Source: Herbaspirillum seropedicae
Lineage (GTDB): Bacteria > Pseudomonadota > Gammaproteobacteria > Burkholderiales > Burkholderiaceae_D
Direction of reading: 5' to 3'
Length of the DNA stretch: 64,000 nt
Assembly: GCF_001040945.1 (NCBI RefSeq)
Contig: NZ_CP011930.1
Location: 2,829,704 to 2,893,703 of the forward strand
Translations under genes and position numbers: made by a program
Notes under the pieces: model-generated
Told to the model about the DNA's origin: nothing
What the model saw: the letters and a program-made list of their open reading frames with translations, nothing else
The model's database searches: none
Part shown: piece by piece, positions 1 through 64,000 of the stretch
How the letters are laid out: the number at the start of each line of letters is the position of its first letter
Numbering within the stretch: the stretch's first letter is position 1

Positions 1-2806
1 GGATCGTGGTGCCCTTGCCCTGCTCGCTGTGGATGCTGATATGGCCCTTGCTCTGCTTGACGAAGCCATAGGCCATGGACAGGCCCAGGCCGGTCCCCTC
101 GCCTTCCAGCTTGGTGGTGAAGAAGGGTTCGAAGGCGCGATCGCGCACCTCCGGCGACATGCCCGCGCCATTGTCGGAAATCTGCAGTTCCACGTATTCG
201 CCCGGGGCCAGGTCGGCCTGCGAGAGAAAGACCGGATCTTCCAGGCGCACATTGTCGATCTGCACGGTCAGCCGTCCGCCGCTGGGCATGGCGTCGCGGG
301 CGTTGATGGCGGTATTGATGATGAGGTTCTCGACCTGGTTGGGGTCGAGCATGGTATTCCACAAGTCATGCGCAACGCGGGTGGAGATATCGATGTTCTC
401 GCCCACGGCGCGGCGCAGCAGGTCATCCATGTTCTGCACCACGCGTTCGAGGTTGATGCTGCGCGGCTGCAAGGGCTGCCGGCGCGCAAAGGCCAGCAAT
501 TGCGAAGACAGCTTGGCGCCGCGGTCGACCGCACCGATGGCGATGCGCACGCGCTGGCGGCTGCGCTCGTCCAGACGGGGATCGGACTGCAGCAATTGCA
601 GGTTGCCGCCGATGATCTGCAGCACATTGTTGAAGTCATGCGCCACGCCGCCGGTGAGCTGGCCGACCGCTTCCATCTTCTGCATCTGGCGCAGCGCCGC
701 TTCGGCGCGGCTGCGTTCCAGGATTTCCTCGACCACGCGCTGCTCCAGCGTGTCATTGAGTTCGCGCAGCGCCTCCTCGGCGCGGCGGCGTTCGGTGATG
801 TCGGTCGAGACCGCGATCATGGCCTGCGGCCGGCCCTCGCCGTCAACGATGCGGCTGATGTCGCTGGAGACCCAGAAGGTCGAGCCGTCCGGACGCAGGT
901 AGCGCTTTTCCAGGGTGAAGGAGCGGCCATCCTCGATGCAGCGGTTGAACAGCGACATGTTCATCGGCACATCGTCCGGATGCGTCACGTCGGCCAGGGT
1001 CATGCCCAGCATCTCTTCCTCGCTGCGTCCGAGCATGCGGCACAGCGCCTGGTTCACGCGCAGGTAGCGGCCCTGCAGGTCCAGCTCGGAAAAGCACACC
1101 GAGGCCTGGTTGAAGATCGCGCGCAGCCGGTTTTCGCTCCACGACAAGGCCTGCAGGCCGCGTCGGCGCTCGGTCAGGTCGACGAAGGTGCAGAGCGCGC
1201 CTTGCAGCTGGCCGTCCTGCCAGACCGGGTGGGTCTGGTACTGCACCGGGAAGCTGGTGCCATCCACGCGCAGGAAGTTCTCGCTGTCCACGTGGGCGCT
1301 CACGCCTTCGCGGGCGGCGCGCAAGACCGCGCAGCCGGTGCGGGACTGCGTCTCCTCGGACGGCTGCAGGATCACGTCGTGGATGGGGCGTCCCAGCACA
1401 TCCTTCTCGGCGGCATAGCCCAGCAGCTGAAGGAAGGCGGCATTGCACAGCGTGATGATGCCCGCGCTGTCGATGGAGAAGAACCCCTGGTCAGTCGAAT
1501 CGAGCAACTGGCGCACGAAGGCGTTGTTGGCGCGCACGCTGGCTTCGGAAGCGGCCAGGGCCTGCTCCATGAGCTTGCGCGCAGTGACGTCGAAGGCCAC
1601 ACCGACATAGCGCGAGCCGGTGCGCGGATCGTCCTGCACGACCTCACCCTTGCGGGCCAGCCAGCGCTGCTGTCCATCGGGACGGGTGATGTGGTATTCG
1701 GTGTATTCGAGCGGGTTGCGCGATCCGCCTTCCTTGATGCGCGCGGTACCCAGGTTGGGATGGAATTGCTCGTCTATCATTCCCACCAGTTGCGCCGCCG
1801 TGACCTCGCCTTCGGGCGGCAGCCCCCACAGGCGGCGGAAGCGATCCGACACCGACAGCCTGCCGGAGTCAGGGAACCACTCGAAGATGCCGATCTCGCC
1901 GGCGCGGTCGACGATGCGCAGCCGCTCTTCAGCAAGCATGCGCTCGGTGACGTCATTGCCTTCGATGAAGATGCCATCGACCTTGCCCTCGGCGTTCTTG
2001 ATGGGCTGGAAGACGAAATCGAGCACTGCGCCGTCAAAGTGGCTGTCCACCCCGCGTCGCAGGAACAGGCGGGCGCCGCGCTCGGTATAGGCCTGGCCGG
2101 TCTGGTAGACCCGGTCCAGCAGCATGAACAGGTTCTCGTCCAGCAGCTCGGGCAAGGCCATGCGCGCAGGCTGGCCAATCACCGGGCGGTCGCCGAACAG
2201 TTTGAAATAGGCGCTGTTGACGCGTTCGAAGACATGCTCGGGGCCGCGCACCACCGCCTTGAAGCTGGGCGATTGCTCCATCAGGTCGCTCAGCAGATCG
2301 GTATGGAGCAAGGCCGTCTGCACGCCCGAGGCGCGCAGGAAAGTACAGAGCACGCCGCTGGCCTGGGCCTGCGCCGGTTCATCGAGCTCCCACAGCGGCA
2401 CGCAGGACAAGTCCCAACGCGCCGTGGCGGCCTGCGGCGGCGCCAGCAAGGCCAGGCATTCGGCCTGCTGCGGTGCGCCGGCAAGGCTGGCCAGTACCGC
2501 CGACTGCAGACGCCCGGCGGACTCGGCGTCGGTCCCTGGCCAGCCGGCGATGGTGGTGAGCGGCGCGCCCAAGGCGGCCGGATGGGCGCTGCCCAGACAG
2601 GCGGCGAAGGCGTCGTTGTAGAGCATGGACCGCGCGCCACCCCAGACCAGCAGGCTGGGCGTGGGCGAGAGCAGGATCTGGTTGAGCGTGGCGCGCAGCA
2701 TGGGCGACCACTGCGCTGGCGCACCCAGCGGACTGGCGGTCCAATCGGATGCGGTGAGGATCTGCGCGGCCGGACCTGCACCGCGCAACCAAGAAAAATC
2801 TGCCAT
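1..2806 (-). CDS. Multi-PAS sensor histidine kinase, partial (C-terminus outside window)
   Basis: Soluble sensor kinase that should autophosphorylate on histidine and pass phosphate to a receiver domain. About 935 residues lie in the window and the gene runs off the left edge. In order: a PAS-like N-terminal region (about 15-150), four more PAS/PAC units (about 165-270, 290-400, 430-550, 560-670, the last two ending in DLTERR and DITERR linkers), an H-box with VAHDFNNVLQ (His about 723), an N-box NARDAMPSGG (about 825) and ATP-binding motifs DNGAGM and GTGLGLSMAYGFV. No membrane segment is visible. Kinases with the AHDFNN H-box often carry a C-terminal receiver domain; that part would be outside the window. 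I start at the first ATG of the frame; an AAGG lies 13 bases upstream, a weak fit. Several PAS domains suggest multiple or redox/flavin-type inputs, but the ligand cannot be inferred. Confidence 0.93.
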   Translation of the reverse strand, partial: MADFSWLRGAGPAAQILTASDWTASPLGAPAQWSPMLRATLNQILLSPTPSLLVWGGARSMLYNDAFAACLGSAHPAALGAPLTTIAGWPGTDAESAGRLQSAVLASLAGAPQQAECLALLAPPQAATARWDLSCVPLWELDEPAQAQASGVLCTFLRASGVQTALLHTDLLSDLMEQSPSFKAVVRGPEHVFERVNSAYFKLFGDRPVIGQPARMALPELLDENLFMLLDRVYQTGQAYTERGARLFLRRGVDSHFDGAVLDFVFQPIKNAEGKVDGIFIEGNDVTERMLAEERLRIVDRAGEIGIFEWFPDSGRLSVSDRFRRLWGLPPEGEVTAAQLVGMIDEQFHPNLGTARIKEGGSRNPLEYTEYHITRPDGQQRWLARKGEVVQDDPRTGSRYVGVAFDVTARKLMEQALAASEASVRANNAFVRQLLDSTDQGFFSIDSAGIITLCNAAFLQLLGYAAEKDVLGRPIHDVILQPSEETQSRTGCAVLRAAREGVSAHVDSENFLRVDGTSFPVQYQTHPVWQDGQLQGALCTFVDLTERRRGLQALSWSENRLRAIFNQASVCFSELDLQGRYLRVNQALCRMLGRSEEEMLGMTLADVTHPDDVPMNMSLFNRCIEDGRSFTLEKRYLRPDGSTFWVSSDISRIVDGEGRPQAMIAVSTDITERRRAEEALRELNDTLEQRVVEEILERSRAEAALRQMQKMEAVGQLTGGVAHDFNNVLQIIGGNLQLLQSDPRLDERSRQRVRIAIGAVDRGAKLSSQLLAFARRQPLQPRSINLERVVQNMDDLLRRAVGENIDISTRVAHDLWNTMLDPNQVENLIINTAINARDAMPSGGRLTVQIDNVRLEDPVFLSQADLAPGEYVELQISDNGAGMSPEVRDRAFEPFFTTKLEGEGTGLGLSMAYGFVKQSKGHISIHSEQGKGTTI

Positions 2807-3142
2807 GTCGTAAAACTTACCTTTTAGCCTAGCCTTGAACATGGCGCGCAATCACCCTGGCTGGCTGCGCAACTACCAGCGCCGCGGTTCTGCCTGCACC
2901 TGTCCCATCGTTGTTCTGCGCGATTGGCCGGTGACCGGCGCTGCCGCCCGGCACCGGCGCATCCCCTGGGTTGCGCCTGCAATTGACCTGTGTGGCCGCT
3001 GTCGCCTGTGCGGCCCTGCGGCCCTGCCGCTGCGAACCAGCCGGACAGCGCGCAATGGCGCCCGATTATACGGTAAGCGCCTTGCGCACAAGCGTGCCGC
3101 GTGCCTCGTTCTCATCGTACGGGCCTGCGCCGGCCCGCATGT
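2807..3142. other. Intergenic region with possible minus-strand promoter
   Basis: No convincing gene. On the minus strand a perfect TATAAT (3065-3070) lies about 260 bases upstream of the PAS kinase start, but no good -35 element is found at the right spacing, so promoter status is only a suggestion. Open frames here have compositions typical of non-coding GC-rich DNA (Arg/Ala/Pro-rich). Confidence 0.3.
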
Positions 3143-3517
3143 TCAGAGCGTACGTTTCTTCTGCGCACGTTCCTCGCGCAGCAGACGGTTCAGCTCAGCC
3201 AGTTCCTGCACCGCTTCCTGGGTCAGGATCACCGGTTCGTTGGGACGGTAGGCCCGCCCGCCCAGACGGCCGTTCATGCCGATATAGGCGCGCGCGCAAC
3301 GGCGTCGGTAGGCCAGCACGTCTTCTTCATCATGCAAGGGCTGACCGGCCGTGTCCTGGGGCTGTGTCGCCTGCATCTCATCGGCCGCTGGTGCCGCTGG
3401 TGGGGGCGCCTGCTCGGCGGCCGCCTGGCTGGCGATGTGGTCGCGATAGGCGGCCCAGTCACCCTGCGGAATGGCAATGTGCAGGCCCGAAGAATGGGTG
3501 GAATCAGATTTGTCCAT
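3143..3517 (-). CDS. Hypothetical protein, 124 aa
   Basis: I do not recognise this protein. It is acidic and polar in its first half, with an Ala/Pro-rich stretch (about residues 31-46) that looks like a flexible linker, followed by a more ordered half containing DVLAYRRRCARAYIGM and a Lys/Arg/Glu-rich C-terminal helix (ELAELNRLLREERAQKK). There is no signal peptide or membrane segment, so it is probably cytosolic. Codon and residue use look like a real gene, unlike the frames around it. It is transcribed in the same direction as the downstream PAS kinase but is separated from it by more than 300 bases, so the two are not an obvious operon. No function can be assigned. Confidence 0.6.
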   Translation of the reverse strand: MDKSDSTHSSGLHIAIPQGDWAAYRDHIASQAAAEQAPPPAAPAADEMQATQPQDTAGQPLHDEEDVLAYRRRCARAYIGMNGRLGGRAYRPNEPVILTQEAVQELAELNRLLREERAQKKRTL

Positions 3518-4296
3518 GCGGCTACCCTGCTCAAAAAACCGGCGCGCAATGGGTGCGCCGGACTGCTGGCAACGTCAGCTTGACGGTTGGTCTTCCGTTC
3601 GCGGTGCTGGCCGGCCGGGACCGGCAATTCCACTGCTGCGCCAGCGGCCTAGCCTGGCCGGCACTGCGATCGATTCTTTCCCTGTGCATCATCGACGGCA
3701 TACTGATTGGCTCCCTGTCCATTCGATTTGCTGCGCCATTCGACCAATTCATTGTAGCCATGTCCAGGCAAACTGGAAGAGCGCGCCTGCCGAAGCAAGC
3801 CGCCCCTGGACGACTACACGGAATGCACGAATTGACCGATGCACAGCGTGTCCTCTCACCGCACGGCGCCACTGCGCCGCCTCCTCCCGGTACCTGCCGG
3901 GCGGATGGTCTCTGCGAGTGTCACGATCTTAGGGCCACACCATGGATGAGTCCTATCGGACGCCATCGGATTGATTTGTAGGACAACAGGGAAGTTCCCT
4001 GTCCTGGGCAGTCCCGAGCCGCGCCGGCGAGACGGGGCGGACCGCCGGGAAGACTCGGGACTCTCATTAAATTGTTAACTATCAAGCACAAAAGGAAGAC
4101 GCCGCCTATAATGAGACTTTCCCCACAACAAGGACAAGCACAAGCAAGCACCTGGCCAGCGCCCCGGCTGAGTGTGTTGACCCATCGGACTTGTCCTTCC
4201 TCCCCTTCACTGGTCACCCTCCAACGCTCGCCGGCGCTTCTTGCGCGGCGACAATTCGACGCCCCGTAATGGCTGGCATCGGGAAGAAAGTAATAC
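3518..4296. other. Long intergenic region upstream of bphP
   Basis: About 780 bases without a gene I can support. The only promoter-like element on the plus strand is a perfect TATAAT at 4107-4112 in a locally AT-rich stretch (4070-4115), about 185 bases before bphP; the matching -35 is poor. Frames on both strands here lack recognisable domains and have Arg/Ser/Cys-rich, shadow-like composition. Confidence 0.3.
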
Positions 4297-6495
4297 ATGA
4301 GCAACCCGTACCATGAAGGCCGCCACCGCACTGTCGACCTGAGCAACTGTGATAGCGAACCGATCCACATTCCCGGTTCCATCCAGAATCATGGCGCCCT
4401 GCTGTGCTTTGCGCCGGATGGCGCGCTGGCCAGCCGCAGCGCCAACGCCAGCACGCTGCTGGGTGCGCTGCCCGAAGTGGGCCAGGCGCTTGGCGAGGCC
4501 CATCTGGACGCCAGCGCCCGCGCCGTCATCCAGGCTGCACTGGAAGACCGCTACGGCTATGTGGACGCCCGCATGCTGGTGTTGCCGGCGGGCGTGTTCG
4601 ACCTGGTCACGCACAAGTCCGAGGGCGTGCTCATCGCTGAATTCGAACGCCGCCCGGCCGACGTCGCCGCGCTGGACAGCTTCGCCCTCGCCGCCCACCA
4701 GGCCATCCAGCGCATCCAGCGTCAGCAGTCAGTGGCCGACCTGCTCAGCCTGGCCGTGGACGAGATCGCCCGCATCACCGGCTTTGACCGCGTGATGGCC
4801 TATCGTTTTCTGCACGACGACAGTGGCGAAGTGGTGGCCGAACATCGCCGCGAGGATCTCGAATCCTTCCTCGGCCAGCGCTACCCGGCCAGCGACATCC
4901 CGGCCCAGGCGCGGCGTCTGTACGTGATCAACCCGATCCGCCTGATCGCCGACGTGGGTGCGCCCACGGTGCCGCTGCAGCCCGACCTGAATCCGCTGAC
5001 CGGGCGGGCGCTGGACCTGAGCCATGGCATCCTGCGCAGCGTCTCGCCAGTGCATATCGAATACCTGAGCAACATGGGCGTGGGTGCGTCGATGAGCCTG
5101 TCCATCGTCATCGGTGAACGACTCTGGGGCCTGATCGCCTGCCACCACATGAGCCCGCACCTGGTCCCGCACGCGGTGCGCATGTCCTGCCAGTTGCTGT
5201 CGCAATTCGTCAGTGCGCTGGTGGAGCGCAACCTCAATGGGGAACGGGCGCGTGCGCTCGATGACAGCACCGCGCTGCGGCGCGAGATCGTGGCCCAGGT
5301 GACTGACCGCGAGGACCTGGTGCTGGCCCTCTCGAGCGCCCCCGAGAGCTTCCTGCGGCTGATGAATGCGCATGGCGGCGCGATCACGCTGGACCGCAAG
5401 ACCCAGGTCTTCGGCAAGGCGCCTTCGCGCGAGGGCGTCAACGCGCTGATCAACTGGCTCAATGAACACCACAGCGCAGACCTCTTTTCCACCAGCTCGC
5501 TAGGCGCTGACGTGCCCGACCTGAAGGCGGCCATGGGCGATATCTGCGGCGTGTTGGCGGTGCGCTTCTACCGTGAACAGAACGGCTATGCCTTCTGGTT
5601 CCGCAATGAACAGGTGGAAGACGTGCGCTGGGGCGGCAATCCGGAAAAGAAATACAGCATCGGCCCGCTCGGTCCGCGCCTCACGCCGCGCGGCTCCTTC
5701 GCGGTCTGGAAGGAAACCGTGCGCGGCAAGAGCCTGCCCTGGGAAAAGACCCAGACCGAGGCGGCCAGCCAGTTGCGGCTGGACTTGCAGGAAGTGGCGC
5801 TGACCAATGAGAACCTGGTCAAGCGCGCCCGCGAAACCCTGTTGGCCACGTTGGGCCACGACCTGCGCGATCCGCTGCAAGCCATCATGATGGCGGCGCG
5901 CATGATCGAGGTGCGCGAGCACTCGCCCTCGAGCTCCAACCTCAGCAAGCGCATCTCGTCCTCTTCCAGCCGCATGCATCGCCTGATCTCCCAGGTGCTG
6001 GACATCAGCCGCCTGCAAAGCGGCATGGGACTGGACATCCAGCGGCGCCCCGTGGACGTGCGCAAGATGGTCAGCGAAATCGTCAGTGAAGCCCGCATGG
6101 CCTATCCGGACAACGAGATCATCCTCGAAGCCGAAGACTGCGGCGAGATCGCGCTCGACGGTGACCGCATCAGCCAGGTGGTCTCCAACCTGATCTCCAA
6201 CACGCGCCACCACGGTGAAATCGGCAAGCCCTCCACGCTCATCGTGTTCCGCCGCGAGGACGTGCTCACCATCGCCGTTTCCAACCACGGCCCGGCCATT
6301 CCCGAGCCGGTGCGCAGCAATCTCTTCAAGCCCTACAAGAAGGAATCGCTGGGCAACCAGCGCAATACGCGCGGACTGGGACTGGGGCTGTACATCGTCA
6401 GCGAGATCGTCCACGGCCATGGCGGCAAGATCGCGGTCAGCTGCGACAACAACATCATCACCTTTACCGTCACCCTGCCCATCCTGGCTGACTGA
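4297..6495 (+). CDS. bphP: Bacteriophytochrome sensor histidine kinase BphP
   Basis: Red/far-red photoreceptor kinase (732 aa) that binds biliverdin and signals by His autophosphorylation. The N-terminal PAS domain contains DLSNCDSEPIHIPGSIQ, and Cys18 is placed exactly where bacteriophytochromes attach biliverdin. The GAF domain (about 140-305) carries the family motif PASDIP (197-202), with the conserved Asp200, and CHHMSPH. The PHY domain follows (about 325-500). The kinase module has the H-box LGHDLRDPLQ (His521) and the ATP-binding motif GLGLGLYIVSEIVHGHGG near the C-terminus. Length and domain order are those of classical BphPs. No heme oxygenase gene (bphO) lies next to it, so biliverdin must be made by a gene elsewhere. 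Three signalling genes converge on it from the right, ending 23 bases after its stop; a Rcp1-type receiver among them is the likely phosphate acceptor. Confidence 0.96.
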   Translation: MSNPYHEGRHRTVDLSNCDSEPIHIPGSIQNHGALLCFAPDGALASRSANASTLLGALPEVGQALGEAHLDASARAVIQAALEDRYGYVDARMLVLPAGVFDLVTHKSEGVLIAEFERRPADVAALDSFALAAHQAIQRIQRQQSVADLLSLAVDEIARITGFDRVMAYRFLHDDSGEVVAEHRREDLESFLGQRYPASDIPAQARRLYVINPIRLIADVGAPTVPLQPDLNPLTGRALDLSHGILRSVSPVHIEYLSNMGVGASMSLSIVIGERLWGLIACHHMSPHLVPHAVRMSCQLLSQFVSALVERNLNGERARALDDSTALRREIVAQVTDREDLVLALSSAPESFLRLMNAHGGAITLDRKTQVFGKAPSREGVNALINWLNEHHSADLFSTSSLGADVPDLKAAMGDICGVLAVRFYREQNGYAFWFRNEQVEDVRWGGNPEKKYSIGPLGPRLTPRGSFAVWKETVRGKSLPWEKTQTEAASQLRLDLQEVALTNENLVKRARETLLATLGHDLRDPLQAIMMAARMIEVREHSPSSSNLSKRISSSSSRMHRLISQVLDISRLQSGMGLDIQRRPVDVRKMVSEIVSEARMAYPDNEIILEAEDCGEIALDGDRISQVVSNLISNTRHHGEIGKPSTLIVFRREDVLTIAVSNHGPAIPEPVRSNLFKPYKKESLGNQRNTRGLGLGLYIVSEIVHGHGGKIAVSCDNNIITFTVTLPILAD

Positions 6496-6518
6496 GCCAG
6501 GCCAAGGCAGGCCCGCCT

Positions 6519-7658
6519 TCAGGCCGGCGGCGTTTCGCTGGCGCTGGCGCCGGACCCGGCGGCGGCCAATGGCAGGGTCACGGTAAAGGCCGCTCCCATG
6601 CCGGGACCAGCGCTGGCGGCGCGGATCTGTCCGCCGTGCAGCTCCACCAGGTGGCGCGCAATGGCCAGGCCCAGCCCCAGCCCACTGGCGGTGCTGCCGG
6701 TGCTGCCAGTGCTGACATCTTCCTGGGTGAAGCGATCGAACACGCTGCCCAGGAATTCACCCTTGATGCCGCGTCCGTTGTCGCTGACCTCCAGCGCCAC
6801 CGTGTCATCGTGCTGGCGCAGCGACAGGCTCACGCGCCCCTGGCGGGGCGTGAACTTGATGGCGTTCATCAGCAGGTTCCACACTACCTGCTGCAGGCGC
6901 GCCGGGTCTCCCAGGATCACCCCGCCCTGTCCCAGCGCAGGATGCAACTCGATCTGCCGCGCCTCGGCCGCCGGACGCACCGCGGCAATGGCCTCCTCAG
7001 CCACGCTGGCCAGGTCCATCGGCCGCGTTTCCAGGCGCAGCTTGCCGGCCAGCATGCGGCTCATGTCCAGCAGGTCTTCCACCATCTGCGCCTGCAGGCG
7101 GGCATTGCGTTCGATGACCTGCAGCCCCTTGACCAGCCGGTCGGCGTCGGAGTGATCATTGAGCAGGTACTGGGTCCAGCCGACAATGGCGTTGAGCGGC
7201 GTGCGTAGTTCGTGGGAGAGCGTGGCGAGGAATTCATCCTTGAGCCGCGTCACGCTGTCGGCTTGCCTGCGTGCAGCGCGCTGCGTTTCCAGCACCCGCG
7301 CCACCGCCTCGGGCAAATGGTCCAGGTAGTCGCTGGTCTTGGGCAAGACATCGGCCACCCCGGCGCGCAGGGCTTCGATGATGCGCAATTCGTCCGACAC
7401 CCCCGAGACCATGATGGCCGGCGTCTGCAATCCCGCCGCACGCAGGCTGCGGAAGAAATCCAGGCCGGTATCGGGACTCTGGAGGTTGTAATCGACGATG
7501 AGCACATCCGGCTGCTCCGCATCCACGGCCAGGCGCGCCGCCTGGGCATCGGCGACTGCCGTGACGCGGTAGCTGCGCCGGGTCAGTACGCGTGAGGCCA
7601 GCGCCAGCAGGCCATCGTCATCTTCGAGGATCAGGATATGGGCAGCCCTTTCGCTCAT
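6519..7658 (-). CDS. Receiver-histidine kinase hybrid response regulator
   Basis: A 379-residue protein with an N-terminal receiver domain (about 1-125; acidic pocket EDDD at 12-15, phosphoacceptor Asp56 in IVDYN, Lys in LPKTSDY) fused to a histidine kinase (H-box FLATLSHELRTPLNAIVGW, His149; N-box VVWNLLMNAIKFTP; DNGRGIKGE; GLGLGLAIARHLVELHGG). No sensor or membrane domain exists, so its kinase activity is probably controlled by phosphorylation of its own receiver. It is the last gene of a three-gene operon and its ATG overlaps the stop of the upstream receiver gene by four bases (ATGA), indicating translational coupling. Together with bphP this makes a multi-step phosphorelay likely. The final output partner is not in the window. 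Confidence 0.92.
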   Translation of the reverse strand: MSERAAHILILEDDDGLLALASRVLTRRSYRVTAVADAQAARLAVDAEQPDVLIVDYNLQSPDTGLDFFRSLRAAGLQTPAIMVSGVSDELRIIEALRAGVADVLPKTSDYLDHLPEAVARVLETQRAARRQADSVTRLKDEFLATLSHELRTPLNAIVGWTQYLLNDHSDADRLVKGLQVIERNARLQAQMVEDLLDMSRMLAGKLRLETRPMDLASVAEEAIAAVRPAAEARQIELHPALGQGGVILGDPARLQQVVWNLLMNAIKFTPRQGRVSLSLRQHDDTVALEVSDNGRGIKGEFLGSVFDRFTQEDVSTGSTGSTASGLGLGLAIARHLVELHGGQIRAASAGPGMGAAFTVTLPLAAAGSGASASETPPA

Positions 7659-8119
7659 GGCTGCTCAGGCCCCTTCTGGGCCGCCGCCAGCCCTGGCAGC
7701 TTGACCACCTGAAGGAAGAAGCCGAGCCTGCGGATAGCCTCGATGAAGTCCTCGTATTCCACCGGCTTGGTGATGTAGACATTGCAGCCGTATTCATAGC
7801 AACGCCCGATCTCGCGCGGGTCATCGGTGGTGGTGAGCATGATCACCGGAATGGCCGAGAGCACCGGATCAGCCTTCAGACGGCGCAGCACCTCTACGCC
7901 GTTCACGCGGGGCATGTTCACGTCCAGCAGCACCACCAGCTGTTGCAGCTCGGTGCGAGAGCGCTGCGGATCGAACAGGTAATCCAGCGCCTCCTGGCCA
8001 TCGCGCAGGCGCACGAAACCGTTGACCAGGCCGGCGCGGCGCAGGTTCTTCTCCACCAGGACGGCATGGCCGTCGTCGTCTTCCACCAGGATGATATTGA
8101 CGCTCTGTTCTGTGGCCAT
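7655..8119 (-). CDS. Rcp1-type single-domain response regulator
   Basis: A 154-residue stand-alone receiver of the Rcp1 family, the class that usually serves as phosphoacceptor for phytochromes such as Cph1. It shows the acidic pocket VEDDDGHAVLVEKNL, the acceptor Asp66 in VVLLDVNMPRVNG, the Thr/Thr motif IMLTTTDDPREI and the conserved Lys in ITKPVEYEDF. There is no DNA-binding domain, so output is through protein contact or onward phosphotransfer. It lies between a CHASE3-like kinase upstream and a receiver-kinase downstream with a 4-base overlap to the latter. Its position next to bphP supports, but does not prove, that BphP is its kinase. Confidence 0.93.
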   Translation of the reverse strand: MATEQSVNIILVEDDDGHAVLVEKNLRRAGLVNGFVRLRDGQEALDYLFDPQRSRTELQQLVVLLDVNMPRVNGVEVLRRLKADPVLSAIPVIMLTTTDDPREIGRCYEYGCNVYITKPVEYEDFIEAIRRLGFFLQVVKLPGLAAAQKGPEQP

Positions 8120-8157
8120 GCGATTCTCCTCGTTGGCTATGGATCTTGGGATGCGGG

Positions 8158-9765
8158 TCAGACCGGCGCCGGCGGACGGGCCGGCAAGGCGACGTAGAAG
8201 CTGCTGCCCTGGCCCTCGGTGGACTCCACCCAGATGCGGCCGCCATGCCGCTCCACCACGCGCTTGACCAGCGCCAGACCGATCCCCTCGCCCGGCGCGG
8301 CATTGCCGTGCAGGCGCTGGAAGGCGATGAACATCTTGTGCATGTAGGCCGGCGGGATGCCCAGGCCATTGTCGCGCACCACATAGACATTGGTCTCGGG
8401 GCCGGTGGCCGCGCCGCCTTCTTCGCGCAGATGGTCGATGGTGATGCGGCCCGGACGCGCCGGGTCCAGGTAGTTCACGGCATTGCCCACCAGGTTGCCC
8501 AGCACCTGCTCGATGGCGGTCGGATCGCCAAAGGCTGGCGGCAGTTCGGGGGCCACCTCCACCACCGCGCCTTTGTCGCGGATGCTGCCGCTCATGGCCG
8601 CGACGATGCGCTGGGCGATCACGTTCATGTCCAGCATCACCGGCTGGTATTCCACCCGACCCGCGCGCGAGAGCCGCAGCATGGAGTCGATGATGCCTGC
8701 CGAGCGGGTGACGGCGTTCTGGATGAAGCGCAGCGCCGGCTGGATATCGTCGGCCACGACGCTGCGCAGCTTGGCCTTGTCGGCGTCCGGCACCGGCAGC
8801 GCCTGTACCGCGTTGAGCAAGTCCGTGGTGGCGTGGCCGATCTCCTTGCTGAAACCTTGCAGGTTCACCAGCGGCGAGCGCAGGTCGTGCGAGACGCTGT
8901 AGATGAACATCTCGTTATCCTGGGTCTGCTGCAACAGGTCGGCATTGAGTTCGGTGAGCTCGCGGGCGCGCCGCTCCAACTGGCTGCGATACTGCTCCGA
9001 TTGCTGTGAGGCTTCCTGCAGGCGTTCGCTGCTGCGATGCAAGGCGTCGTCGAGCAGCGAGATCTCGTCATGCCCCTTCACCCGCGCCGCCAGTGGCAGG
9101 CCATCGGCCAGGCGACGGGCATTGACGATGAGCACCGAGATGCGACCGCCGATGCTGCGCGTAAAGGCCACCGAGGCCAGCGCCGCCGCCAGGATGGAAC
9201 CGATCACGGCCGCAATGAGCCAGGCCGTCTGCGTCTGCCGGGCCGATTGCAGCGCCTGGTTGCGCAGGCTGCCCAGATGGCGCTCCTCGTTGAGGAAGCC
9301 GTCCAGGCGATTGAGGAAGTCCGAGAGCCGGTGTGGCCCCTGCTCGTCACGCAATTGCCGCACCAGTTCATCGCGCTGGCCGCGCTGCATGCGCTCGCGG
9401 GCGCTGTCGGCCCAGACGCGGAATTGACCGACCAGCTCCCGCAAGGCCTGCACGCTGTGACTCTGTTCGGGGTTGTCGGACACCAGCCGGGCCAGATCGC
9501 CCAGCTTGATTTCCAGGTCGGTCCATAGCTCCGGCCGGCTGATGGGGCTGGGGTCATCGATGATGATGGCGTTGCGAATGCGCGCCGACTCCAGCAACAG
9601 CGGTTCGCGCACGTCGGCCGCCTTGTTGATCACTTCGGCAGAATGCGCCGCCCAGCGCTCGGCGTCGGCGGCATCGGCCTGCGACTTGAAGAGCGCGGCC
9701 AGCAACACGATTTCAAACAGGCCAGGAATGGCCACGATCAGCAAGCCCTTGGTCAGCAATCTCAT
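8158..9765 (-). CDS. Membrane sensor histidine kinase with CHASE3-like periplasmic domain
   Basis: A 535-residue membrane kinase. A first membrane helix lies at about 7-27, an all-helical periplasmic segment at about 30-178 resembles CHASE3 in size and character, and a second membrane helix at about 181-203 is followed by a HAMP-like linker and a coiled coil (about 240-285, Gln/Glu-rich). The H-box is FIYSVSHDLRSPLVNLQGF (His293), the style common in phytochrome-like kinases, and the ATP site has VRDNGLGIP and GEGIGLALVKRVVERHGG. It is the first gene of the operon that continues with the Rcp1-type receiver and the receiver-kinase. A minus-strand TATAAT at 9950-9955 and an inverted repeat just downstream of it suggest the operon promoter and operator. 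Confidence 0.9.
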   Translation of the reverse strand: MRLLTKGLLIVAIPGLFEIVLLAALFKSQADAADAERWAAHSAEVINKAADVREPLLLESARIRNAIIIDDPSPISRPELWTDLEIKLGDLARLVSDNPEQSHSVQALRELVGQFRVWADSARERMQRGQRDELVRQLRDEQGPHRLSDFLNRLDGFLNEERHLGSLRNQALQSARQTQTAWLIAAVIGSILAAALASVAFTRSIGGRISVLIVNARRLADGLPLAARVKGHDEISLLDDALHRSSERLQEASQQSEQYRSQLERRARELTELNADLLQQTQDNEMFIYSVSHDLRSPLVNLQGFSKEIGHATTDLLNAVQALPVPDADKAKLRSVVADDIQPALRFIQNAVTRSAGIIDSMLRLSRAGRVEYQPVMLDMNVIAQRIVAAMSGSIRDKGAVVEVAPELPPAFGDPTAIEQVLGNLVGNAVNYLDPARPGRITIDHLREEGGAATGPETNVYVVRDNGLGIPPAYMHKMFIAFQRLHGNAAPGEGIGLALVKRVVERHGGRIWVESTEGQGSSFYVALPARPPAPV

Positions 9766-10079
9766 CTGCGTATGCCCGCTTCATGATGCTCGTTACGACA
9801 CCCAGCCCTGCTCACGCAGCGCCCCCGTTGGAATTGTTCTCTGTGCTGCCTGGTGCGGACCACGCCACTAGCCTGCCGTGGGGCTGTTGCCTTCTTGCCC
9901 ACGATGAGGCTTGCCCGCGTAATGATCCTGTAAGTGATTATTACGTACGATTATAAACTCACAAACAGTCCACGCAGTCATCCGCCGACATGTTCCGATA
10001 AGCAATTGTCAGGGCGTAAACGCAACAAGGCCCGGCAGCACAGGCTCCGGGCCAGTTCATCAGCTCTCCTGCGGTTGGC
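9766..10079. other. Intergenic region with promoter/operator of the kinase operon
   Basis: No gene. The notable structures are the minus-strand -10-like element and inverted repeat listed separately. The remainder toward 10079 shows nothing I can name. Confidence 0.4.
9918..9955 (-). promoter_or_regulatory. Candidate promoter -10 with overlapping inverted repeat
   Basis: On the minus strand TATAAT (9950-9955) is followed within five bases by an inverted repeat with 10-base arms, CGTAATGATC (9918-9927) and GATTATTACG (9936-9945), one mismatch and an 8-base loop. The repeat would cover the transcription start of the kinase operon at 9765. No good -35 is seen, which fits an activated or repressed promoter. 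Inference only. Confidence 0.4.
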
Positions 10080-10622
10080 TCAGCTCACGGGCGGCTGTAT
10101 CCAGGTCGGCGCGGCCAGGGGATCGAAATCATCCCAATCGCCGGCGCGGATCTCGCCCTGGGCGCGCTCGATGTCTTCCGGATGCAGGCTGCGCAGGCAA
10201 TCCAGCGCCTTTTGCTCGGCCTGCTGGTCGCCCACCTGCACGGCCACCAGCATCCCGGCCGCGCGGCGCGGCGCGCTTTGCTCATCGGTTGCCCCCAGGC
10301 TGCCCACCAGACCGCCGACGTGGCCGCCGACCAGTCCACCCAGGGCCGGACCCAGCGGCCCGGCCACTGGCGCAGCGGCCAGACCGGCTGCGGCTCCGGC
10401 GGTCGCGCCAGCGGCGACGCCGGCAGCCGCACCCCGATCGGTATCCTCGGCGCCGGGCGACTTGTCGCGGTCACCACCCAGGGCGAAACGGTCATGCTGG
10501 CCGGCTGGATTGACGAAGAAGCTGCTGATGCGCTCACGCGGATAGCCCGCCGCCACCAGCGCCTCTACGGCGCGGCTGGCGTCTTCCTGGAGCTCGAAGC
10601 GGGCGGCGATGATGGTGCTCAT
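10080..10622 (-). CDS. Glycine/alanine-rich hypothetical protein (stress-protein-like)
   Basis: A 180-residue protein. The first 60 residues (STIIAARFELQEDASRAVEAL, AGYPRERISSFFVNP) resemble the small alpha/beta fold of general-stress or heat-induced proteins that measure a pair of adjacent residues per turn. The middle (about 70-110) is a Gly/Ala-rich glycine-zipper-like segment (GAAAGVAAGATAGAAAG, GGLVGGHVGGLVGS) that could insert in or span a membrane. The C-terminal part (about 118-165) contains MLVAVQVGDQQAEQKALDCL, a second ferredoxin-like half. I chose the ATG at 10622 because it has an AGGAG eight bases upstream; a start 11 codons earlier lacks one. It lies behind pgi in the same direction with a 52-base gap. 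Function unknown. Confidence 0.72.
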   Translation of the reverse strand: MSTIIAARFELQEDASRAVEALVAAGYPRERISSFFVNPAGQHDRFALGGDRDKSPGAEDTDRGAAAGVAAGATAGAAAGLAAAPVAGPLGPALGGLVGGHVGGLVGSLGATDEQSAPRRAAGMLVAVQVGDQQAEQKALDCLRSLHPEDIERAQGEIRAGDWDDFDPLAAPTWIQPPVS

Positions 10623-10674
10623 GGACGACTCCTCAGGGTGGGCCGCAGGCCGCAATGGCCGGCATCCAAGGTGA

Positions 10675-12387
10675 TCAAGCGGCCTGCTGCCGGCGCGCGG
10701 CCGACTGCGTTGCCGTGCTGCAAGCCCGGTAGCGCCGGATCAGGGCATTGGTGGAACTGTCGTGATGCAGCGGCTGCTGGTGGTCGATCAATTCGCGCGC
10801 GGTGCGCTTGGCCAGTTGCTTGCCCAGCTCCACGCCCCACTGATCGAAGGAATCGATGTTCCAGACCACGCCCTGCGTAAAGACGCTGTGTTCGTACAGC
10901 GCCACCAGCGTACCAAGGCTGTAGGGCGTGAGCTGTTGCAGCAGCATGCTGTTGCTCGGGCGATTGCCCTCGAAGACGCGATGCGGCACCAGCGCCTCGG
11001 GCGTACCCTCCTGGCGCACCTGGTCGGCATCCTTGCCGAAGGCCAGCGCCTCGGATTGCGCGAACATGTTGGCCATGAGCAGTTCATGCTGCTGGCCCAG
11101 CGCCTGCTGCGGCTGGCACAGACCGATGAAGTCGCACGGCACCAGTTGCGTGCCCTGGTGCAGCATCTGGTAGAACGAGTGCTGGCCGTTGATGCCGTTG
11201 TCACCCCAGTAGACCGGCGAGGTCTGGTAGTCCACCGGCTCGCCATTGACGGTGATGTGCTTGCCGTTGCTTTCCATGGTGAGCTGCTGCAGATAGGCCG
11301 GCAGGCGCTTGAGATGCTGGCTATAAGGCAGCACTGCCTGGCTGGCCGCGCCGAAGAAGTTGGTGTACCAGACCGTGAGCATGCCGAGGATGACCGGCAG
11401 GTTGCTCTCCAGGGGCGCGCTGCGGAAATGCTCATCCATGGCATGGAAGCCTTCCAGCATCGCGCGGAAATGTTCCGGCCCGATGGCGACCATGGTAGAG
11501 AGGCCGATGGCGCTGGTCATCGAATAGCGCCCACCGACCCAATCCCAGAAACCGAACATGTTGTCCGCATCGATGCCGAAGCGCTGCGCCTCCTCGATAT
11601 TGGTGGTCACGCCCACGAAGTGGCGCGCCACTGCTTCTTCGGCGCCCAGTTGCTGCACCAGCCAGGCGCGCGCGGCGGTGGCGTTGGTGATGGTTTCCAG
11701 GGTGGTGAAGGTCTTGGAGCAGACGATGAAGAGGGTCTGCTCGGCGGGCAGGCCGCGGACCGTATCAAGCATGGCGGCGCCATCCACGTCGGAGACGAAA
11801 TGCAGCGTCAGGTCGTCGTGGCTGTAGGGCCGCAGTGCCTCATAGGCCATCATCGGCCCCAGATCGGAGCCGCCGATGCCAATGTTGACCACATGACGGA
11901 TGGGCAGGCCGGTATGCCCCAGCCACTGGCCGCTGCGCACCTGGCGGGCAAAGCCCTCCATGCGGCGCAGCACCTGCTGGACCTCGGCCACCACGTCCTG
12001 GCCATCGACCACCAGACGTTCGCTGGCCGGCTTGCGCAAGGCAGTGTGCAGGACCGAGCGATTCTCGGTCAGGTTGATGCGATCACCCCGGAACATGGCC
12101 TCGATGCGATCAGGCAGGCCGCACTGGCGGGCCAACTGCATCAGCAAGGCCATGGTCTCGGAGGTGACCAGGTTCTTGGAATAGTCGAGATAGATGCCCA
12201 CGGCCTCAGCGGTGAGCGACTCGCCGCGCTTGTCATCGGCGGCGAACAGGCGCGCGAGCTGGAAATGACGGGCGCGGTCACGGTAGTGTTCCTGCAGGGA
12301 CCGCCATGCGCTCTTGCCGGTCAGCGACTCGCGCTGGGCATAGACAAACAGAGGCAATTGCAGATCGGCGGCGGGCAACGTGGTCAT
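10675..12387 (-). CDS. pgi: Glucose-6-phosphate isomerase
   Basis: Interconverts glucose 6-phosphate and fructose 6-phosphate in the cytosol, linking glycolysis/gluconeogenesis to glycogen and trehalose made by the neighbouring operon. The 570-residue length is near the family norm. Clear signatures are the sugar-phosphate loop GIGGSDLGP, the segment [27 protein letters not shown], the PGI signature around MESNGK, the catalytic Glu/His region [10 protein letters not shown] and the catalytic Lys in [12 protein letters not shown]. The last 20 residues are Ala/Gln/Arg-rich and variable. It points the same way as the glg/tre operon, but a 559-base gap before it implies its own promoter; a set of CTGATG half-sites lies there. 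Confidence 0.97.
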
Positions 12388-12946
12388 GAAGGCAGCTCCT
12401 TGTGCTGGTGGCCGGGGACGCAGGCAAGATCAGGAAACAGATACAGCGGCGACCTGTGCCGGGCCACTCCTGATGAATTCCTGATGCACTGCATCAGCGC
12501 TTCCTGCGCAGCGCAAGACAGGGGGAAAGTCTGCTTGCACAGGCGGCCATCCGTGGTCGAAAGGCATGCGCGGCGCGGCCAGCGATCTTGCCGGGCGGCA
12601 CGCAGGACTGCAGGGATGTTAGCGGCGCAAGCGCGCAGGCCGGGATAGGACGGCGGCCCATTTCCCTGTAGGAAAAACGGCAATTGCTGCACCGCAATGT
12701 CGGCCTTTCCCGACAGGTATCCTGCGCCCTGCGGCGCATCTGCGTCGTAGGGGGGGCGGGTTGGTGCGAAGCGCTATGCGGTGTGATTGCAGCACCCGCA
12801 CCCGGCTCTTCTTTGCTGCGCCGCATTCGTGTTTTGCTGGACGGATCAACAGGGCCGATGTCAGCAAATTGACGCCCACCGGCCTCCATGACGGGCTAAT
12901 CATCGCACCCTCCAGCACTTCAATCGCGTGATACGCAAGCTCCCGC
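12388..12946. other. Intergenic region between treY and pgi
   Basis: About 560 bases with no supported gene; short frames on both strands are Arg/Pro/Cys-rich and unlike real proteins. It contains the dyad listed at 12469-12497. No clear intrinsic terminator follows treY. Confidence 0.35.
12469..12497. promoter_or_regulatory. CTGATG dyad and repeat upstream of pgi
   Basis: CCTGATG occurs at 12469-12475 and again at 12480-12486, 11 bases apart, and the second copy forms a perfect dyad CTGATGC-ACT-GCATCAG (12481-12497). Helical phasing of three half-sites about 90 bases before the pgi start suggests a regulator-binding site; it could also fold as a short hairpin in the leader. Confidence 0.35.
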
Positions 12947-15910
12947 TCAACTGAGCCGCAACTCCAGCAACTCCACCGGCAAGCTACCCAATATCTCGCT
13001 CACGGTCATGCTGCCGCCTCGCTCGCCGTCGGGCATGGCGCATTCTTCCAGCGGCCCGGCGCCGCTGGTCAAGACGCTGCGCCATTGCCGCAGCCCCTCT
13101 CCCTGCGCATGCGAGAGCTGCGCCGGCAGGACGATGCGGGTGTCGCCCCAGACTTCGGCGGAGACCAGCGGCAGCGCTTCGTCACGCGCGCCGTCAAAGG
13201 CCAGCAGATGCGCTGCCAGGCGGGTACAGACCACCACGGTGGCCTGCCAGCCCTGCCCTTGCGCACCGTCCGGCGCCGGCAACAGCCGCGCAAAGGCGAT
13301 CACGTGTCGCGCCAGCTTGCCGTGCGTGGACAAGGGCAGGTATTGGCCTTGCGCATACAGCTGCGCATGCGCGCGCCGGTGCTGCAAGACCGCATGGATC
13401 AGTTGCTGCTTGGCGCCGCCGCTCTGCCACTGGCGCAGCGACACCGGGCGGCTCATGGCGTCGGCCAGGCGGCGCTGGCGCATGTCGAAATCCACCGGAC
13501 GACGGTTATCGGGATCGACCATGCTCAGGTCCCATAGCTCGCTGCCCTGGTAGAAGTCGGGCACGCCCGGCACGGTCAGCTTGAGCATGGTCTGCGACAG
13601 GCTGTTGATGGCGCCCAGCGGGGCCAGGCGGCGCACGAATTCTTCCAGCCCGGTAAGGAAGGGATGATGGCGCGCATCCAGGCCAGGATCGCACAGCAAG
13701 GCCCGGGTGAAGCGTTCGCAGGCGGCTTCGTAGGATGCTTGCGGGGCGATCCAGTCGCTGCGACGCTTGGCTTCGCGCAGGGCCTTGCGCTGCCAGGCGA
13801 TCACGCGCGCCGCCAGTTCTTCCAGTGCGCTGAGGTCATCGTCGCCGGCGCGCATGCCGTCGGGCCACACGCCCACCAGGCTCTGGTAGAGCATGTACTC
13901 ATCGGCGGCGTCGATGCCGCCTTCTGCACCTGCGGTGGCGGCCACGATGGGCGCGTTCAGCGTGCGCCAGTGGCGCACCACGGTGGCCCATTCCTCGGGG
14001 ATTTCCGAGAGCGCGGCCAGGCGCATGCGGGCATCTTCGCCACGCTTGTGATCATGGGTGCCGGTGGCCAGCAGACTGGCCGGCGTCTGGGCTGCGCGGC
14101 GCGCCGCCAGCTGGTGGAAATGGGCGATCGATAGCGCCAGTTGCGCCGGCTCGGCACCGACCTCGTTGCGCGAGAGCAGGCGTCCATAGCGGTAGAAGGC
14201 GGTGTCTTCCATCGACTTGGCCGTCAGCGGCGGCGTCAGTTGCTGGAAGCGCGCGATGGCGCGCAGTTGCAGGGCGCGGCGCGGTTCCTGGCCAACGGGC
14301 AGCATGAGATCGCCGCCCAGCCAGCCCTCCACCACATGCAGGGTGGGATGATCCGACGGATGCAGCCTGGCCGCGGCGAGCTGGGCGGTGCGCGCCAGCA
14401 GTTCGCGTTCCAGCGCGGGCATGCCCTCTTCGGTGGCATAGGTGCGGTACACCGGAAAATGCACCAGCAGTTCAGCCACGCAGCGCCGCACCGACATCAG
14501 CGAGAGGTCGCGGGTGGTGACGGCGCTGCGGGCGAGCTGGTGCAGGCAGTGCGTGAGGACATTGAATTCGGCGGCAAAATTGCGTGTCAGGAAACTGCGC
14601 CGCGCCTGCTGCACCATGGACGGGAAATGACACAACTCGGCCGGACCATGCACTTGCATGCAATCCTGGCTGGAGCTGGAGCCGAGCTCGGCCACGATAT
14701 CGCGCCACAGGTCGTCCAGCACCGGTTCGCCATCGCCGTCGTGCAATACGGCGGCGCACTGTTCCATGAAGTCGTAGCCGGTGCTGCCGTCGAGCTGCCA
14801 GGCGGCAGGCAGCGCTTCGTCGCCGGCCAGGATCTTCTCGGCCACGATATAGGGTTCATGACCGGGGCGCAGGCTGCGCAAGCGCTGGCGCAGGCGCAGG
14901 CAGTAAGCCGCCGGATCGGTGAGGCCGTCGATATGATCCAGGCGCAGGCCGTCGATGAGGCCCTCGGCATAGAGGCGGAAGAGTTCGGCGTGCATGGCTT
15001 CGAAGACGTCTTCCCGTTCCACCCGCATGCCCACCAGTTCACTGACTTCGAAGAAACGCCGCCAGTTGATTTCATCGGCGGCATTGCGCCAGCAGGCCAG
15101 CCGGTAGTGCTGGCGCTCCAGCAACTGATGCAAGGCGCTGCGGCCATGCGGCTGGGCGGCGCTGAAGCCGGCCAGCGCCGCATCGATATCGGCCAGGGCC
15201 TCGGGGTCGCGGGCCAGGTCGCGCAAGAGCCCGTAGGCGGCGCTGCAGGTCTGCGGCATCGCTTTGCGGAAGGCGGCGATCACCTCCGCCAGCCGCTGGC
15301 TGCCGGCGGTCTCCAGCACCAGGGCGTGATCTGGTGCTGCCAGGGGGAAGCGGTGTTCGTAGTGCTCCACATACAGTTCGCCAGACTCGGCGTCCAGGCA
15401 CAGCACCAGTTCGCCCGCCTCCAGCGCCTCGGCATAGGGCTGGCCCAGGAAAGGCAGCAAGACCTTGCCCTTCAAGGCGGGATCGGCGCTGTCCCAGTCG
15501 ATGTCGAACCAGAGCGCGTGCGGACTCTCCCGGCCCCAGCGCAGCACGTCCTGCCACCAGGGATTGTGGCGGCCCACCGCCATGTGATTGGGCACGATAT
15601 CGACCAGCAAGCCCATGCCCGCCGCACGCAGGCGCTGCACCAGCTGGCGCAGGCCGGACTCGCCGCCCAGTTCCGGATTGATGCGGCTGGCGTCGGCCAC
15701 GTCGTAGCCGTGCGTGGAGCCTGGCCGGGCGGTCAGGATGGGCGAGACATACAGGTGGCTCACCCCCAGGCGCTGGTAGTAGTCCACTACCTCGGCGGCC
15801 TGCGCGAAATTGAAATCGCGATGCAACTGCAAGCGCGCCGTGGCGCGGATCAGCGGGGCGGCGTGGGAGACAGGGGGAGCAGCGAGCTCGGAGTCGGGCT
15901 GGTGAGGCAT
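12947..15910 (-). CDS. treY: Maltooligosyl trehalose synthase TreY
   Basis: Converts the reducing-end alpha-1,4 bond of a malto-oligosaccharide into an alpha,alpha-1,1 bond, giving maltooligosyl trehalose that TreZ then cleaves. The 987-residue protein is a GH13 family enzyme at the long end for TreY. It starts with the typical QLHRDFNFAQAAEVVDYYQ and SHLYVSPILTARPGSTHGYD, has IVPNHMAV, the nucleophile region GLRLDHIDGLTDP, the acid/base region YIVAEKILAGDEALP and ATGTHDHKRGEDARMRL, plus the C-terminal VPDFYQGSELWDLSMVDPDNRRPVDF. Its start codon overlaps the malQ stop by one base (TGATG), so it is the last gene of the coupled glg/tre operon. Cytosolic. Confidence 0.97.
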   Translation of the reverse strand: MPHQPDSELAAPPVSHAAPLIRATARLQLHRDFNFAQAAEVVDYYQRLGVSHLYVSPILTARPGSTHGYDVADASRINPELGGESGLRQLVQRLRAAGMGLLVDIVPNHMAVGRHNPWWQDVLRWGRESPHALWFDIDWDSADPALKGKVLLPFLGQPYAEALEAGELVLCLDAESGELYVEHYEHRFPLAAPDHALVLETAGSQRLAEVIAAFRKAMPQTCSAAYGLLRDLARDPEALADIDAALAGFSAAQPHGRSALHQLLERQHYRLACWRNAADEINWRRFFEVSELVGMRVEREDVFEAMHAELFRLYAEGLIDGLRLDHIDGLTDPAAYCLRLRQRLRSLRPGHEPYIVAEKILAGDEALPAAWQLDGSTGYDFMEQCAAVLHDGDGEPVLDDLWRDIVAELGSSSSQDCMQVHGPAELCHFPSMVQQARRSFLTRNFAAEFNVLTHCLHQLARSAVTTRDLSLMSVRRCVAELLVHFPVYRTYATEEGMPALERELLARTAQLAAARLHPSDHPTLHVVEGWLGGDLMLPVGQEPRRALQLRAIARFQQLTPPLTAKSMEDTAFYRYGRLLSRNEVGAEPAQLALSIAHFHQLAARRAAQTPASLLATGTHDHKRGEDARMRLAALSEIPEEWATVVRHWRTLNAPIVAATAGAEGGIDAADEYMLYQSLVGVWPDGMRAGDDDLSALEELAARVIAWQRKALREAKRRSDWIAPQASYEAACERFTRALLCDPGLDARHHPFLTGLEEFVRRLAPLGAINSLSQTMLKLTVPGVPDFYQGSELWDLSMVDPDNRRPVDFDMRQRRLADAMSRPVSLRQWQSGGAKQQLIHAVLQHRRAHAQLYAQGQYLPLSTHGKLARHVIAFARLLPAPDGAQGQGWQATVVVCTRLAAHLLAFDGARDEALPLVSAEVWGDTRIVLPAQLSHAQGEGLRQWRSVLTSGAGPLEECAMPDGERGGSMTVSEILGSLPVELLELRLS

Positions 15911-18165
15911 CAGGTTTCCTTGGGGGTGTAGCCGCGCACGCGGCGCAGCCGCTCCAGCCGCGCCCGGGCGGCGTAGGAGGCAAACAGTTGCGGGGTGTCG
16001 TCGGGCAGGCGACGACGCCAGTTGGGATGGGGGTCCGTCAGGCCTGGCAGGTTGGGCTGCTGCACCAGGCCCAGGATGTCTTCCACCGGCACCACTGCCA
16101 GCGGCGCGGGCGTGGCGGCGACGAATTCCAGCGCGGCGTCAACGGCGATGGCGCATTCTTCGGGCACCGGCGGCAAGGCCTGCTGGGCCAGGTCTTCCGC
16201 CTCTGCAGCGCTGATCTGCGGGACCGGCCCACTGGCCCAGCCCTGCTCCACCAAGGCCTGCCAAAGCTGGTCACGCTCTTTTGCGCGCTGGGCTTCGGCG
16301 GCGGCGCGGCCCTCTTCGAGCTGACCCAGGCGATGCCGCCAGGCGATGTCAGCGCCGGTCCACCAGCCGGCCACGGTGGGCAGGTCATGCGTGGTGGTCA
16401 CGCCGATGGCCTGGGCGGACCACTCCGCAGGCGGGAGGAAGCCCTCTTTGTCGCGCTGGAACCAGAGCACGCGGATGCCGGCCACGCCCGATTCGGCCAG
16501 GTCCCGGTCGAAGCCTGGCGGCACCGTCCCCAGGTCTTCACCGATGACCACGGCGCGGTGGCGCCAGGACTCCAGCGCGATCAGGCGCAACATGTCCTGC
16601 TGCGGATAAGCGACGTAAGCACCTGCCTGCGCGCCCAGCCCCTGCGGCACCAGCCATAGGCGGTTCAGGCCCAGCACGTGATCGATGCGCACGCCGCCGC
16701 CCTGGGCCATGCAGGCCCGCAGCATGGCCAGATAGGCCTGGTAGCCGGTGCGCCGCAGCGCCAACGGCGAAAACGCGCCCAGACCCCAGTTCTGGCCCAG
16801 CGGCGCCAGCCGGTCAGGCGGCGCGCCCACGGTCAGCCCGGCGGCGATCTCGCCCTGGTGGCTCCAGGCCTGGCTGCCGCCATTGTCCGCGCCCACAGCC
16901 AGGTCGGCGATGAGGCCGATGGGCATGCCGCTGGCGCGCGCGCATTGCTGGGCATGCGCCAGCTGGCGCGTGGCCTGCCACTGTAGGAACAGGTGGAATT
17001 CGATCTCGCCGGCATGGTCGGCGGCGAAGTTGCTCATCGCCGGGGTATCGGGATGCTGGGCCGCCGCGCCCCACTGCCGCCAGTCGCAATAGCCGGGCGC
17101 GCCCTGCTGGCACAGCCAGTTGCTGTAGGCCTCGTAGAGCGCATGCGCGCGCAAGGCCGGGCCGCCCTGGGACTGGAAGGCGGCAAAGGCGGCGCTCTGG
17201 GCGGGGTCGGCGCCGTGCTCGGTGCGAAACAGCGCATACAGGCGGCGCAACAGCGTCAGGCGGTGCGCACCGGCGCGCGCCCAGTCCACCAGCGGCGCGC
17301 CCTGCAGGCGTTCGTGCGCGGCGATCATTTCGGAGCCGCCTTCGGCCAGCACTTGCGCCTGAGCCGCCTCGCCCAGGATGGCGGCGGGGTCGATCAGCAA
17401 GGGGTTGAGAAACAGGCGGCTGGATGGCGAATACGGGCTGCTGCGGCCAGGATCGGCGGTGAACATGGCGTGCACGGGCGACATGGCCAGCGCGGCCGCG
17501 CCGTATTCGCTGGCCAGCGGCGCCAGCGCTGCGAGCGCACCGAAGTGGCCGATGCCGCCATCGCCATAGACCTTGCGGGCCGGCTTGAGGCTGTCGCTGC
17601 GCAGGCCATAGACCTGCGCGGCCAGCGCCCAGCCGCGTGCATCCGCTTGCTCGCCCAGCGCATCGGCAATGGTGTAGCAGCGCGCCGGTGCGATGGCCAG
17701 GGTGAGGATGTGACCCGCCACCAGCAGGCGGTGATAGCCCGGCACGGCAATGGGCGGCAAGGTCGGCGGTGCGTTCAGGTCAGAAGAGATCAGCAGCATC
17801 AGCCTGGCGCCGTTCTCCAGCTCCAGCCGGCAGGACTGCCCGTGCAGATGCGAATGCGCGGGCAAGCACACCGGCTGGTGCTGTACCCCGGTCAGCAGCG
17901 GCGGCAGGTAGCCCACCGCCTGTTCCTGGTCCAGCTGGGCCAGGCTGTCGCGGCAATCGCCGGGCGTCGCGCACGGCAGGCCCAGGGCCTCCAGGATGGC
18001 GCGCAAGGCGTCATTGTCGACCACTTGCGGCTGGTCGTAGGCATCGGTCCAGTGCGTGGCGATGCCGGCGCGGCGGGCCAGGCGGGCGAGATCGTCCTCG
18101 TCCGCTGCGAGCCTGGCGGCTTTAGGCGCGGGCACCGGCTTCACTTGCAGGGTCGCGCTACTCAT
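15910..18165 (-). CDS. malQ: 4-alpha-glucanotransferase (amylomaltase) MalQ
   Basis: Transfers alpha-1,4-glucan segments between malto-oligosaccharides, lengthening the short chains left by TreZ and GlgX so they can be reused. 751 residues, GH77. Motifs visible are SPVHAMFTADPGRSSPYSPSSR, the nucleophile loop GVRIDHVLGLNRLWLVP, VIGEDLGTVPPGF and TTHDLPTVAGWWTG. The first 140 residues form the extra N-terminal domain seen in the long proteobacterial type. Its ATG overlaps the treZ stop by four bases and its stop overlaps the treY start by one, so it is translated as part of a tightly coupled unit. Placement between treZ and treY suggests it supplies chains of the right length for trehalose formation. 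Confidence 0.96.
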   Translation of the reverse strand: MSSATLQVKPVPAPKAARLAADEDDLARLARRAGIATHWTDAYDQPQVVDNDALRAILEALGLPCATPGDCRDSLAQLDQEQAVGYLPPLLTGVQHQPVCLPAHSHLHGQSCRLELENGARLMLLISSDLNAPPTLPPIAVPGYHRLLVAGHILTLAIAPARCYTIADALGEQADARGWALAAQVYGLRSDSLKPARKVYGDGGIGHFGALAALAPLASEYGAAALAMSPVHAMFTADPGRSSPYSPSSRLFLNPLLIDPAAILGEAAQAQVLAEGGSEMIAAHERLQGAPLVDWARAGAHRLTLLRRLYALFRTEHGADPAQSAAFAAFQSQGGPALRAHALYEAYSNWLCQQGAPGYCDWRQWGAAAQHPDTPAMSNFAADHAGEIEFHLFLQWQATRQLAHAQQCARASGMPIGLIADLAVGADNGGSQAWSHQGEIAAGLTVGAPPDRLAPLGQNWGLGAFSPLALRRTGYQAYLAMLRACMAQGGGVRIDHVLGLNRLWLVPQGLGAQAGAYVAYPQQDMLRLIALESWRHRAVVIGEDLGTVPPGFDRDLAESGVAGIRVLWFQRDKEGFLPPAEWSAQAIGVTTTHDLPTVAGWWTGADIAWRHRLGQLEEGRAAAEAQRAKERDQLWQALVEQGWASGPVPQISAAEAEDLAQQALPPVPEECAIAVDAALEFVAATPAPLAVVPVEDILGLVQQPNLPGLTDPHPNWRRRLPDDTPQLFASYAARARLERLRRVRGYTPKET

Positions 18166-20012
18166 GCAGACCTCCCGTCGCCCGTCGCGGGTTCGCGCAA
18201 GGCCAGGATGGCATGGCCGGGGAAGCGCCCTTCCGCCACGGCCTCGAGCGCGCCGCCACTGTCGAAGAGGACGTCGGCGCCGGCGCTTTGGGCCAGTTGG
18301 TCCAGCGATTCTTGCACGGCCTGTTCGGCCAGGTTGACGGTGATGTTGAGCACGCTGCCGTTGGACAGCCGCCAGCGCGCATGCACGGCCTTGGGGCCGA
18401 TGGCGCGCGCTTCCAGCGCCCGCGCACCGCGCAGGTAGGGGGCGATGTGCAGCTTGCGGATGTGCAGCAGCTCGGCCACGCGGCGCAGACAGGCCGCCGA
18501 GCCCGGCGCGGGGCCGGGTTCGGGGATGGATGAGACGAAGGTGGCGAAGCTGTTGGGATCGGGAATCTGCTCCAGCAAGGCCGGATCGGCGAACTGCGGG
18601 AAGCGGGCGAACTCGCGTCGCCGCCCTTCCCGGACCGCCTTGACCAGCGCCTCGTCACGATGGCTGGTGAAGTACAGGAAGGGTTGCACGGCGCAGAATT
18701 CCTCGCCCATGAACAGCATCGGGATCTGCGGCGCCAAGAGCACCAGCGCCTGCGCCGCATGCAGGGCCAGCGGATGGGCCAGTACGGTCAGGCGCTCGCC
18801 GAAGGCGCGGTTGCCGATCTGGTCGTGGTTCTGCAGGAAGTTGACAAAGGCGGTGGGCGGCAAGTCGGCGCTGGGCTCGCCGCGCGGCTCCCCCGAATAC
18901 GGCGAGACCTCGCCCTGGTAGACGAAACCCTGCTGCAGGCAGCGCGCCAGCTTGGCCGCAGGCTCCTCGGCGTAGGCGGCGTAGTAGCCGCTGTCTTCAC
19001 CGGTGAGCAGCACATGCAGGACGTGGTGGGCATCGTCATTCCACTGGGCGTCATAGACATGGCTGCTGCGGCCATCATCAGGAGGATGGCCGTGGCCCAG
19101 CAGGTGGGCGGCATTGCCATCATGTTCCAGCACCAGATGGACGTGGCGCTGTCCGCCGATTTCCGTGCGGATGCGCTGGCCCAGCCTTTCCAGCCAGGCC
19201 GGCTCGCAGATGGCGTGCACGGCGTCCAGGCGCAGGCCGTCGAAGCGATATTCCTGCAACCAGTACAGCGCATTCTGGGTGAAGAAGTCATCCACTTCCG
19301 GGCGGCGGAAATCGATGGTCGCGCCCCAGAGCGTCTGCATGTCCTGGCGGAAGAATTCGGGCGCGTAAGCGTGGAGGTAATTGCCATCCGGGCCGAAGTG
19401 GTTGTAGACCACATCGAGGAAGACCATCATGCCCAGCCCATGGGCGGTATCGATCAGGGCCTTCAATTGCTCGGGCGTGCCATAGCTGGCGTCGGGCGCA
19501 AAGGGCAGCACGCCGTCATAGCCCCAGTTGTGCGCGCCGGGGAATTCGGCCACCGGCATGAGCTCGATGGCCGTGATGCCCAGTTCGGCCAGCTCGGCCA
19601 GGCGTTGCCGGATGCCGGCGAAGCCGCCCATGGCGCCGGGATGGAGTTCGTAGAGCACCGTCTCTTCCCAGGGCCGGCCGCGCCACTGCGGGTATTGCCA
19701 GACGTAGGCCTGCGCATCGACCACCAGGCTGGGATCGAAGACATCGCCAGCCTGCCCGCGCGAGGCGGGGTCGGGGGCGACGAGCTCGCCCTGGCTGATG
19801 GTGTCGAACACATAGCGATAGGTGGCGCCAGGATCACAGGCGGTCTCCAGCGCGAACCAGCCTTGTGGCTCGGCGTCCATGGGCAGGCGGCCACGTCCGG
19901 TGATGTCGACGGCGACGCTGCGCGCGCCAGGCGCCCAGACGCGAAAGCGTACACGGCCAGGTTCGGTCACCTGCGCGCCAAAGGGCAGGTTCCAGGAAAA
20001 GCGGGCGCTCAT
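18162..20012 (-). CDS. treZ: Malto-oligosyltrehalose trehalohydrolase TreZ
   Basis: Hydrolyses maltooligosyl trehalose to release free trehalose, completing the TreY/TreZ route from glycogen. About 616 residues, GH13. An N-terminal carbohydrate-binding-like domain (VRFRVWAPGARSVAV) is followed by the catalytic barrel with IELMPVAEFPGAHNWGYDG, FLDVVYNHFGPDGNY, the nucleophile region FDGLRLDAVHAI, the acid/base region HLVLEHDGNAAHLL and FLQNHDQIGNRAFGERL. I use the ATG at 20012, which overlaps the glgX stop by four bases (ATGA) and has GGGGAG at a good distance; a start five codons upstream would lie deeper in glgX. The malQ ATG overlaps its stop in turn. Confidence 0.96.
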   Translation of the reverse strand: MSARFSWNLPFGAQVTEPGRVRFRVWAPGARSVAVDITGRGRLPMDAEPQGWFALETACDPGATYRYVFDTISQGELVAPDPASRGQAGDVFDPSLVVDAQAYVWQYPQWRGRPWEETVLYELHPGAMGGFAGIRQRLAELAELGITAIELMPVAEFPGAHNWGYDGVLPFAPDASYGTPEQLKALIDTAHGLGMMVFLDVVYNHFGPDGNYLHAYAPEFFRQDMQTLWGATIDFRRPEVDDFFTQNALYWLQEYRFDGLRLDAVHAICEPAWLERLGQRIRTEIGGQRHVHLVLEHDGNAAHLLGHGHPPDDGRSSHVYDAQWNDDAHHVLHVLLTGEDSGYYAAYAEEPAAKLARCLQQGFVYQGEVSPYSGEPRGEPSADLPPTAFVNFLQNHDQIGNRAFGERLTVLAHPLALHAAQALVLLAPQIPMLFMGEEFCAVQPFLYFTSHRDEALVKAVREGRRREFARFPQFADPALLEQIPDPNSFATFVSSIPEPGPAPGSAACLRRVAELLHIRKLHIAPYLRGARALEARAIGPKAVHARWRLSNGSVLNITVNLAEQAVQESLDQLAQSAGADVLFDSGGALEAVAEGRFPGHAILALREPATGDGRSA

Positions 20013-22270
20013 GGGCGTTCTCCCCATTCGTTACGGGCAATCCATTCGTTGGCGGCCAGCGGATAGATGGCCGAGGCCAGGTGCAGGGGCCGGTTGGCAA
20101 AGACCTGCAGGCTGTGGGCCGGCACCTGGACGGTGGCGCTGCCGGGCAGGACCAGGCGCACGTCCTCGCCGGTCGGAATGCCGGTGTCCTGGGCGGTATC
20201 GAGCAGCAGGTGGTAGTCCCCCTCGGTGCGGGGGAAATGGAAGTCGATGGCTTCATGGCCGGCGTTGACGAAGATCATCAGCACATCGGGCGTGGCCTCG
20301 GCCGCTTCGGCCGGACTGTCGCTCTGGCCGGCGTCGTGCAGGCGGGAACTGAGCTGCTTGTGCGATTCCTGGGGCTTGCCGGCCAGTTGCAGGGTGATGG
20401 CGCGCGCCACCGGGTTGTTCCAGTCTTCGCTGGAGACCGGGCGCGCCGCTTCGTCGAACCAGGCCACATCCGGCAGCCCATCGGCCACCATCTGGCTGCC
20501 GTGCAGGAAGTAGCTGGCGCGCAGCACCTCGAAGTCGCGCCGGATGGCCGTGACCCGGCCCACGAAGGCGCTCAGGGCCGCGCCTTCTGGGGAGCGGGCC
20601 TGATCCCAGTTGACCCAGGAAATCTCGTTGTCCTGGCAATAGGCATTGTTGTTGCCGCCCTGGCTGCGGTGGAACTCGTCGCCGGCCAGCAGCATCGGCG
20701 TGCCCTGCGCCAGCAATGTCGAGGCCAGCATGGCGCGCTGCACGCAGGCGCGCTTGGCGAGGATGGCGGCATCGTCGGTGTCGCCCTCTGCGCCCCAGTT
20801 GTAGCTGGCATTGTCATTGTGGCCGTCGTTGTTGTTCTCGCCGTTGGCTTCGTTGTGCTTGCCGTTGTAGCTGACCAGGTCGCGCAGTGTAAAGCCATCG
20901 TGGGAGGCGATGAAGTTGATGCTGGCCCAGGGTTTGCGGCGGTGATGCTCGAACAGTTCGGCCGAGCCCATCATGCGTTGGGCGAAGGCGCCGCGCATGG
21001 CTTCGTCACCCTTCCAGAACTTGCGCATGTCGTCGCGGAACTTGTCATTCCATTCGCCAAAGCGGGCCGGATGATTGCCCAGCTGATAGCCGCCGGGGCC
21101 GATGTCCCAGGGTTCGGAGATGAGTTTCAGGCGCGACAGCACCGGGTCTTGCAGCAGCGCATCGAAGAAGCCCGAGCCCGGATCGAAACCATGCGGCTCG
21201 CGCCCCAGCGTCGAGCCCAGGTCGAAGCGGAAGCCATCGATATGGAAGGATTGCGCCCAGTAGCGCAGCGAATCCAGCACCATCTGCAGCACGCGCGGAT
21301 GCGACAGGTTCAGGGTGTTGCCGCAGCCGGTGTCGTTGATGTGGTAACGCTCCTGGCCGGGCAGCAGGCGGAAGTAGCTGGCGTTGTCCAGGCCCCGGAA
21401 GGATAGCGTGGGGCCCAGCTCGCTGCCGCAGCTGGTGTGGTTGTAGACCACGTCCAGGATGACTTCGATGCCGGCGCTGTGCAGGCGGCGTACGGCCATG
21501 CGCAGCTCGTTGGGGTCGCCCATGGAGAGATAGCCCGGTTCCGGGGCGAAATAGGACAGCGTGCTGTAGCCCCAGTAGTTGTGCAGGCCGCGCTCGACCA
21601 GGAAGCTGTCCTGCAGGAAGGCATGCACCGGCATGAGTTCCAGCGTGGTCACGCCCAGGCGCAGCAGGTGGTCGATGAAAGCGGGATCGGCCAGGGCGGC
21701 AAAAGTGCCGCGTTCGTGCGGCAGCAGGTCTTCGCGCAGGCGCGAGATGCCCTTGACGTGGGCCTCGTAGATCACGGTCTTGTTCCACGGCACCTGCGGC
21801 AGGCGGTCATGTTCCCAGACGAAGGCGTCTTCGGTGACCATGGCCTTGGGCATGGCCGCGGCGCTGTCGCGGCGGTCGAAGGACAGGTCTGCACGCGGCG
21901 AATGCAGACGGTATCCATACAAGGCGTCGGTCCAGCGTACCTGCCCCACCAGGCGCTTGGCGTAGGGATCGAGCAAGAGCTTGTTGGGGTTGAAGCGATG
22001 GCCCTTGTTGGGCTCGTACGGCCCGTGGGCGCGGAAGCCATAGACCAGCCCCGGCGCAGCGCCGGGCAGGTAGCCATGCCACACCTCGTCGGTACATTCC
22101 GGCAAGGCGATGCGCTTGAGCTCGCGCTTGCCGGAGGGATCGAACAGGCACAGATCCATGCGGGTGGCATGGGCCGAGAACACGGCGAAATTGACGCCCA
22201 GGCCATCGGAGCTGGCGCCCAGTGGATAGGGCAAGCCTGGCATCAGGCGATCGGGAAAGGCAACACTCAT
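20009..22270 (-). CDS. glgX: Glycogen debranching enzyme GlgX
   Basis: Isoamylase-type GH13 enzyme that hydrolyses alpha-1,6 branch points of glycogen or limit dextrin, releasing linear malto-oligosaccharides that feed TreY. 753 residues. It begins with the typical GLPYPLGASSDGLGVNFAVFSAHA and AHGPYEPNKGHRFNPNKLLLDP; the catalytic barrel has ILDVVYNHTSCGSELGPT, the nucleophile region IDGFRFDLGSTLGR, the acid/base region LKLISEPWDIGPGGY, FIASHDGFTLRDLVSYN and GTPMLLAGDEFHRSQGGNNNAYCQD. Its start is one base after the glgB stop (TGAGATG), and its stop overlaps treZ, so it is inside the coupled cluster. Confidence 0.97.
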   Translation of the reverse strand: MSVAFPDRLMPGLPYPLGASSDGLGVNFAVFSAHATRMDLCLFDPSGKRELKRIALPECTDEVWHGYLPGAAPGLVYGFRAHGPYEPNKGHRFNPNKLLLDPYAKRLVGQVRWTDALYGYRLHSPRADLSFDRRDSAAAMPKAMVTEDAFVWEHDRLPQVPWNKTVIYEAHVKGISRLREDLLPHERGTFAALADPAFIDHLLRLGVTTLELMPVHAFLQDSFLVERGLHNYWGYSTLSYFAPEPGYLSMGDPNELRMAVRRLHSAGIEVILDVVYNHTSCGSELGPTLSFRGLDNASYFRLLPGQERYHINDTGCGNTLNLSHPRVLQMVLDSLRYWAQSFHIDGFRFDLGSTLGREPHGFDPGSGFFDALLQDPVLSRLKLISEPWDIGPGGYQLGNHPARFGEWNDKFRDDMRKFWKGDEAMRGAFAQRMMGSAELFEHHRRKPWASINFIASHDGFTLRDLVSYNGKHNEANGENNNDGHNDNASYNWGAEGDTDDAAILAKRACVQRAMLASTLLAQGTPMLLAGDEFHRSQGGNNNAYCQDNEISWVNWDQARSPEGAALSAFVGRVTAIRRDFEVLRASYFLHGSQMVADGLPDVAWFDEAARPVSSEDWNNPVARAITLQLAGKPQESHKQLSSRLHDAGQSDSPAEAAEATPDVLMIFVNAGHEAIDFHFPRTEGDYHLLLDTAQDTGIPTGEDVRLVLPGSATVQVPAHSLQVFANRPLHLASAIYPLAANEWIARNEWGERP

Positions 22271-22271
22271 C

Positions 22272-24686
22272 TCAGGACTCTCTGCGCAGGATCAGGGTGG
22301 ACAGGGGCGGCAAGGTCAGCTCGATGGAGGCGGCATGGCCGTGCCAGGCCAGCTCCTGCACCTGGACTGCGCCCAGGTTGCCGTTGTTGCTGCCGCCATA
22401 GAGGCCGGCGTCGGTATTGAGGACTTCGCGCCAGACGCCGTGGTGTCCCGGTGCGATGGAGGGCACGCCGATGCGGTAGTTCACGCGCGGCACCGGGGTG
22501 AGATTGACCACCACCAGCACCGGCGGTCCTTCATCGGCATAGCGGAAATAGGCCAGCACGCTGTTGACGCTGTCATCGCCCACCGCCCAGGCGAAGCCAT
22601 CGGCGCGGCAATCGCGCTGGTGCAGCGCGGGTTCGCTGCAGTACAGGCGGTTCAGGTCGCCGACCAGCTGGCGCAGCTGGCGGTGTTCGGCCGGATGGCC
22701 AGCGTGCTCGTCCAGCAGATGCCAGTAAGGCGACTTGTCGTGGTCGAACTCGTCGGGCTGGCCGAATTCACTGCCCATGAACAAGAGCTTCTTGCCGGGA
22801 TGGGTCCACATGAAACCGAAATAGGCGCGCACATTGGCAAAGCGCCGCCATTGGTCGCCCGGCATCTTGTTGAGCAGCGCCCGCTTGCCGTGGACCACCT
22901 CATCGTGCGATATCGGCAAGATGAAGTTTTCGGAGAATCCATACAAGAGACCGAAGGTCATGTCGTGATGGTGGTAACGACGGAACAGCGGGTCATGCTG
23001 CATGTAGCGCAGGGTGTCGTTCATCCAGCCCATGTTCCATTTGTAGCTGAAGCCCAGGCCGTGATGATCGCCCTCCTCCTTGACCGGCGCTGTCACGCCG
23101 GGCCAGGAAGTGGATTCCTCGGCAATCATGAGCGCGCCGGGGCAACGCTGCGCCACCACGGTGTTGAGTTCGCGCAGGAAGGCCACGGCTTCCAGGTTCT
23201 CGCGTCCGCCATGGATATTGGGGACCCACTCGCCTTCCTTGCGGCTGTAGTCGCGGTAGAGCATGGAGGCCACGGCGTCCACGCGCAATCCATCGACGTG
23301 GAAATGCTCCAGCCATTCCAGGGCGCTGGCGATGAGGAAGCCGCGCACCTCATTGCGGCCGAGGTTGAAGATGAGCGTGTTCCAGTCCTGGTGGAATCCT
23401 TCGCGCGGATCGGCATGCTCGTAGAGGGCGGTGCCGTCGAACTGCGCCAGGCCGTGCTGGTCGCTGGGGAAATGCGCCGGCACCCAGTCCAGCAGCACGC
23501 CGATGCCCGCCTGGTGGCAGCGATCGACGAAGGCGGCAAAGCGCTCGGGCTTGCCGAAGCGGGCGCTGGGGGCAAACATGCTGATGGGCTGGTAGCCCCA
23601 GGAACCGCCGAAGGGATGCTCCATCACCGGCATCAGTTCGATATGGGTGAAGCCCATGCCGACCACATAGGGGATCAGCTGGTCGGCCAGTTCATCCCAG
23701 TTCAGGTTGCGATGGTCCTGCTCGGGCACGCGCCGCCAGGAGGCGGGATGGACTTCATAGATGGACATGGGCGCCGACAGCGACTGGCGCTGGGCGCGCT
23801 CGGCCATCCATTGCTGGTCTTGCCAGACGTAGGGACGGGCATCGGCCACGACCGACGCGGTGGCGGGCGGCGGCTCGGTGGCGCGCGCCACCGGATCGGC
23901 CTTGAGCGGCAGCAGCACACCGCCACGGCCGCGGATCTCGTACTTGTAGACGTCGCCGGGACCGATGCGCGGAATGAACAATTCCCACACGCCCGGTTCG
24001 TGACGCAAGCGCATCACATGGCGGCGGCCATCCCACTGGTTGAAGTCACCCACCACCGAGACCCGCTCGGCATTGGGCGCCCAGACCGCAAAGCGGGTGC
24101 CGGGGACGCCGTCGATCTCCATCGGACGCGCGCCCAGGCAATCGGCCAGCTGGCGGTGTCGGCCTTCCTGCAGCAGATGCAGGTCGAGCTCACCCAGCAA
24201 CAGACCGAAGGCATAGGGATCTTCGGTGGACTGCACACTGCGGCTGCCATCGGGGATGCGCCAGTCCACTTCCAACACATAGGGGACTTCGTGGCGGCGC
24301 TGTTCGAGGCCGGGCACGAGACCGCTGAAGAAGCCGCTGGGCTGGCCATCGACCGGGTACTGCTGCAGTTCGGCCAGCAGCACGCCGCTGTGGCGACAGC
24401 GCACGCGGACCGCCTCGGCGCCAGGATGGAAGCAGCGCACGGCAGCGCCATCGCCCTTGGCGCTGGCATAGCGCGGGCCCAGCAGATCGAATGGCTGGGT
24501 CAGCCGGCCAGCGAGCAAGGCTTCCAGCATGCCCTGCTCTTCGAAGGAGAGGGACAATGCGGTGGTTTCGAGGGGGTGAATGGAGTCCGCCGAGGAGGCA
24601 GACGAGGGGGGCGCAAAGCTGGCGTCGGAGGAAGCCTCCGGGGATTCCACGGAAGCCCTATACGCCATGACAGACATGCCGGACAT
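22272..24686 (-). CDS. glgB: 1,4-alpha-glucan branching enzyme GlgB
   Basis: Introduces alpha-1,6 branches into glycogen made by GlgA. About 804 residues, GH13 with an N-terminal CBM48 pair: GARYASAKG-like N1 region, then [23 protein letters not shown]. The barrel contains [19 protein letters not shown], the nucleophile region [19 protein letters not shown], the acid/base region [14 protein letters not shown] and [16 protein letters not shown]. The start at 24686 was chosen because AGGAG lies five bases before it; an ATG eight codons upstream and two downstream fit less well. Residues 1-45 are a Ser/Ala/Glu-rich, low-complexity extension beyond the usual fold. It follows glgA with a 158-base gap that holds a hairpin, and directly precedes glgX. 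Confidence 0.97.
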
Positions 24687-24818
24687 GCACACTCCTGTTG
24701 TTGTTATCACTGTTGATCAAAGCATCGAGAATCACGCACCGGCGCAGCACGTGAGCATGCACCGGGCAATAGCTGCCCCGCTGCACCGATGGCGGCGCAG
24801 CAGGGCTCATTACGAGAA

Positions 24819-24838
24819 GCGCCCGTAGTGTCGGGCGC
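24819..24838 (-). terminator. Hairpin after glgA
   Basis: Seven-base perfect stem GCGCCCG / CGGGCGC with a six-base loop, beginning six bases after the glgA stop on the minus strand. The following bases (TTCTCGT) are only weakly T-rich, so it is more likely an attenuator or RNA-stabilising hairpin between glgA and glgB than a full terminator. Confidence 0.4.
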
Positions 24839-24844
24839 ATGGGA

Positions 24845-26434
24845 TCAGGCGGCGGCCACGGCGGCAGGAACCCCCACCACGCTGGCCAGCGCCGCGGCAA
24901 TGGCCGCTGCCGGTCGCACCATGCGTTCATGCTGCACGGCGGGACGTTCGACGGGCTGCGGACGCGGAGCAAACAAGGGCCGCACGGCCATGTCGGCCAC
25001 ATGGGCATAGGCGTCGATATAGGCGCGTGTCGGACCGGCCCAGTCGCAGTCGATGCTCATGGCATTGCGTTGCATGGATTGCCAGCGCTCGTTGTCTGCA
25101 TACAAGGCGAAGGCGCGATCGACAGCGGCCTCCATGTCGCTGGCGCGGTCGCCGTCGAAGAGCACGCCGGTGGCGCGTTCGGCATCCAGATCAGCGTCGC
25201 AAACCGTATCGACCAGGCCGCCCACGCGCGAGCCAATGGGGATGGCGCCGTAACGCATCGCATACAAGGGCGTGAGACCGAAGGGCTCGAAGCGGGTCGG
25301 ATGCAGCAGCATGTCGCTGCCGGCGTGCAGCGCATGGGCGCGGCGTTCGTCGTAACCGATGTGCACGGCGATGCGGCCGGCGTAGCGCTGCGCCAGCGCC
25401 AGCAAGGACTTTTCGTAGTCGTGGTCGCCGCAGCCCAGCACCACCATCTGCATGCGGGGATGGCGCTCCATGATGCCCGGCAGCGCTTCGATGACCACAT
25501 CGGCCATCTTCTGGTGCGACAGGCGGCTGCCCATGCCCATGACGGGCGCGAAGGGATCGACCGGCAGGCCGAACAGCTTTTGCAGGTCGCGCTTGCAGGC
25601 GGCCTTGCCCTTCATGTTGCCGACGCTGAAGTTGCGCGCGATCAGGGGATCATCGGCGGGATTCCACAGCTCGGCGTCGATGGCGTTGGGAATGGCGCGC
25701 AGGTCCAGCTTGCGGAAGGACAGGATGCCGTCCATGCCGCAACCGAAACGTGGGGTCATGATCTCGTGGGCATAGTTGCGGCTCACGGTGGAGACGCAGT
25801 CGGAGAAGCGGATGCCGGCCTTCAGGAAGGACAGCTTGCCCCAGTATTCGACGCCGTCGCCGGTCAGCAGGTGCTGGGGAATGCCGATCTGTTCGGCCGA
25901 CTCCAGCGCGAAGTTGCCCTGGAAGGCCAGGTTGTGGATGGTCAGCATGGTGCCGATATGGTCCAGCCCGCGCAGCTTCAACAGGCAGGGAATGAGGCCG
26001 GCATGCCAGTCGTTGGCATGCACCACATGCGGCGCCGACAAGCTGGTCTCGCCCGCGCAGATGGCCACGGCGGCGTGCGAGAGGTCGGCAAAGCAGACGG
26101 CGTTGTCGCTGAACTCGACGCCATCGGTATCGAGGTAGGGATTGGCGCCGCGCTGGCGGAAGCGCGCCGTATCCAGCAGCAGGGCCGGCACATCGGTGCC
26201 GGGGATGATGCCGCGCAACAGGCGACCGGCGCCGCCGGGCAGGCCGTGCTTCAGGCCGATCTGCTCGGTATGGCCGAGGTTGCGGACTGCCTCCGGATAG
26301 GCAGGCAGAAGAATGCTGGCATCGATGCCGGCTTTGCGCAGCGATACCGCCAGCGCCGTGATCACGTCGGCCAGGCCACCGGTCTTGACGAGCGGTACGG
26401 CCTCCGAGCTGACTAACAGAACTCGAGCTTGCAA
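24845..26434 (-). CDS. glgA: Glycogen synthase GlgA (TTG start)
   Basis: Adds glucosyl units from ADP-glucose to the non-reducing end of glycogen; GT5 retaining glycosyltransferase, cytosolic. It has the ADP-glucose loop PLVKTGGLADV (Lys17), HVVHANDWHAGLIP, LTIHNLAFQG, GMGSRLSHQKMADVV and the C-terminal LHPTRFEPFGLTPLYAMRYG. The start codon is TTG, preceded by AGGGG six bases upstream; no ATG or GTG lies in a better place. The protein is 529 residues, about 50 longer than typical GlgA, because of a C-terminal Pro/Arg- then Ala/Val-rich tail (from about 480) of unknown role. It is the first gene of the storage operon. The partner that makes ADP-glucose (glgC) is not in this window. Confidence 0.96.
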   Translation of the reverse strand: MQARVLLVSSEAVPLVKTGGLADVITALAVSLRKAGIDASILLPAYPEAVRNLGHTEQIGLKHGLPGGAGRLLRGIIPGTDVPALLLDTARFRQRGANPYLDTDGVEFSDNAVCFADLSHAAVAICAGETSLSAPHVVHANDWHAGLIPCLLKLRGLDHIGTMLTIHNLAFQGNFALESAEQIGIPQHLLTGDGVEYWGKLSFLKAGIRFSDCVSTVSRNYAHEIMTPRFGCGMDGILSFRKLDLRAIPNAIDAELWNPADDPLIARNFSVGNMKGKAACKRDLQKLFGLPVDPFAPVMGMGSRLSHQKMADVVIEALPGIMERHPRMQMVVLGCGDHDYEKSLLALAQRYAGRIAVHIGYDERRAHALHAGSDMLLHPTRFEPFGLTPLYAMRYGAIPIGSRVGGLVDTVCDADLDAERATGVLFDGDRASDMEAAVDRAFALYADNERWQSMQRNAMSIDCDWAGPTRAYIDAYAHVADMAVRPLFAPRPQPVERPAVQHERMVRPAAAIAAALASVVGVPAAVAAA

Positions 26435-26998
26435 GATGGACCCCTAATGTGTGAAAGCACCTGAGATGGAAAGCACCCTTGGCTCGTCGCATCGACTTGT
26501 GTCTTCGCCAGCCGTCACGACTTGACCCGTGTGGCCGGTGCGAAGACGTGTCCTTCTTGTTCTGTTTGACTGGACGGTCTTGTCTTTTGAGCGCCGATGA
26601 TTGACGTTATACGGATCAGAATGCACAGCCACTATCGGACAGCGGCCTGAGATGGCGTAGGATGAATCCTACTGTTGCACTGCGGCGAAAGGCAGCGCGA
26701 ATACGTCCCTGCAAAAGCGGGGACACAGGCGGGACAGGTGACGGAGACAACGGAAAAGAAAGCCAGGATGAAGCCAGCAGGATGAGGCCGGCGTGCTGCA
26801 GCGCATGACGCGCCACCCGGCCCCTCTCAGCCCTGCGTGTGCAGGCGCTTCGCTTCGATAGACGGTACTGTAGCCACCTTCAGGTACAGACGCCAATTGA
26901 ACCTTGCTAAGTGCTGAGCAGCGGCCTCATTGACCGCCGCTATCCCTCGGCAGTAGCGTGCGGCCTCGGGTGACGGGCATGAAGGTTCGGGCTTGGGA
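26435..26998. other. Leader/promoter region of glgA
   Basis: About 560 bases with no supported gene. It should contain the promoter of the glg/tre operon (minus strand), but no clean sigma-70 pair is visible; the best -10-like hexamer is TATAAC near 26610. The palindrome at 26657-26672 is the only clear signal. Confidence 0.35.
26657..26672. promoter_or_regulatory. Palindrome upstream of glgA
   Basis: Perfect dyad GTAGGAT-GA-ATCCTAC. It lies about 225 bases upstream of the glgA TTG start on the minus strand and about 330 bases beyond the dodecin stop. The size and symmetry fit a dimeric repressor or activator site. No regulator gene is adjacent. It is too short and lacks a T-run for a terminator. 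Confidence 0.35.
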
Positions 26999-27226
26999 TC
27001 AGGCTTCGACCCGGAAGCCGATTTTCAGTCCGACCTGGAAATGGCCGATGCTGCCATTCTCCACATGTCCCCGGCACTGGGTCACTTCGAACCAGTCCAC
27101 GTGCTTGACGGTCTTGACCACATCGGCCAAGGCGTTGCGGATGGCGTCGTCGCTGCTGTTGGGCGAGCTGCCGACGACTTCGATGATCTTGTAGGTGTTG
27201 GAATTGTCGAGCTTGCGTTCATTCAT
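26999..27226 (-). CDS. Dodecin family flavin-binding protein
   Basis: Small protein (75 aa) of the dodecin family, which assembles into a hollow dodecamer storing flavins (FMN, riboflavin or lumichrome). The characteristic pattern is present: YKIIEVVGSSPNSSDDAIRNAL, then VKTVKHVDWFEVTQCRGHVENG and HFQVGLKIGFRVE. The Trp in VDWFEV is the residue that stacks on the flavin ring in characterised dodecins. The start has AAGGAG seven bases upstream. It is a single gene in its direction and points toward the glgA promoter region. Cytosolic. Confidence 0.95.
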   Translation of the reverse strand: MNERKLDNSNTYKIIEVVGSSPNSSDDAIRNALADVVKTVKHVDWFEVTQCRGHVENGSIGHFQVGLKIGFRVEA

Positions 27227-27628
27227 GCTGGACTCCTTGCTGTGGGATGGAAGGTGAACGAGGAAGGGGACGGGGAAGGAAACGAAAACCCGCCTTCACG
27301 GTACTGCGCTTCAGCGTATGGAGATCCATCCATGCCGGGTATCGGTGGGCGCCCCCATTGGAGGTAGGAAAAGCAGCGACCGGCTCTACCCTGCAACGCA
27401 GCATGCAGACCGGAAAGCTTGCCACAACGCAATGCCGCTGATCGCCGACGTCGCCGGCATTCCTACAGAAACATCAGCCAGGCGCCACCTGTTGCAGTGC
27501 AACCTGAACGATTACAATCACTGCACATGGCGGGTCTGTCGCACCGCCCGCGTCGCCAGCTGCAACTGGCTCAGGCCTGCAGCATTCCCGGGCGGCGCGC
27601 ACGGCATTTTCATCGCTTGGAGATCATC
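27227..27628. other. Divergent intergenic region, dodecin / small protein
   Basis: About 400 bases between two divergent small genes. On the plus strand TACAAT near 27512 sits 15-16 bases after a TTGCAG/GTTGCA hexamer (27490-27496) and could be a promoter for the 60-residue protein. Nothing else clear. Confidence 0.3.
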
Positions 27629-27811
27629 ATGTCGCAACTCAACCAGGGCCAACTCGCCCAGAATGACCAGCTCAACCCGGCGCAAGCCGCCGCCAGCGTC
27701 ACCGAAGACCTGCAACACGTCAACGACGACGCCGCTGCGGCCCGTCACCTCACCGCCATCCGCATCCGCGGCCAGCTGGCCGAGGTGGACGGCGAGCTGC
27801 AACAGGGCTGA
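27629..27811 (+). CDS. Hypothetical protein, 60 aa
   Basis: Small, hydrophilic protein rich in Ala, Gln and Asp (QLNQGQLAQNDQLNPAQAA, EDLQHVNDDAAAARHL, GQLAEVDGELQQG). It is probably helical and cytosolic. I do not recognise a family. I start at the ATG at 27629, which has GGAG eight bases upstream; the frame continues upstream but that part is Arg/His-rich and looks non-coding. A possible promoter lies about 120 bases upstream. It is isolated between dodecin and norR. Confidence 0.55.
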   Translation: MSQLNQGQLAQNDQLNPAQAAASVTEDLQHVNDDAAAARHLTAIRIRGQLAEVDGELQQG

Positions 27812-27939
27812 CCGGCATCAGTTCAGTCTTGGCCAGGGTCGCGGCCTGTTCACGCAGGCCCTGATCCTGGCTCCTTTCTTCCTTCCCTCCTTCTTCCTTC
27901 TATTTCCCCCCCTGCCCTCGCTCGGCACCGTATCGACCC

Positions 27940-29520
27940 TCAGCGCAATCCCAGCCGCTTGGCCAGACGGTTCAGGTTGGCCCGGTCTACCCCCAGTTCG
28001 CGTGCGGTGGCGGCCAGATTGCCGCCATGGCGCTGCAGGGCTGCACTGACCAGTTGCCGTTCATAGCGCTCCAGCGCGTCGCGCAGGGAGCCGCTCGCCT
28101 GCGCTGGCGTTGACTCGGCGGGCAGGCTGGGCTCGGCCGCAGCGACCGTCGCCAGAGACGGCGCAGGCAACTCCAGCGCCGCCGCATCGAGCGTCAGGAT
28201 GGTGGGGCGGGTGCGGTGTGTCGCCAGGGAACGCAAGGCGCTGCGGCCGATCAGGTGCTCCAGTTCGCGGATGTTGCCGGGCCAGGCATAGTCCAGCAAG
28301 GCGCGCTGCGCGTCGGCCGACAAGCGCAGGCTGGACAGGCCCAGCCGCGCCCGGTTCTGTTCCAGGAAATAGCCCGCCAGCAGCAAGACGTCGCGTCCCC
28401 GCTCGCGTAGCGGCGGCACGCGGATGGGAAATACCGACAGCCGATGATAGAAGTCGGCCCGGAAATGGCCACGCTTGACCTCGTCGGCCAGATCGCGGTT
28501 GGTGGCTGCGATGAGCCGCACATCGACCCTGTGCTCGCGGTCCGAACCGACCCGCTGCAACTGTCCGCTCTGCAGCACCCGCAGCAGCTTGGCCTGCACC
28601 GCCAGCGGCAACTCGCCGACTTCATCGAGAAACAGGGTGCCGCCATCGGCCATCTCGAACTTGCCACGGCGGTCGGCGACCGCGCCGGAAAACGCCCCGC
28701 GGACATGTCCGAACAGCTCGCTCTCGACCAAGGTATCGGGCAAGGCCGCGCAGTTCAGGCTGATCATGGGCTTGTGGGCGCGCGGCGAGGCCGCATGCAG
28801 GGCATGCGCCACCAGCTCCTTGCCGGTACCGGTCTCGCCGGCCACCAGCACGGTCATGTCGCTGGGGGCGGCCATGCCGATTTCCTGCATCAGTTGGCGA
28901 TGCGCCGGGCTCTGCCCGATCAGTTCGCGCTGGCCCTGGCTCTGTTCCAGCCCCAGCCGGTAGGCCTCGGCGCGCTGCTGGGCCTGCTGCCCCGCCTGCG
29001 CCAGATCGCTGATGCGTTCGGCGACATTGACGGTGGCCGCCGCCAAGGCGGCAAAGGCTTGCAGCGAGTCCATGTCCACCCTGTCGAAACGCCCCCGCCC
29101 CAGGGCGTCCAGCGTCATCAAGCCCCAGGCGCGCCCATTGACGGTCAGCGCGCATCCCATGCAGTCGTGCACCTCCAGCTCGCCCGAATGCTGGTCGTTG
29201 AGGCCATCGACCAGCCCGTCGTAGGGATCGGGCAGCGGCGAATCGGCGGCGAAGCGCGTCGGTGCGGCATTGCCCAGCAAGATGCCGAAGCGCGGGTGCT
29301 CGGTGATCCGAAAACGTCGTCCCAGCGTATCGCTGGAGAGTCCATCGATGGCCAGTGGCACCAGCACGTCACCCTCCAGCCGCAACAGCGCCGCCGCATC
29401 GCAGGGAAAGAGCGTCCGCAGGGTCTGCAGCAGGCGTCGATAGCGCTCCCGGTCATCGATTTCGCGCGAAAGATCGGCCACCAGCGGCACCAGGGCGTCC
29501 AGCAATGTTCTTGAGGTCAT
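27940..29520 (-). CDS. norR: Nitric-oxide-responsive sigma-54 activator NorR
   Basis: Enhancer-binding protein (526 aa) that senses NO at a non-heme iron in its GAF domain and activates sigma-54 promoters. The GAF domain (about 20-170) carries EHPRF, PDPYDGL (Tyr100, Asp101) and VHDC (Asp119), matching the positions of iron-binding residues in E. coli NorR as I recall them. The AAA+ domain has Walker A GETGTGKE (228-235), GTLFLDEVGELP and the sigma-54 contact loop at 275-280, which reads GAFSGA instead of the usual GAFTGA. The C-terminal Fis-type helix-turn-helix is LAATARELGVDRANLNRL. Start at 29520 is preferred; upstream in-frame ATGs run into the hmp promoter and hmp itself. It is divergent from hmp, and one NorR-like site overlaps its own start codon, so autoregulation is likely. 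Confidence 0.95.
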   Translation of the reverse strand: MTSRTLLDALVPLVADLSREIDDRERYRRLLQTLRTLFPCDAAALLRLEGDVLVPLAIDGLSSDTLGRRFRITEHPRFGILLGNAAPTRFAADSPLPDPYDGLVDGLNDQHSGELEVHDCMGCALTVNGRAWGLMTLDALGRGRFDRVDMDSLQAFAALAAATVNVAERISDLAQAGQQAQQRAEAYRLGLEQSQGQRELIGQSPAHRQLMQEIGMAAPSDMTVLVAGETGTGKELVAHALHAASPRAHKPMISLNCAALPDTLVESELFGHVRGAFSGAVADRRGKFEMADGGTLFLDEVGELPLAVQAKLLRVLQSGQLQRVGSDREHRVDVRLIAATNRDLADEVKRGHFRADFYHRLSVFPIRVPPLRERGRDVLLLAGYFLEQNRARLGLSSLRLSADAQRALLDYAWPGNIRELEHLIGRSALRSLATHRTRPTILTLDAAALELPAPSLATVAAAEPSLPAESTPAQASGSLRDALERYERQLVSAALQRHGGNLAATARELGVDRANLNRLAKRLGLR

Positions 29521-29526
29521 ATTGAC
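29516..29526. promoter_or_regulatory. NorR-like binding site 1
   Basis: GTCA-TAT-TGAC, a perfect dyad of the NorR core form GT-N7-AC. It overlaps the norR start codon and lies about 170 bases upstream of hmp. Confidence 0.7.
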
Positions 29527-29545
29527 TACATTCCATCTGAATGCG

Positions 29546-29556
29546 GTCATTATGAC
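29546..29556. promoter_or_regulatory. NorR-like binding site 2
   Basis: GTCA-TTA-TGAC, a perfect dyad of the same form as site 1, centred exactly 30 bases from it. Confidence 0.72.
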
Positions 29557-29560
29557 ATGT

Positions 29561-29571
29561 GTCATGAATAC
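29561..29571. promoter_or_regulatory. NorR-like binding site 3 (weaker)
   Basis: GTCATGAATAC matches the GT-N7-AC core but only the left half is a full GTCA. Its centre is 15 bases from site 2. Three sites upstream of the target promoter is the arrangement known for NorR. Confidence 0.5.
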
Positions 29572-29613
29572 TCGGCCGATATCCAAGTCGTTGATTCTTA
29601 AAGATTCCCTGGC

Positions 29614-29629
29614 TGGCATGCGTCTTGTA
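29614..29629 (+). promoter_or_regulatory. Sigma-54 promoter of hmp
   Basis: TGGCATGCGTCTTGTA: GG at -24 and TTGT at -12 with exactly ten bases between GG and GT, close to the consensus TGGCAC-N5-TTGCA (GT replaces GC). It lies about 58 bases before the hmp start, and the NorR-like sites are centred about 50-95 bases upstream of it. Confidence 0.72.
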
Positions 29630-29686
29630 ATGAAGACGACAGACCGGACTACCGGATTCTCCACCAGTTGCCAAGAAAGGCCCGCC

Positions 29687-30880
29687 ATGCTCACCGACGC
29701 CCAACTCGCCATCGTCAAGTCCACCGTTCCCCTGCTCGAATCAGGCGGCGAGGCGCTGACCACCCATTTCTACAAGATGCTCATGCGCGACTATCCGCAG
29801 GTGCGCCCCCTGTTCAACCGCGCCCACCAGGCCAGCGGTGACCAGCCGCGTGCGCTGGCCAATGGCGTGCTGATGTATGCGCGCCATATCGACCGCCTGG
29901 AAGAACTGGGCCCGCTGGCCGCGCAGATCATCAACAAGCACGTTGCGGTGCAAGTGCTGCCGGAACACTACCCCATGGTCGGCGATTGCCTCTTGCGCGC
30001 CATCCGTGAAGTGCTGGGCGCCGAGATCGCCACCGATGCGGTCATCGACGCCTGGGCCGCCGCCTATGGCCAGCTGGCCGACATCCTCATCGGCGCCGAA
30101 CGCCAGCAATACGAGGCCAAGGCCCAGGCCCCCGGCGGCTGGAGCGGCGCCCGCAACTTCATCGTCAGCCGCAAGGTGGCCGAGAGTGAAGAGATCACCT
30201 CTTTCCATTTCGTGCCGCAGGACGGCGGTGAACTGCTGGACTTCGCGCCGGGCCAGTACATCGGCCTGCGTATGGTGGTCGATGGCGAGGAACAACGTCG
30301 CCAGTATTCGCTCTCGGCGCTGCTGCGCCAGGCCGGCCAGCCGCCGCAATACCGCATCAGCGTCAAGCGCGAACCGGGCGGCAAGGTCTCGCGCCAGTTG
30401 CATGACCAAATCCATGTCGGCTCGGTGGTCGAACTGTTCCCGCCGGCCGGCGAGTTCACCCTGATGGCCAGCGACAAGCCGCTGGCGCTCATCAGCGGCG
30501 GCGTCGGCATCACGCCGATGATGTCCATGCTGGCCGCCGCCCTGCCCTCGGGCCGTCCCATCCACTTCATCCACGCGGCGCGCCATGGCGGCGTACACGC
30601 CTTCCGCCGCCAGCTGGAAGAACTGGCGGCGCGCCATCCGCAGCTGCAGCTGCGCTTCTGCTACGAGCAGCCGCGCCAAGGCGACGCTGCGCCGCATGCC
30701 ACCGGGCTGATCGAGCGCTCGCTGCTGCAGCAATGGCTGCCCGGGAATCCGGATCTGGACGCCTACTTCGTCGGCCCCAAGTCCTTCATGAAGGCCATCA
30801 AGCGCCAATTGGCCGAACTGGGCGTACCGGCCGCACAGAGCCGCTACGAATTCTTCGGCCCGGCAGCGTCGCTGGACTGA
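29687..30880 (+). CDS. hmp: Flavohemoprotein nitric oxide dioxygenase Hmp
   Basis: Oxidises NO with O2 and NAD(P)H to nitrate; three-domain cytosolic flavohemoglobin of 397 residues. The globin domain (1-140) has the proximal-His region INKHVAVQVLPEHY and the C-terminal AYGQLADILIG; the FAD domain contains RQYSLSALLRQ and the NAD domain contains ALISGGVGITPMMSML and a C-terminal YEFFGPA. The start at 29687 has AAAGG seven bases upstream. A sigma-54 promoter and NorR-like sites precede it and norR is divergent, so it should be induced by NO through NorR rather than only by NsrR as in enteric bacteria. A hemerythrin gene follows 46 bases later and is probably co-transcribed. Confidence 0.97.
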   Translation: MLTDAQLAIVKSTVPLLESGGEALTTHFYKMLMRDYPQVRPLFNRAHQASGDQPRALANGVLMYARHIDRLEELGPLAAQIINKHVAVQVLPEHYPMVGDCLLRAIREVLGAEIATDAVIDAWAAAYGQLADILIGAERQQYEAKAQAPGGWSGARNFIVSRKVAESEEITSFHFVPQDGGELLDFAPGQYIGLRMVVDGEEQRRQYSLSALLRQAGQPPQYRISVKREPGGKVSRQLHDQIHVGSVVELFPPAGEFTLMASDKPLALISGGVGITPMMSMLAAALPSGRPIHFIHAARHGGVHAFRRQLEELAARHPQLQLRFCYEQPRQGDAAPHATGLIERSLLQQWLPGNPDLDAYFVGPKSFMKAIKRQLAELGVPAAQSRYEFFGPAASLD

Positions 30881-30926
30881 GGCGCTGCAAGACCTGAAAC
30901 ACCAGACCCACAAGAAAGGACCAGCC

Positions 30927-31337
30927 ATGATGAACCTGGACAAGTATCGCCGCGAACATGCCGACATCATCAGCCACGTACAGCAGCTCAAGCGCCTGAG
31001 CGCGCAAGGCATCGCCCTCCAGGCGGTCGCCATCGCGCGCGAAGTGATCGCCATGAGCTCGTTGATCAAGCTGCACCTGTCGGTGGAAGACCGCTATCTC
31101 TATCCGGCCCTGCAGAAAGCCGATCCGGCGCTGGCCGCCAAGGCCCTGCAGTACCAGCAAGAGATGGCCGACATCTCGGCGCAGTACGGCCAGTTTTCAC
31201 GCCAGTGGAACGATGCCCAGCGCATCGCCGAACAACCGGAACATTTCCGCGCCGACGCCAACCGGGTCCTGAAGACCTTGTTCGAGCGCATCGGACGCGA
31301 GAACCGGGAGTTCTACCCGATGGTGGAAGCAGCCTGA
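30927..31337 (+). CDS. Hemerythrin HHE-domain protein
   Basis: A 136-residue four-helix protein of the hemerythrin/HHE group. Metal-ligand candidates are His in REHADIISHV, His in KLHLSVEDRYLYP (with the adjacent Glu/Asp), and the C-terminal ENREFYPMVE. In this family the ligands hold a di-iron centre that binds O2 or NO, and some members act in nitrosative-stress repair. It follows hmp with a 46-base gap and its own GAAAGGA ribosome site, so it is probably part of the NorR-controlled operon and may buffer NO or protect or repair iron centres. The exact role is inference. Confidence 0.88.
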   Translation: MMNLDKYRREHADIISHVQQLKRLSAQGIALQAVAIAREVIAMSSLIKLHLSVEDRYLYPALQKADPALAAKALQYQQEMADISAQYGQFSRQWNDAQRIAEQPEHFRADANRVLKTLFERIGRENREFYPMVEAA

Positions 31338-31345
31338 CTCTGAGC

Positions 31346-31378
31346 CTGCATGGCGGCGCCGAGTGCGGTGCCATGCAG
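31346..31378 (+). terminator. Hairpin after the hemerythrin gene
   Basis: Perfect nine-base stem CTGCATGGC / GCCATGCAG with a 15-base loop, starting nine bases after the stop codon. It lacks a T-run (followed by CAAGTTG), so it may be a Rho-dependent or RNA-stabilising end of the hmp transcript. Confidence 0.45.
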
Positions 31379-31438
31379 CAAGTTGTTCCGGACAATCTGC
31401 GCGTTTTGAACGAAGACCTGCGCCGGATCAGGCAATCA

Positions 31439-31452
31439 TTGATCTTCGACAA
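31439..31452. promoter_or_regulatory. FNR/DNR-like box
   Basis: TTGATCTTCGACAA matches the FNR/DNR pattern TTGAT-N4-ATCAA at eight of ten positions. It is centred about 68 bases before the next gene start, a usual distance for activation, and the window itself encodes an Fnr with the iron-sulphur cysteines. Confidence 0.45.
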
Positions 31453-31513
31453 CTTTCGGCGGCGCAGCAAATGGTAGGCTGTGCACTCCCCCTCCTCCCG
31501 CCGAAAGACGACC

Positions 31514-31870
31514 ATGACCGAGAAACTGAGCGCCCAGCGCCACACCCCCGATGAGTTGAGCCAGGAACTGGAAGCACTGGACATGGAAATCGTGCGCCAC
31601 GCCGTGATCTGCCAGGTGCGGCTGTTTGATCCGGGCATCCTCAACCAGGTCATGGACAACAACGAACAAGTCTGCGGCGAGCCGCATCCGACGGCTTTCC
31701 AGAGCCTGCGCGGCCTGCTCTACCTGCACTTCGACATGCACCGGCAACTGGCCGAGACCTATGGCCCGGCCGATGCCGAGGTGATCATCGAGCGGGTGCA
31801 TGCGCACCTGAAGCCGCGCATCGGCGAACAATTGCATTCGCTCTTCGAGCGCCGCGCCGGCGGCGCCTGA
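31514..31870 (+). CDS. Hypothetical protein, 118 aa
   Basis: Cytosolic-looking, mostly helical protein of unknown family (HTPDELSQELEALDMEI, CQVRLFDPGILNQVMD, AFQSLRGLLYLHFDMHRQL, ADAEVIIERVHAHL). There is no signal peptide, membrane helix or recognised motif. Two Cys and several His are present but not in a metal-site pattern. I start at the ATG at 31514; an upstream in-frame start would add an Arg/Ser-rich leader that looks non-coding. A FNR/DNR-like site and the proximity of the NO-detoxification genes suggest a role in low-oxygen or NO response, but this is inference from position only. It converges on ldhA with no gap. Confidence 0.68.
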   Translation: MTEKLSAQRHTPDELSQELEALDMEIVRHAVICQVRLFDPGILNQVMDNNEQVCGEPHPTAFQSLRGLLYLHFDMHRQLAETYGPADAEVIIERVHAHLKPRIGEQLHSLFERRAGGA

Positions 31871-32863
31871 TCAGGCCACCAGGCGCTCGCCCAGATCGTC
31901 ACCGGCGGCGAAGGCGCTCAGGTTCTCGATGGTGGTCTGCATGATCTGGCCGATGGCTTCTTCGGTGAAGAAGGCCTGGTGGCCGGTGACGATGACATTG
32001 GGGAAGGACACCAGGCGCTGGATGACGTCATCGGTGATGATGGTCGAAGACAGGTCCTGGAAGAACAGGCTGGCCTCCTGCTCATAGACATCGATGGCCA
32101 GGCCGCGCAGGCGTCCACTCTTGAGGGCCGCGATGGCGGCTTCGGTATCTACCAGGCCGCCCCGGCTGGTGTTGACCAGGATGCAGCCCGGCTTGGCCAG
32201 CGCCAGCGACTGGGCGTTGACCAGATAGCGCGTGGCCTCGGTGAGCGGGCAATGCAGCGAGATCACGTCGCTGGCCGCAAACAGTTCGGTGCGCTCCACG
32301 TAGCGCCCGCCCAGGGCGTCGAAATCGGGATTGCGATGGACGTCGCTGCCCAGGATCTGGCAACCGAAACCGGCCATGATGCGGGCGAACAGGACACCGA
32401 TCTTGCCGGTCCCGATCACCCCCACGGTCTTGCCATGCAGGTCCACGCCCATCAAGCCATCCAGCTCGAAATTGCCCTCCCGGGTCCGCATACTGGCGCG
32501 GGCGATCTTGCGGTTGACCGCCTGCAGCAGGCCGACGGCAAATTCGGCCACCGAATAGGGGGAGTAATCCGCCACCCGCGCCACCGTCAGGCCCAGCGCC
32601 CGGGCGGCGGCCACATCGATGTGGTTGAAGCCGGTGGAACGGGTGGTGACAAAGCGCACGCCCAGTTCTGCCAACTTCTCCAGGACGACGCCGCCCAGAT
32701 CGTCATTGACGAAGGCCGCGACCGCCTGGCAGCCGGCGGCCAGCTGGGCGGTGCCGGCCTCCAGGCGGTCCTGGAGGAACACCAGTTCATGCCCATGGGC
32801 GGCATTGGCGCGGGCGAGCAAGGTCTGGTCGTAGCGGCGGGCGCTGAATACGGCGGTCTTCAT
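31871..32863 (-). CDS. ldhA: D-lactate dehydrogenase LdhA (fermentative)
   Basis: NADH-dependent reduction of pyruvate to D-lactate in the cytosol, a redox outlet under low oxygen. 330 residues, the usual length. D-2-hydroxyacid dehydrogenase features: N-terminal KTAVFSARRYDQ, TRSTGFNHIDVAAA, the Rossmann motif GKTVGVIGTGKIGVLFA, the substrate/catalytic Arg region ILVNTSRGGLVDTEA, Glu/Asp in LAIDVYEQEASLFF and the catalytic His in VIVTGHQAFFTEEA. Start at 32863 has AGGAG nine bases upstream; an earlier frame extension has no ribosome site. It is monocistronic and divergent from an MHS-type transporter. Confidence 0.95.
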   Translation of the reverse strand: MKTAVFSARRYDQTLLARANAAHGHELVFLQDRLEAGTAQLAAGCQAVAAFVNDDLGGVVLEKLAELGVRFVTTRSTGFNHIDVAAARALGLTVARVADYSPYSVAEFAVGLLQAVNRKIARASMRTREGNFELDGLMGVDLHGKTVGVIGTGKIGVLFARIMAGFGCQILGSDVHRNPDFDALGGRYVERTELFAASDVISLHCPLTEATRYLVNAQSLALAKPGCILVNTSRGGLVDTEAAIAALKSGRLRGLAIDVYEQEASLFFQDLSSTIITDDVIQRLVSFPNVIVTGHQAFFTEEAIGQIMQTTIENLSAFAAGDDLGERLVA

Positions 32864-33201
32864 GCAATCATTCTCCTGGTTCGCGGCATGGGATCGAGAT
32901 GATCCATGCGGCATTGCAACAGATCGGGCCGGCGATGGCATTGACGCAACGCAGGGATGGGACAAACAGGCCGCTGGATGACTGTCCGGAGTCCGAAGCT
33001 TTCATCCAGCTATCGAAAAAACCGATATTTGCATCACTCCCCCGGCCAAGCCGTCCATCTGCCCCGATTCGGGACTAGAATCGGCGGCGCAATAGCTTTC
33101 CCATTAAAAAGATCCTGACAAAACCTGCCCCGATGGCAGGACGAGACAGGCGCAAGACCGGAATCAACACGGTCCGCCCAACACATAATGAGGCACTTAT
33201 C
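32864..33201. other. Divergent intergenic region ldhA / transporter
   Basis: No gene. Locally AT-rich near 33090-33120. The dyad at 33064-33084 is the only clear signal; ldhA and transporter promoters should both lie here. Confidence 0.35.
33064..33084. promoter_or_regulatory. Dyad upstream of the MHS transporter
   Basis: CCGATTC-N7-GAATCGG; the inner ATTC-N7-GAAT has the T-N11-A form used by LysR-type regulators. It lies about 130 bases before the transporter start and about 210 bases before ldhA. No regulator is adjacent. Confidence 0.4.
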
Positions 33202-34488
33202 ATGACTACATCCACAGCTTCGCAATCGAAGTTTTCCACCGTGCTGCGCGTCACCAGCGGCAACTTCATGGAAATGTTCGATTTCTTCCTGTTCGGTTTC
33301 TACGCAACCCATATCTCGAAGGCCTTCTTCCCCAGCGACAATGAATTCGCTTCGCTGATGCTGACCTTCATGACCTTCGGCGCAGGCTTCCTGATGCGTC
33401 CGCTGGGCGCCATCATCCTGGGCGCCTACGTGGACCGCGTGGGCCGTCGCCAGGGCCTGATCGTGACCCTGGCGCTGATGGCGCTGGGCACCATGCTCAT
33501 CGCCTTTGTGCCCTCCTACGCCACCATCGGCGCGCTGGCTCCGTTGCTGGTGCTGATCGGCCGCCTGCTGCAGGGCTTCTCGGCCGGCGTGGAACTGGGC
33601 GGTGTGTCGGTCTACCTGGCCGAGATGGCTACGCCTGGCAACAAGGGCTTCTATGTGAGCTGGCAGTCGGCCAGCCAGCAAGTGGCCATCATCGTGGCAG
33701 CGGCCATCGGCTATCTGCTGTCGACCTCGCTGACGCCGGCTGAAGTCAGTGGCTGGGGCTGGCGCATTCCCTTCTTCATCGGCTGCCTGATCGTGCCGGT
33801 GCTGTTCGTGATCCGCCGTTCGCTGCAGGAAACCGAAGAGTTCATGCGCCGCAAGCATCGTCCCAGCACCGGCCAGATCTTCCGCTCCATGATCGAGAAC
33901 TGGAAGCTGGTGATTGCCGGCATGATGCTGGTGTCGATGACCACCGTGTCGTTCTACCTGATCACGGTCTACACCCCGACCTTCGGCAAGAACGTCCTGA
34001 AGCTCTCCACCGAGGCCAGCCTGATCGTGACCCTGTGCGTGGGCCTGTCCAACTTCATCTGGCTACCCATCATGGGTGCGCTGTCGGACCGCGTGGGCCG
34101 TCGTCCGCTGCTGGTGACCTTCACCGTGCTGACCATCCTGACCGCCTACCCGGCCGTGAACTGGCTGGTGCATGACGCCAGCTTCGCCAAGATGCTGATC
34201 GTGGAACTGTGGCTGTCCTTCCTCTACGCCAGCTACAACGGCGCCATGGTGGTGGCGCTGACCGAAGTGATGCCGGCCGATGTGCGCACGGCGGGCTTCT
34301 CGCTGGCCTACAGCCTGGCCACGGCCGTCTTCGGCGGTTTCACCCCGGCCATTGCGACCGGCCTGATCGAGTACACCCATGACAAGGCGGCGCCAGGCAT
34401 CTGGATGAGCACGGCCGCCGTGTGCGGCCTGATCGCCACGCTGATCCTGTACCGCAACAAGGCGGTGCGGCAGGCGGCGACGGCCTGA
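33202..34488 (+). CDS. MHS-family MFS carboxylate:proton symporter
   Basis: Inner-membrane proton symporter of 428 residues, major facilitator fold of the metabolite:H+ symporter (ShiA/CitA/TcuC) family. Twelve hydrophobic helices are visible. It starts with the family-typical [18 protein letters not shown], has the inter-helix loop [15 protein letters not shown], the central [24 protein letters not shown], and in the second half [14 protein letters not shown]. The closest relatives by style are citrate or tricarballylate carriers; substrate is probably a di- or tricarboxylate but cannot be fixed. The start at 33202 was chosen because the preceding 23 residues are hydrophilic and Arg-rich. 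A strong terminator follows. It is divergent from ldhA. Confidence 0.88.
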
Positions 34489-34526
34489 TACGGTTGTTGT
34501 ACTGGCGTTGCACTGGCTATTGAACG

Positions 34527-34555
34527 GGCCGCAGCTTGAGCTGCGGCCTTTTTTT
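34527..34555 (+). terminator. Rho-independent terminator
   Basis: Perfect nine-base stem GGCCGCAGC / GCTGCGGCC with a four-base TTGA loop and seven T residues, 38 bases after the transporter stop. In the other direction it can also stop mqsRA transcripts. Confidence 0.92.
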
Positions 34556-34588
34556 ATCCAATCACGCTGCCATGCGCATCCGGCAAGC

Positions 34589-34990
34589 TCAGGCGGCGCG
34601 GATTTCGTCCAGCAGGTCGGGATGCCGGTCCAGCAACCTGAACAGCTTGACCAGTGAGAGCGGCGGCTTGGTCTTGCCGTTCTCGTAACGGGAAAAGGCA
34701 TTGACGCCGCCGCCGAAGAGCTCGCCTGCCTCGCGCTGGTCGAGATCGAGCTTGCGCCGGACCCGGGCTATGTAGGCGGGGTCCACGTAGGCCGCATTCA
34801 CCTTGCGCTGGAATTGCCCGATCAGTTCGCTGTAGCGGTCGCCATGCTCCCGATCGAGCAGGACTTCGCCGCAGGCAGGACAGAAGTCCCCCTTCACCTG
34901 GGCAATGAGGGTGCTTTCGCCCTTGTAGGTATAGGGCAGGTCACGTGTTTCGTGGACCAGTTCGGCTGCGCCGCAGCAAGGACATTTCAT
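34589..34990 (-). CDS. mqsA: Antitoxin MqsA
   Basis: Antitoxin and DNA-binding repressor of the MqsR/MqsA type II system. 133 residues. The N-terminal zinc domain has Cys3, Cys6, Cys37 and Cys40 (MKCPCCG, DFCPACGE), at the same positions as E. coli MqsA. The C-terminal half is an Xre-type helix-turn-helix: RKLDLDQREAGELFGGGVNAFSRYENGKTKP, with the Asn-Ala-Phe-Ser-Arg-Tyr recognition helix. It starts three bases after the mqsR stop, the toxin-first order of this family. Two AACCT/AGGTT dyads lie upstream of mqsR. Confidence 0.95.
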   Translation of the reverse strand: MKCPCCGAAELVHETRDLPYTYKGESTLIAQVKGDFCPACGEVLLDREHGDRYSELIGQFQRKVNAAYVDPAYIARVRRKLDLDQREAGELFGGGVNAFSRYENGKTKPPLSLVKLFRLLDRHPDLLDEIRAA

Positions 34991-34993
34991 TTT

Positions 34994-35296
34994 TCAAAGC
35001 TCCTTGAAGGAAACCACCAGCACGTCGTCGACCACGCTGAGCTTGAGATAAACCACCATGCCATTGTGCAGCCTGGCGTGGTAGACATCCTGCCAGACCC
35101 GATGGTCGGCGTGGGTCGTCATGCTTTTATGGAAGTCACGGGGCCTGAGCCCCAGGATCACCGCGCAGATGCCATCAAGGTCCCCGATGCCGCACGCCCT
35201 CGCGCCCTGGAAGGCGGTAGCGGTCGCCTTCACCTTCCCTGCTTCGATCAGTTTCCTGACCACGGGCAGCTTGCAGTGGGCGGTATGCTTCTCCAT
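34994..35296 (-). CDS. mqsR: mRNA interferase toxin MqsR
   Basis: RelE-fold endoribonuclease toxin that cuts mRNA (at GCU in the E. coli protein) and is neutralised by MqsA. 100 residues, family length. Shared landmarks include EKHTAHCKLPVVRKLIEAG, DLDGICAVILGL, DFHKSMTTHADHRVWQDVYHARL and the C-terminal VVDDVLVVSFKEL, including Lys, His and Tyr residues implicated in catalysis. I use the ATG at 35296; the longer frame upstream would read through the operator. A possible promoter with -35 TTGGTT and -10 TAGAAT (16-base spacing) sits inside the operator, giving a very short leader. Confidence 0.95.
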   Translation of the reverse strand: MEKHTAHCKLPVVRKLIEAGKVKATATAFQGARACGIGDLDGICAVILGLRPRDFHKSMTTHADHRVWQDVYHARLHNGMVVYLKLSVVDDVLVVSFKEL

Positions 35297-35305
35297 GACG
35301 ATTCT

Positions 35306-35318
35306 AACCTGATAGGTG
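35306..35318. promoter_or_regulatory. MqsA operator half 1
   Basis: AACCT-GAT-AGGTG, one mismatch from the MqsA palindrome AACCT-N3-AGGTT known from E. coli. It begins ten bases upstream of mqsR. Confidence 0.72.
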
Positions 35319-35322
35319 ATTA

Positions 35323-35335
35323 AACCAAAAAGGTT
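35323..35335. promoter_or_regulatory. MqsA operator half 2
   Basis: AACCA-AAA-AGGTT, one mismatch from the MqsA palindrome, centred 17 bases from the first. Two adjacent sites is the arrangement known upstream of mqsRA. Confidence 0.72.
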
Positions 35336-35395
35336 AATGGAACCCAGGAAAAGGCCAAAGCGAGGCCCAGGCAATCAAGGGAAATACAAAAATTT

Positions 35396-35421
35396 CTTCA
35401 AGTCTTATATAAGAGTTGAAG
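35396..35421. promoter_or_regulatory. 26-base palindrome upstream of icd
   Basis: Core TCTTATATAAGA (35403-35414, perfect) flanked by CTTCAA and TTGAAG, the whole symmetric except for one G on each side. It lies about 215 bases before the icd GTG start and about 100 bases from mqsR. TCTTATATAAGA-type palindromes are, from memory, found upstream of TCA-cycle genes in beta-proteobacteria; this needs checking. Confidence 0.6.
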
Positions 35422-35634
35422 CATTTCCTCCCGCTTAGGAGTAAACTACCGCTGTTTTTTGCCGCGGCCCCCTGGCAGCAGTACGCCAGCCATGCCGCCC
35501 CGGGAGACGAATTTCCACGCAGCAAGCCGACAAGGAGGTGGCGCGCGTCCTGGCCGACATGAGCCGGGGCCGCCCATCCGGCGCTGCGGGGATCGCACCA
35601 AAGCACATCAACACACCAACGCAAGGACATCATC

Positions 35635-37863
<2,229 letters not shown>

Positions 37864-37877
37864 GGCGTTGATCGGTG

Positions 37878-37911
37878 CGGGAGGGTAAGTGATTCATCGA
37901 TTGCCCTCCCG
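37878..37911 (+). terminator. GC-rich hairpin after icd
   Basis: Eight-base stem CGGGAGGG / CCCTCCCG with an 18-base loop, 15 bases after the icd stop and just before the main terminator. It may stabilise the end of the mRNA. Confidence 0.5.
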
Positions 37912-37922
37912 GCAGTAAAACG

Positions 37923-37954
37923 AAAAGGCCGCGAATGCAAGTCGCGGCCTTTTT
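37923..37954 (+). terminator. Rho-independent terminator of icd
   Basis: Twelve-base stem AAAAGGCCGCGA / TCGCGGCCTTTT, seven-base loop, then T. With A residues on the left arm it can act in both directions. Confidence 0.92.
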
Positions 37955-37992
37955 GCTTTGGCGGGGCTTGCCTGCAGGACCAGCCGCCGCCA

Positions 37993-38112
37993 ATGCCTTG
38001 ACTCCCGTTCGGACTGAGTAGCCGCACCAGTGCGGCGTATCGAAGACGCACCGACGGAGAATCTTCGATACGCGGCAAAGCCGCTACTCAGTCCGAACGG
38101 TTATCGAGGCAT
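37993..38112. repeat. Cloverleaf-forming interspersed repeat
   Basis: A 120-base element between convergent icd and eutC. The outer arms CCGTTCGGACTGAGTAGC (38005-38022) and its exact complement (38083-38100) pair perfectly over 18 bases and extend with ATGCCTTGA / TCGAGGCAT at the ends (one mismatch). Inside are three smaller hairpins: GCCGCAC-CA-GTGCGGC (38021-38036), GTATCGAAGA / TCTTCGATAC (38037-38071) and GCGGC-AAA-GCCGC (38072-38084). The fold resembles a cloverleaf. It has no ORF. It looks like a REP/MITE-type repeat; no second copy is seen in this window. Confidence 0.8.
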
Positions 38113-38158
38113 GGTCCTGTCGCAATCCGCGGCTGCGGCTGAGGCTGAGACTGAGACT

Positions 38159-39028
38159 TCAGGCGTCGCCTAGCAAGAAATTGCGCCGCACGTCCAGCGC
38201 CTCCCCCTCACTGGCCGTCTCATCCTTCAAGGCCACGCCCGACAAACTGCGCTGGTGCGCCTGCGCCATCAGGTAATGCAGCTTGTAGGCCGCTTCCGGA
38301 TAGGGCAAGCCTTCCGGGCGCACATTGGAGATGCAATTGCGGCTGGCGTCGGTGAGTCCGCGTGCGGGCATCCAGGTCAGATACAGGCCCATGCTGTCGG
38401 GCGAACTCAGTCCGGGCCGCTCGCCGATCAGGATCACCACCAGCTTCACGCCCAGCAACTCGCCGATCTCATCGGCCACCGCCACCCGCCCCTGCTGCAC
38501 GATCACCGGCGGCGCCATCGACCATCCCTCCGGGGCGATCCGCTTCATCAGCTCGGCCAGGAAGGGAGCGGCATTGCGCACGATGGCCAATGCCGACAGT
38601 CCATCGGCAATCACCAAGCCCACATCGTAGCGCCGCTGCGGCTGGGTGCCGAAAAGTTCAAGCAGCTGCTGGCGCGATGGTTCCGACAGCTTGCGGCCAA
38701 AGTCAGGTCGCTGCAGATACACCAGCCGATCCGCTGCGGCGCTTTGCACATCCAGCACCTCTTGCGCAGCGCAGACGCCCTGCTCCTGCAACTGCGCCTT
38801 CAGCGCAGCCACATCCAGCGGCAGGTGCACCGCGTCGCGCGCCTGCGCGTGCGCCAGCTGGAAGGCCAGTTGCGGCTGCGTCGGCAAGCTCACGCCGCTG
38901 CGCCCCAAGGCAATGCGGGCCGCGGTAAAACGACGCAGCGCTTCCCACGGATTGGCCGTGACCGTTTCGGCACCGGGGCTGGCGTTTTCTGCACATTGGG
39001 GGGAAATGTTCTTGTCGTCCATGGTCAT
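38159..39028 (-). CDS. eutC: Ethanolamine ammonia-lyase small subunit EutC
   Basis: Small subunit of the adenosylcobalamin-dependent enzyme that converts ethanolamine to acetaldehyde and ammonia. 289 residues. After a polar 25-residue N-terminal tail it follows the family: [89 protein letters not shown] and [17 protein letters not shown]. The conserved Cys in RNCISN and the Arg before it contribute to cobalamin binding in this subunit. Its ATG overlaps the eutB stop by four bases, as expected for subunits made in fixed ratio. Last gene of the eut operon. Confidence 0.96.
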
Positions 39029-40431
39029 TGCAGGCGTAGCAAGGTCTCGCGGAAACCGGGCGGCATGTCGGCATGCAGGCGAAACGCCTGATCCTCGCCA
39101 CCGGGGTTGAAGATCTGCATCCGGTGCAGCCAGTCCTCGAACTCCGGCGCTGGCCGCGAACCCAGCACACGCCGGGCATACAGTGCATCGTGGAAGGACG
39201 TGGTCTGGTAGTTGAGCATGATGTCGTCCGAGCCGGGAATGCCCATGACGAAGGTGCAGCCGGCCACGCCCAGCAGGGTCAGCAGCACGTCCATGTCGTT
39301 CTGGTCGGCCTCGGCATGGTTGGTGTAGCAGACATCGCAGCCCATGGGCAGGCCCAGCAGCTTGGCGCAGAAATGGTCTTCCAGTCCGGCGCGGATGATC
39401 TGCTTGCCATCGTAGAGATATTCCGGCCCGATGAAGCCGACCACGGTATTGACCAGCAGCGGCTTGAAGGCGCGCGCCACCGCATAGGCGCGCGCTTCGC
39501 AGGTCTGCTGGTCGATGCCGTGATGGGCGTTGGCCGACAGCGCGCTGCCCTGGCCGGTTTCGAAATACATGACGTTGTCACCCACGGTGCCGCGCTGCAA
39601 GGACAGCGCCGCCTCGCGCGCCTCGCCCAGGAGGGCCAGGTCGATGCCGAAGCCGCGATTGGCCGCCTCGGTCCCGGCAATGGACTGGAACACCAGGTCC
39701 ACTGGCGCGCCGCGCTCGATGGCCGCAATCGTATTGGTGACGTGGGTCAGCACGCAGGATTGGGTGGGGATCTCGTAGCGCGCAATCACGTCGGCCATCA
39801 TCCCGACCAGCTTGACCACCTGCGGCACATTGTCGGTGGCGGGATTGATGCCGATGACGGCGTCGCCATTGCCGTACAGCAGGCCGTCGAGCATGCTGGC
39901 GGCGATGCCGCTGGCGTCGTCGGTGGGGTGATTGGGCTGCAGGCGGGTGGACAGCCGGCCCGGCAGGCCGATGGTATTGCGAAAGGCCGTGACCACGCGG
40001 CATTTCTTGGCCACCAGGATCAGGTCCTGGTTACGCATGATCTTGGACACCGCTGCGGCCATCTCTGGCGTGATCCCCGGTGCGACTGCCGCCAGCACCG
40101 CGCTGTCGGTGTCATCGGCCAGCAGCCAGTTGCGGAAGTCGCCCACCGTCAGATGGGCGATAGTGGCAAAGGCGGCGCGGTCGTGGCTGTCGAGGATGAG
40201 CCGGGTGACCTCGTCCTCTTCGTAAGGGATCAGCGGCTCCTCGAGGAAAGTCTTCAGCGGCAGCGCGGCCAGCGCCATCTGCGCAATGGCGCGCTCCTCG
40301 GCGCTGCCTGCGGCCACGCCGGCCAGCAGGTCGCCCGAACGCGCCGGGCTGGCCTTGGCCATCAGTTCCTTGAGATCGCGAAACACGTAGCTGGCGCTAC
40401 CTACGCTGTGCCGGAAACGGTGTTCGGCCAT
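39025..40431 (-). CDS. eutB: Ethanolamine ammonia-lyase large subunit EutB
   Basis: Catalytic TIM-barrel subunit that binds ethanolamine and cobalamin. 468 residues, slightly longer than the usual 453-460. Family features include the N-terminal [111 protein letters not shown] and [16 protein letters not shown]. The Glu in [10 protein letters not shown] is the substrate-contacting position. It lies 83 bases after the phosphatase gene and overlaps eutC. No microcompartment shell genes are present, so the reaction probably takes place free in the cytosol. Confidence 0.97.
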
Positions 40432-40514
40432 GATGATGCTCCTCCTGAATCACCGCCGCCCTGGGTGGCGGCGGTGTGTCACGCCCCTAAGCGGCCGACT
40501 GGCTGACCAGTGGG

Positions 40515-41837
40515 TCAGCTGGTCAGCAGTTGCGGCGCGGTCTTGCCGTACTTGATGCTGGCTTCCGCCGGCAGCCAATTGCCGGTCGATTCCTGGCGGC
40601 CCTGCAGCAGGAAGCGCGGCCTGCCTGCATTGATCTGCTCGGCCGCGAGTTTGGACAACTCGCCGATCTTGCCGTTCTTCATGCGGTTGACGATGAAGCC
40701 ATAGCGGGTCTCGGGGAAGTCGCGCAGCATATCGTAGTCGCCATCGCTGTCGCCGGCCACGAACAAGGGACCATAGCCCTTCTGCGCCACCAGCACCTGC
40801 CTGATGGCCACCGTCTTGCCCGGTCCCCAGGTCAGCGGCCAGTCCTTCAGGTAGGCATTGCGCAACACTTGCCCGTTGCGCTCCAGGCGCAGGCCGATGA
40901 TGTTGTCACGACTGACGTGATAGCCATACTTGGGATGGGTGGCGAACACCGCCACCACCTCTTCCAGAGAGGCGGTGCAGACATAGACATCGATGCCATT
41001 GCGGCGCAGCGCGTCCATGAGCGTCGCGATCTCGGTGCACAACCGGATGCCGTGGAAATGCGACACGCTCACCACGCCCGCCCTGCCCGGGCGTTGCGCC
41101 GGGCTGGTGTACTTGACCTTGGTCAGCGCCGCGCCCAGGGCGGCATCGTTGGAAGCCTCGGCCAGCGCGCTCACCTCGGCCACGCTCATGTTGGCGAAGA
41201 AGTAGATCACCCAGGGATAGCCGACCGCCACGCCGTGGGTATCGTTGACGGCTTCATAGAGATAGTAGAGCTTGGCGCGGAAGTCCTGGAACTCCGGCGT
41301 GGCGCTGACTTCTTCCAGCGACTTGCTGCCGGCCATGCCCTTGTAGTTGGCGTAGAGGAAGGCATAGTCGGCATCGAGGTCGGCGCAGATGGCTTCCAGG
41401 TCCACGACCTCGCCAGCCGCATTCTTGAAGTCCTTGCTGAAGGGACCGGGCGGCACGTTCTGCCGCGTGATGGCGGAAAACTCGGCCGGCGTCAGCTTGA
41501 AGGACAGCGTGTTGATCTGGTGCATCAGCAAGGCTTCTTCGCAGTCGTTCATGATGCTGGTGTTGTCCCAGTCGAACACGGCGTAGGGGCGTTTGCTGCT
41601 CTGGTAGCCCGCGGCCAGCTTGCCATGCTCGGCAATCATCTGCGCCACCATCTCGTGATTGCGCGCGGCCCACTTGGCGCGGTCCAGCGCCACTTCGGCG
41701 CGTGCCGCGGCCTGGCCGGGCGTGGCGATAGTGGCCAGCGCCCCGCCGGCAGCGGCAGCCAGCAGGCCGCCCAGGAAGCCACGGCGCTTGAGGGTGGGTG
41801 CGGCGGTATCGGTCGTCGGTTTGTGATTGTTGTTCAT
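40515..41837 (-). CDS. Tat-exported HAD-superfamily phosphatase
   Basis: Predicted periplasmic phosphatase of 440 residues in the HAD superfamily. The signal sequence has twin arginines at 18-19 (KRRGFLGGLLAAAAGG) followed by an Ala-rich segment and a likely cleavage site near QAAARA, so it should leave by the Tat route already folded. The nucleophile motif is YAVFDWDNTS (Asp89, Asp91), motif II is CTASLEE, and the metal-binding motif is AGDSDGDYDML. The DWDNT motif and the length resemble phosphorylcholine/phosphoserine-type phosphatases such as Pseudomonas PchP. It sits between the ethanolamine permease and eutB in one operon, so I infer that it releases ethanolamine (or choline) from phosphoethanolamine-like compounds. 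Substrate unproven. Confidence 0.82.
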   Translation of the reverse strand: MNNNHKPTTDTAAPTLKRRGFLGGLLAAAAGGALATIATPGQAAARAEVALDRAKWAARNHEMVAQMIAEHGKLAAGYQSSKRPYAVFDWDNTSIMNDCEEALLMHQINTLSFKLTPAEFSAITRQNVPPGPFSKDFKNAAGEVVDLEAICADLDADYAFLYANYKGMAGSKSLEEVSATPEFQDFRAKLYYLYEAVNDTHGVAVGYPWVIYFFANMSVAEVSALAEASNDAALGAALTKVKYTSPAQRPGRAGVVSVSHFHGIRLCTEIATLMDALRRNGIDVYVCTASLEEVVAVFATHPKYGYHVSRDNIIGLRLERNGQVLRNAYLKDWPLTWGPGKTVAIRQVLVAQKGYGPLFVAGDSDGDYDMLRDFPETRYGFIVNRMKNGKIGELSKLAAEQINAGRPRFLLQGRQESTGNWLPAEASIKYGKTAPQLLTS

Positions 41838-41886
41838 GATGGCCCTGTCGAGTTATCGGTATATCGCTATAAAAGATTTATATCGT

Positions 41887-43269
41887 TCAGAATTCCGCAA
41901 CGGCCGCCGCCCCTTCGGCGCGCTGGCGCGCCGTGGCCAGGAACCAGGCATAGCCCAGCGCCAGCAAGGCCACGAAGATGCCGAAGATCAGCGGGTTGTA
42001 ATAGATCATGGTGGCCATGCACACCAGCGCACCGAACAAGGCGAAGGCCGGGAAGTACGGGTACAGCGGTGCGCGGAAGGGCCGCTCCAGGCCGGCCTCG
42101 GCGCGGCGCAGGCGGAACAGCGAAAGCATCGAGAGGATGTACATCAGGATGGCGCCGAACACCGACATGGTGACGATATTGGCGGTGAGGGTCTGGCCGC
42201 CGATCTTGATCAGCTCATCGCTGTAGATGGCGGCGATCCCCACCACGCCACCGGCCAGGATGGCCCGGTGCGGCGTCTTGAAGCGCGGATGGACGCGGGC
42301 GAAATAGGCCGGCAGATAGCCTTCGCGGGCCAGCGCAAAGATCTGGCGCGAATATCCCAGGATGATCCCGTGGAAGGAAGCCACCAAGCCGAACAGGCCC
42401 AACCAGACCAGCATGTGCAGCCAGTTGCTGTTGTCGCCGACGATCAGCTTCATGGCCTGCGGCAGCGGGTCATTGATGTTGGCCAGCTTGGTCCAGTCGC
42501 CTGCGCCGCCGGCAAAGAGCATCACGCCAATGGCCAGCACGACCAGCGTGAGAATGCCGGTGATGTAGGCAATCGGAATGGAGCGCCGCGGATCCTTGGC
42601 TTCTTCGGCGGCCATGGCCACGCCTTCGATGGCCAGGAAGAACCAGATCGCAAAGGGGATCGCCGCGAACATGCCCGGCACCGCAGCCAGGCTGAAGCCG
42701 TCGCTGCCCGACCAGCCGCCCTTGGTGAAATTGGCCAGCGAGAAGCCCGGCGCCACCACCCCCATGAAGACCAGTAATTCAAAGATCGCCAGCAAGGTCA
42801 CGAAGAGCTCAAAGGTGGCCGCGATCTGCACCCCCACGATGTTGAGCGTCATGAACACCAGATAAGCGCCCAGCGCCGCCAGTTTGGGGTCGATGTTGGG
42901 GAACTGCACATTGAGATAGGCCCCAATAGCCAGGGCAATGGCCGGTGGCGCAAAGACGAATTCGATCAGCGTGGCCGCCCCGGCCAGATAACCCCCGACC
43001 GGCCCGAAGGCGCGCTTGCTATAGGCAAACGGCCCGCCGGCATGCGGAATGGAGGTGGTCAGTTCGGTAAAGCTGAAGATGAAGGTGGCATACATGGCGG
43101 CGATGAACAGCGCCGTCACCGTGAAGCCCAGCGTGCCGGCGCTGGCCCAGCCATAGCTCCAGCCGAAGTATTCACCGGAAATCACCAGCCCGACCGCAAT
43201 GGCCCAGAGCTGCAGAGTGGACAGGACGGGCTTGAGCGTATGGCCTTGCCCGGAAGAGCTTGCATTCAT
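41887..43269 (-). CDS. eat: Ethanolamine permease (APC family)
   Basis: Inner-membrane ethanolamine importer of 460 residues with about 12 membrane helices, of the APC superfamily ethanolamine permease group. Family landmarks: LWAIAVGLVISGEYFGWSYGWA, FTELTTSIPHAGGPFAYSKRA, EFVFAPPAIALAIGAY, FFLAIEGVAMAAEEAKDPRRSIP, SFHGIILGYSRQIFALAREGYLPAYFA and FKTPHRAILAGGVVG. First gene of the operon eat, phosphatase, eutB, eutC. The start has AGGAG six bases upstream. It is divergent from the AraC-type regulator. Confidence 0.94.
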   Translation of the reverse strand: MNASSSGQGHTLKPVLSTLQLWAIAVGLVISGEYFGWSYGWASAGTLGFTVTALFIAAMYATFIFSFTELTTSIPHAGGPFAYSKRAFGPVGGYLAGAATLIEFVFAPPAIALAIGAYLNVQFPNIDPKLAALGAYLVFMTLNIVGVQIAATFELFVTLLAIFELLVFMGVVAPGFSLANFTKGGWSGSDGFSLAAVPGMFAAIPFAIWFFLAIEGVAMAAEEAKDPRRSIPIAYITGILTLVVLAIGVMLFAGGAGDWTKLANINDPLPQAMKLIVGDNSNWLHMLVWLGLFGLVASFHGIILGYSRQIFALAREGYLPAYFARVHPRFKTPHRAILAGGVVGIAAIYSDELIKIGGQTLTANIVTMSVFGAILMYILSMLSLFRLRRAEAGLERPFRAPLYPYFPAFALFGALVCMATMIYYNPLIFGIFVALLALGYAWFLATARQRAEGAAAVAEF

Positions 43270-43387
43270 GGGATTCTCCTGTTGGCGCGAACGATAGGCC
43301 GCTATGTGTCGGCTGCTGTAGTGTCGGGCATGGCGCTTGCTTGATATCGATCAATACGCTGCCCTAGCGACGCAATATAGCAACGGC

Positions 43388-43415
43388 AAATTCGGCGGCG
43401 TTATCGAAATTCGGC
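43388..43415. promoter_or_regulatory. Direct repeat in the eat-eutR intergenic region
   Basis: AAATTCGGC occurs at 43388-43396 and 43407-43415, 19 bases apart, with CGGCAAA flanks. Same-orientation half-sites two turns apart are the usual AraC-family operator arrangement; EutR is the natural candidate. It lies 47-74 bases before eutR and about 130 bases before eat. Confidence 0.5.
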
Positions 43416-43461
43416 AAAACTGCGCGGCTTGCGGGCCGCTGGTCGATCAAGGAGTCCGTCC

Positions 43462-44460
43462 ATGTCCTCGTGCTTACTGTCCCAGCCTGACACACCTGCC
43501 ACGCCCATCCAGCGGGCATTGCGCACCACCGTTGCGCGCGACGTGGATGAGCATGCCCACAACCTGACGGACTGGGAACAGCGCTACGACCAGATCACCT
43601 GCGGCAGTTTCGAAGGCGTATTGCAAGAGTGGCAAAGCGATGGCCTGCAGATCTTCCGCGAAGCCAGCAGCCGGGCGGTGCGCCAGTCCTGCCAGGTGTG
43701 GCCGGACGCCTACTGGTTTGGCATCGAGGCGCGCACCACGGGCATGCGCATCAATGGCCGCCAGGTTGGCGAGGATGTGGTGATGACCCGCCCGGGCGCC
43801 TGCGAATTCGAACTGGTCACGCCGGATGCGCATGAGATCTACGGCATCGTGGTCCAGCGCGACGCCTTGCAGGCCAGCGCTGCACGGCTGGGCTGCCAGC
43901 CGGACTGGCAGCGACTGGGCCAGGCCGAACTGCTCAAGGTCGACCATGGCGGACTGGAGGATTGCCGCCAGCAGATCGCCGCCCTGCTGGCCATGGCCGG
44001 CCAGGCCAGCGGCGCGCATGCGGCGCTGCAGCTGCGCCAGGAGGCGGTCCTGGTGGCGCTGCTGGCCATGCTGGATGAGGGCGAGATCGAGGCCGAGGCT
44101 GGCGCCAGCTTCCTGCGCCGCCGCCGCATCGTCAATGACGCCCGCGAGTTCGCCATGGCCCACCAGGACAGCCCGGTCACCGTACCCATGCTGTGCGAGG
44201 CGGTCCATGTGAGCCGGCGCACGCTGCAATACTGCTTCGAAGATGTGCTGGGCATGAGCCCCATGAGTTACCTGCGCTCGCTGCGCCTGAACGGCGTGCG
44301 CCGCGCCCTGTGCCATGGCGATGGCCGCCAGGCCGTGGGCAGCATCGGTGACATCGCAGCGGCCTGGGGCTTTGCCAATTTCAGCCAGTTCTCCTGCGAC
44401 TACAAGAAGCTGTTCGGCCAGACGCCCTCGGCCATGCTGCAGGCGCGCACGCGGCATTGA
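43462..44460 (+). CDS. eutR: AraC-family activator of ethanolamine genes, EutR-like
   Basis: Transcription activator (332 aa) predicted to induce the divergent eat-eutBC operon with ethanolamine and cobalamin. The N-terminal two-thirds is an effector/dimer domain (EQRYDQITCGSFEGVLQEW, CQVWPDAYWFGIEARTTGMRINGRQ, GEDVVMTRPGACEFELVTP). The C-terminal domain carries two helix-turn-helix units (VPMLCEAVHVSRRTLQYCFED and IGDIAAAWGFANFSQFSCDYKKLFGQTPS) of AraC type. I use the ATG at 43462 with AAGGAG seven bases upstream; an earlier TTG is a poor start. Assignment rests on adjacency and on the EutR-like cytosine-box recognition region; moderate for the specific name. Confidence 0.88.
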   Translation: MSSCLLSQPDTPATPIQRALRTTVARDVDEHAHNLTDWEQRYDQITCGSFEGVLQEWQSDGLQIFREASSRAVRQSCQVWPDAYWFGIEARTTGMRINGRQVGEDVVMTRPGACEFELVTPDAHEIYGIVVQRDALQASAARLGCQPDWQRLGQAELLKVDHGGLEDCRQQIAALLAMAGQASGAHAALQLRQEAVLVALLAMLDEGEIEAEAGASFLRRRRIVNDAREFAMAHQDSPVTVPMLCEAVHVSRRTLQYCFEDVLGMSPMSYLRSLRLNGVRRALCHGDGRQAVGSIGDIAAAWGFANFSQFSCDYKKLFGQTPSAMLQARTRH

Positions 44461-44464
44461 GCAC

Positions 44465-44494
44465 GGCCCGGTTTTCGGGCTATATTGCCGGGCC
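44465..44494 (+). promoter_or_regulatory. Overlapping alternative hairpins after eutR
   Basis: Two stems share the same left arm: GCCCG/CGGGC (44466-44470 with 44476-44480, loop GTTTT) and the longer GGCCCGG/CCGGGCC (44465-44471 with 44488-44494). They cannot form together. The first resembles a short terminator of eutR; the second reaches the start region of the next gene. Confidence 0.35.
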
Positions 44495-44524
44495 ATGCAT
44501 GTGCATGCCGACCCGCCACCCGCC

Positions 44525-45592
44525 ATGATCCTCTCTCGCTTGCGTTCGCTGCCTGTCCTGCCCTTGGTCACGCTGTTCATGGCGCTCACGATGCTGACGG
44601 CGATCACGGCCCGCTCTGCCGACGCCGCTCCGGTCGCCCAGCCACTCACCCTGCCCGGCCCCACGCCCTACACCCTTACGCTGTACGCCAATGCCGACCT
44701 GAGCCACCCGCCTGCCGCGCTGCAACGGGCGGTGGTGATCGTCCACGGAATCAAGCGCAATGCCGACGATTACTTCGCCATCGGCCAGCGCCTGCTGACG
44801 GCTGCGCAACTGTCACCGGCCACCACCCTGCTGCTGGCCCCACGCTTCATGACCGCCAGGGACAGCGGGGCCTCGGCGCAGATGGCGCTATGGGCGGGCG
44901 ATGCCTGGATGCAGGGCGCAGCCTCAAAGGACGGTGTGACCGGCATAACGAGCTTCCAGGCGCTGGACGACCTCCTGCGCTGGCTGGCCGATGCCGGGCG
45001 CTTCCCGGCCCTGCGCGAGATCGTGCTCATCGGCCACTCCGCCGGCGCGCAACTGATGCAGCGCTACGCGATGTTGAACAGCCTTGACGAAGCCCTGCAA
45101 CAGCGCAACATCCACCTGCGCTATGTGGTCTCCAGTCCGTCATCGTATCTGTATGCCAGCCCGGAACGTCCCGACGGCAACGGCTTTGCGCTTCCCAAGA
45201 CGGCGGCCTGCCCGGACTACGACGATTATCGCTATGGCCTGCAGCAAGCGCCGCCCTACCTGGCCCGGCAAGAACTGGACGGCCCCCGGCTGTTCGCCCG
45301 CTATGCCGGGCGCGACGTGCGCTACATGGTAGGCCAGCACGATACCGATCCGCAGCAGCGCTTCCTGGACCGCAGCTGCGCCGCAGCGCTGCAGGGCGCC
45401 AGCCGGGTGGCGCGCCAGCTCGCCTACGTGGCTTATGAGCAGTTTCTGGCGCAGCGATGGCAGCGCCCGGTGCGCCACGAACAGCGCCTCATTCCCGGCG
45501 CGGCGCATGGCGCCGAGCGGCTCTTCGGACGTCCCGAGGCGGTCGGCTGGATCTTCCCCGGCCATGCCTCCGTTACCGCTGGTACAGAGTAA
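44525..45592 (+). CDS. Secreted alpha/beta hydrolase
   Basis: Predicted exported alpha/beta-hydrolase of about 355 residues. The N-terminus is a signal peptide (MILSRLRSLPVLPLVTLFMA, Ala-rich, likely cut after ARSADA). The mature part has RAVVIVHGIKRNADDYF (oxyanion-hole region) and the nucleophile elbow IVLIGHSAGAQLMQRYA with the catalytic Ser in GHSAG; the final His is probably in PGAAHGAERLFG. Substrate is unknown; a peptidase-like or esterase role is possible. An ATG ten codons upstream (44495) is also in frame, but it would put Pro and Asp before the signal peptide, so I prefer 44525; neither has a strong ribosome site. The gene follows eutR in the same direction with a 64-base gap. Confidence 0.75.
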   Translation: MILSRLRSLPVLPLVTLFMALTMLTAITARSADAAPVAQPLTLPGPTPYTLTLYANADLSHPPAALQRAVVIVHGIKRNADDYFAIGQRLLTAAQLSPATTLLLAPRFMTARDSGASAQMALWAGDAWMQGAASKDGVTGITSFQALDDLLRWLADAGRFPALREIVLIGHSAGAQLMQRYAMLNSLDEALQQRNIHLRYVVSSPSSYLYASPERPDGNGFALPKTAACPDYDDYRYGLQQAPPYLARQELDGPRLFARYAGRDVRYMVGQHDTDPQQRFLDRSCAAALQGASRVARQLAYVAYEQFLAQRWQRPVRHEQRLIPGAAHGAERLFGRPEAVGWIFPGHASVTAGTE

Positions 45593-45659
45593 TGCTGGTC
45601 GGCCGCCTGCCGACGCGGCACAATGCGCCCTGCCCCTCTGTTGACGACGAGACCATGCC

Positions 45660-47531
45660 ATGACGGCCAGCCCTGCCCCCGCGTTTTCCCTCGATAACTT
45701 CGAGTACCTCTGCTACGCCCGCCAGCACGAAGCCGCTGCGCGGGAGCTGGTCAGGCTGCTGGCCCTGATCGACCGGCATTACGGCCAGCTGACCGGGCAA
45801 TTCCCGCTGTCGGTCTCGCCAGCCGTGCCGGCGGCGGCGCTCGAACAGCACATCCTGAGCCGCATCACGAGCGCCATCTCGGCCCTGTTCTCGGACCCCA
45901 GCTTCCACATCAGTCCGGATGGCTTCGGCCAGCTCATCCACTTCCAGCGCTGGCTGGCCGCGCTCTTCGCGGCCAGTCCCTTCATCCATGCCGACCACAT
46001 CCTGCGCGCACTCAATCCGGGCGGGCCGCAGGCGAAAACGGTGGAGGTCAAGCCGCTGGACCTGGTCAAGTTCTGCCTGCTCTACTCGCCCGAATCGGAA
46101 CTGCCGCTGGACGTGGAAATGCTATGGGCGCAGAACCCGCCGCTGGCGGCCGCCCTGTTCCTGGCGCTGATGTCGCCCCGCTTCCTGGGCACGCCCGCCG
46201 CCCATTCCAAGCGTGAAGCACTGCTGGGCTGGCTGCCGGATCGGCTGCAACAGCTCGATTCGCTGGCCGGCCTGCCGGTGGCCGTGCTGCACGACGTCTA
46301 CATGCATTGCAGCTACGCCGACCTGCCGCAACGCCACCGCATCAAGGGCGCGATCAACCAGCTGTTGCAGAAGACCCTGCGCAGTGAAGGCCTGGACGAC
46401 CTGGACCAGGATGGCGCCGCCCGCGTGGATGGCAAGCCCATCATGCTGGTGCTGGTGGAATGGTTTTCCGGCGGACATTCGATCTATCGCACCCACTCCA
46501 AGACGATGGAAGCGGCGCGGCGGCATTTCCATCTGGTGGGCCTGGGCTTCGAGGCCAATACCGATGCGCTGGGGCGCGCCGTCTTCGATGAATTCATCGA
46601 TCTGGGCAAGCCCTCCGACCTGATCGGCAGCATCCGGAGATTGCGCGAGATCGCCGGCCAGCGTCAGCCCCGGGTGTTCTACATGCCCAGCGTGGGGATG
46701 TTCCCGATCACCATGTTCGCCGCCAACCTGCGGCTGGCGCCGTTGCAAGTGGCCGGGCTCGGCCATCCGGCCACCACGCATTCCCCGCACATCGACTACA
46801 TCAGTGTGGAAGAAGACTTCGTCGGCGACCCCGCCTGCTTCAGCGAGCAGTTGCTGCGCCTGCCCGCCGACGGCCAGCCCTACCGGCCCTCGGCGATCCC
46901 GTTCGAGATCCCCATACGGGAGCGCAGCGACCGGCCAGAGGTGCAGGTGGCCATCGCCGCCACGACGATGAAGCTCAATCCGCGCTTCCTGATGGCTTGC
47001 CAGCAGATCGTGGCGCTGGCGGCCAATCCGCCCGCAGGCCAGCCGGGGCGGCAGCTGCGGCTGCACTTCCTGGTGGGACAGGCGCAGGGCCTGCTGTATC
47101 CGCAGCTGCGACGGCTGATCCTGCGCTATGTGCCCAGCGCGCAGGTCTATGCGCACCAGCCCTACCAGCAATACCTGTCGATCTTCAACCAATGCGACAT
47201 GTTCCTCTCGCCCCTGCCCTTCGGCAATACCAACGGCATCATCGACGCCTTCACGGTGGGCTTGCCGGGTGTCTGCAAGACCGGGCCGGAAGTCTTCGAG
47301 CACATCGACGAGGGCCTGTTCCGCCGCGTCGGGCTGCCCGACTGGACCATTGCCGCCACGCTGGACGACTACATCCAGGCCGCCGTGCGCATGGCCACCG
47401 ACTATCCGGCGCGTAGTGCGCTGTATGCGCACCTGGCCGACCCGCGCGCATTGCAGAGGCTCTTCGAGGGACGGCCGGAATCACTGGGCGATGCGCTGAT
47501 GGCGTTGTGCCGGCAAGACGCGCCGCAGTAG
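45660..47531 (+). CDS. HMW1C-like cytosolic N-glycosyltransferase (GT41)
   Basis: A 623-residue protein of the HMW1C/NGT family, which attaches glucose from UDP-glucose to Asn in N-X-S/T sequons of exported adhesins, in the cytosol. Signatures: an N-terminal helical part (SFHISPDGFGQLIHFQRWLAALFA), DVYMHCSYADLPQRH, GGHSIYRTHSKTMEAARRHF (His273), VFYMPSVGMFPITMFAANLRLAPLQ, GLGHPATTHSPHIDY, ATTMKLNPRFLMA (Lys438) and FPFGNTNGIIDAFTVGLPGVCKTG-type segments with Asp529 and EHIDEGLFRRVGLPDW. From memory the Actinobacillus enzyme has its key Lys, His and Asp in these same motifs. No HMW-like adhesin, TpsB partner or other sugar gene is near. GC and codon use match the neighbours, so transfer is not obvious. 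Confidence 0.93.
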   Translation: MTASPAPAFSLDNFEYLCYARQHEAAARELVRLLALIDRHYGQLTGQFPLSVSPAVPAAALEQHILSRITSAISALFSDPSFHISPDGFGQLIHFQRWLAALFAASPFIHADHILRALNPGGPQAKTVEVKPLDLVKFCLLYSPESELPLDVEMLWAQNPPLAAALFLALMSPRFLGTPAAHSKREALLGWLPDRLQQLDSLAGLPVAVLHDVYMHCSYADLPQRHRIKGAINQLLQKTLRSEGLDDLDQDGAARVDGKPIMLVLVEWFSGGHSIYRTHSKTMEAARRHFHLVGLGFEANTDALGRAVFDEFIDLGKPSDLIGSIRRLREIAGQRQPRVFYMPSVGMFPITMFAANLRLAPLQVAGLGHPATTHSPHIDYISVEEDFVGDPACFSEQLLRLPADGQPYRPSAIPFEIPIRERSDRPEVQVAIAATTMKLNPRFLMACQQIVALAANPPAGQPGRQLRLHFLVGQAQGLLYPQLRRLILRYVPSAQVYAHQPYQQYLSIFNQCDMFLSPLPFGNTNGIIDAFTVGLPGVCKTGPEVFEHIDEGLFRRVGLPDWTIAATLDDYIQAAVRMATDYPARSALYAHLADPRALQRLFEGRPESLGDALMALCRQDAPQ

Positions 47532-47535
47532 CGGC

Positions 47536-47919
47536 TCAGGCCGGCAGTCCGGGCGCGGCCTGTTGCGGCGGCAAGGCAGACAGCGCCGGCAGGCCCAGGG
47601 CCTGGCGGCGCTGCTGGCATACGGGATTGGGACGACCATCGGCCTCCCAGGGAGAGAATTCGCGACAGGTACTGGGCCGCCGCGGATAGATGCTGCAGCC
47701 CACGCCCGGCTGTCCCAGCTCACCTACCAGCGCAATGCAACGGCCATGGCCGTGTTCGGTGCCTTTCATGCAGGCCAGGCTGTCGTTGACCTTGCTGGTC
47801 AGTTCCACCGGCACCATGCCGCCGAGCCCATCGCTGAGCTCGCCGCAATAGAAGGACACGCGGAAATGCGCGCAGCAACCGCCGCAAGCGGTGCAGGGAT
47901 TGTCGGGGGAGTCGGCCAT
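47536..47919 (-). CDS. YkgJ-family cysteine-cluster protein
   Basis: About 127 residues with the family's Cys pattern: CTACGGCCAHFRVSFY near the N-terminus and CSIYPRRPSTCREFSPW near the C-terminus, with further Cys in LACMKG and RCIALV. In YkgJ-type proteins these cysteines are thought to hold a zinc or iron-sulphur site; the function is unknown, and some relatives act in oxidoreductase maturation. The start is uncertain: an ATG at 47976 would add 19 residues (ENQALHWIIDEDRL). It converges with the glycosyltransferase with a four-base gap and shares no operon with it. Confidence 0.85.
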   Translation of the reverse strand: MADSPDNPCTACGGCCAHFRVSFYCGELSDGLGGMVPVELTSKVNDSLACMKGTEHGHGRCIALVGELGQPGVGCSIYPRRPSTCREFSPWEADGRPNPVCQQRRQALGLPALSALPPQQAAPGLPA

Positions 47920-48051
47920 GTCGGTGAAGAGGCGGTCTTCATCGATGATCCAGTGGAGGGCCTGATTCTCACGCATAAGAACGGTACGTCAGACAAAGAT
48001 GCCATGATACGACAGCTGCGGCCTGCACCGCAGGCTGTCGCAGATCTGCGT

Positions 48052-49077
48052 TCAGCTCCCCTTGCGCTCCTTGAACGCCGGCACGAACATCTCGTGCCAC
48101 ACCGCCGGCTTGGTCTTGATGGTGCCGGCTTTGCTCATGAAGACCACGTATTGCATGATGTCCACCGGTGTCGAGGTGAACTCGGTACCAGGGTCAGCCA
48201 GCATCTGTTCCACTTCCTCCTGCGGCAGCTTCAGCTTGGACACGCGCAGGAAGATCTCGGCCGCACCCTTGCGGTTCTTGGCGATGTAGGCGTTGGCCTC
48301 TTCCTGCGCGGCCATGAAGGCCTGGGTCAGCTTGGGGTTCTTGTCGGTAAAGGACTTCAGCGCAAAGACCACGTCGATGGTGATATGGCCCAGCACGTCG
48401 GTGGAATTCAACACGCGGGTAATGCCGGGAGCCTTGGCTTCCTGGTAGGAGAACGGCGGCGAGGTGAAGTGCGCGGTGATCTCGGTCTTGCCCGAGACCA
48501 GCGAGGCCATCGCTTCCGGGTGCGACAGGCTCACCGTCAGCGGGTCCAGCTTGGCATAGTTCTCGATGCCGAAGGTCTTGGCGGCCGCCATCTGCAACAG
48601 CACCGCCGACAGCGAGGTCTTGATGCCGGGGATGGCGATCTTGTCCTTGGGCGTGAAGTCCTTCAGCGACTTGACGTTGGGGTTGTTGGTGTTGAGCCAG
48701 AGCGGCGAGGTCGACAGCGCGCCCAGGCCCACCACTTCCGAGCGCGGGATGCCGTGCGCCTTGGACCACAGCGTCACGAAGCCAGGTGCACCGGTGCCGG
48801 CAATGTCGAGGTTGCCGGCCAGCATGGCGTCATTGATGACGTTGCCGCCATCGAGCAGCACCCACTTGGTCTTGACCTCACCCAGACCCATGGCCTTGGC
48901 GTGCTTTTCCACCAGATTCTGGTCGCGGATCACCATCAGCGGCAGGTACAGCAGGCCATAGCCGTGTGAGATGCGCACTTCCTGGGCTTCGGCATGGGCC
49001 GTGCCGGATACGCCGGACAGCGCCAGGGCGCTGGCGATCATGAGGCTGGTGAAAGTGCGTCGGGTGTATCGTTGCAT
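48052..49077 (-). CDS. ABC transporter substrate-binding protein, SsuA/TauA-like
   Basis: Periplasmic solute-binding protein of 341 residues in the SsuA/TauA/NMT1 family (sulfonates, nitrate, thiamine-pyrimidine and similar). The signal sequence contains TRRTFTS and is Tat-compatible, followed by ASALALSGVSGTAHA with a likely cut after AHA. The mature part shows SHGYGLLYLPLMVIRDQNLVEKHAK, GGNVINDAMLAGNLDIAGTGA, NPNVKSLKDFTPKDKIAIPG and HFTSPPFSYQEA. Unlike many family members it has no C-terminal extension. It follows permease and ATPase genes in the same direction, but the 97-base gap before it holds a 24-base palindrome, so it may also be controlled separately. Substrate unknown. Confidence 0.88.
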   Translation of the reverse strand: MQRYTRRTFTSLMIASALALSGVSGTAHAEAQEVRISHGYGLLYLPLMVIRDQNLVEKHAKAMGLGEVKTKWVLLDGGNVINDAMLAGNLDIAGTGAPGFVTLWSKAHGIPRSEVVGLGALSTSPLWLNTNNPNVKSLKDFTPKDKIAIPGIKTSLSAVLLQMAAAKTFGIENYAKLDPLTVSLSHPEAMASLVSGKTEITAHFTSPPFSYQEAKAPGITRVLNSTDVLGHITIDVVFALKSFTDKNPKLTQAFMAAQEEANAYIAKNRKGAAEIFLRVSKLKLPQEEVEQMLADPGTEFTSTPVDIMQYVVFMSKAGTIKTKPAVWHEMFVPAFKERKGS

Positions 49078-49106
49078 GCTTGTCTCCTGAAGGTCGTCAG
49101 TTTATC

Positions 49107-49149
49107 GGTCTTGTAGGGATGATGCGGGTCTTGTATGCATACAAGACCC
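49107..49149. promoter_or_regulatory. 24-base perfect palindrome with direct repeat upstream of the binding-protein gene
   Basis: Arms GGGTCTTGTATG and CATACAAGACCC meet without a spacer (49126-49149). GGTCTTGTA is repeated at 49107-49115, 20 bases before its copy in the palindrome. The TTGTATGCATACAA core is of the kind bound by GntR-family regulators. It lies in the 97-base gap between permease and binding-protein genes, 50-72 bases before the latter. Confidence 0.65.
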
Positions 49150-49174
49150 TATGGCTTGATGAATGGCTACATGC

Positions 49175-50044
49175 TTAGTGCTGCATGCCCCAACGGCGGA
49201 TGGTGCGCTTCTCGATCTGGGCGAAGATCAGGTTCTCGACCACCAGGCCGATGATGATCACGAAGAACAGGCCCGAGAACACATTGGCTGTTTCCAGCTG
49301 GTTGCGGTTTTCGAAGATGTACCAGCCCAGCCCGCCCGCACCGGAGGACACGCCAAAGACCAGCTCGGCCGCGATCAGCGTACGCCAGGCAAAGGCCCAG
49401 CCGACCTTCAGACCCGTGAGGATGCTGGGGAAGGCCGCCGGAATGAGGATGGATTTGACCAGCGAGAAGCGACGCAGTCCATAGTTCTGGCCCACCATGC
49501 GCAGCGTGTTGGAAACAGCGCGGAAGCCGCCATGGGTATTCAAGGCTACCGCCCACAGCACCGAATGCACCAGCACGAAGATGATGCTGCCGGTGCCCAG
49601 GCCGAACCAGATCAGCGCCAGCGGCAACAGCGCAATGGCCGGCAGCGGGTTGAACATGGAGGTCAGGGTTTCCAGCAGGTCATTGCCGATGCGCGAGCTG
49701 ATGGCTACCGTGGTCAGCAGCCCGGCCAGCAGGATGCCCAGGCCATAGCCGACCAGCAGCGTCTGCATCGATACCGCCGCGCGCTGCAGCAGCACGCCGC
49801 TGCCGATGCCGGAGAGGAAGGCTTGCACCGTCTCGCTGAAGCTGGGGAAGAGCAAGGCATTGTCCAGCCAGCGGCCATAGACTTCCCAGATCGCCGCCAG
49901 CACCAGCAGGATCACGGTCTTGCGCAGCCAGCCCATGCGGTAGAGCGACTCGAAGGCCGACAGCGGGCGCTGGACTTCAGCGGTGGCGTGGGGGTTGGGG
50001 TCCACCAGGATTTCCGGGCGGACGAAGGGCAGATTGGTGTGCAT
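49175..50044 (-). CDS. ABC transporter permease, SsuC/TauC-like
   Basis: Inner-membrane permease of 289 residues with about six helices of the BPD_transp_1 type. It includes the EAA loop region ETLTSMFNPLPAIALLPLALIWFGLG, and GFRAVSNTLRMVGQNYGLRRFSLVKSILIPAAFPSILTGLKVG with the conserved Gly of the cytosolic ATPase-contacting loop. The polar first 45 residues precede helix one. Belongs with the ATPase upstream (20-base gap) and the binding protein downstream. Confidence 0.93.
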   Translation of the reverse strand: MHTNLPFVRPEILVDPNPHATAEVQRPLSAFESLYRMGWLRKTVILLVLAAIWEVYGRWLDNALLFPSFSETVQAFLSGIGSGVLLQRAAVSMQTLLVGYGLGILLAGLLTTVAISSRIGNDLLETLTSMFNPLPAIALLPLALIWFGLGTGSIIFVLVHSVLWAVALNTHGGFRAVSNTLRMVGQNYGLRRFSLVKSILIPAAFPSILTGLKVGWAFAWRTLIAAELVFGVSSGAGGLGWYIFENRNQLETANVFSGLFFVIIIGLVVENLIFAQIEKRTIRRWGMQH

Positions 50045-50064
50045 GATGAGGTCTCCGGCGCGGC

Positions 50065-50856
50065 TCAGTGATGGGCGAACAGCATGTCGTTGATGCGGGT
50101 TTCCAGCTCGGCCTGGGCAGCCGTGCCAAGCTGGGACGGATCGATGCTGTTGAGTTCGGCGCGGACCTGGCCGGGATGGGGTGTCAGCAGCAGGATGCGG
50201 GTGCCCACGCGGATCGCTTCTTCAATCGAGTGGGTCACGAAGAGGACGGTGAACTGGGTGTCGTCCCACAGGCGCAGCAGCTCGTCTTGCATCTTGCGGC
50301 GGGTCAGGGCGTCGAGGGCGGCAAAGGGTTCGTCCATGAGCAGCACATCCGGCTCCATGGCCATGCCGCGGGCGATGGAGACGCGCTGCTTCATGCCGCC
50401 GGAGAGCATGTGCGGATAGCTGTCGATGAACTTGGCCAGGCCGACCTTGCTGATGTAGTACTCGGCACGCTCGGCGGCGGCACGGCCTTGCAGGCGGCCG
50501 CTGGCGTGCAGCGCGAATTCGACGTTCTGGCGCACGGTCTTCCAGGGCAGCAGTTGGTCGAATTCCTGGAACACCATCATGCGGTCCGGACCGGGCTCGT
50601 GCACTTCCCTGCCCTTGAGGCGGATCGCACCGGAGGTCGGCTGCAGATAGCCGCCGATGGCCTTCAGCAAGGTGGATTTGCCGCAGCCCGAGGGGCCCAG
50701 CAGGATGTAGCGGTCGCCCGGATGGACGTTGAAGCTCACGCTCTGCGTGGCGGTGACCAGTGAATCGGTGGTCTTGTATTGCAGGGTGACACGGTCGATT
50801 TCCAGCAGCGGGCGCGATGGATCGATGCTCGACGCACCTTGGGCATGGTCGCTCAT
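50065..50856 (-). CDS. ABC transporter ATP-binding protein, SsuB/TauB-like
   Basis: ATPase subunit (263 aa) that powers import with the neighbouring permease and binding protein. Walker A LLGPSGCGKSTLL, Q-loop MVFQEFDQLLPWKTV, signature LSGGMKQRVSIARGMA, Walker B DVLLMDEPFAALD, D-loop and switch VTHSIEEA are all present. The start at 50856 is supported by GGAG seven bases upstream; the slightly longer frame would begin with TTG. First gene of the ABC operon, divergent from a response regulator. Substrate class (sulfonate, nitrate, aromatic) cannot be fixed from the ATPase. Confidence 0.94.
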   Translation of the reverse strand: MSDHAQGASSIDPSRPLLEIDRVTLQYKTTDSLVTATQSVSFNVHPGDRYILLGPSGCGKSTLLKAIGGYLQPTSGAIRLKGREVHEPGPDRMMVFQEFDQLLPWKTVRQNVEFALHASGRLQGRAAAERAEYYISKVGLAKFIDSYPHMLSGGMKQRVSIARGMAMEPDVLLMDEPFAALDALTRRKMQDELLRLWDDTQFTVLFVTHSIEEAIRVGTRILLLTPHPGQVRAELNSIDPSQLGTAAQAELETRINDMLFAHH

Positions 50857-50923
50857 GCAAGTCTCCAAATGATTTATAGGATTTATGTTGGAGAGGATGC
50901 TAGGCCGCGAAGCTGTAACGAAT

Positions 50924-50956
50924 CTGACTAAACACTGACGCTTGTTTTTCCCTGAC
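50924..50956. promoter_or_regulatory. Repeated CTGAC motifs upstream of the response regulator
   Basis: CTGAC at 50924, 50934 and 50952 on the plus strand (10 and 18 bases apart) in the 173-base gap between the ABC operon and the response regulator gene. Ten-base-phased direct repeats are the pattern bound by OmpR-family regulators, so the adjacent regulator may act here. A -10-like TACAAT follows near 50978. Confidence 0.4.
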
Positions 50957-51029
50957 GGTTAGGGCATACAATGGCGCCTGCCCAAGCAGCGCCCACAGCT
51001 GCGGCATCGCAACAACAACGGAGATCCCC

Positions 51030-51749
51030 ATGCGCATCCTGCTGGTCGAAGACACTGCCGACGTGGCCGAGGCCATCGTCACCCACCTCAACCGCATCGG
51101 CCATACCGTGGAATGGGAAAGCAATGGGGCACACGCCAGCCGCCGCCTCTCTGAATCCTATGACCTGCTGATCCTGGACGTGATGCTGCCGCAGCAGGAC
51201 GGTTTCAGCCTGCTGCAGCAACTGCGTACGCGCGGACACCATACGCCGGTGCTGATGCTGACCGCCTGCGCCGAAGTCGAGGAGCGGGTCCGCGCCCTGG
51301 ACCTGGGCGCGGACGATTACCTGGTCAAGCCCTTCGATTTCCGCGAACTCGACGCCCGCATCCGCGTACTGCTGCGCCGCAGCGGCGGCGAATCGACCAA
51401 CCTGCTGCACTGCGCCAACCTGTCGATCGACCGCAAGAGCCGCAGCGCCACCCTGGACGGCCAGCCCATCGAGCTGACCCGGCGCGAGGTGACGCTGCTG
51501 GAAATCATCGCCGCCCGTCCCGGCCGCATCTTCAACAAGGATGAATTGATGGACCGGCTCTTCACGGTCGATGACAACCCCAGCGCCAACAGCGTGGAGC
51601 AATACGTGGCGCGCCTGCGCAAGAAGCTGGCGGCGGCCGCCTTTGAAATCCGCACCCTGCGCGGACTGGGCTACCAGCTGGTGCTGCATGCCCCGGCCGA
51701 GCCCGGGGCCGGTGCAGGCACTGCCGCCCACACCAGCCCGCTGCACTGA
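51030..51749 (+). CDS. OmpR-family response regulator (TctD/QseB-like)
   Basis: A 239-residue DNA-binding response regulator. Receiver domain (1-120) with acidic pocket VEDTADV, phosphoacceptor Asp50 in LILDVMLPQQDG, VLMLTACAEVEE and Lys in YLVKPFDFREL; winged-helix domain (125-225) with IELTRREVTLLEIIAARPGR, NSVEQYVARLRKKL and TLRGLGYQLV. Of the TctD/QseB/PmrA subgroup. A disordered Ala/Gly/Pro tail follows residue 225. The sensor kinase begins one base before its stop. It is divergent from the ABC transporter, so control of that operon is the natural guess. Confidence 0.93.
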   Translation: MRILLVEDTADVAEAIVTHLNRIGHTVEWESNGAHASRRLSESYDLLILDVMLPQQDGFSLLQQLRTRGHHTPVLMLTACAEVEERVRALDLGADDYLVKPFDFRELDARIRVLLRRSGGESTNLLHCANLSIDRKSRSATLDGQPIELTRREVTLLEIIAARPGRIFNKDELMDRLFTVDDNPSANSVEQYVARLRKKLAAAAFEIRTLRGLGYQLVLHAPAEPGAGAGTAAHTSPLH

Positions 51750-53155
51750 TGCAGGGCCGTACGCAACACGTCATCGCCGGGCGTTCGCTCTACACCCGCC
51801 TGGTCATCCGGGTGGGCGCGGTGCTGCTGGTGAGCGCGGCGGCGCTGCTGATCGCCATCTGGATTTCCACCCAGTTCGCCGCACGCGAAGCCTATGACCG
51901 CATCCTGGCCGGCAGCGCCTTGCAGATCGCGGAAAACACCTGGTACGACCATGGCGAGGTCAATGTCGATGTGCCCCTGGCGGCGCTGTCCATGCTGGGC
52001 ACCGGCGACCATGCCATCTATGCGGTGTTCGATCCGCGTGGCCGGGTCATCGCCGGCGACGCCGAATTCCGCCCCGAGATTCCCTGGCAGGAGCTGGAAC
52101 AGGGACCGCTGCTGCGCGACGGCCAATACCTGGGCACGCCGGTGCGCATGGCCATCATCGGCCGCCGCATGCCGGTCGAGGGTCCTCATCCCTGGGCCGT
52201 GATCGTGCTGGCGCAGACCAATAACGCCCGCATGTCTTTCGCCCAGAGCCTGGGCAGCCGGGCGCTGGTGGTGATCGTGGCCATGAGCGTGCTCACGCTG
52301 GTGGCGGCGATGTTTACGCTCTACCAGGCGCTGGCCCCGTTAAAACGTATCGAAGCGGCCATCCGCGAACGCGATCTCAACGACCTCTCGCCGCTGGTGC
52401 TGACCGTGCCGGCGGAAACGCATGCACTGGTCTCGGCCATCAATGCCTTCATGCAGCGGCTGGCGGTGCATCGCTCGACCATGCGCCGTGTCATCGGCGA
52501 CGCCGCCCATCAATTGCGCACGCCCGTGACCGCGCTGGTGGCCCAGATGGAATTGCTGGCCACGGAAGACAACGAGGAAAAGCGCCAGCGCCACCTCACG
52601 CTCTTGCGTGAGCGCACCCGCAACCTGGGCGCGCTGGTGAACCAGTTGATCAACCACGCCATGGTCCAGCATCGCAATGACAGCAGCCTGCAGGCGCGTA
52701 TCGACCTGGGCGAACTGGTGCGTTCGCAGATGACGGAAGTGCTCTCCAACCGCAGCCGCACGCCCCACGATCTGTCACTGGACGTGCCGCCGCTGCCCTG
52801 CCTGATCCGGGGTGACGCCATCAGTCTGGGCGAGGCGATCAAGAACATCCTCGACAACGCCCTGCAATATGGCGCGCCCGGCCTGTTGCAGGTCAGGCTG
52901 GAAAGCGACGGCCAGCGCCACTGGTTGCGCTTCATCGACGATGGTCCGGGCATTCCGGCGGCCGACTGGGAACGCCTGCGCAAGCCCTTCTCGCCACGCG
53001 GCGAGCAGCGCATGGGGGCGAGCCTGGGGCTGTCCATCGTCGAAGAAGTCATGCGCGCCCACGGCGGCGAACTGCGCTTTGCCTACCTGCCGGTAGGCCA
53101 CTTCGCGGTAGTGCTGGATTTCCCGGCCTGGCAAGCGCCGGCCGAGGTGGTCTGA
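51749..53155 (+). CDS. Sensor histidine kinase (TctE-like)
   Basis: A 468-residue membrane kinase partner of the upstream regulator (one-base overlap). Two membrane helices (about 19-41 and 171-192) frame a roughly 130-residue periplasmic domain of the 2CSK_N kind (AENTWYDHGEVNVDVPLAAL, YAVFDPRGRVIAGD). A HAMP-like linker (ALAPLKRIEAAIRERDLNDLSPL) leads to the H-box GDAAHQLRTPVTALVAQ (His254), N-box IKNILDNALQYG, DDGPGIP and ASLGLSIVEEVMRAHGG. Domain form matches TctE-type kinases, which sense di/tricarboxylates; here the neighbouring ABC operon suggests a different solute. Confidence 0.93.
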   Translation: MQGRTQHVIAGRSLYTRLVIRVGAVLLVSAAALLIAIWISTQFAAREAYDRILAGSALQIAENTWYDHGEVNVDVPLAALSMLGTGDHAIYAVFDPRGRVIAGDAEFRPEIPWQELEQGPLLRDGQYLGTPVRMAIIGRRMPVEGPHPWAVIVLAQTNNARMSFAQSLGSRALVVIVAMSVLTLVAAMFTLYQALAPLKRIEAAIRERDLNDLSPLVLTVPAETHALVSAINAFMQRLAVHRSTMRRVIGDAAHQLRTPVTALVAQMELLATEDNEEKRQRHLTLLRERTRNLGALVNQLINHAMVQHRNDSSLQARIDLGELVRSQMTEVLSNRSRTPHDLSLDVPPLPCLIRGDAISLGEAIKNILDNALQYGAPGLLQVRLESDGQRHWLRFIDDGPGIPAADWERLRKPFSPRGEQRMGASLGLSIVEEVMRAHGGELRFAYLPVGHFAVVLDFPAWQAPAEVV

Positions 53156-53162
53156 AGCAGGA

Positions 53163-53600
53163 CTACTTCCATTCCAGGATGGCGCTGCGGCGATCCAGCC
53201 AATGCACCTTGATACCGCCCGGCGCGACCTTGCGCCCGGCGCAGGCGCTGGCGGCCAGGGCAAAGGGGGCGTCGTAGTAGCGTCCGCTGGCCGAAGAGCG
53301 CAGCGGCGTCTGCGGCGCATTGCGGGCGATCCAGTCCGCCGCATTGGTGCGCAGGAAGATCATGCAGGCGCCGCCGCTGGTCTCGGCCACCTGGCAGGTG
53401 CAGCTGTTGCCGCTGGTGGTGATGGGTTCGCTGGGCGCTGCATCGCGGTTGAAGGTGTCCGGCACCGGAACGGGCACCGGTACCGGCACGGCCTGCTGAT
53501 GCGTACCGTAATGGCCGCCGAGGTCGCGCGTGGTGACCTGGGCGGCGGCCGGCAGCGCGAGCGCACACAGGAGGATGGCAAACAGGCGGGACGATGTCAT
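53163..53600 (-). CDS. Secreted hypothetical protein with VP repeats
   Basis: Exported protein of 145 residues, family unknown. Signal peptide MTSSRLFAILLCALALPAAA (likely cut after AAA). The mature N-terminal part has a PVPVPVPVPD tract (about 40-49) encoded by a GGCACC-type tandem, which looks like a rigid spacer. The rest contains four Cys (GNSCTCQVAETSGGACMIF, SACAGRK) that may form disulfides. I start at the ATG at 53600, which has GGAG six bases upstream; an in-frame extension would overlap the methyltransferase gene and lacks signal character. It converges on the sensor kinase with a seven-base gap. Confidence 0.72.
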   Translation of the reverse strand: MTSSRLFAILLCALALPAAAQVTTRDLGGHYGTHQQAVPVPVPVPVPDTFNRDAAPSEPITTSGNSCTCQVAETSGGACMIFLRTNAADWIARNAPQTPLRSSASGRYYDAPFALAASACAGRKVAPGGIKVHWLDRRSAILEWK

Positions 53601-53631
53601 GAGCGGCTCCGGGACGGACGGGGATCTCTGG

Positions 53632-54819
53632 TCAGGCCTGGGCGCGCAAGCGCCACAGGGTGGTGGTTTCCTTGCTGCGGGCGGCATGCAGGGGATCGTC
53701 GCGATCGACGGCCTTGCCGTGGCGCGGCTTGATGTCATGCCGTCCCGCCACCACCAGGCCGGCCTTGGCGATGGCCTCGGCCAGCATGCCGGGCGCGCGC
53801 AGGCCCAGGTGTTCAGCAAAGTCGGACATGATCAGCCAGCCCTCCCCCTGCGGCGTGAGATGCTGCGCCAGACCGTTGAGGAAACCCAGCAGCATGCGGC
53901 TGTCCGGGTCATAGACCGCATGTTCGATGGGCGAGCTGGGACGCGCCGGCAGCCATGGCGGATTGCACACCACCAGCGGCGCCCGTCCCTCGGGGAAGAG
54001 ATCGGCCTCTTGCAACTGCACCTGCTGATGCAGGCCCAGCTGCTGCAGGTTCTGCCGGGCGCAGGCCAGTGCGCGCGGGTCCATGTCGGTAGCCACGATC
54101 TTGCGTACGCCGCGTTGCGCCAGCACCGCCGAGAGCACGCCGCTGCCCACGCCGATATCGAAGGCCAGTTCCGTGGACGGCAAGGCGGCCTGGGCCACCA
54201 GATCCACATATTCGCCGCGCACCGGCGAGAACACGCCATACCAGGGATGGATGCGCGCACCCAGCGCACCGATCTCGACGCCCTTCTTGCGCCATTCATG
54301 CGCACCGATCAGGCCTTGCAGTTCCCGCAGCGAGACGGCAAAGGCGGTATCGGCGAGCTCCGGCCCATAGGCTTCGCGGCAGGCCGCCTGGACATCCGGT
54401 GCACGCCGCAGCGGCACCACGAAGCCGGGCTCGACCGGAATGAGCAGCATGCCCAGGATGCGGGCGCGCTGGGCCTGCATCTGGCGATGCTGATGGAAGG
54501 CCTGGGCCGCCGCACCTGCCCCGGCAGCGACGCCCGCAGCGGGCTTGTCCTTGGCCTTGGCCAGGGCGCGTTCACGCGCCTTGTCGATGCGCCGGCCCAG
54601 CGCTTGCAGCAACTGGCGGGCGTTCTGGAAGTCGCCCCGCCAGAGCAGGCCGCAACCTTCGCAGGCAAGCTTGTAGGCGGTATCGGCGGCGATCTGGTCA
54701 TCGGCCTCCTGTACCCGCTTGGGAGGCGGATTGCCGGCCTCGGAATGCCAGCGCAGCTGCTGTTGGGTGGAGCCAGTCTGCCAGGTGAGCCAGGCCAGGG
54801 AATCGTCGTGTGGAGTCAT
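53632..54819 (-). CDS. Class I SAM-dependent methyltransferase (MTS domain)
   Basis: A 395-residue protein. The N-terminal half (about 1-180) is helical and Ala/Arg-rich with LACEGCGLLWRGDFQNARQLLQAL and looks like a substrate-binding region. The C-terminal half is a Rossmann methyltransferase: ELAFDIGVGSGVLSAVLAQRG (SAM motif I), ATDMDPRALACARQN (motif II) and the catalytic PLVVCNPPWLPARP (motif IV, NPPW). NPPW-type enzymes methylate exocyclic amino groups in RNA, DNA or Gln of proteins, so rRNA or a protein is the likely target; the exact substrate is unknown. It is not fused to other domains. It follows the secreted VP-repeat gene with a 31-base gap in the reverse order of transcription. 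Confidence 0.88.
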   Translation of the reverse strand: MTPHDDSLAWLTWQTGSTQQQLRWHSEAGNPPPKRVQEADDQIAADTAYKLACEGCGLLWRGDFQNARQLLQALGRRIDKARERALAKAKDKPAAGVAAGAGAAAQAFHQHRQMQAQRARILGMLLIPVEPGFVVPLRRAPDVQAACREAYGPELADTAFAVSLRELQGLIGAHEWRKKGVEIGALGARIHPWYGVFSPVRGEYVDLVAQAALPSTELAFDIGVGSGVLSAVLAQRGVRKIVATDMDPRALACARQNLQQLGLHQQVQLQEADLFPEGRAPLVVCNPPWLPARPSSPIEHAVYDPDSRMLLGFLNGLAQHLTPQGEGWLIMSDFAEHLGLRAPGMLAEAIAKAGLVVAGRHDIKPRHGKAVDRDDPLHAARSKETTTLWRLRAQA

Positions 54820-55033
54820 GAATCAGGATCAGCAATGGCGGCACAGGGTGCGCCGCGCGCAAAAACAGCCGCCAGTGTAACAAAGCACGGGCGGCTGCCG
54901 GCGCTGGAACTTAGTGCGTCCCTCTGCAACCAAACAGGAGAACTTGATGCCGGGCAAACCCCGACCGCTTTTTTTGCCGCACCGGCGCCAATGCGCCTAT
55001 GATGGACGCCGGTCAATCACCGAAGGAGAATCT

Positions 55034-55321
55034 ATGAGCGAGCCTGCGCAAACCCCGCGTTTCGACCACCAGCGCCTGCTGGACATGGTCGGCCAGTTCG
55101 AGACCGAACTGGAAAAGCTGCCCGCCGGCAGTGCCGAAGCCGAACAACTGCGCGAAGACATCGCCCGCCTGCGGCAGCACCTGAGCCATGCCCAACCACA
55201 CGAGGAATCGGTGCGCGACTCCTGGCACGCCCTGCGCCGCGCTGCCGACAGCATCGAAAACCAGGTCCTGCGGGACAGCCCCTACATCACCGAAATGGGC
55301 CGTATCATCGGTCTGCTCTGA
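55034..55321 (+). CDS. DUF4404 family protein
   Basis: Small cytosolic protein (95 aa) of the DUF4404 type: mostly helical, with RLLDMVGQFETELEKLPAGSAEAEQLREDIARLRQHL and a Pro/Thr-containing C-terminal part YITEMGRIIGLL. Short regularly spaced Leu/Glu suggest a coiled coil. It has AAGGAG five bases upstream of the ATG. A strong bidirectional terminator follows and separates it from the convergent pirin operon. Function unknown. Confidence 0.85.
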   Translation: MSEPAQTPRFDHQRLLDMVGQFETELEKLPAGSAEAEQLREDIARLRQHLSHAQPHEESVRDSWHALRRAADSIENQVLRDSPYITEMGRIIGLL

Positions 55322-55352
55322 GCGCCGCAGCCAGCGACATAGCAGAAACAGC

Positions 55353-55388
55353 AAAAACGCCTGCCGCATTATTGCGGCAGGCGTTTTT
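55353..55388. terminator. Bidirectional Rho-independent terminator
   Basis: Perfect 16-base stem AAAAACGCCTGCCGCA / TGCGGCAGGCGTTTTT with a TTAT loop, flanked by A and T runs. It serves both the DUF4404 gene on the plus strand and the pirin operon on the minus strand. Confidence 0.95.
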
Positions 55389-55412
55389 CCTTCTAGCCGA
55401 CGTAGGGACCGT

Positions 55413-56291
55413 TCAATGCGTGGGCAGCGGAATCCATTCGCTCTCACCCGGGATATCGGGGAAGACCGACTTGTCGCGTGCATTCCAGGCCTGCTTGGCC
55501 GCCTCGATCTTGTCCCGCGAGGTCGAGACGAAGTTCCACCAGACGAAGCGCGGGCCATCCAGTGGCGCGCCGCCCAGGATCATGAAAACGGTCTCGCCCT
55601 CGGCCTGCAAGGTCACCGCCGCACCTGGCTCCAGGATGGCCAGGGTGCCCGCTTCCAGCCGCTCGCCATCCAGGCTCACCTCGCCACGCACCACGTAGAC
55701 GGCGCGCTCCTGCACCTCGGCGGCGATCTCCAGCGTAGCGCCATCCGTGGTGCTGCCGGCCACATACAGCGTGGGGCTGGCGGTCTGCACCGGTGAGCTC
55801 ACGCCAAAGGCCGAGCCGGCCAGCACATGCAGGCGCGCACCGCCGACCACGGTATCGGGCATCTCGTCGGCCGCATAGTGGTGGAACAGCGGTGCACCGT
55901 CCTCCTGGTCGGCCGGCAGGGCCACCCACATCTGCAGGCCATGCACCGGCACCTTCTGCTCGCGGATATCGTCGGGAATGCGCTCGGAATGGACGATGCC
56001 GCGTCCTGCCGCCATCCAGTTCACCGCACCGGGGGTGATGCGCTGGACCACCCCCAGGCTGTCACGGTGCATCATCGCGCCGGAAAACAGGTAGGTGACG
56101 GTGGCCAGGCCGATGTGAGGATGCGGGCGCACATCGCCTTCGGTGGTGCCGGCGTCGAATTCCACCGGTCCCATGTGATCGAAGAAGACGAAGGGGCCGA
56201 CGGTGCGGGCAGCGGCTGCCGGCAGCAGGCGACGCACGGGGAAGCCGATGTCACGGGTCAGGCCGTGGATCTTGTGGCGGATGTTGCTCAT
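55413..56291 (-). CDS. Pirin-family cupin protein 1
   Basis: Bicupin pirin homologue of about 292 residues. N-terminal cupin with the family motif FVFFDHMGPVEFDAG, DVRPHPHIGLATVTYLFSG (metal-binding His in HPHIG), MHRDSLGVVQRITPGAVNWMAAGRGIVHSERIP (metal-binding His and Glu). Some bacterial pirins are quercetin 2,3-dioxygenases, others act in redox sensing; which applies is unknown. Start at 56291 has AGGAG six bases upstream. Last gene of a DoxX-pirin-pirin operon. Confidence 0.93.
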   Translation of the reverse strand: MSNIRHKIHGLTRDIGFPVRRLLPAAAARTVGPFVFFDHMGPVEFDAGTTEGDVRPHPHIGLATVTYLFSGAMMHRDSLGVVQRITPGAVNWMAAGRGIVHSERIPDDIREQKVPVHGLQMWVALPADQEDGAPLFHHYAADEMPDTVVGGARLHVLAGSAFGVSSPVQTASPTLYVAGSTTDGATLEIAAEVQERAVYVVRGEVSLDGERLEAGTLAILEPGAAVTLQAEGETVFMILGGAPLDGPRFVWWNFVSTSRDKIEAAKQAWNARDKSVFPDIPGESEWIPLPTH

Positions 56292-56384
56292 GGTGTTCTC
56301 CTGGTGAGGCGGGACGTCAGGGAGACGCCCGCCTGGATTCAAGTGCGCGGCAGCGCTGAAGGTCTCGGAAATGCGCAGGCATTT

Positions 56385-57248
56385 TCAGAAGCGGCCTGCG
56401 CGGAAATCATCGATGGCCTGCTCGACCTGCTCGCGGGTGTTCATCACGAACGGTCCCCACTGCGTAATGGGCTCATTGAGCGGCTTGCCGGCGATGAGCA
56501 GGAAGCGGCTGGCCTGCTCGGCGCGCACCGTCACGCCAGCCGAACCTGGAACATTGGACAGCACGGCCATGCGGCCCGCCTCGGCCGGACGGGTTTCGCC
56601 ATCGGCCGCTCCCACTGCCAGGGCGCCTTCATACACGTAGAGGAAAGCGTTGTGCGTGGCCGGGATCGGCAGCGCCAGCGTGGTGCCCGCTTCCAGCGCC
56701 AGGTCCAGGTAGAGCGGCTCGGTGGTCGCGCGGCGGATCGCACCGTCGGTGCCAAAGGCGCTGCCGGCCAGCACGCGTACCCGCACGCCCGGTTGCGGCG
56801 AGGTTTCCGGGATACCGGCTGCCGGGATGTCCTGGTAGCCCGGCTCGGTCATCTTGTCCTTGCCGGCCAGGTTGACCCAGAGCTGGAAGCCGCTCATGAG
56901 GCCGTTTTCCTGCTCCGGCAGTTCCGAATGCACCAGCCCGCGTCCTGCGGTCATCCATTGCATGCCGCCCGGTTCCAGCAGGCCTTCGTTGCCGGCGTTG
57001 TCGCGATGGCGCATGCGCCCGGCCAGCATGTAGGTCACAGTCTCGAAGCCACGGTGCGGATGGTCGGGGAAACCGGCCAGGTAATCGCTGGGTTCGTCGG
57101 AATGGAAAGCGTCCAGCATCAGGAAGGGGTCCAGACGGCGCTGCAGGTCGTGGGTCAGCACGCGGGTGAGGCTCACGCCAGCGCCATCCTGGGTGGGGAT
57201 GCCGTTGACCAGGCGTTCGATCTGGCGGGTATAGAGGGGGGTGCTCAT
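56385..57248 (-). CDS. Pirin-family cupin protein 2
   Basis: Second pirin homologue (287 aa), paralogous to the downstream gene but clearly diverged. Cupin motifs: RRLDPFLMLDAFHSDEPSDY, DHPHRGFETVTYMLAG (His in HPHRG), MRHRDNAGNEGLLEPGGMQWMTAGRGLVHSELP (His, Glu) and SGFQLWVNLAGKDK. The ATG at 57248 fits the AAGGAG upstream (seven bases); the ATG two codons earlier lies too close. Located between doxX and the first pirin gene, with 75- and 93-base gaps. Confidence 0.93.
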   Translation of the reverse strand: MSTPLYTRQIERLVNGIPTQDGAGVSLTRVLTHDLQRRLDPFLMLDAFHSDEPSDYLAGFPDHPHRGFETVTYMLAGRMRHRDNAGNEGLLEPGGMQWMTAGRGLVHSELPEQENGLMSGFQLWVNLAGKDKMTEPGYQDIPAAGIPETSPQPGVRVRVLAGSAFGTDGAIRRATTEPLYLDLALEAGTTLALPIPATHNAFLYVYEGALAVGAADGETRPAEAGRMAVLSNVPGSAGVTVRAEQASRFLLIAGKPLNEPITQWGPFVMNTREQVEQAIDDFRAGRF

Positions 57249-57323
57249 GCTCATTCTCCTTGCTGGCTCCCGCCTCATGGGCGGGAGCGGTGGATTCGGT
57301 GGATAGTAACTGCCGTGGTCAGA

Positions 57324-57719
57324 TCAGCGGGCCTGCTCAGGCTGGGCTTCCGGGTCGATCGAGGAAACCAGCAGCAAGGCGCCGATCAGGGCCACGTTCT
57401 TCAGGAAGTGGATCATCTGGCCCTGGGCGGCGGCGCCTTCCAGCGTCCAGAAATGGTGGGCCGAGAGGGTTGCGCCCACCGTAAAGAGGGCGATCACCAG
57501 CGAGACCGGACGCACGCCCCGGCCGGTCATCAGCAGCAGGCCGCCGCCGACCTCGACCAGGATGGTGGCCAGCACCGCCAGGGTCGGCAGCGGCAGGCCG
57601 AGGCTGCCGAAGTAGCCCACGGTGCCGGCAAAGCCGATGATCTTGAAGATGCCGGAAATGACGAACAGCGAAGCCAGCAGGACGCGGCCGATACGGTAGG
57701 TGGAGTAGTGGGTGATCAT
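57324..57719 (-). CDS. DoxX family membrane protein
   Basis: Inner-membrane protein of 131 residues with four hydrophobic helices of the DoxX/DUF417-like group: IGRVLLASLFVISGIFKI, LPTLAVLATILVEVGGGLLLM, VRPVSLVIALFTVGATLSAHHFW and KNVALIGALLLVSS. Members are linked to redox or sulfur metabolism and often accompany pirin genes under oxidative-stress regulators. First gene of the DoxX-pirin-pirin operon, divergent from a LysR-type regulator. Confidence 0.9.
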   Translation of the reverse strand: MITHYSTYRIGRVLLASLFVISGIFKIIGFAGTVGYFGSLGLPLPTLAVLATILVEVGGGLLLMTGRGVRPVSLVIALFTVGATLSAHHFWTLEGAAAQGQMIHFLKNVALIGALLLVSSIDPEAQPEQAR

Positions 57720-57889
57720 GGTGAGCCTCTCAATGTTGGGTGTGAATGTCTTGGTAAGTGTTCTTGTTCATCTGCCTTGCCATGTATTGATGTGTTGCAT
57801 GGCCCCCGGCTTCATGTTTGCGCGCTTGCATTTGCGTTTTGCTGCAGCCAGTGACGACAGAATAGGCAAGTTTCTTCCAACATAAAACT

Positions 57890-57925
57890 GATTATCTTTT
57901 TATAATCATGATCTGATTTTTAGAT
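57890..57925. promoter_or_regulatory. Tandem LysR-type operators upstream of doxX and the LysR gene
   Basis: GATTAT-N6-ATAATC (57890-57907) followed by ATCT-N7-AGAT (57911-57925), both of T-N11-A form, in an AT-rich stretch (57880-57945) within the divergent gap. The regulator encoded 48 bases to the right is the natural ligand; the sites would control it and the DoxX-pirin operon. Confidence 0.62.
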
Positions 57926-57972
57926 ATAGTTTCATTTTCCCCCTCCACTTCCTCCCCCTGCGGGCCCATCCC

Positions 57973-58902
57973 ATGAATATCGAGCGTCTTTCCCTGGATC
58001 AGTTGCGGGTCTTCGTGCAAGTGGCCGACAGCGGCAGTTTCCTGGCGGCGGCCCGCAAGCTGGCGCGGGCGCAATCGGCGGTCAGCTATGCCATTGCCTC
58101 GCTGGAAGAGCAGTTGGGGCTGTTGCTGTTCGACCGCAGCGGCTACCGGCCGCAGCTCACCGCGCCCGGCGAGGCGCTGCTGGCCGACGCCCGCCAGGTG
58201 CTGGACCATGTGGATTCGCTGCAGGTCAGGGCCAGTTCCTATGCGCGCGGGCAGGAACTGGAGATGGCGCTGGCGGTGGACGTGTTCTTTCCGCTGGATT
58301 GCCTGGTGGACTTGCTGCAACGCTTTCGCGCTGCGTTCCCGGCGGTGACGGTGCGGCTGGAGGTGGAAGCCTTGGGTGCGGTGGCCGAGCGGGTCATCGA
58401 TGGCCGCGCCATGCTGGGTATCCTGGGCACCTTGCCGACCACGCCGCCCAACCTGATGCGCATCACCCTGCCCAGCGTACGGCTGGTGGCGGTGGTGGCT
58501 CCGCATCATCCACTGGCCAAGGTCAAGGGCAGGATCGCCGAGAAGATGCTGCTGCAGCAGACCCAGCTGGTGCTCAGCGACCGTAGCGAACTGACGGCGC
58601 GGCAGGATTTCTCGGTGCATTCGCGCCTGACCTGGCGCATGAGCGACCTGGGCACCAAGCACGCGCTGCTGCGCGCCGGCATGGGCTGGGGCAACATGCC
58701 CCTGCATGTGGTCAAGGAAGACCTCGCCGCGGGCCGCCTGGTGAGCATCAGCACCATCCATCACCCGCCGCAGGGCGCCGAGTTACCGATACAGTGCGTC
58801 TACAAGCCGGATCATCGCGCCGGACCGGCGCTGTCGTGGTGGCTGGATGCGCTGGCCAACCTGGGCTCGCTGGAAGCTCAGCCGGCGGCAGGTTCTGCCT
58901 GA
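57973..58902 (+). CDS. LysR-family transcriptional regulator
   Basis: LysR-type regulator of 309 residues. HTH domain at 1-60 (LDQLRVFVQVADSGSFLAAARKLARAQSAVSYAIASLEEQLGL-type, recognition helix around QSAVSYAI), effector domain from about 90 (ELEMALAVDVFFPLDCLVDLLQ, VTVRLEVEALGAVAERVIDGRAMLGILG). It is divergent from DoxX-pirin-pirin and an AT-rich dyad pair lies between, so it likely controls that operon. Its 3' end overlaps the GlxA-type gene on the other strand by 25 bases. Confidence 0.94.
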   Translation: MNIERLSLDQLRVFVQVADSGSFLAAARKLARAQSAVSYAIASLEEQLGLLLFDRSGYRPQLTAPGEALLADARQVLDHVDSLQVRASSYARGQELEMALAVDVFFPLDCLVDLLQRFRAAFPAVTVRLEVEALGAVAERVIDGRAMLGILGTLPTTPPNLMRITLPSVRLVAVVAPHHPLAKVKGRIAEKMLLQQTQLVLSDRSELTARQDFSVHSRLTWRMSDLGTKHALLRAGMGWGNMPLHVVKEDLAAGRLVSISTIHHPPQGAELPIQCVYKPDHRAGPALSWWLDALANLGSLEAQPAAGSA

Positions 58903-59909
58903 GCCATGCTCAAGGCCGCCGGGGTCGCCGCAAAGCGCTCCCGGTATTGGCCCGGGCTCACTCCCAGCTGGCGCAGGAATACCCGCCGCAGGTTCTGTTC
59001 CTCCCCATAGCCGGCCTGGCTGGCGATGCGCTTCAAGGGCAACCGGGTTTCCTCCAGGGCGCGGCGCGCCGCTTCCAGTCGCATCAGTTCCACGGTGCGC
59101 GCCGGGGTGCGGCCGGTCTCGGCCACATACAGGCGGGCAAAGGTGCGCGGGCTCATGCCGGCCCGGTGCGCCAGGTTCTCTACGTGCAGGTCATCGGCCA
59201 GGTGAGCGGCGATCCAGGCGTGCAGCTCGGCAAAACGCCCTGCCCCGGTCGACTGGGTCGCCAGCGGCGTACTGAACTGCGACTGCCCACCAGGACGCTT
59301 GATGAACATCACCAGCTGGCGCGCCGTGGCGATGGCGCTAGCGTGGCCCAGGTCTTGTTCCACCAGCGCCAGCGCAAGATCGATGCCGGCCGTGACGCCC
59401 GCCGAGGTCCAGATGCGCCCCTGGCGGATATAGATCGGGTCGGCATCCACCTGCAGGGCGGGATATCGACGCTGCAACTCCTGCGCCCAGTCCCAGTGGG
59501 TCGTCACGCGCAAGCCATCCAGCACCCCGGCCTCGGCCAGGTGGAAGGCGCCGGTGCAGACTGAACAGATCCGCACCGCCGCCTGCGCGTGCTGACGTAT
59601 CCAGGCCACCAGCGCGGCATCCAGCGGGAACTGGTCGCCGCTGCTGCCGCCCGGGGAGATCAGCGTATGCAAGTCCGGCGTGGCTTGCAGCAGCCTGTCC
59701 ATCTCCTGCAGCGATTGCGTGCCCACCGGCAGTCCGGCGCTGGTGAGGATGGTCCCGCCCTGGGCCGAGACCACGTGCAGGCGATAGACTTCGCGGCCCT
59801 GCAGGCGATTGGTGGTGGCCAGCACCTGCATGGGGCCGGACAGGTCAAGCAGGTTCATGCCTGCATAGGCAAGAAAAACGACGCGCCGTGGCGGGTGGAG
59901 CGGATTCAT
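58878..59909 (-). CDS. GlxA-family AraC-type regulator with DJ-1/PfpI domain
   Basis: A 343-residue regulator: N-terminal DJ-1/PfpI-like amidotransferase domain (about 8-200; YAGMNLLDLSGPMQVLATTNR, LISPGGSSGDQFPLD, the nucleophile-elbow ICSVCTGAFHLAEAGVLDG with Cys at the elbow, and TTHWDWAQEL) and a C-terminal AraC-type DNA-binding domain with two helix-turn-helix units (VENLAHRAGMSPRTFARLYVAETGRTPA, IASQAGYGEEQNLRRVFLRQLGVSPGQYR). Proteins of this class regulate catabolic genes (choline, arginine, glycine betaine and others); the effector here is unknown. It converges with the LysR gene and overlaps its end by 25 bases; the MFS gene next to it is transcribed the same way with a 31-base gap. 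Confidence 0.93.
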   Translation of the reverse strand: MNPLHPPRRVVFLAYAGMNLLDLSGPMQVLATTNRLQGREVYRLHVVSAQGGTILTSAGLPVGTQSLQEMDRLLQATPDLHTLISPGGSSGDQFPLDAALVAWIRQHAQAAVRICSVCTGAFHLAEAGVLDGLRVTTHWDWAQELQRRYPALQVDADPIYIRQGRIWTSAGVTAGIDLALALVEQDLGHASAIATARQLVMFIKRPGGQSQFSTPLATQSTGAGRFAELHAWIAAHLADDLHVENLAHRAGMSPRTFARLYVAETGRTPARTVELMRLEAARRALEETRLPLKRIASQAGYGEEQNLRRVFLRQLGVSPGQYRERFAATPAALSMAQAEPAAG

Positions 59910-59940
59910 GGGATGGGCGAAAGAAGATCAGGCAAGGATG

Positions 59941-61194
59941 TTAGCGCAGCCCGGCTGGCGGCAGCGTGGCGGCGCGCCGCTGCCCCCTCATCCAGTGCAG
60001 CGTGGCCAGGGCCGACAGCAGCAGCACCGGCAGGATGGCCAGGTTGAGCGTCTGCCAGCCAAAGCGCGCCAGCAAGGGGCCGGCCCCGAGCGTGGCCAGC
60101 GCCGTGGCGGCATAGCGCAGCAGTTCCGAGAAGCCCTGGGTCTTGGCCCGCTCCGAGGGCGCATAGGACTGCGCCAGCAGCGTGGTGCCACCGACGAACA
60201 TGAAATTCCAGCCCACTCCCAGCAGCAGCAAGGCCAGGTAGAAGGCTGGCAGGGTCGTCGAGAGCATCGCCACCACGGCGCAACCCAGGTTCATCGCCAG
60301 CCCGGCCAGCAGCACCGGGCCCAGGCCCACGCGCTGCACCAGCCGCCCGGCAAAGAAGGAGGGCGCGTACATGCCCATCAGGTGCCACTGGATGATGGCG
60401 GCGCCGTCATCGATGCCATGATGGCAGGCCACTGCCGCCAAGGGCGCTGCGGTCATGATGAACATCATCACCATGGAACCGGCCACGTTGTTGGCCACCG
60501 ACGCCAGGAAGACCGGGGTGCGCACGATCTGCCCCAGCGCACGCGCCGGGGCGCCATCGCTCTCTGTGCGCACCGCCGCCACCGGCTGGTCGCGATAGAA
60601 CAGCAGCAAGGCCAGCACCGACAGCAAGCCCATGGCCGCCACCACCAGGTAGGCCCCGGCAAAGAGCGCCGTCGGAATCCAGTCCTTGCTCCACGCCGCC
60701 AGCGCCGGGCCCACCAGGGCGGCGATGACACCGCCGGCCAGAACCGTGGCAATGGCGCGGCTCTTGGCCGCCTCCGGCACGGCGTCGGCGGCGGCCAGGC
60801 GGTAATACTGGGCAAATGCCTGGAACACCCCCACCAGCGCCGTGCCGGCGCAGAAGCTCCAGAAGTGGCCCTGCCACACCGACCACACCGACACCAGCCC
60901 ACCCACGCAGCAGCTGGCCGCGCCCAGCACGAAGGACCAGCGCCGCCCGAGGCGCTGGATCAGGAAGGCGGCAAACCAGGTCACCACTGCCCCGGCCACG
61001 GTGATCAGGGCAAAGGGCAAGGTCGCCAAGGACTTGTCCGGGGCCAGTTGCCAGCCGGTCAATGCGGTCAGGGTCAGGTCGATCGAGATGGCGCAGGTGA
61101 ACAAGCCCTGGCAGAGCGCCAGCACGCGAGCATTGCGCGCGCCGGAAGCGTCCGGCGCACTGGCCGGGAGGGCGGTGGAGGTGGCGGTGGTCAT
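59941..61194 (-). CDS. MFS transporter
   Basis: Inner-membrane major facilitator of 417 residues with about 12 helices and no recognisable substrate signature. It shows the motif-A-like loop [23 protein letters not shown] and the central cytosolic loop between helices 6 and 7 ([17 protein letters not shown]). The helix-4/5 region has [32 protein letters not shown]. The style fits small-molecule or drug efflux as well as import. The start at 61194 has CCGGAG eight bases upstream. It lies upstream of the GlxA-type regulator in the same operon direction, so the regulator may control it. Confidence 0.88.
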
Positions 61195-61315
61195 GCGATT
61201 TGCTCCGGACGGTCTTTGATGGAAAAATTGTCGGAGCACGCCCATTTGGCGTCAATGACACAACACCTTCAATTCCTGCCAATCCGGCAGCCCAGCAGCC
61301 CAGCCAAGAGGCCCC

Positions 61316-61846
61316 ATGCTCATCGATGCCCGCCAATCCGTCCTGCTGATCGTCGACCTCCAGCAGAAGCTGCTGCCCGCCATCCATGAAGGGCCGCAAG
61401 TCCTGGCCGAGGCCGTGCGCATGGCCAGGATTGCCCGCCTGCTCGGGCTGCCCGTGCTGGCCACCGAGCAGATGCCGGACAAGCTCGGCCCCAATCATCC
61501 CGACATCGCCGGCCTGTGCGAGAGCACCCTGGCCAAGCAGCACTTCGACGCCTGCGCCGATGGGCTGGCGGCGACCTTGCCGCCACAGACGCGGCAGATC
61601 ATCGTCAGCGGCTGCGAGGCGCATATCTGCGTGCTGCAGACCGCGTTGTCGCTCCTGCAAGCCGGCTACCAGGTCTATCCCCTGCTGCAGGCCTGCGGTT
61701 CGCGCCGCCCGGCCGACCGCGACGCTGCCTTCGCGCGACTGCGCGGCGCCGGTGCGGTGCCGGTGACACTGGAGATGGTGGCCTATGAATGGCTGGGACA
61801 AAGCAGCCATCCGCAATTCAGGGAGGTGTTGAAACTGGTCAAATAG
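61316..61846 (+). CDS. Isochorismatase-family cysteine hydrolase
   Basis: Hydrolase of 176 residues with the isochorismatase/nicotinamidase fold. The catalytic triad is visible: Asp14 in LLIVDLQQKLLP, Lys74 (TLAKQHFD) and Cys105 in VSGCEAHICVLQTAL; the non-prolyl cis-peptide region is SGCEAH. Family members cleave isochorismate, nicotinamide or other amides and esters, and this one is closest in size and motif to YcaC-type proteins; its substrate is unknown. It is divergent from the MFS exporter (about 120-base gap) and upstream of fnr. Confidence 0.9.
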   Translation: MLIDARQSVLLIVDLQQKLLPAIHEGPQVLAEAVRMARIARLLGLPVLATEQMPDKLGPNHPDIAGLCESTLAKQHFDACADGLAATLPPQTRQIIVSGCEAHICVLQTALSLLQAGYQVYPLLQACGSRRPADRDAAFARLRGAGAVPVTLEMVAYEWLGQSSHPQFREVLKLVK

Positions 61847-62082
61847 ACCATTTTTCCCGGTTGTCAGGAAGACATTCTCACGTAACTGAAAAGTACCTAT
61901 CTACGTAAACCGATGAAAGTTTCACTCTCCGTCCCGCTCAATACGTCAAATTGGCGGGAATTGTGGTAAAACTAGACAAAAAATATGCAGCGCAGCCGCA
62001 TGAGATTGTGGTGCAAGCACAAATCATCACGCCAAGCCCTGGCCAGCCGACGCCGCCACAACAAAGAGGAACTCCAACCGTT

Positions 62083-62850
62083 ATGTCCAGCCTACCCGCT
62101 TCCACCCACAAGCATTCGCCTCCCCCGGTCAACCTGCATGCGCTGCGCGCCAGCTGTTCGGCCTGCAGCATGCACCAGCTGTGCCTGCCCATGGGCCTGG
62201 ACCAGGGCGACATGCAGCGGTTGGAACAGGTCATCAACCGCCGCCGCAAGGTCAAGCGCGATGAGACCCTGTATCGCCTCAATGACAAGTTCGACATGCT
62301 CTACGCCATCCGCCTGGGCCATTTCAAGACCTTCCAGCACAATCCCAACGGCGGCCAGCAGATCACGGGTTTCCAGATGGCCGGCGAACTGCTGGGCATG
62401 GACGCCATCGGCGCCGGTCACCACCTGTGCGAGGCAGTGGCGCTGGAAGACAGCGAAGTGTGCGAGATCCCCTTTGCCAGCCTGGAAGACCTGTTCCGCG
62501 ACATGCCCACGCTGCTGCGCCAGTTCCATCGCATGATGAGCCTGGAAATCTCGCGCGAGCAACGCGTCATGCTGACCCTGGGCAGCATGACGGCGCAACA
62601 GAAGATGGCGGCCTTCCTGCTCAATCTCTCCAGCCGCTACATGAGCCGCGGCTATTCCTCGACCCGCTTCCAGCTGCGCATGACGCGCGAGGAAATCGGC
62701 AACTACCTGGGCCTGGCGGTGGAAAGCGTGAGCCGCCTGCTGACCAACTTCAAGAAGTCCGGCGTGATCGAGGTCAACCACCGCGACGTCGAGCTGTGCG
62801 ACCTGCCAACCCTGCGCGCGGTGGCGCTGGGCAACGATCCCTGCGCCTGA
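62083..62850 (+). CDS. fnr: Fnr-type oxygen-responsive regulator
   Basis: Crp/Fnr regulator of 255 residues that probably binds an oxygen-labile [4Fe-4S] cluster and controls low-oxygen genes. Cluster ligands are Cys25, Cys28, Cys34 (CSACSMHQLC) and Cys116 (HHLCEAVA), the E. coli FNR arrangement. The cyclic-nucleotide-fold domain (about 45-160) includes GEELLGMDAIGAG-type segments, and the C-terminal helix-turn-helix has TREEIGNYLGLAVESVSRLL with the Glu/Ser/Arg recognition residues typical of FNR. The start is the ATG at 62083; a weak AGAGGA lies 13 bases upstream, so a slightly different start is possible. A FNR-like box at 31439 could be a target. Confidence 0.94.
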   Translation: MSSLPASTHKHSPPPVNLHALRASCSACSMHQLCLPMGLDQGDMQRLEQVINRRRKVKRDETLYRLNDKFDMLYAIRLGHFKTFQHNPNGGQQITGFQMAGELLGMDAIGAGHHLCEAVALEDSEVCEIPFASLEDLFRDMPTLLRQFHRMMSLEISREQRVMLTLGSMTAQQKMAAFLLNLSSRYMSRGYSSTRFQLRMTREEIGNYLGLAVESVSRLLTNFKKSGVIEVNHRDVELCDLPTLRAVALGNDPCA

Positions 62851-62905
62851 GTCGGGACTGCACCGGCCTTGCCGCCTGGCCCCCCAGAGACGTTAGAATG
62901 GGCGG

Positions 62906-63679
62906 ATGACAGAACGACATCTCTCCGCCCCCCGCTCTCCTGGCGCCTTCAAGCGCTTCCTGCACGCCCGCCTGGCGCGTGATCACCATCTGGGCCTGCC
63001 GCTGAGCACGGGTCTGTTGGCCGTGCTTGCCACGGCCCTGCTGTTTGCGCTCATCGCCTACGAAGTCCATACCCACGGCGCCCTCACGCGCCTGGATCAG
63101 CAACTGGCCGACTGGTTCAACCAGCGCGCCTTCTCGCCCCTGACCGAACTGGTGCTGGGCTATACCCATCTGCACGGCACCATCGGTGTGCTGGTGATGG
63201 GCGGGCTGCTGTTGCGCCACATGGTGCGCGCGCGCCAGTGGCCCTGGGTGATCGACCTGCTGCTGGTGTTGCCGGGCGGCATGCTGCTGAACTACCTGCT
63301 CAAGCACCTGTTTGCACGGCTGCGCCCCAGTTTCGAGGATCCGCTGCTGGTGCTGCACAGCTACAGTTTCCCCAGCGGCCATACCATCGGCGCGACCTTG
63401 CTCTACACCATGCTGGCGGCCTATGTACTGAATCAGCCCGCACTCTCGGAGGCCCTCAGCCGACGCCTGGGCGGCAGCCAGCGCGGCGTGCAACTGGCCG
63501 TCATCGGCGCGGCCCTGCTGATGGTGGCGCTGACGGCCTTTAGCCGCGTCTATCTGGGCGCGCATTTCCTCAGCGATGTGCTGGGGGCGATGCTGCTGGG
63601 AACGGCCTGGTTCGCGCTCTGGACCACGGTGGTTTTCACGCTGCAGCGGCACTATTACGGCGGCACGCGCTCCAACTGA
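62906..63679 (+). CDS. PAP2-family membrane phosphatase
   Basis: Integral-membrane lipid/prenyl phosphatase of 257 residues with about six helices. The three PAP2 motifs are complete: K-x6-RP (Lys133 to Pro141 in KHLFARLRP), PSGH (156-159) and SR-x5-H-x3-D (Ser213, His220, Asp224 in SRVYLGAHFLSD). Such enzymes dephosphorylate undecaprenyl pyrophosphate, phosphatidic acid or phosphatidylglycerophosphate. It lies between fnr and a diacylglycerol-kinase-like gene, so both may act on lipid phosphate turnover. The ribosome site is weak. Confidence 0.93.
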   Translation: MTERHLSAPRSPGAFKRFLHARLARDHHLGLPLSTGLLAVLATALLFALIAYEVHTHGALTRLDQQLADWFNQRAFSPLTELVLGYTHLHGTIGVLVMGGLLLRHMVRARQWPWVIDLLLVLPGGMLLNYLLKHLFARLRPSFEDPLLVLHSYSFPSGHTIGATLLYTMLAAYVLNQPALSEALSRRLGGSQRGVQLAVIGAALLMVALTAFSRVYLGAHFLSDVLGAMLLGTAWFALWTTVVFTLQRHYYGGTRSN

Positions 63680-63703
63680 CTTTGCCACTCTCACAAGCTG
63701 CGG

Positions 63704-64000
63704 ATGCCAGACCAGAACACGACCAGCCCTTTACCTCCCCACTCCCAGGCCCGTCCCGACGTGGTCGCCGTCATCAATGCCAAGGCCGGTGGCGGCCACG
63801 CCGAGGAACTGGCCGCCCGCATCAGCGCAGAATTCGCCCGCCATGGCCGCCATGCCAGGGTGCGCCTGGCCGCCAGCGGCGAGGACATGCTCGCCACGGC
63901 GCGCCAGGCAGTCCGTGACCGGGTGCCGGTGGTGGCCGTGGGCGGCGGCGATGGCAGCGTCAATGCCGTCGCCTCGACCCTGCTGGCCGATGCGCAATGC
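63704..64000 (+). CDS. Diacylglycerol kinase/lipid kinase-like protein, partial
   Basis: The first 99 codons of a DAGK-catalytic-domain (YegS/BmrU-like) protein; the gene continues past the right edge. The nucleotide-binding motif VVAVIN-x-KAGGG near the N-terminus and the glycine-rich VVAVGGGDGSVNAVAS (the GGDG motif) about residues 76-92 identify the family. Substrate may be diacylglycerol, a sphingoid-like base or polyisoprenol. It follows the PAP2 phosphatase with a 24-base gap and is probably co-transcribed with it. Confidence 0.92.
   Translation, partial: MPDQNTTSPLPPHSQARPDVVAVINAKAGGGHAEELAARISAEFARHGRHARVRLAASGEDMLATARQAVRDRVPVVAVGGGDGSVNAVASTLLADAQC

Follow-up and report, generated by a model that had tools for sequence, protein, structure and literature searches.

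A Herbaspirillum N-glycosyltransferase gene left over from an adhesin operon and its candidate unlinked TpsA client

The 64,000-nucleotide stretch of DNA analysed here (the window), which its named relatives place in a Herbaspirillum genome, carries a gene for an HMW1C-like N-glycosyltransferase (NGT). The enzyme is probably functional, was orphaned by an operon deletion and is probably retained through modification of an unlinked TpsA, which is encoded at about 330 kb of the genome. The cytosolic NGT would transfer glucose from UDP-glucose to the Asn of N-X-S/T sequons in exported proteins before their secretion, catalysis and donor being presumed from its family. By synteny, its gene was originally the last in the order hydrolase-TpsB-TpsA-lyase-NGT, from which an ancestor of this Herbaspirillum clade would have lost TpsB, TpsA and lyase by deletion. 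Selection would have kept the enzyme because it also modifies the 330-kb TpsA, its putative client. A 2014 study divided HMW1C-like genes into a TPS-linked and an isolated class and gives the targets of the latter as an open question of the field (PMC3983070); the locus shows a route to isolation and offers one testable client. Isolated NGTs with unlinked clients are already known, so that what is new is an orphaning that can be read from the DNA together with a named, predicted client. In the portions of the literature on Herbaspirillum and on HMW1C-like enzymes that were covered by our search, neither this enzyme nor its operon or client is described. Hemagglutinins and adhesins are mentioned in the genome paper of H. 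seropedicae SmR1, where a term search of the text found no word starting with 'glycosyl' (PMC3093359).

The NGT gene (45660..47531, + strand) encodes 623 aa and is the last gene of the former operon. Its protein begins with the all-alpha domains HMW1C_N and HMw1_D2 (HMW1 domain 2) at residues 9-238, ahead of the GT-B catalytic part (Pfam). Comparison with the residues of AaNGT that bind the UDP-sugar and the N-X-S/T peptide, a list taken from PMC10507012, revealed that 15 of the 16 are identical. These include R174 and D212, the equivalents of AaNGT R177 and D215, and the only difference is Gln500 in place of AaNGT Ser495. A predicted model and its fold comparison by VIA-align agree with the assignment. 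The sequence-only reading had called the gene an HMW1C-like NGT, and this call holds on its matches in Pfam, NCBIfam and PDB, on the contact residues and on the modelled fold. Because the match to the NCBIfam NGTferase equivalog (residues 10-616) scores 657.9 bits against a cut-off of 1000, we claim family and fold and not the equivalog label. That the enzyme is instead an O-glycosyltransferase of the O-GlcNAc/SPINDLY kind is extremely improbable; its Glyco_transf_41 match lies below cut-off (19.3 vs 25 bits, Pfam), and no TPR family was reported at E up to 0.01 (Pfam). By family and predicted fold the window gene encodes a genuine NGT that is unremarkable as an enzyme, with presumed catalysis and sugar donor. 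No second NGT copy was found in this genome.

Upstream of the NGT lies a gene for an exported alpha/beta hydrolase (44525..45592, + strand; 355 aa from the ATG used), which matches Abhydrolase_6 under the cut-off (Pfam) and shares 45-57% identity with the gene that opens the intact operons in relatives. The two genes are separated by a 67-bp junction (45593..45659), which by synteny corresponds to the site of TpsB, TpsA and lyase in sister species. A search of the window for these three gave no match to any of them, in line with the earlier description of the NGT as standing alone. The suggestion that the adjacent hydrolase might be the substrate was not borne out: it has 5 Asn and not a single N-X-S/T in its 355 aa, its relatives have 0-2 sequons, and as a sequon-free protein it was ruled out as a client. 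To judge from the gene orders of relatives, the hydrolase and the NGT are the two survivors of one ancestral adhesin operon.

Among the 80 loci kept of 97 matching relatives, 19 bring hydrolase, TpsB, TpsA and NGT together in a single run (5 in Herbaspirillum, 11 in Pseudomonas or Stutzerimonas and 3 in Polaromonas). An exported argininosuccinate lyase-like protein is situated between TpsA and NGT in 10 of these, upstream in 5, and was not seen in 4. The window shares its upstream flank (35635..44460) with sister species, as determined by tblastn synteny; it comprises isocitrate dehydrogenase, EutC, EutB, a HAD-like protein, an amino-acid permease and an AraC regulator, the last named from Pfam and EutC, EutB, HAD and permease read from the sequences. 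Downstream (47536..53155; Pfam, and synteny with L189) follow a CxxCxxCC protein (47536-47976, - strand; Pfam), ABC transporter genes on the - strand, and a response regulator and histidine kinase on the + strand. In L188 with L036, and in L187 with L038, the five-gene operon comes after EutC, EutB, the HAD-like protein, the permease and AraC, as upstream in the window (tblastn synteny). In genome G142 (L184 upstream, L189 downstream) it lies between isocitrate dehydrogenase and the ABC transporter and two-component genes that also follow in the window. The NGT tree places the window clade inside lineages that bear the operon, which makes loss the simpler reading. This tree reads as separate losses of the operon in L040 and in L042/L043, and the TpsA tree permits two losses rather than three. 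On gene order and trees, the window locus is an operon remnant, in which hydrolase-TpsB-TpsA-lyase-NGT appears reduced to hydrolase and NGT. The TpsB of the lost operon was also sought elsewhere in this genome, where the best match was 34% identical.

Some features of the intact operons may be recorded here. The TpsB encoded in the operon has about 1010-1040 aa (L041:1271-4318, L055:1355-4414, L056:17743-20865) and consists of POTRA, a ShlB barrel and about 450 more residues; the TpsB of Yersinia and Burkholderia NGT loci has about 560-620 aa. The extra C-terminal half was termed porin-like from the look of its sequence and from one Porin_1 match, which occurred in a paralogue, and a PDB sequence search with this half gave nothing at E up to 0.01. 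The argininosuccinate lyase-kind protein, a frequent member of the adhesin operon, has an apparent signal peptide (e.g. L041:8358-9899).

All ten window-clade genomes retain an open NGT frame. In nine of them its median dN/dS (0.146, 36 pairs) resembles that of operon copies (0.131, 10 pairs). For the hydrolase the values are 0.26 across 10 window-clade pairs and 0.23 across 6 operon pairs. The NGT is kept by purifying selection. A relic on its way to being lost, with no present client, would fit the fate of the hydrolase, which is full length in five of the ten window-clade genomes (G000, G082, G129, G264 and G297), broken in G116 and G275 and not found in G026, G059 and G101. It would also fit the 4 of 34 genus genomes that gave no NGT match, one of them an incomplete assembly. 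However, the ten open frames, the low dN/dS and the conserved contact residues of the NGT argue against such decay, which we regard as quite improbable.

The earlier statement that no adhesin was near is correct for the locus; genome-wide it does not hold, as this genome encodes four TpsA and two autotransporters, and one of the TpsA shows the sequon pattern that a client of an NGT should have. This candidate (about 330.5-334.8 kb in genome coordinates) lies about 2.5 Mb from the NGT, with its own TpsB just upstream (328.9-330.4 kb). Relative to a null in which the residues were shuffled within each protein, it has 40 N-X-S/T against 23.2 expected (z 4.0) and 25 N-X-T against 10.2 expected (z 5.0). 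Its sequons include those in GNVTL and GNLTI. The N-X-T z of the other three TpsA is -0.5, 0.9 and -0.6, and of the six type-V proteins examined from this genome the 330-kb TpsA was the only one with enrichment. Rejected as clients were the two classical autotransporters, which lack sequon enrichment (N-X-T z 0.4 and -0.5), and a trimeric autotransporter, since no YadA anchor was found in this genome. As background served 276 genes of at least 200 aa from 20 evenly spaced 20-kb stretches and the window, about 8% of the genome. They contain 434 sequons against 435.6 expected, and their top N-X-T z is 3.6. Because their top N-X-S/T z (4.4) exceeds that of the 330-kb TpsA, the latter is distinct by its N-X-T and its number of sites, and not by its N-X-S/T z. 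The positive control comprised 37 TpsA-family proteins of at least 600 aa from NGT loci; 28 of them had an N-X-S/T z above 2 and 36 a positive one, with Pseudomonas and Polaromonas members often weak. A strict DNA pattern of three clustered N-X-T codons gave the uninformative result of 0 matches genome-wide, the enriched TpsA included. Judged by its sequons, the 330-kb TpsA is likely the present NGT client.

The comparison was extended to the genus, where 40 TpsA frames were measured and 26 of them, with an N-terminal identity of at least 55% to the 330-kb TpsA, were taken as orthologues. They come from 26 of the 34 genus genomes, of which 12 have the orphan NGT, 5 the operon, 8 a distant NGT (the sole NGT being at most 54% identical) and 1 no NGT. 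The 14 frames set aside were other TpsA or too distant, among them that of G300, without NGT (44% identical, N-X-T z -0.4). A usable orthologue was absent from eight genomes, in G196 and G297 owing to contig ends, and in G246, G269, G292, G296, G299 and G300 because it was distant, not found or in an incomplete assembly. The groups are mixed to some extent: a second NGT is present in the orphan genomes G129 and G026 (TPS-linked) and in the operon genomes G142 and G225, five of the eight distant-NGT genomes carry an operon without NGT, and G258 has its NGT near a TPS pair. The second, distant NGT of G246, G026 and G129 lies beside a TpsA/TpsB pair (L199, L200 and L201), the TpsA having 115, 110 and 231 N-X-S/T, respectively.

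The N-X-T z of the whole protein was 3.7-6.6 in the 12 orphan genomes, 0.7-4.6 in the 5 operon genomes and -1.6 to 2.8 in the 8 distant-NGT genomes. Exceptions are operon genome G163, whose 4.6 equals the enrichment of the orphans, and G252, the one genome without NGT, with 2.7. In the passenger, the excess of Thr at N+2 was 2.31 for this TpsA, 2.24 for the orphan group, 1.57 for operon genomes and 1.01 for the distant-NGT group; it was 0.93 for the other TpsA of this genome and 2.01 for operon TpsA. Since the -2 spacing (T-X-N) is raised as well (1.70 in the orphan group vs 1.31 in the distant-NGT group), part of the excess is structural. Rank tests uncorrected for kinship gave, for N-X-T over expectation, p 2.5e-4 (orphan vs distant-NGT) and p 0.005 (orphan vs operon) and, for N-X-T over T-X-N, p 0.012 and 0.15, respectively. 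The trees provide three independent pairs for orphan vs rest and two for this NGT type vs its absence, most as expected or without difference and almost none opposite, numbers too few for significance to be reachable. Among nine window-clade orthologues the +2 Ser/Thr of sequons is more conserved than other Ser/Thr (74% vs 65%), which is not the case in the operon (53% vs 53%) and distant-NGT groups (52% vs 52%). For sequon Asn vs other Asn, conservation was 62% vs 61% in the window clade and 39% vs 53% in the distant-NGT group. In the draft assemblies G082 and G116 no TpsA besides the 330-kb type was found, which leaves this type as their sole TPS candidate.

These data bear on whether the NGT, although active and selected, might have its main clients among other exported proteins (outer-membrane, flagellar, fimbrial or several), the TpsA enrichment then being a beta-helix feature of the lineage. 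The raised T-X-N spacing and the limited share of the genome in the sequon-excess survey (about 8%) speak for this, as does the modification of autotransporters and other outer-membrane proteins by ApHMW1C reported in a passage of PMC3983070. On the other hand, the excess peaks at +2 and is absent from the same-fold orthologues of distant-NGT genomes, and the N-X-T excess of the 330-kb TpsA is unmatched among the surveyed genes, which renders main clients of another kind rather unlikely. We favour the 330-kb TpsA. Its role may tentatively be described, with less confidence than the role itself, as a possible client hand-over: after deletion of its own TpsA the NGT would serve an unlinked one whose passenger gained or kept N-X-T, and sister lineages with an operon lacking NGT would use a distant NGT in trans. 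Six distant-NGT genomes have hydrolase-TpsB-TpsA-lyase without an NGT in the stretch fetched; the TpsA of this operon shows enrichment (N-X-T z 2.5-5.4), and the 330-kb-type TpsA of five of them is weakly enriched or not at all (z -1.6 to 2.8). This pattern fits NGTs that would act in trans on a different TpsA according to lineage.

Two observations concern more remote NGT loci. In Sapientia aquatica SA-152 (L082:1-9864) the frame just before the NGT encodes at least 3287 aa and is open at the locus end; it has 404 N-X-S/T against 165 expected, with terminal repeats of the N-G-T and N-T-S type. NGT homologues whose best segment is 41-49% identical occur in L074, L100, L106 and L108-L110, from metagenome bins labelled Cytophagales, Chlorobiaceae and Synechococcus, where contamination is possible.

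The host genus is plant-associated, and according to a passage in a review two filamentous hemagglutinin genes are raised in root-attached SmR1 cells (PMC6515357). It has a built-in comparison in its genomes with the operon, the orphan, another NGT or none, and if the hand-over is true it would constitute a natural experiment in the re-pairing of a glycosylation enzyme and its substrates. Measured against a shuffled null, an excess of sequons may help to find NGT clients elsewhere.

Among known systems, HMW1A-HMW1B-HMW1C of Haemophilus influenzae shares the enzyme family and, with the ancestral operon, the pairing of TpsA/TpsB with an NGT. Unlike HMW1ABC, the ancestral operon opens with the hydrolase, its TpsB measures about 1010 aa and a lyase is often present; the window is without TpsA, TpsB and lyase. 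The NGT gene of Actinobacillus pleuropneumoniae likewise has no TPS neighbours in the parts of the reports that describe it (PMC3012730, PMC3983070); there it belongs to a putative transcriptional unit rimO-ngt-agt, as given in a passage of PMC5303269, whereas the window NGT lies beside the apparent leftover hydrolase of a TPS operon. Kingella kingae also has an isolated NGT (PMC3983070), which in the relevant passage of PMC9592894 N-glucosylates the adhesin Knh. Knh is a trimeric autotransporter, whereas the predicted client in this YadA anchor-free genome is a TpsA.
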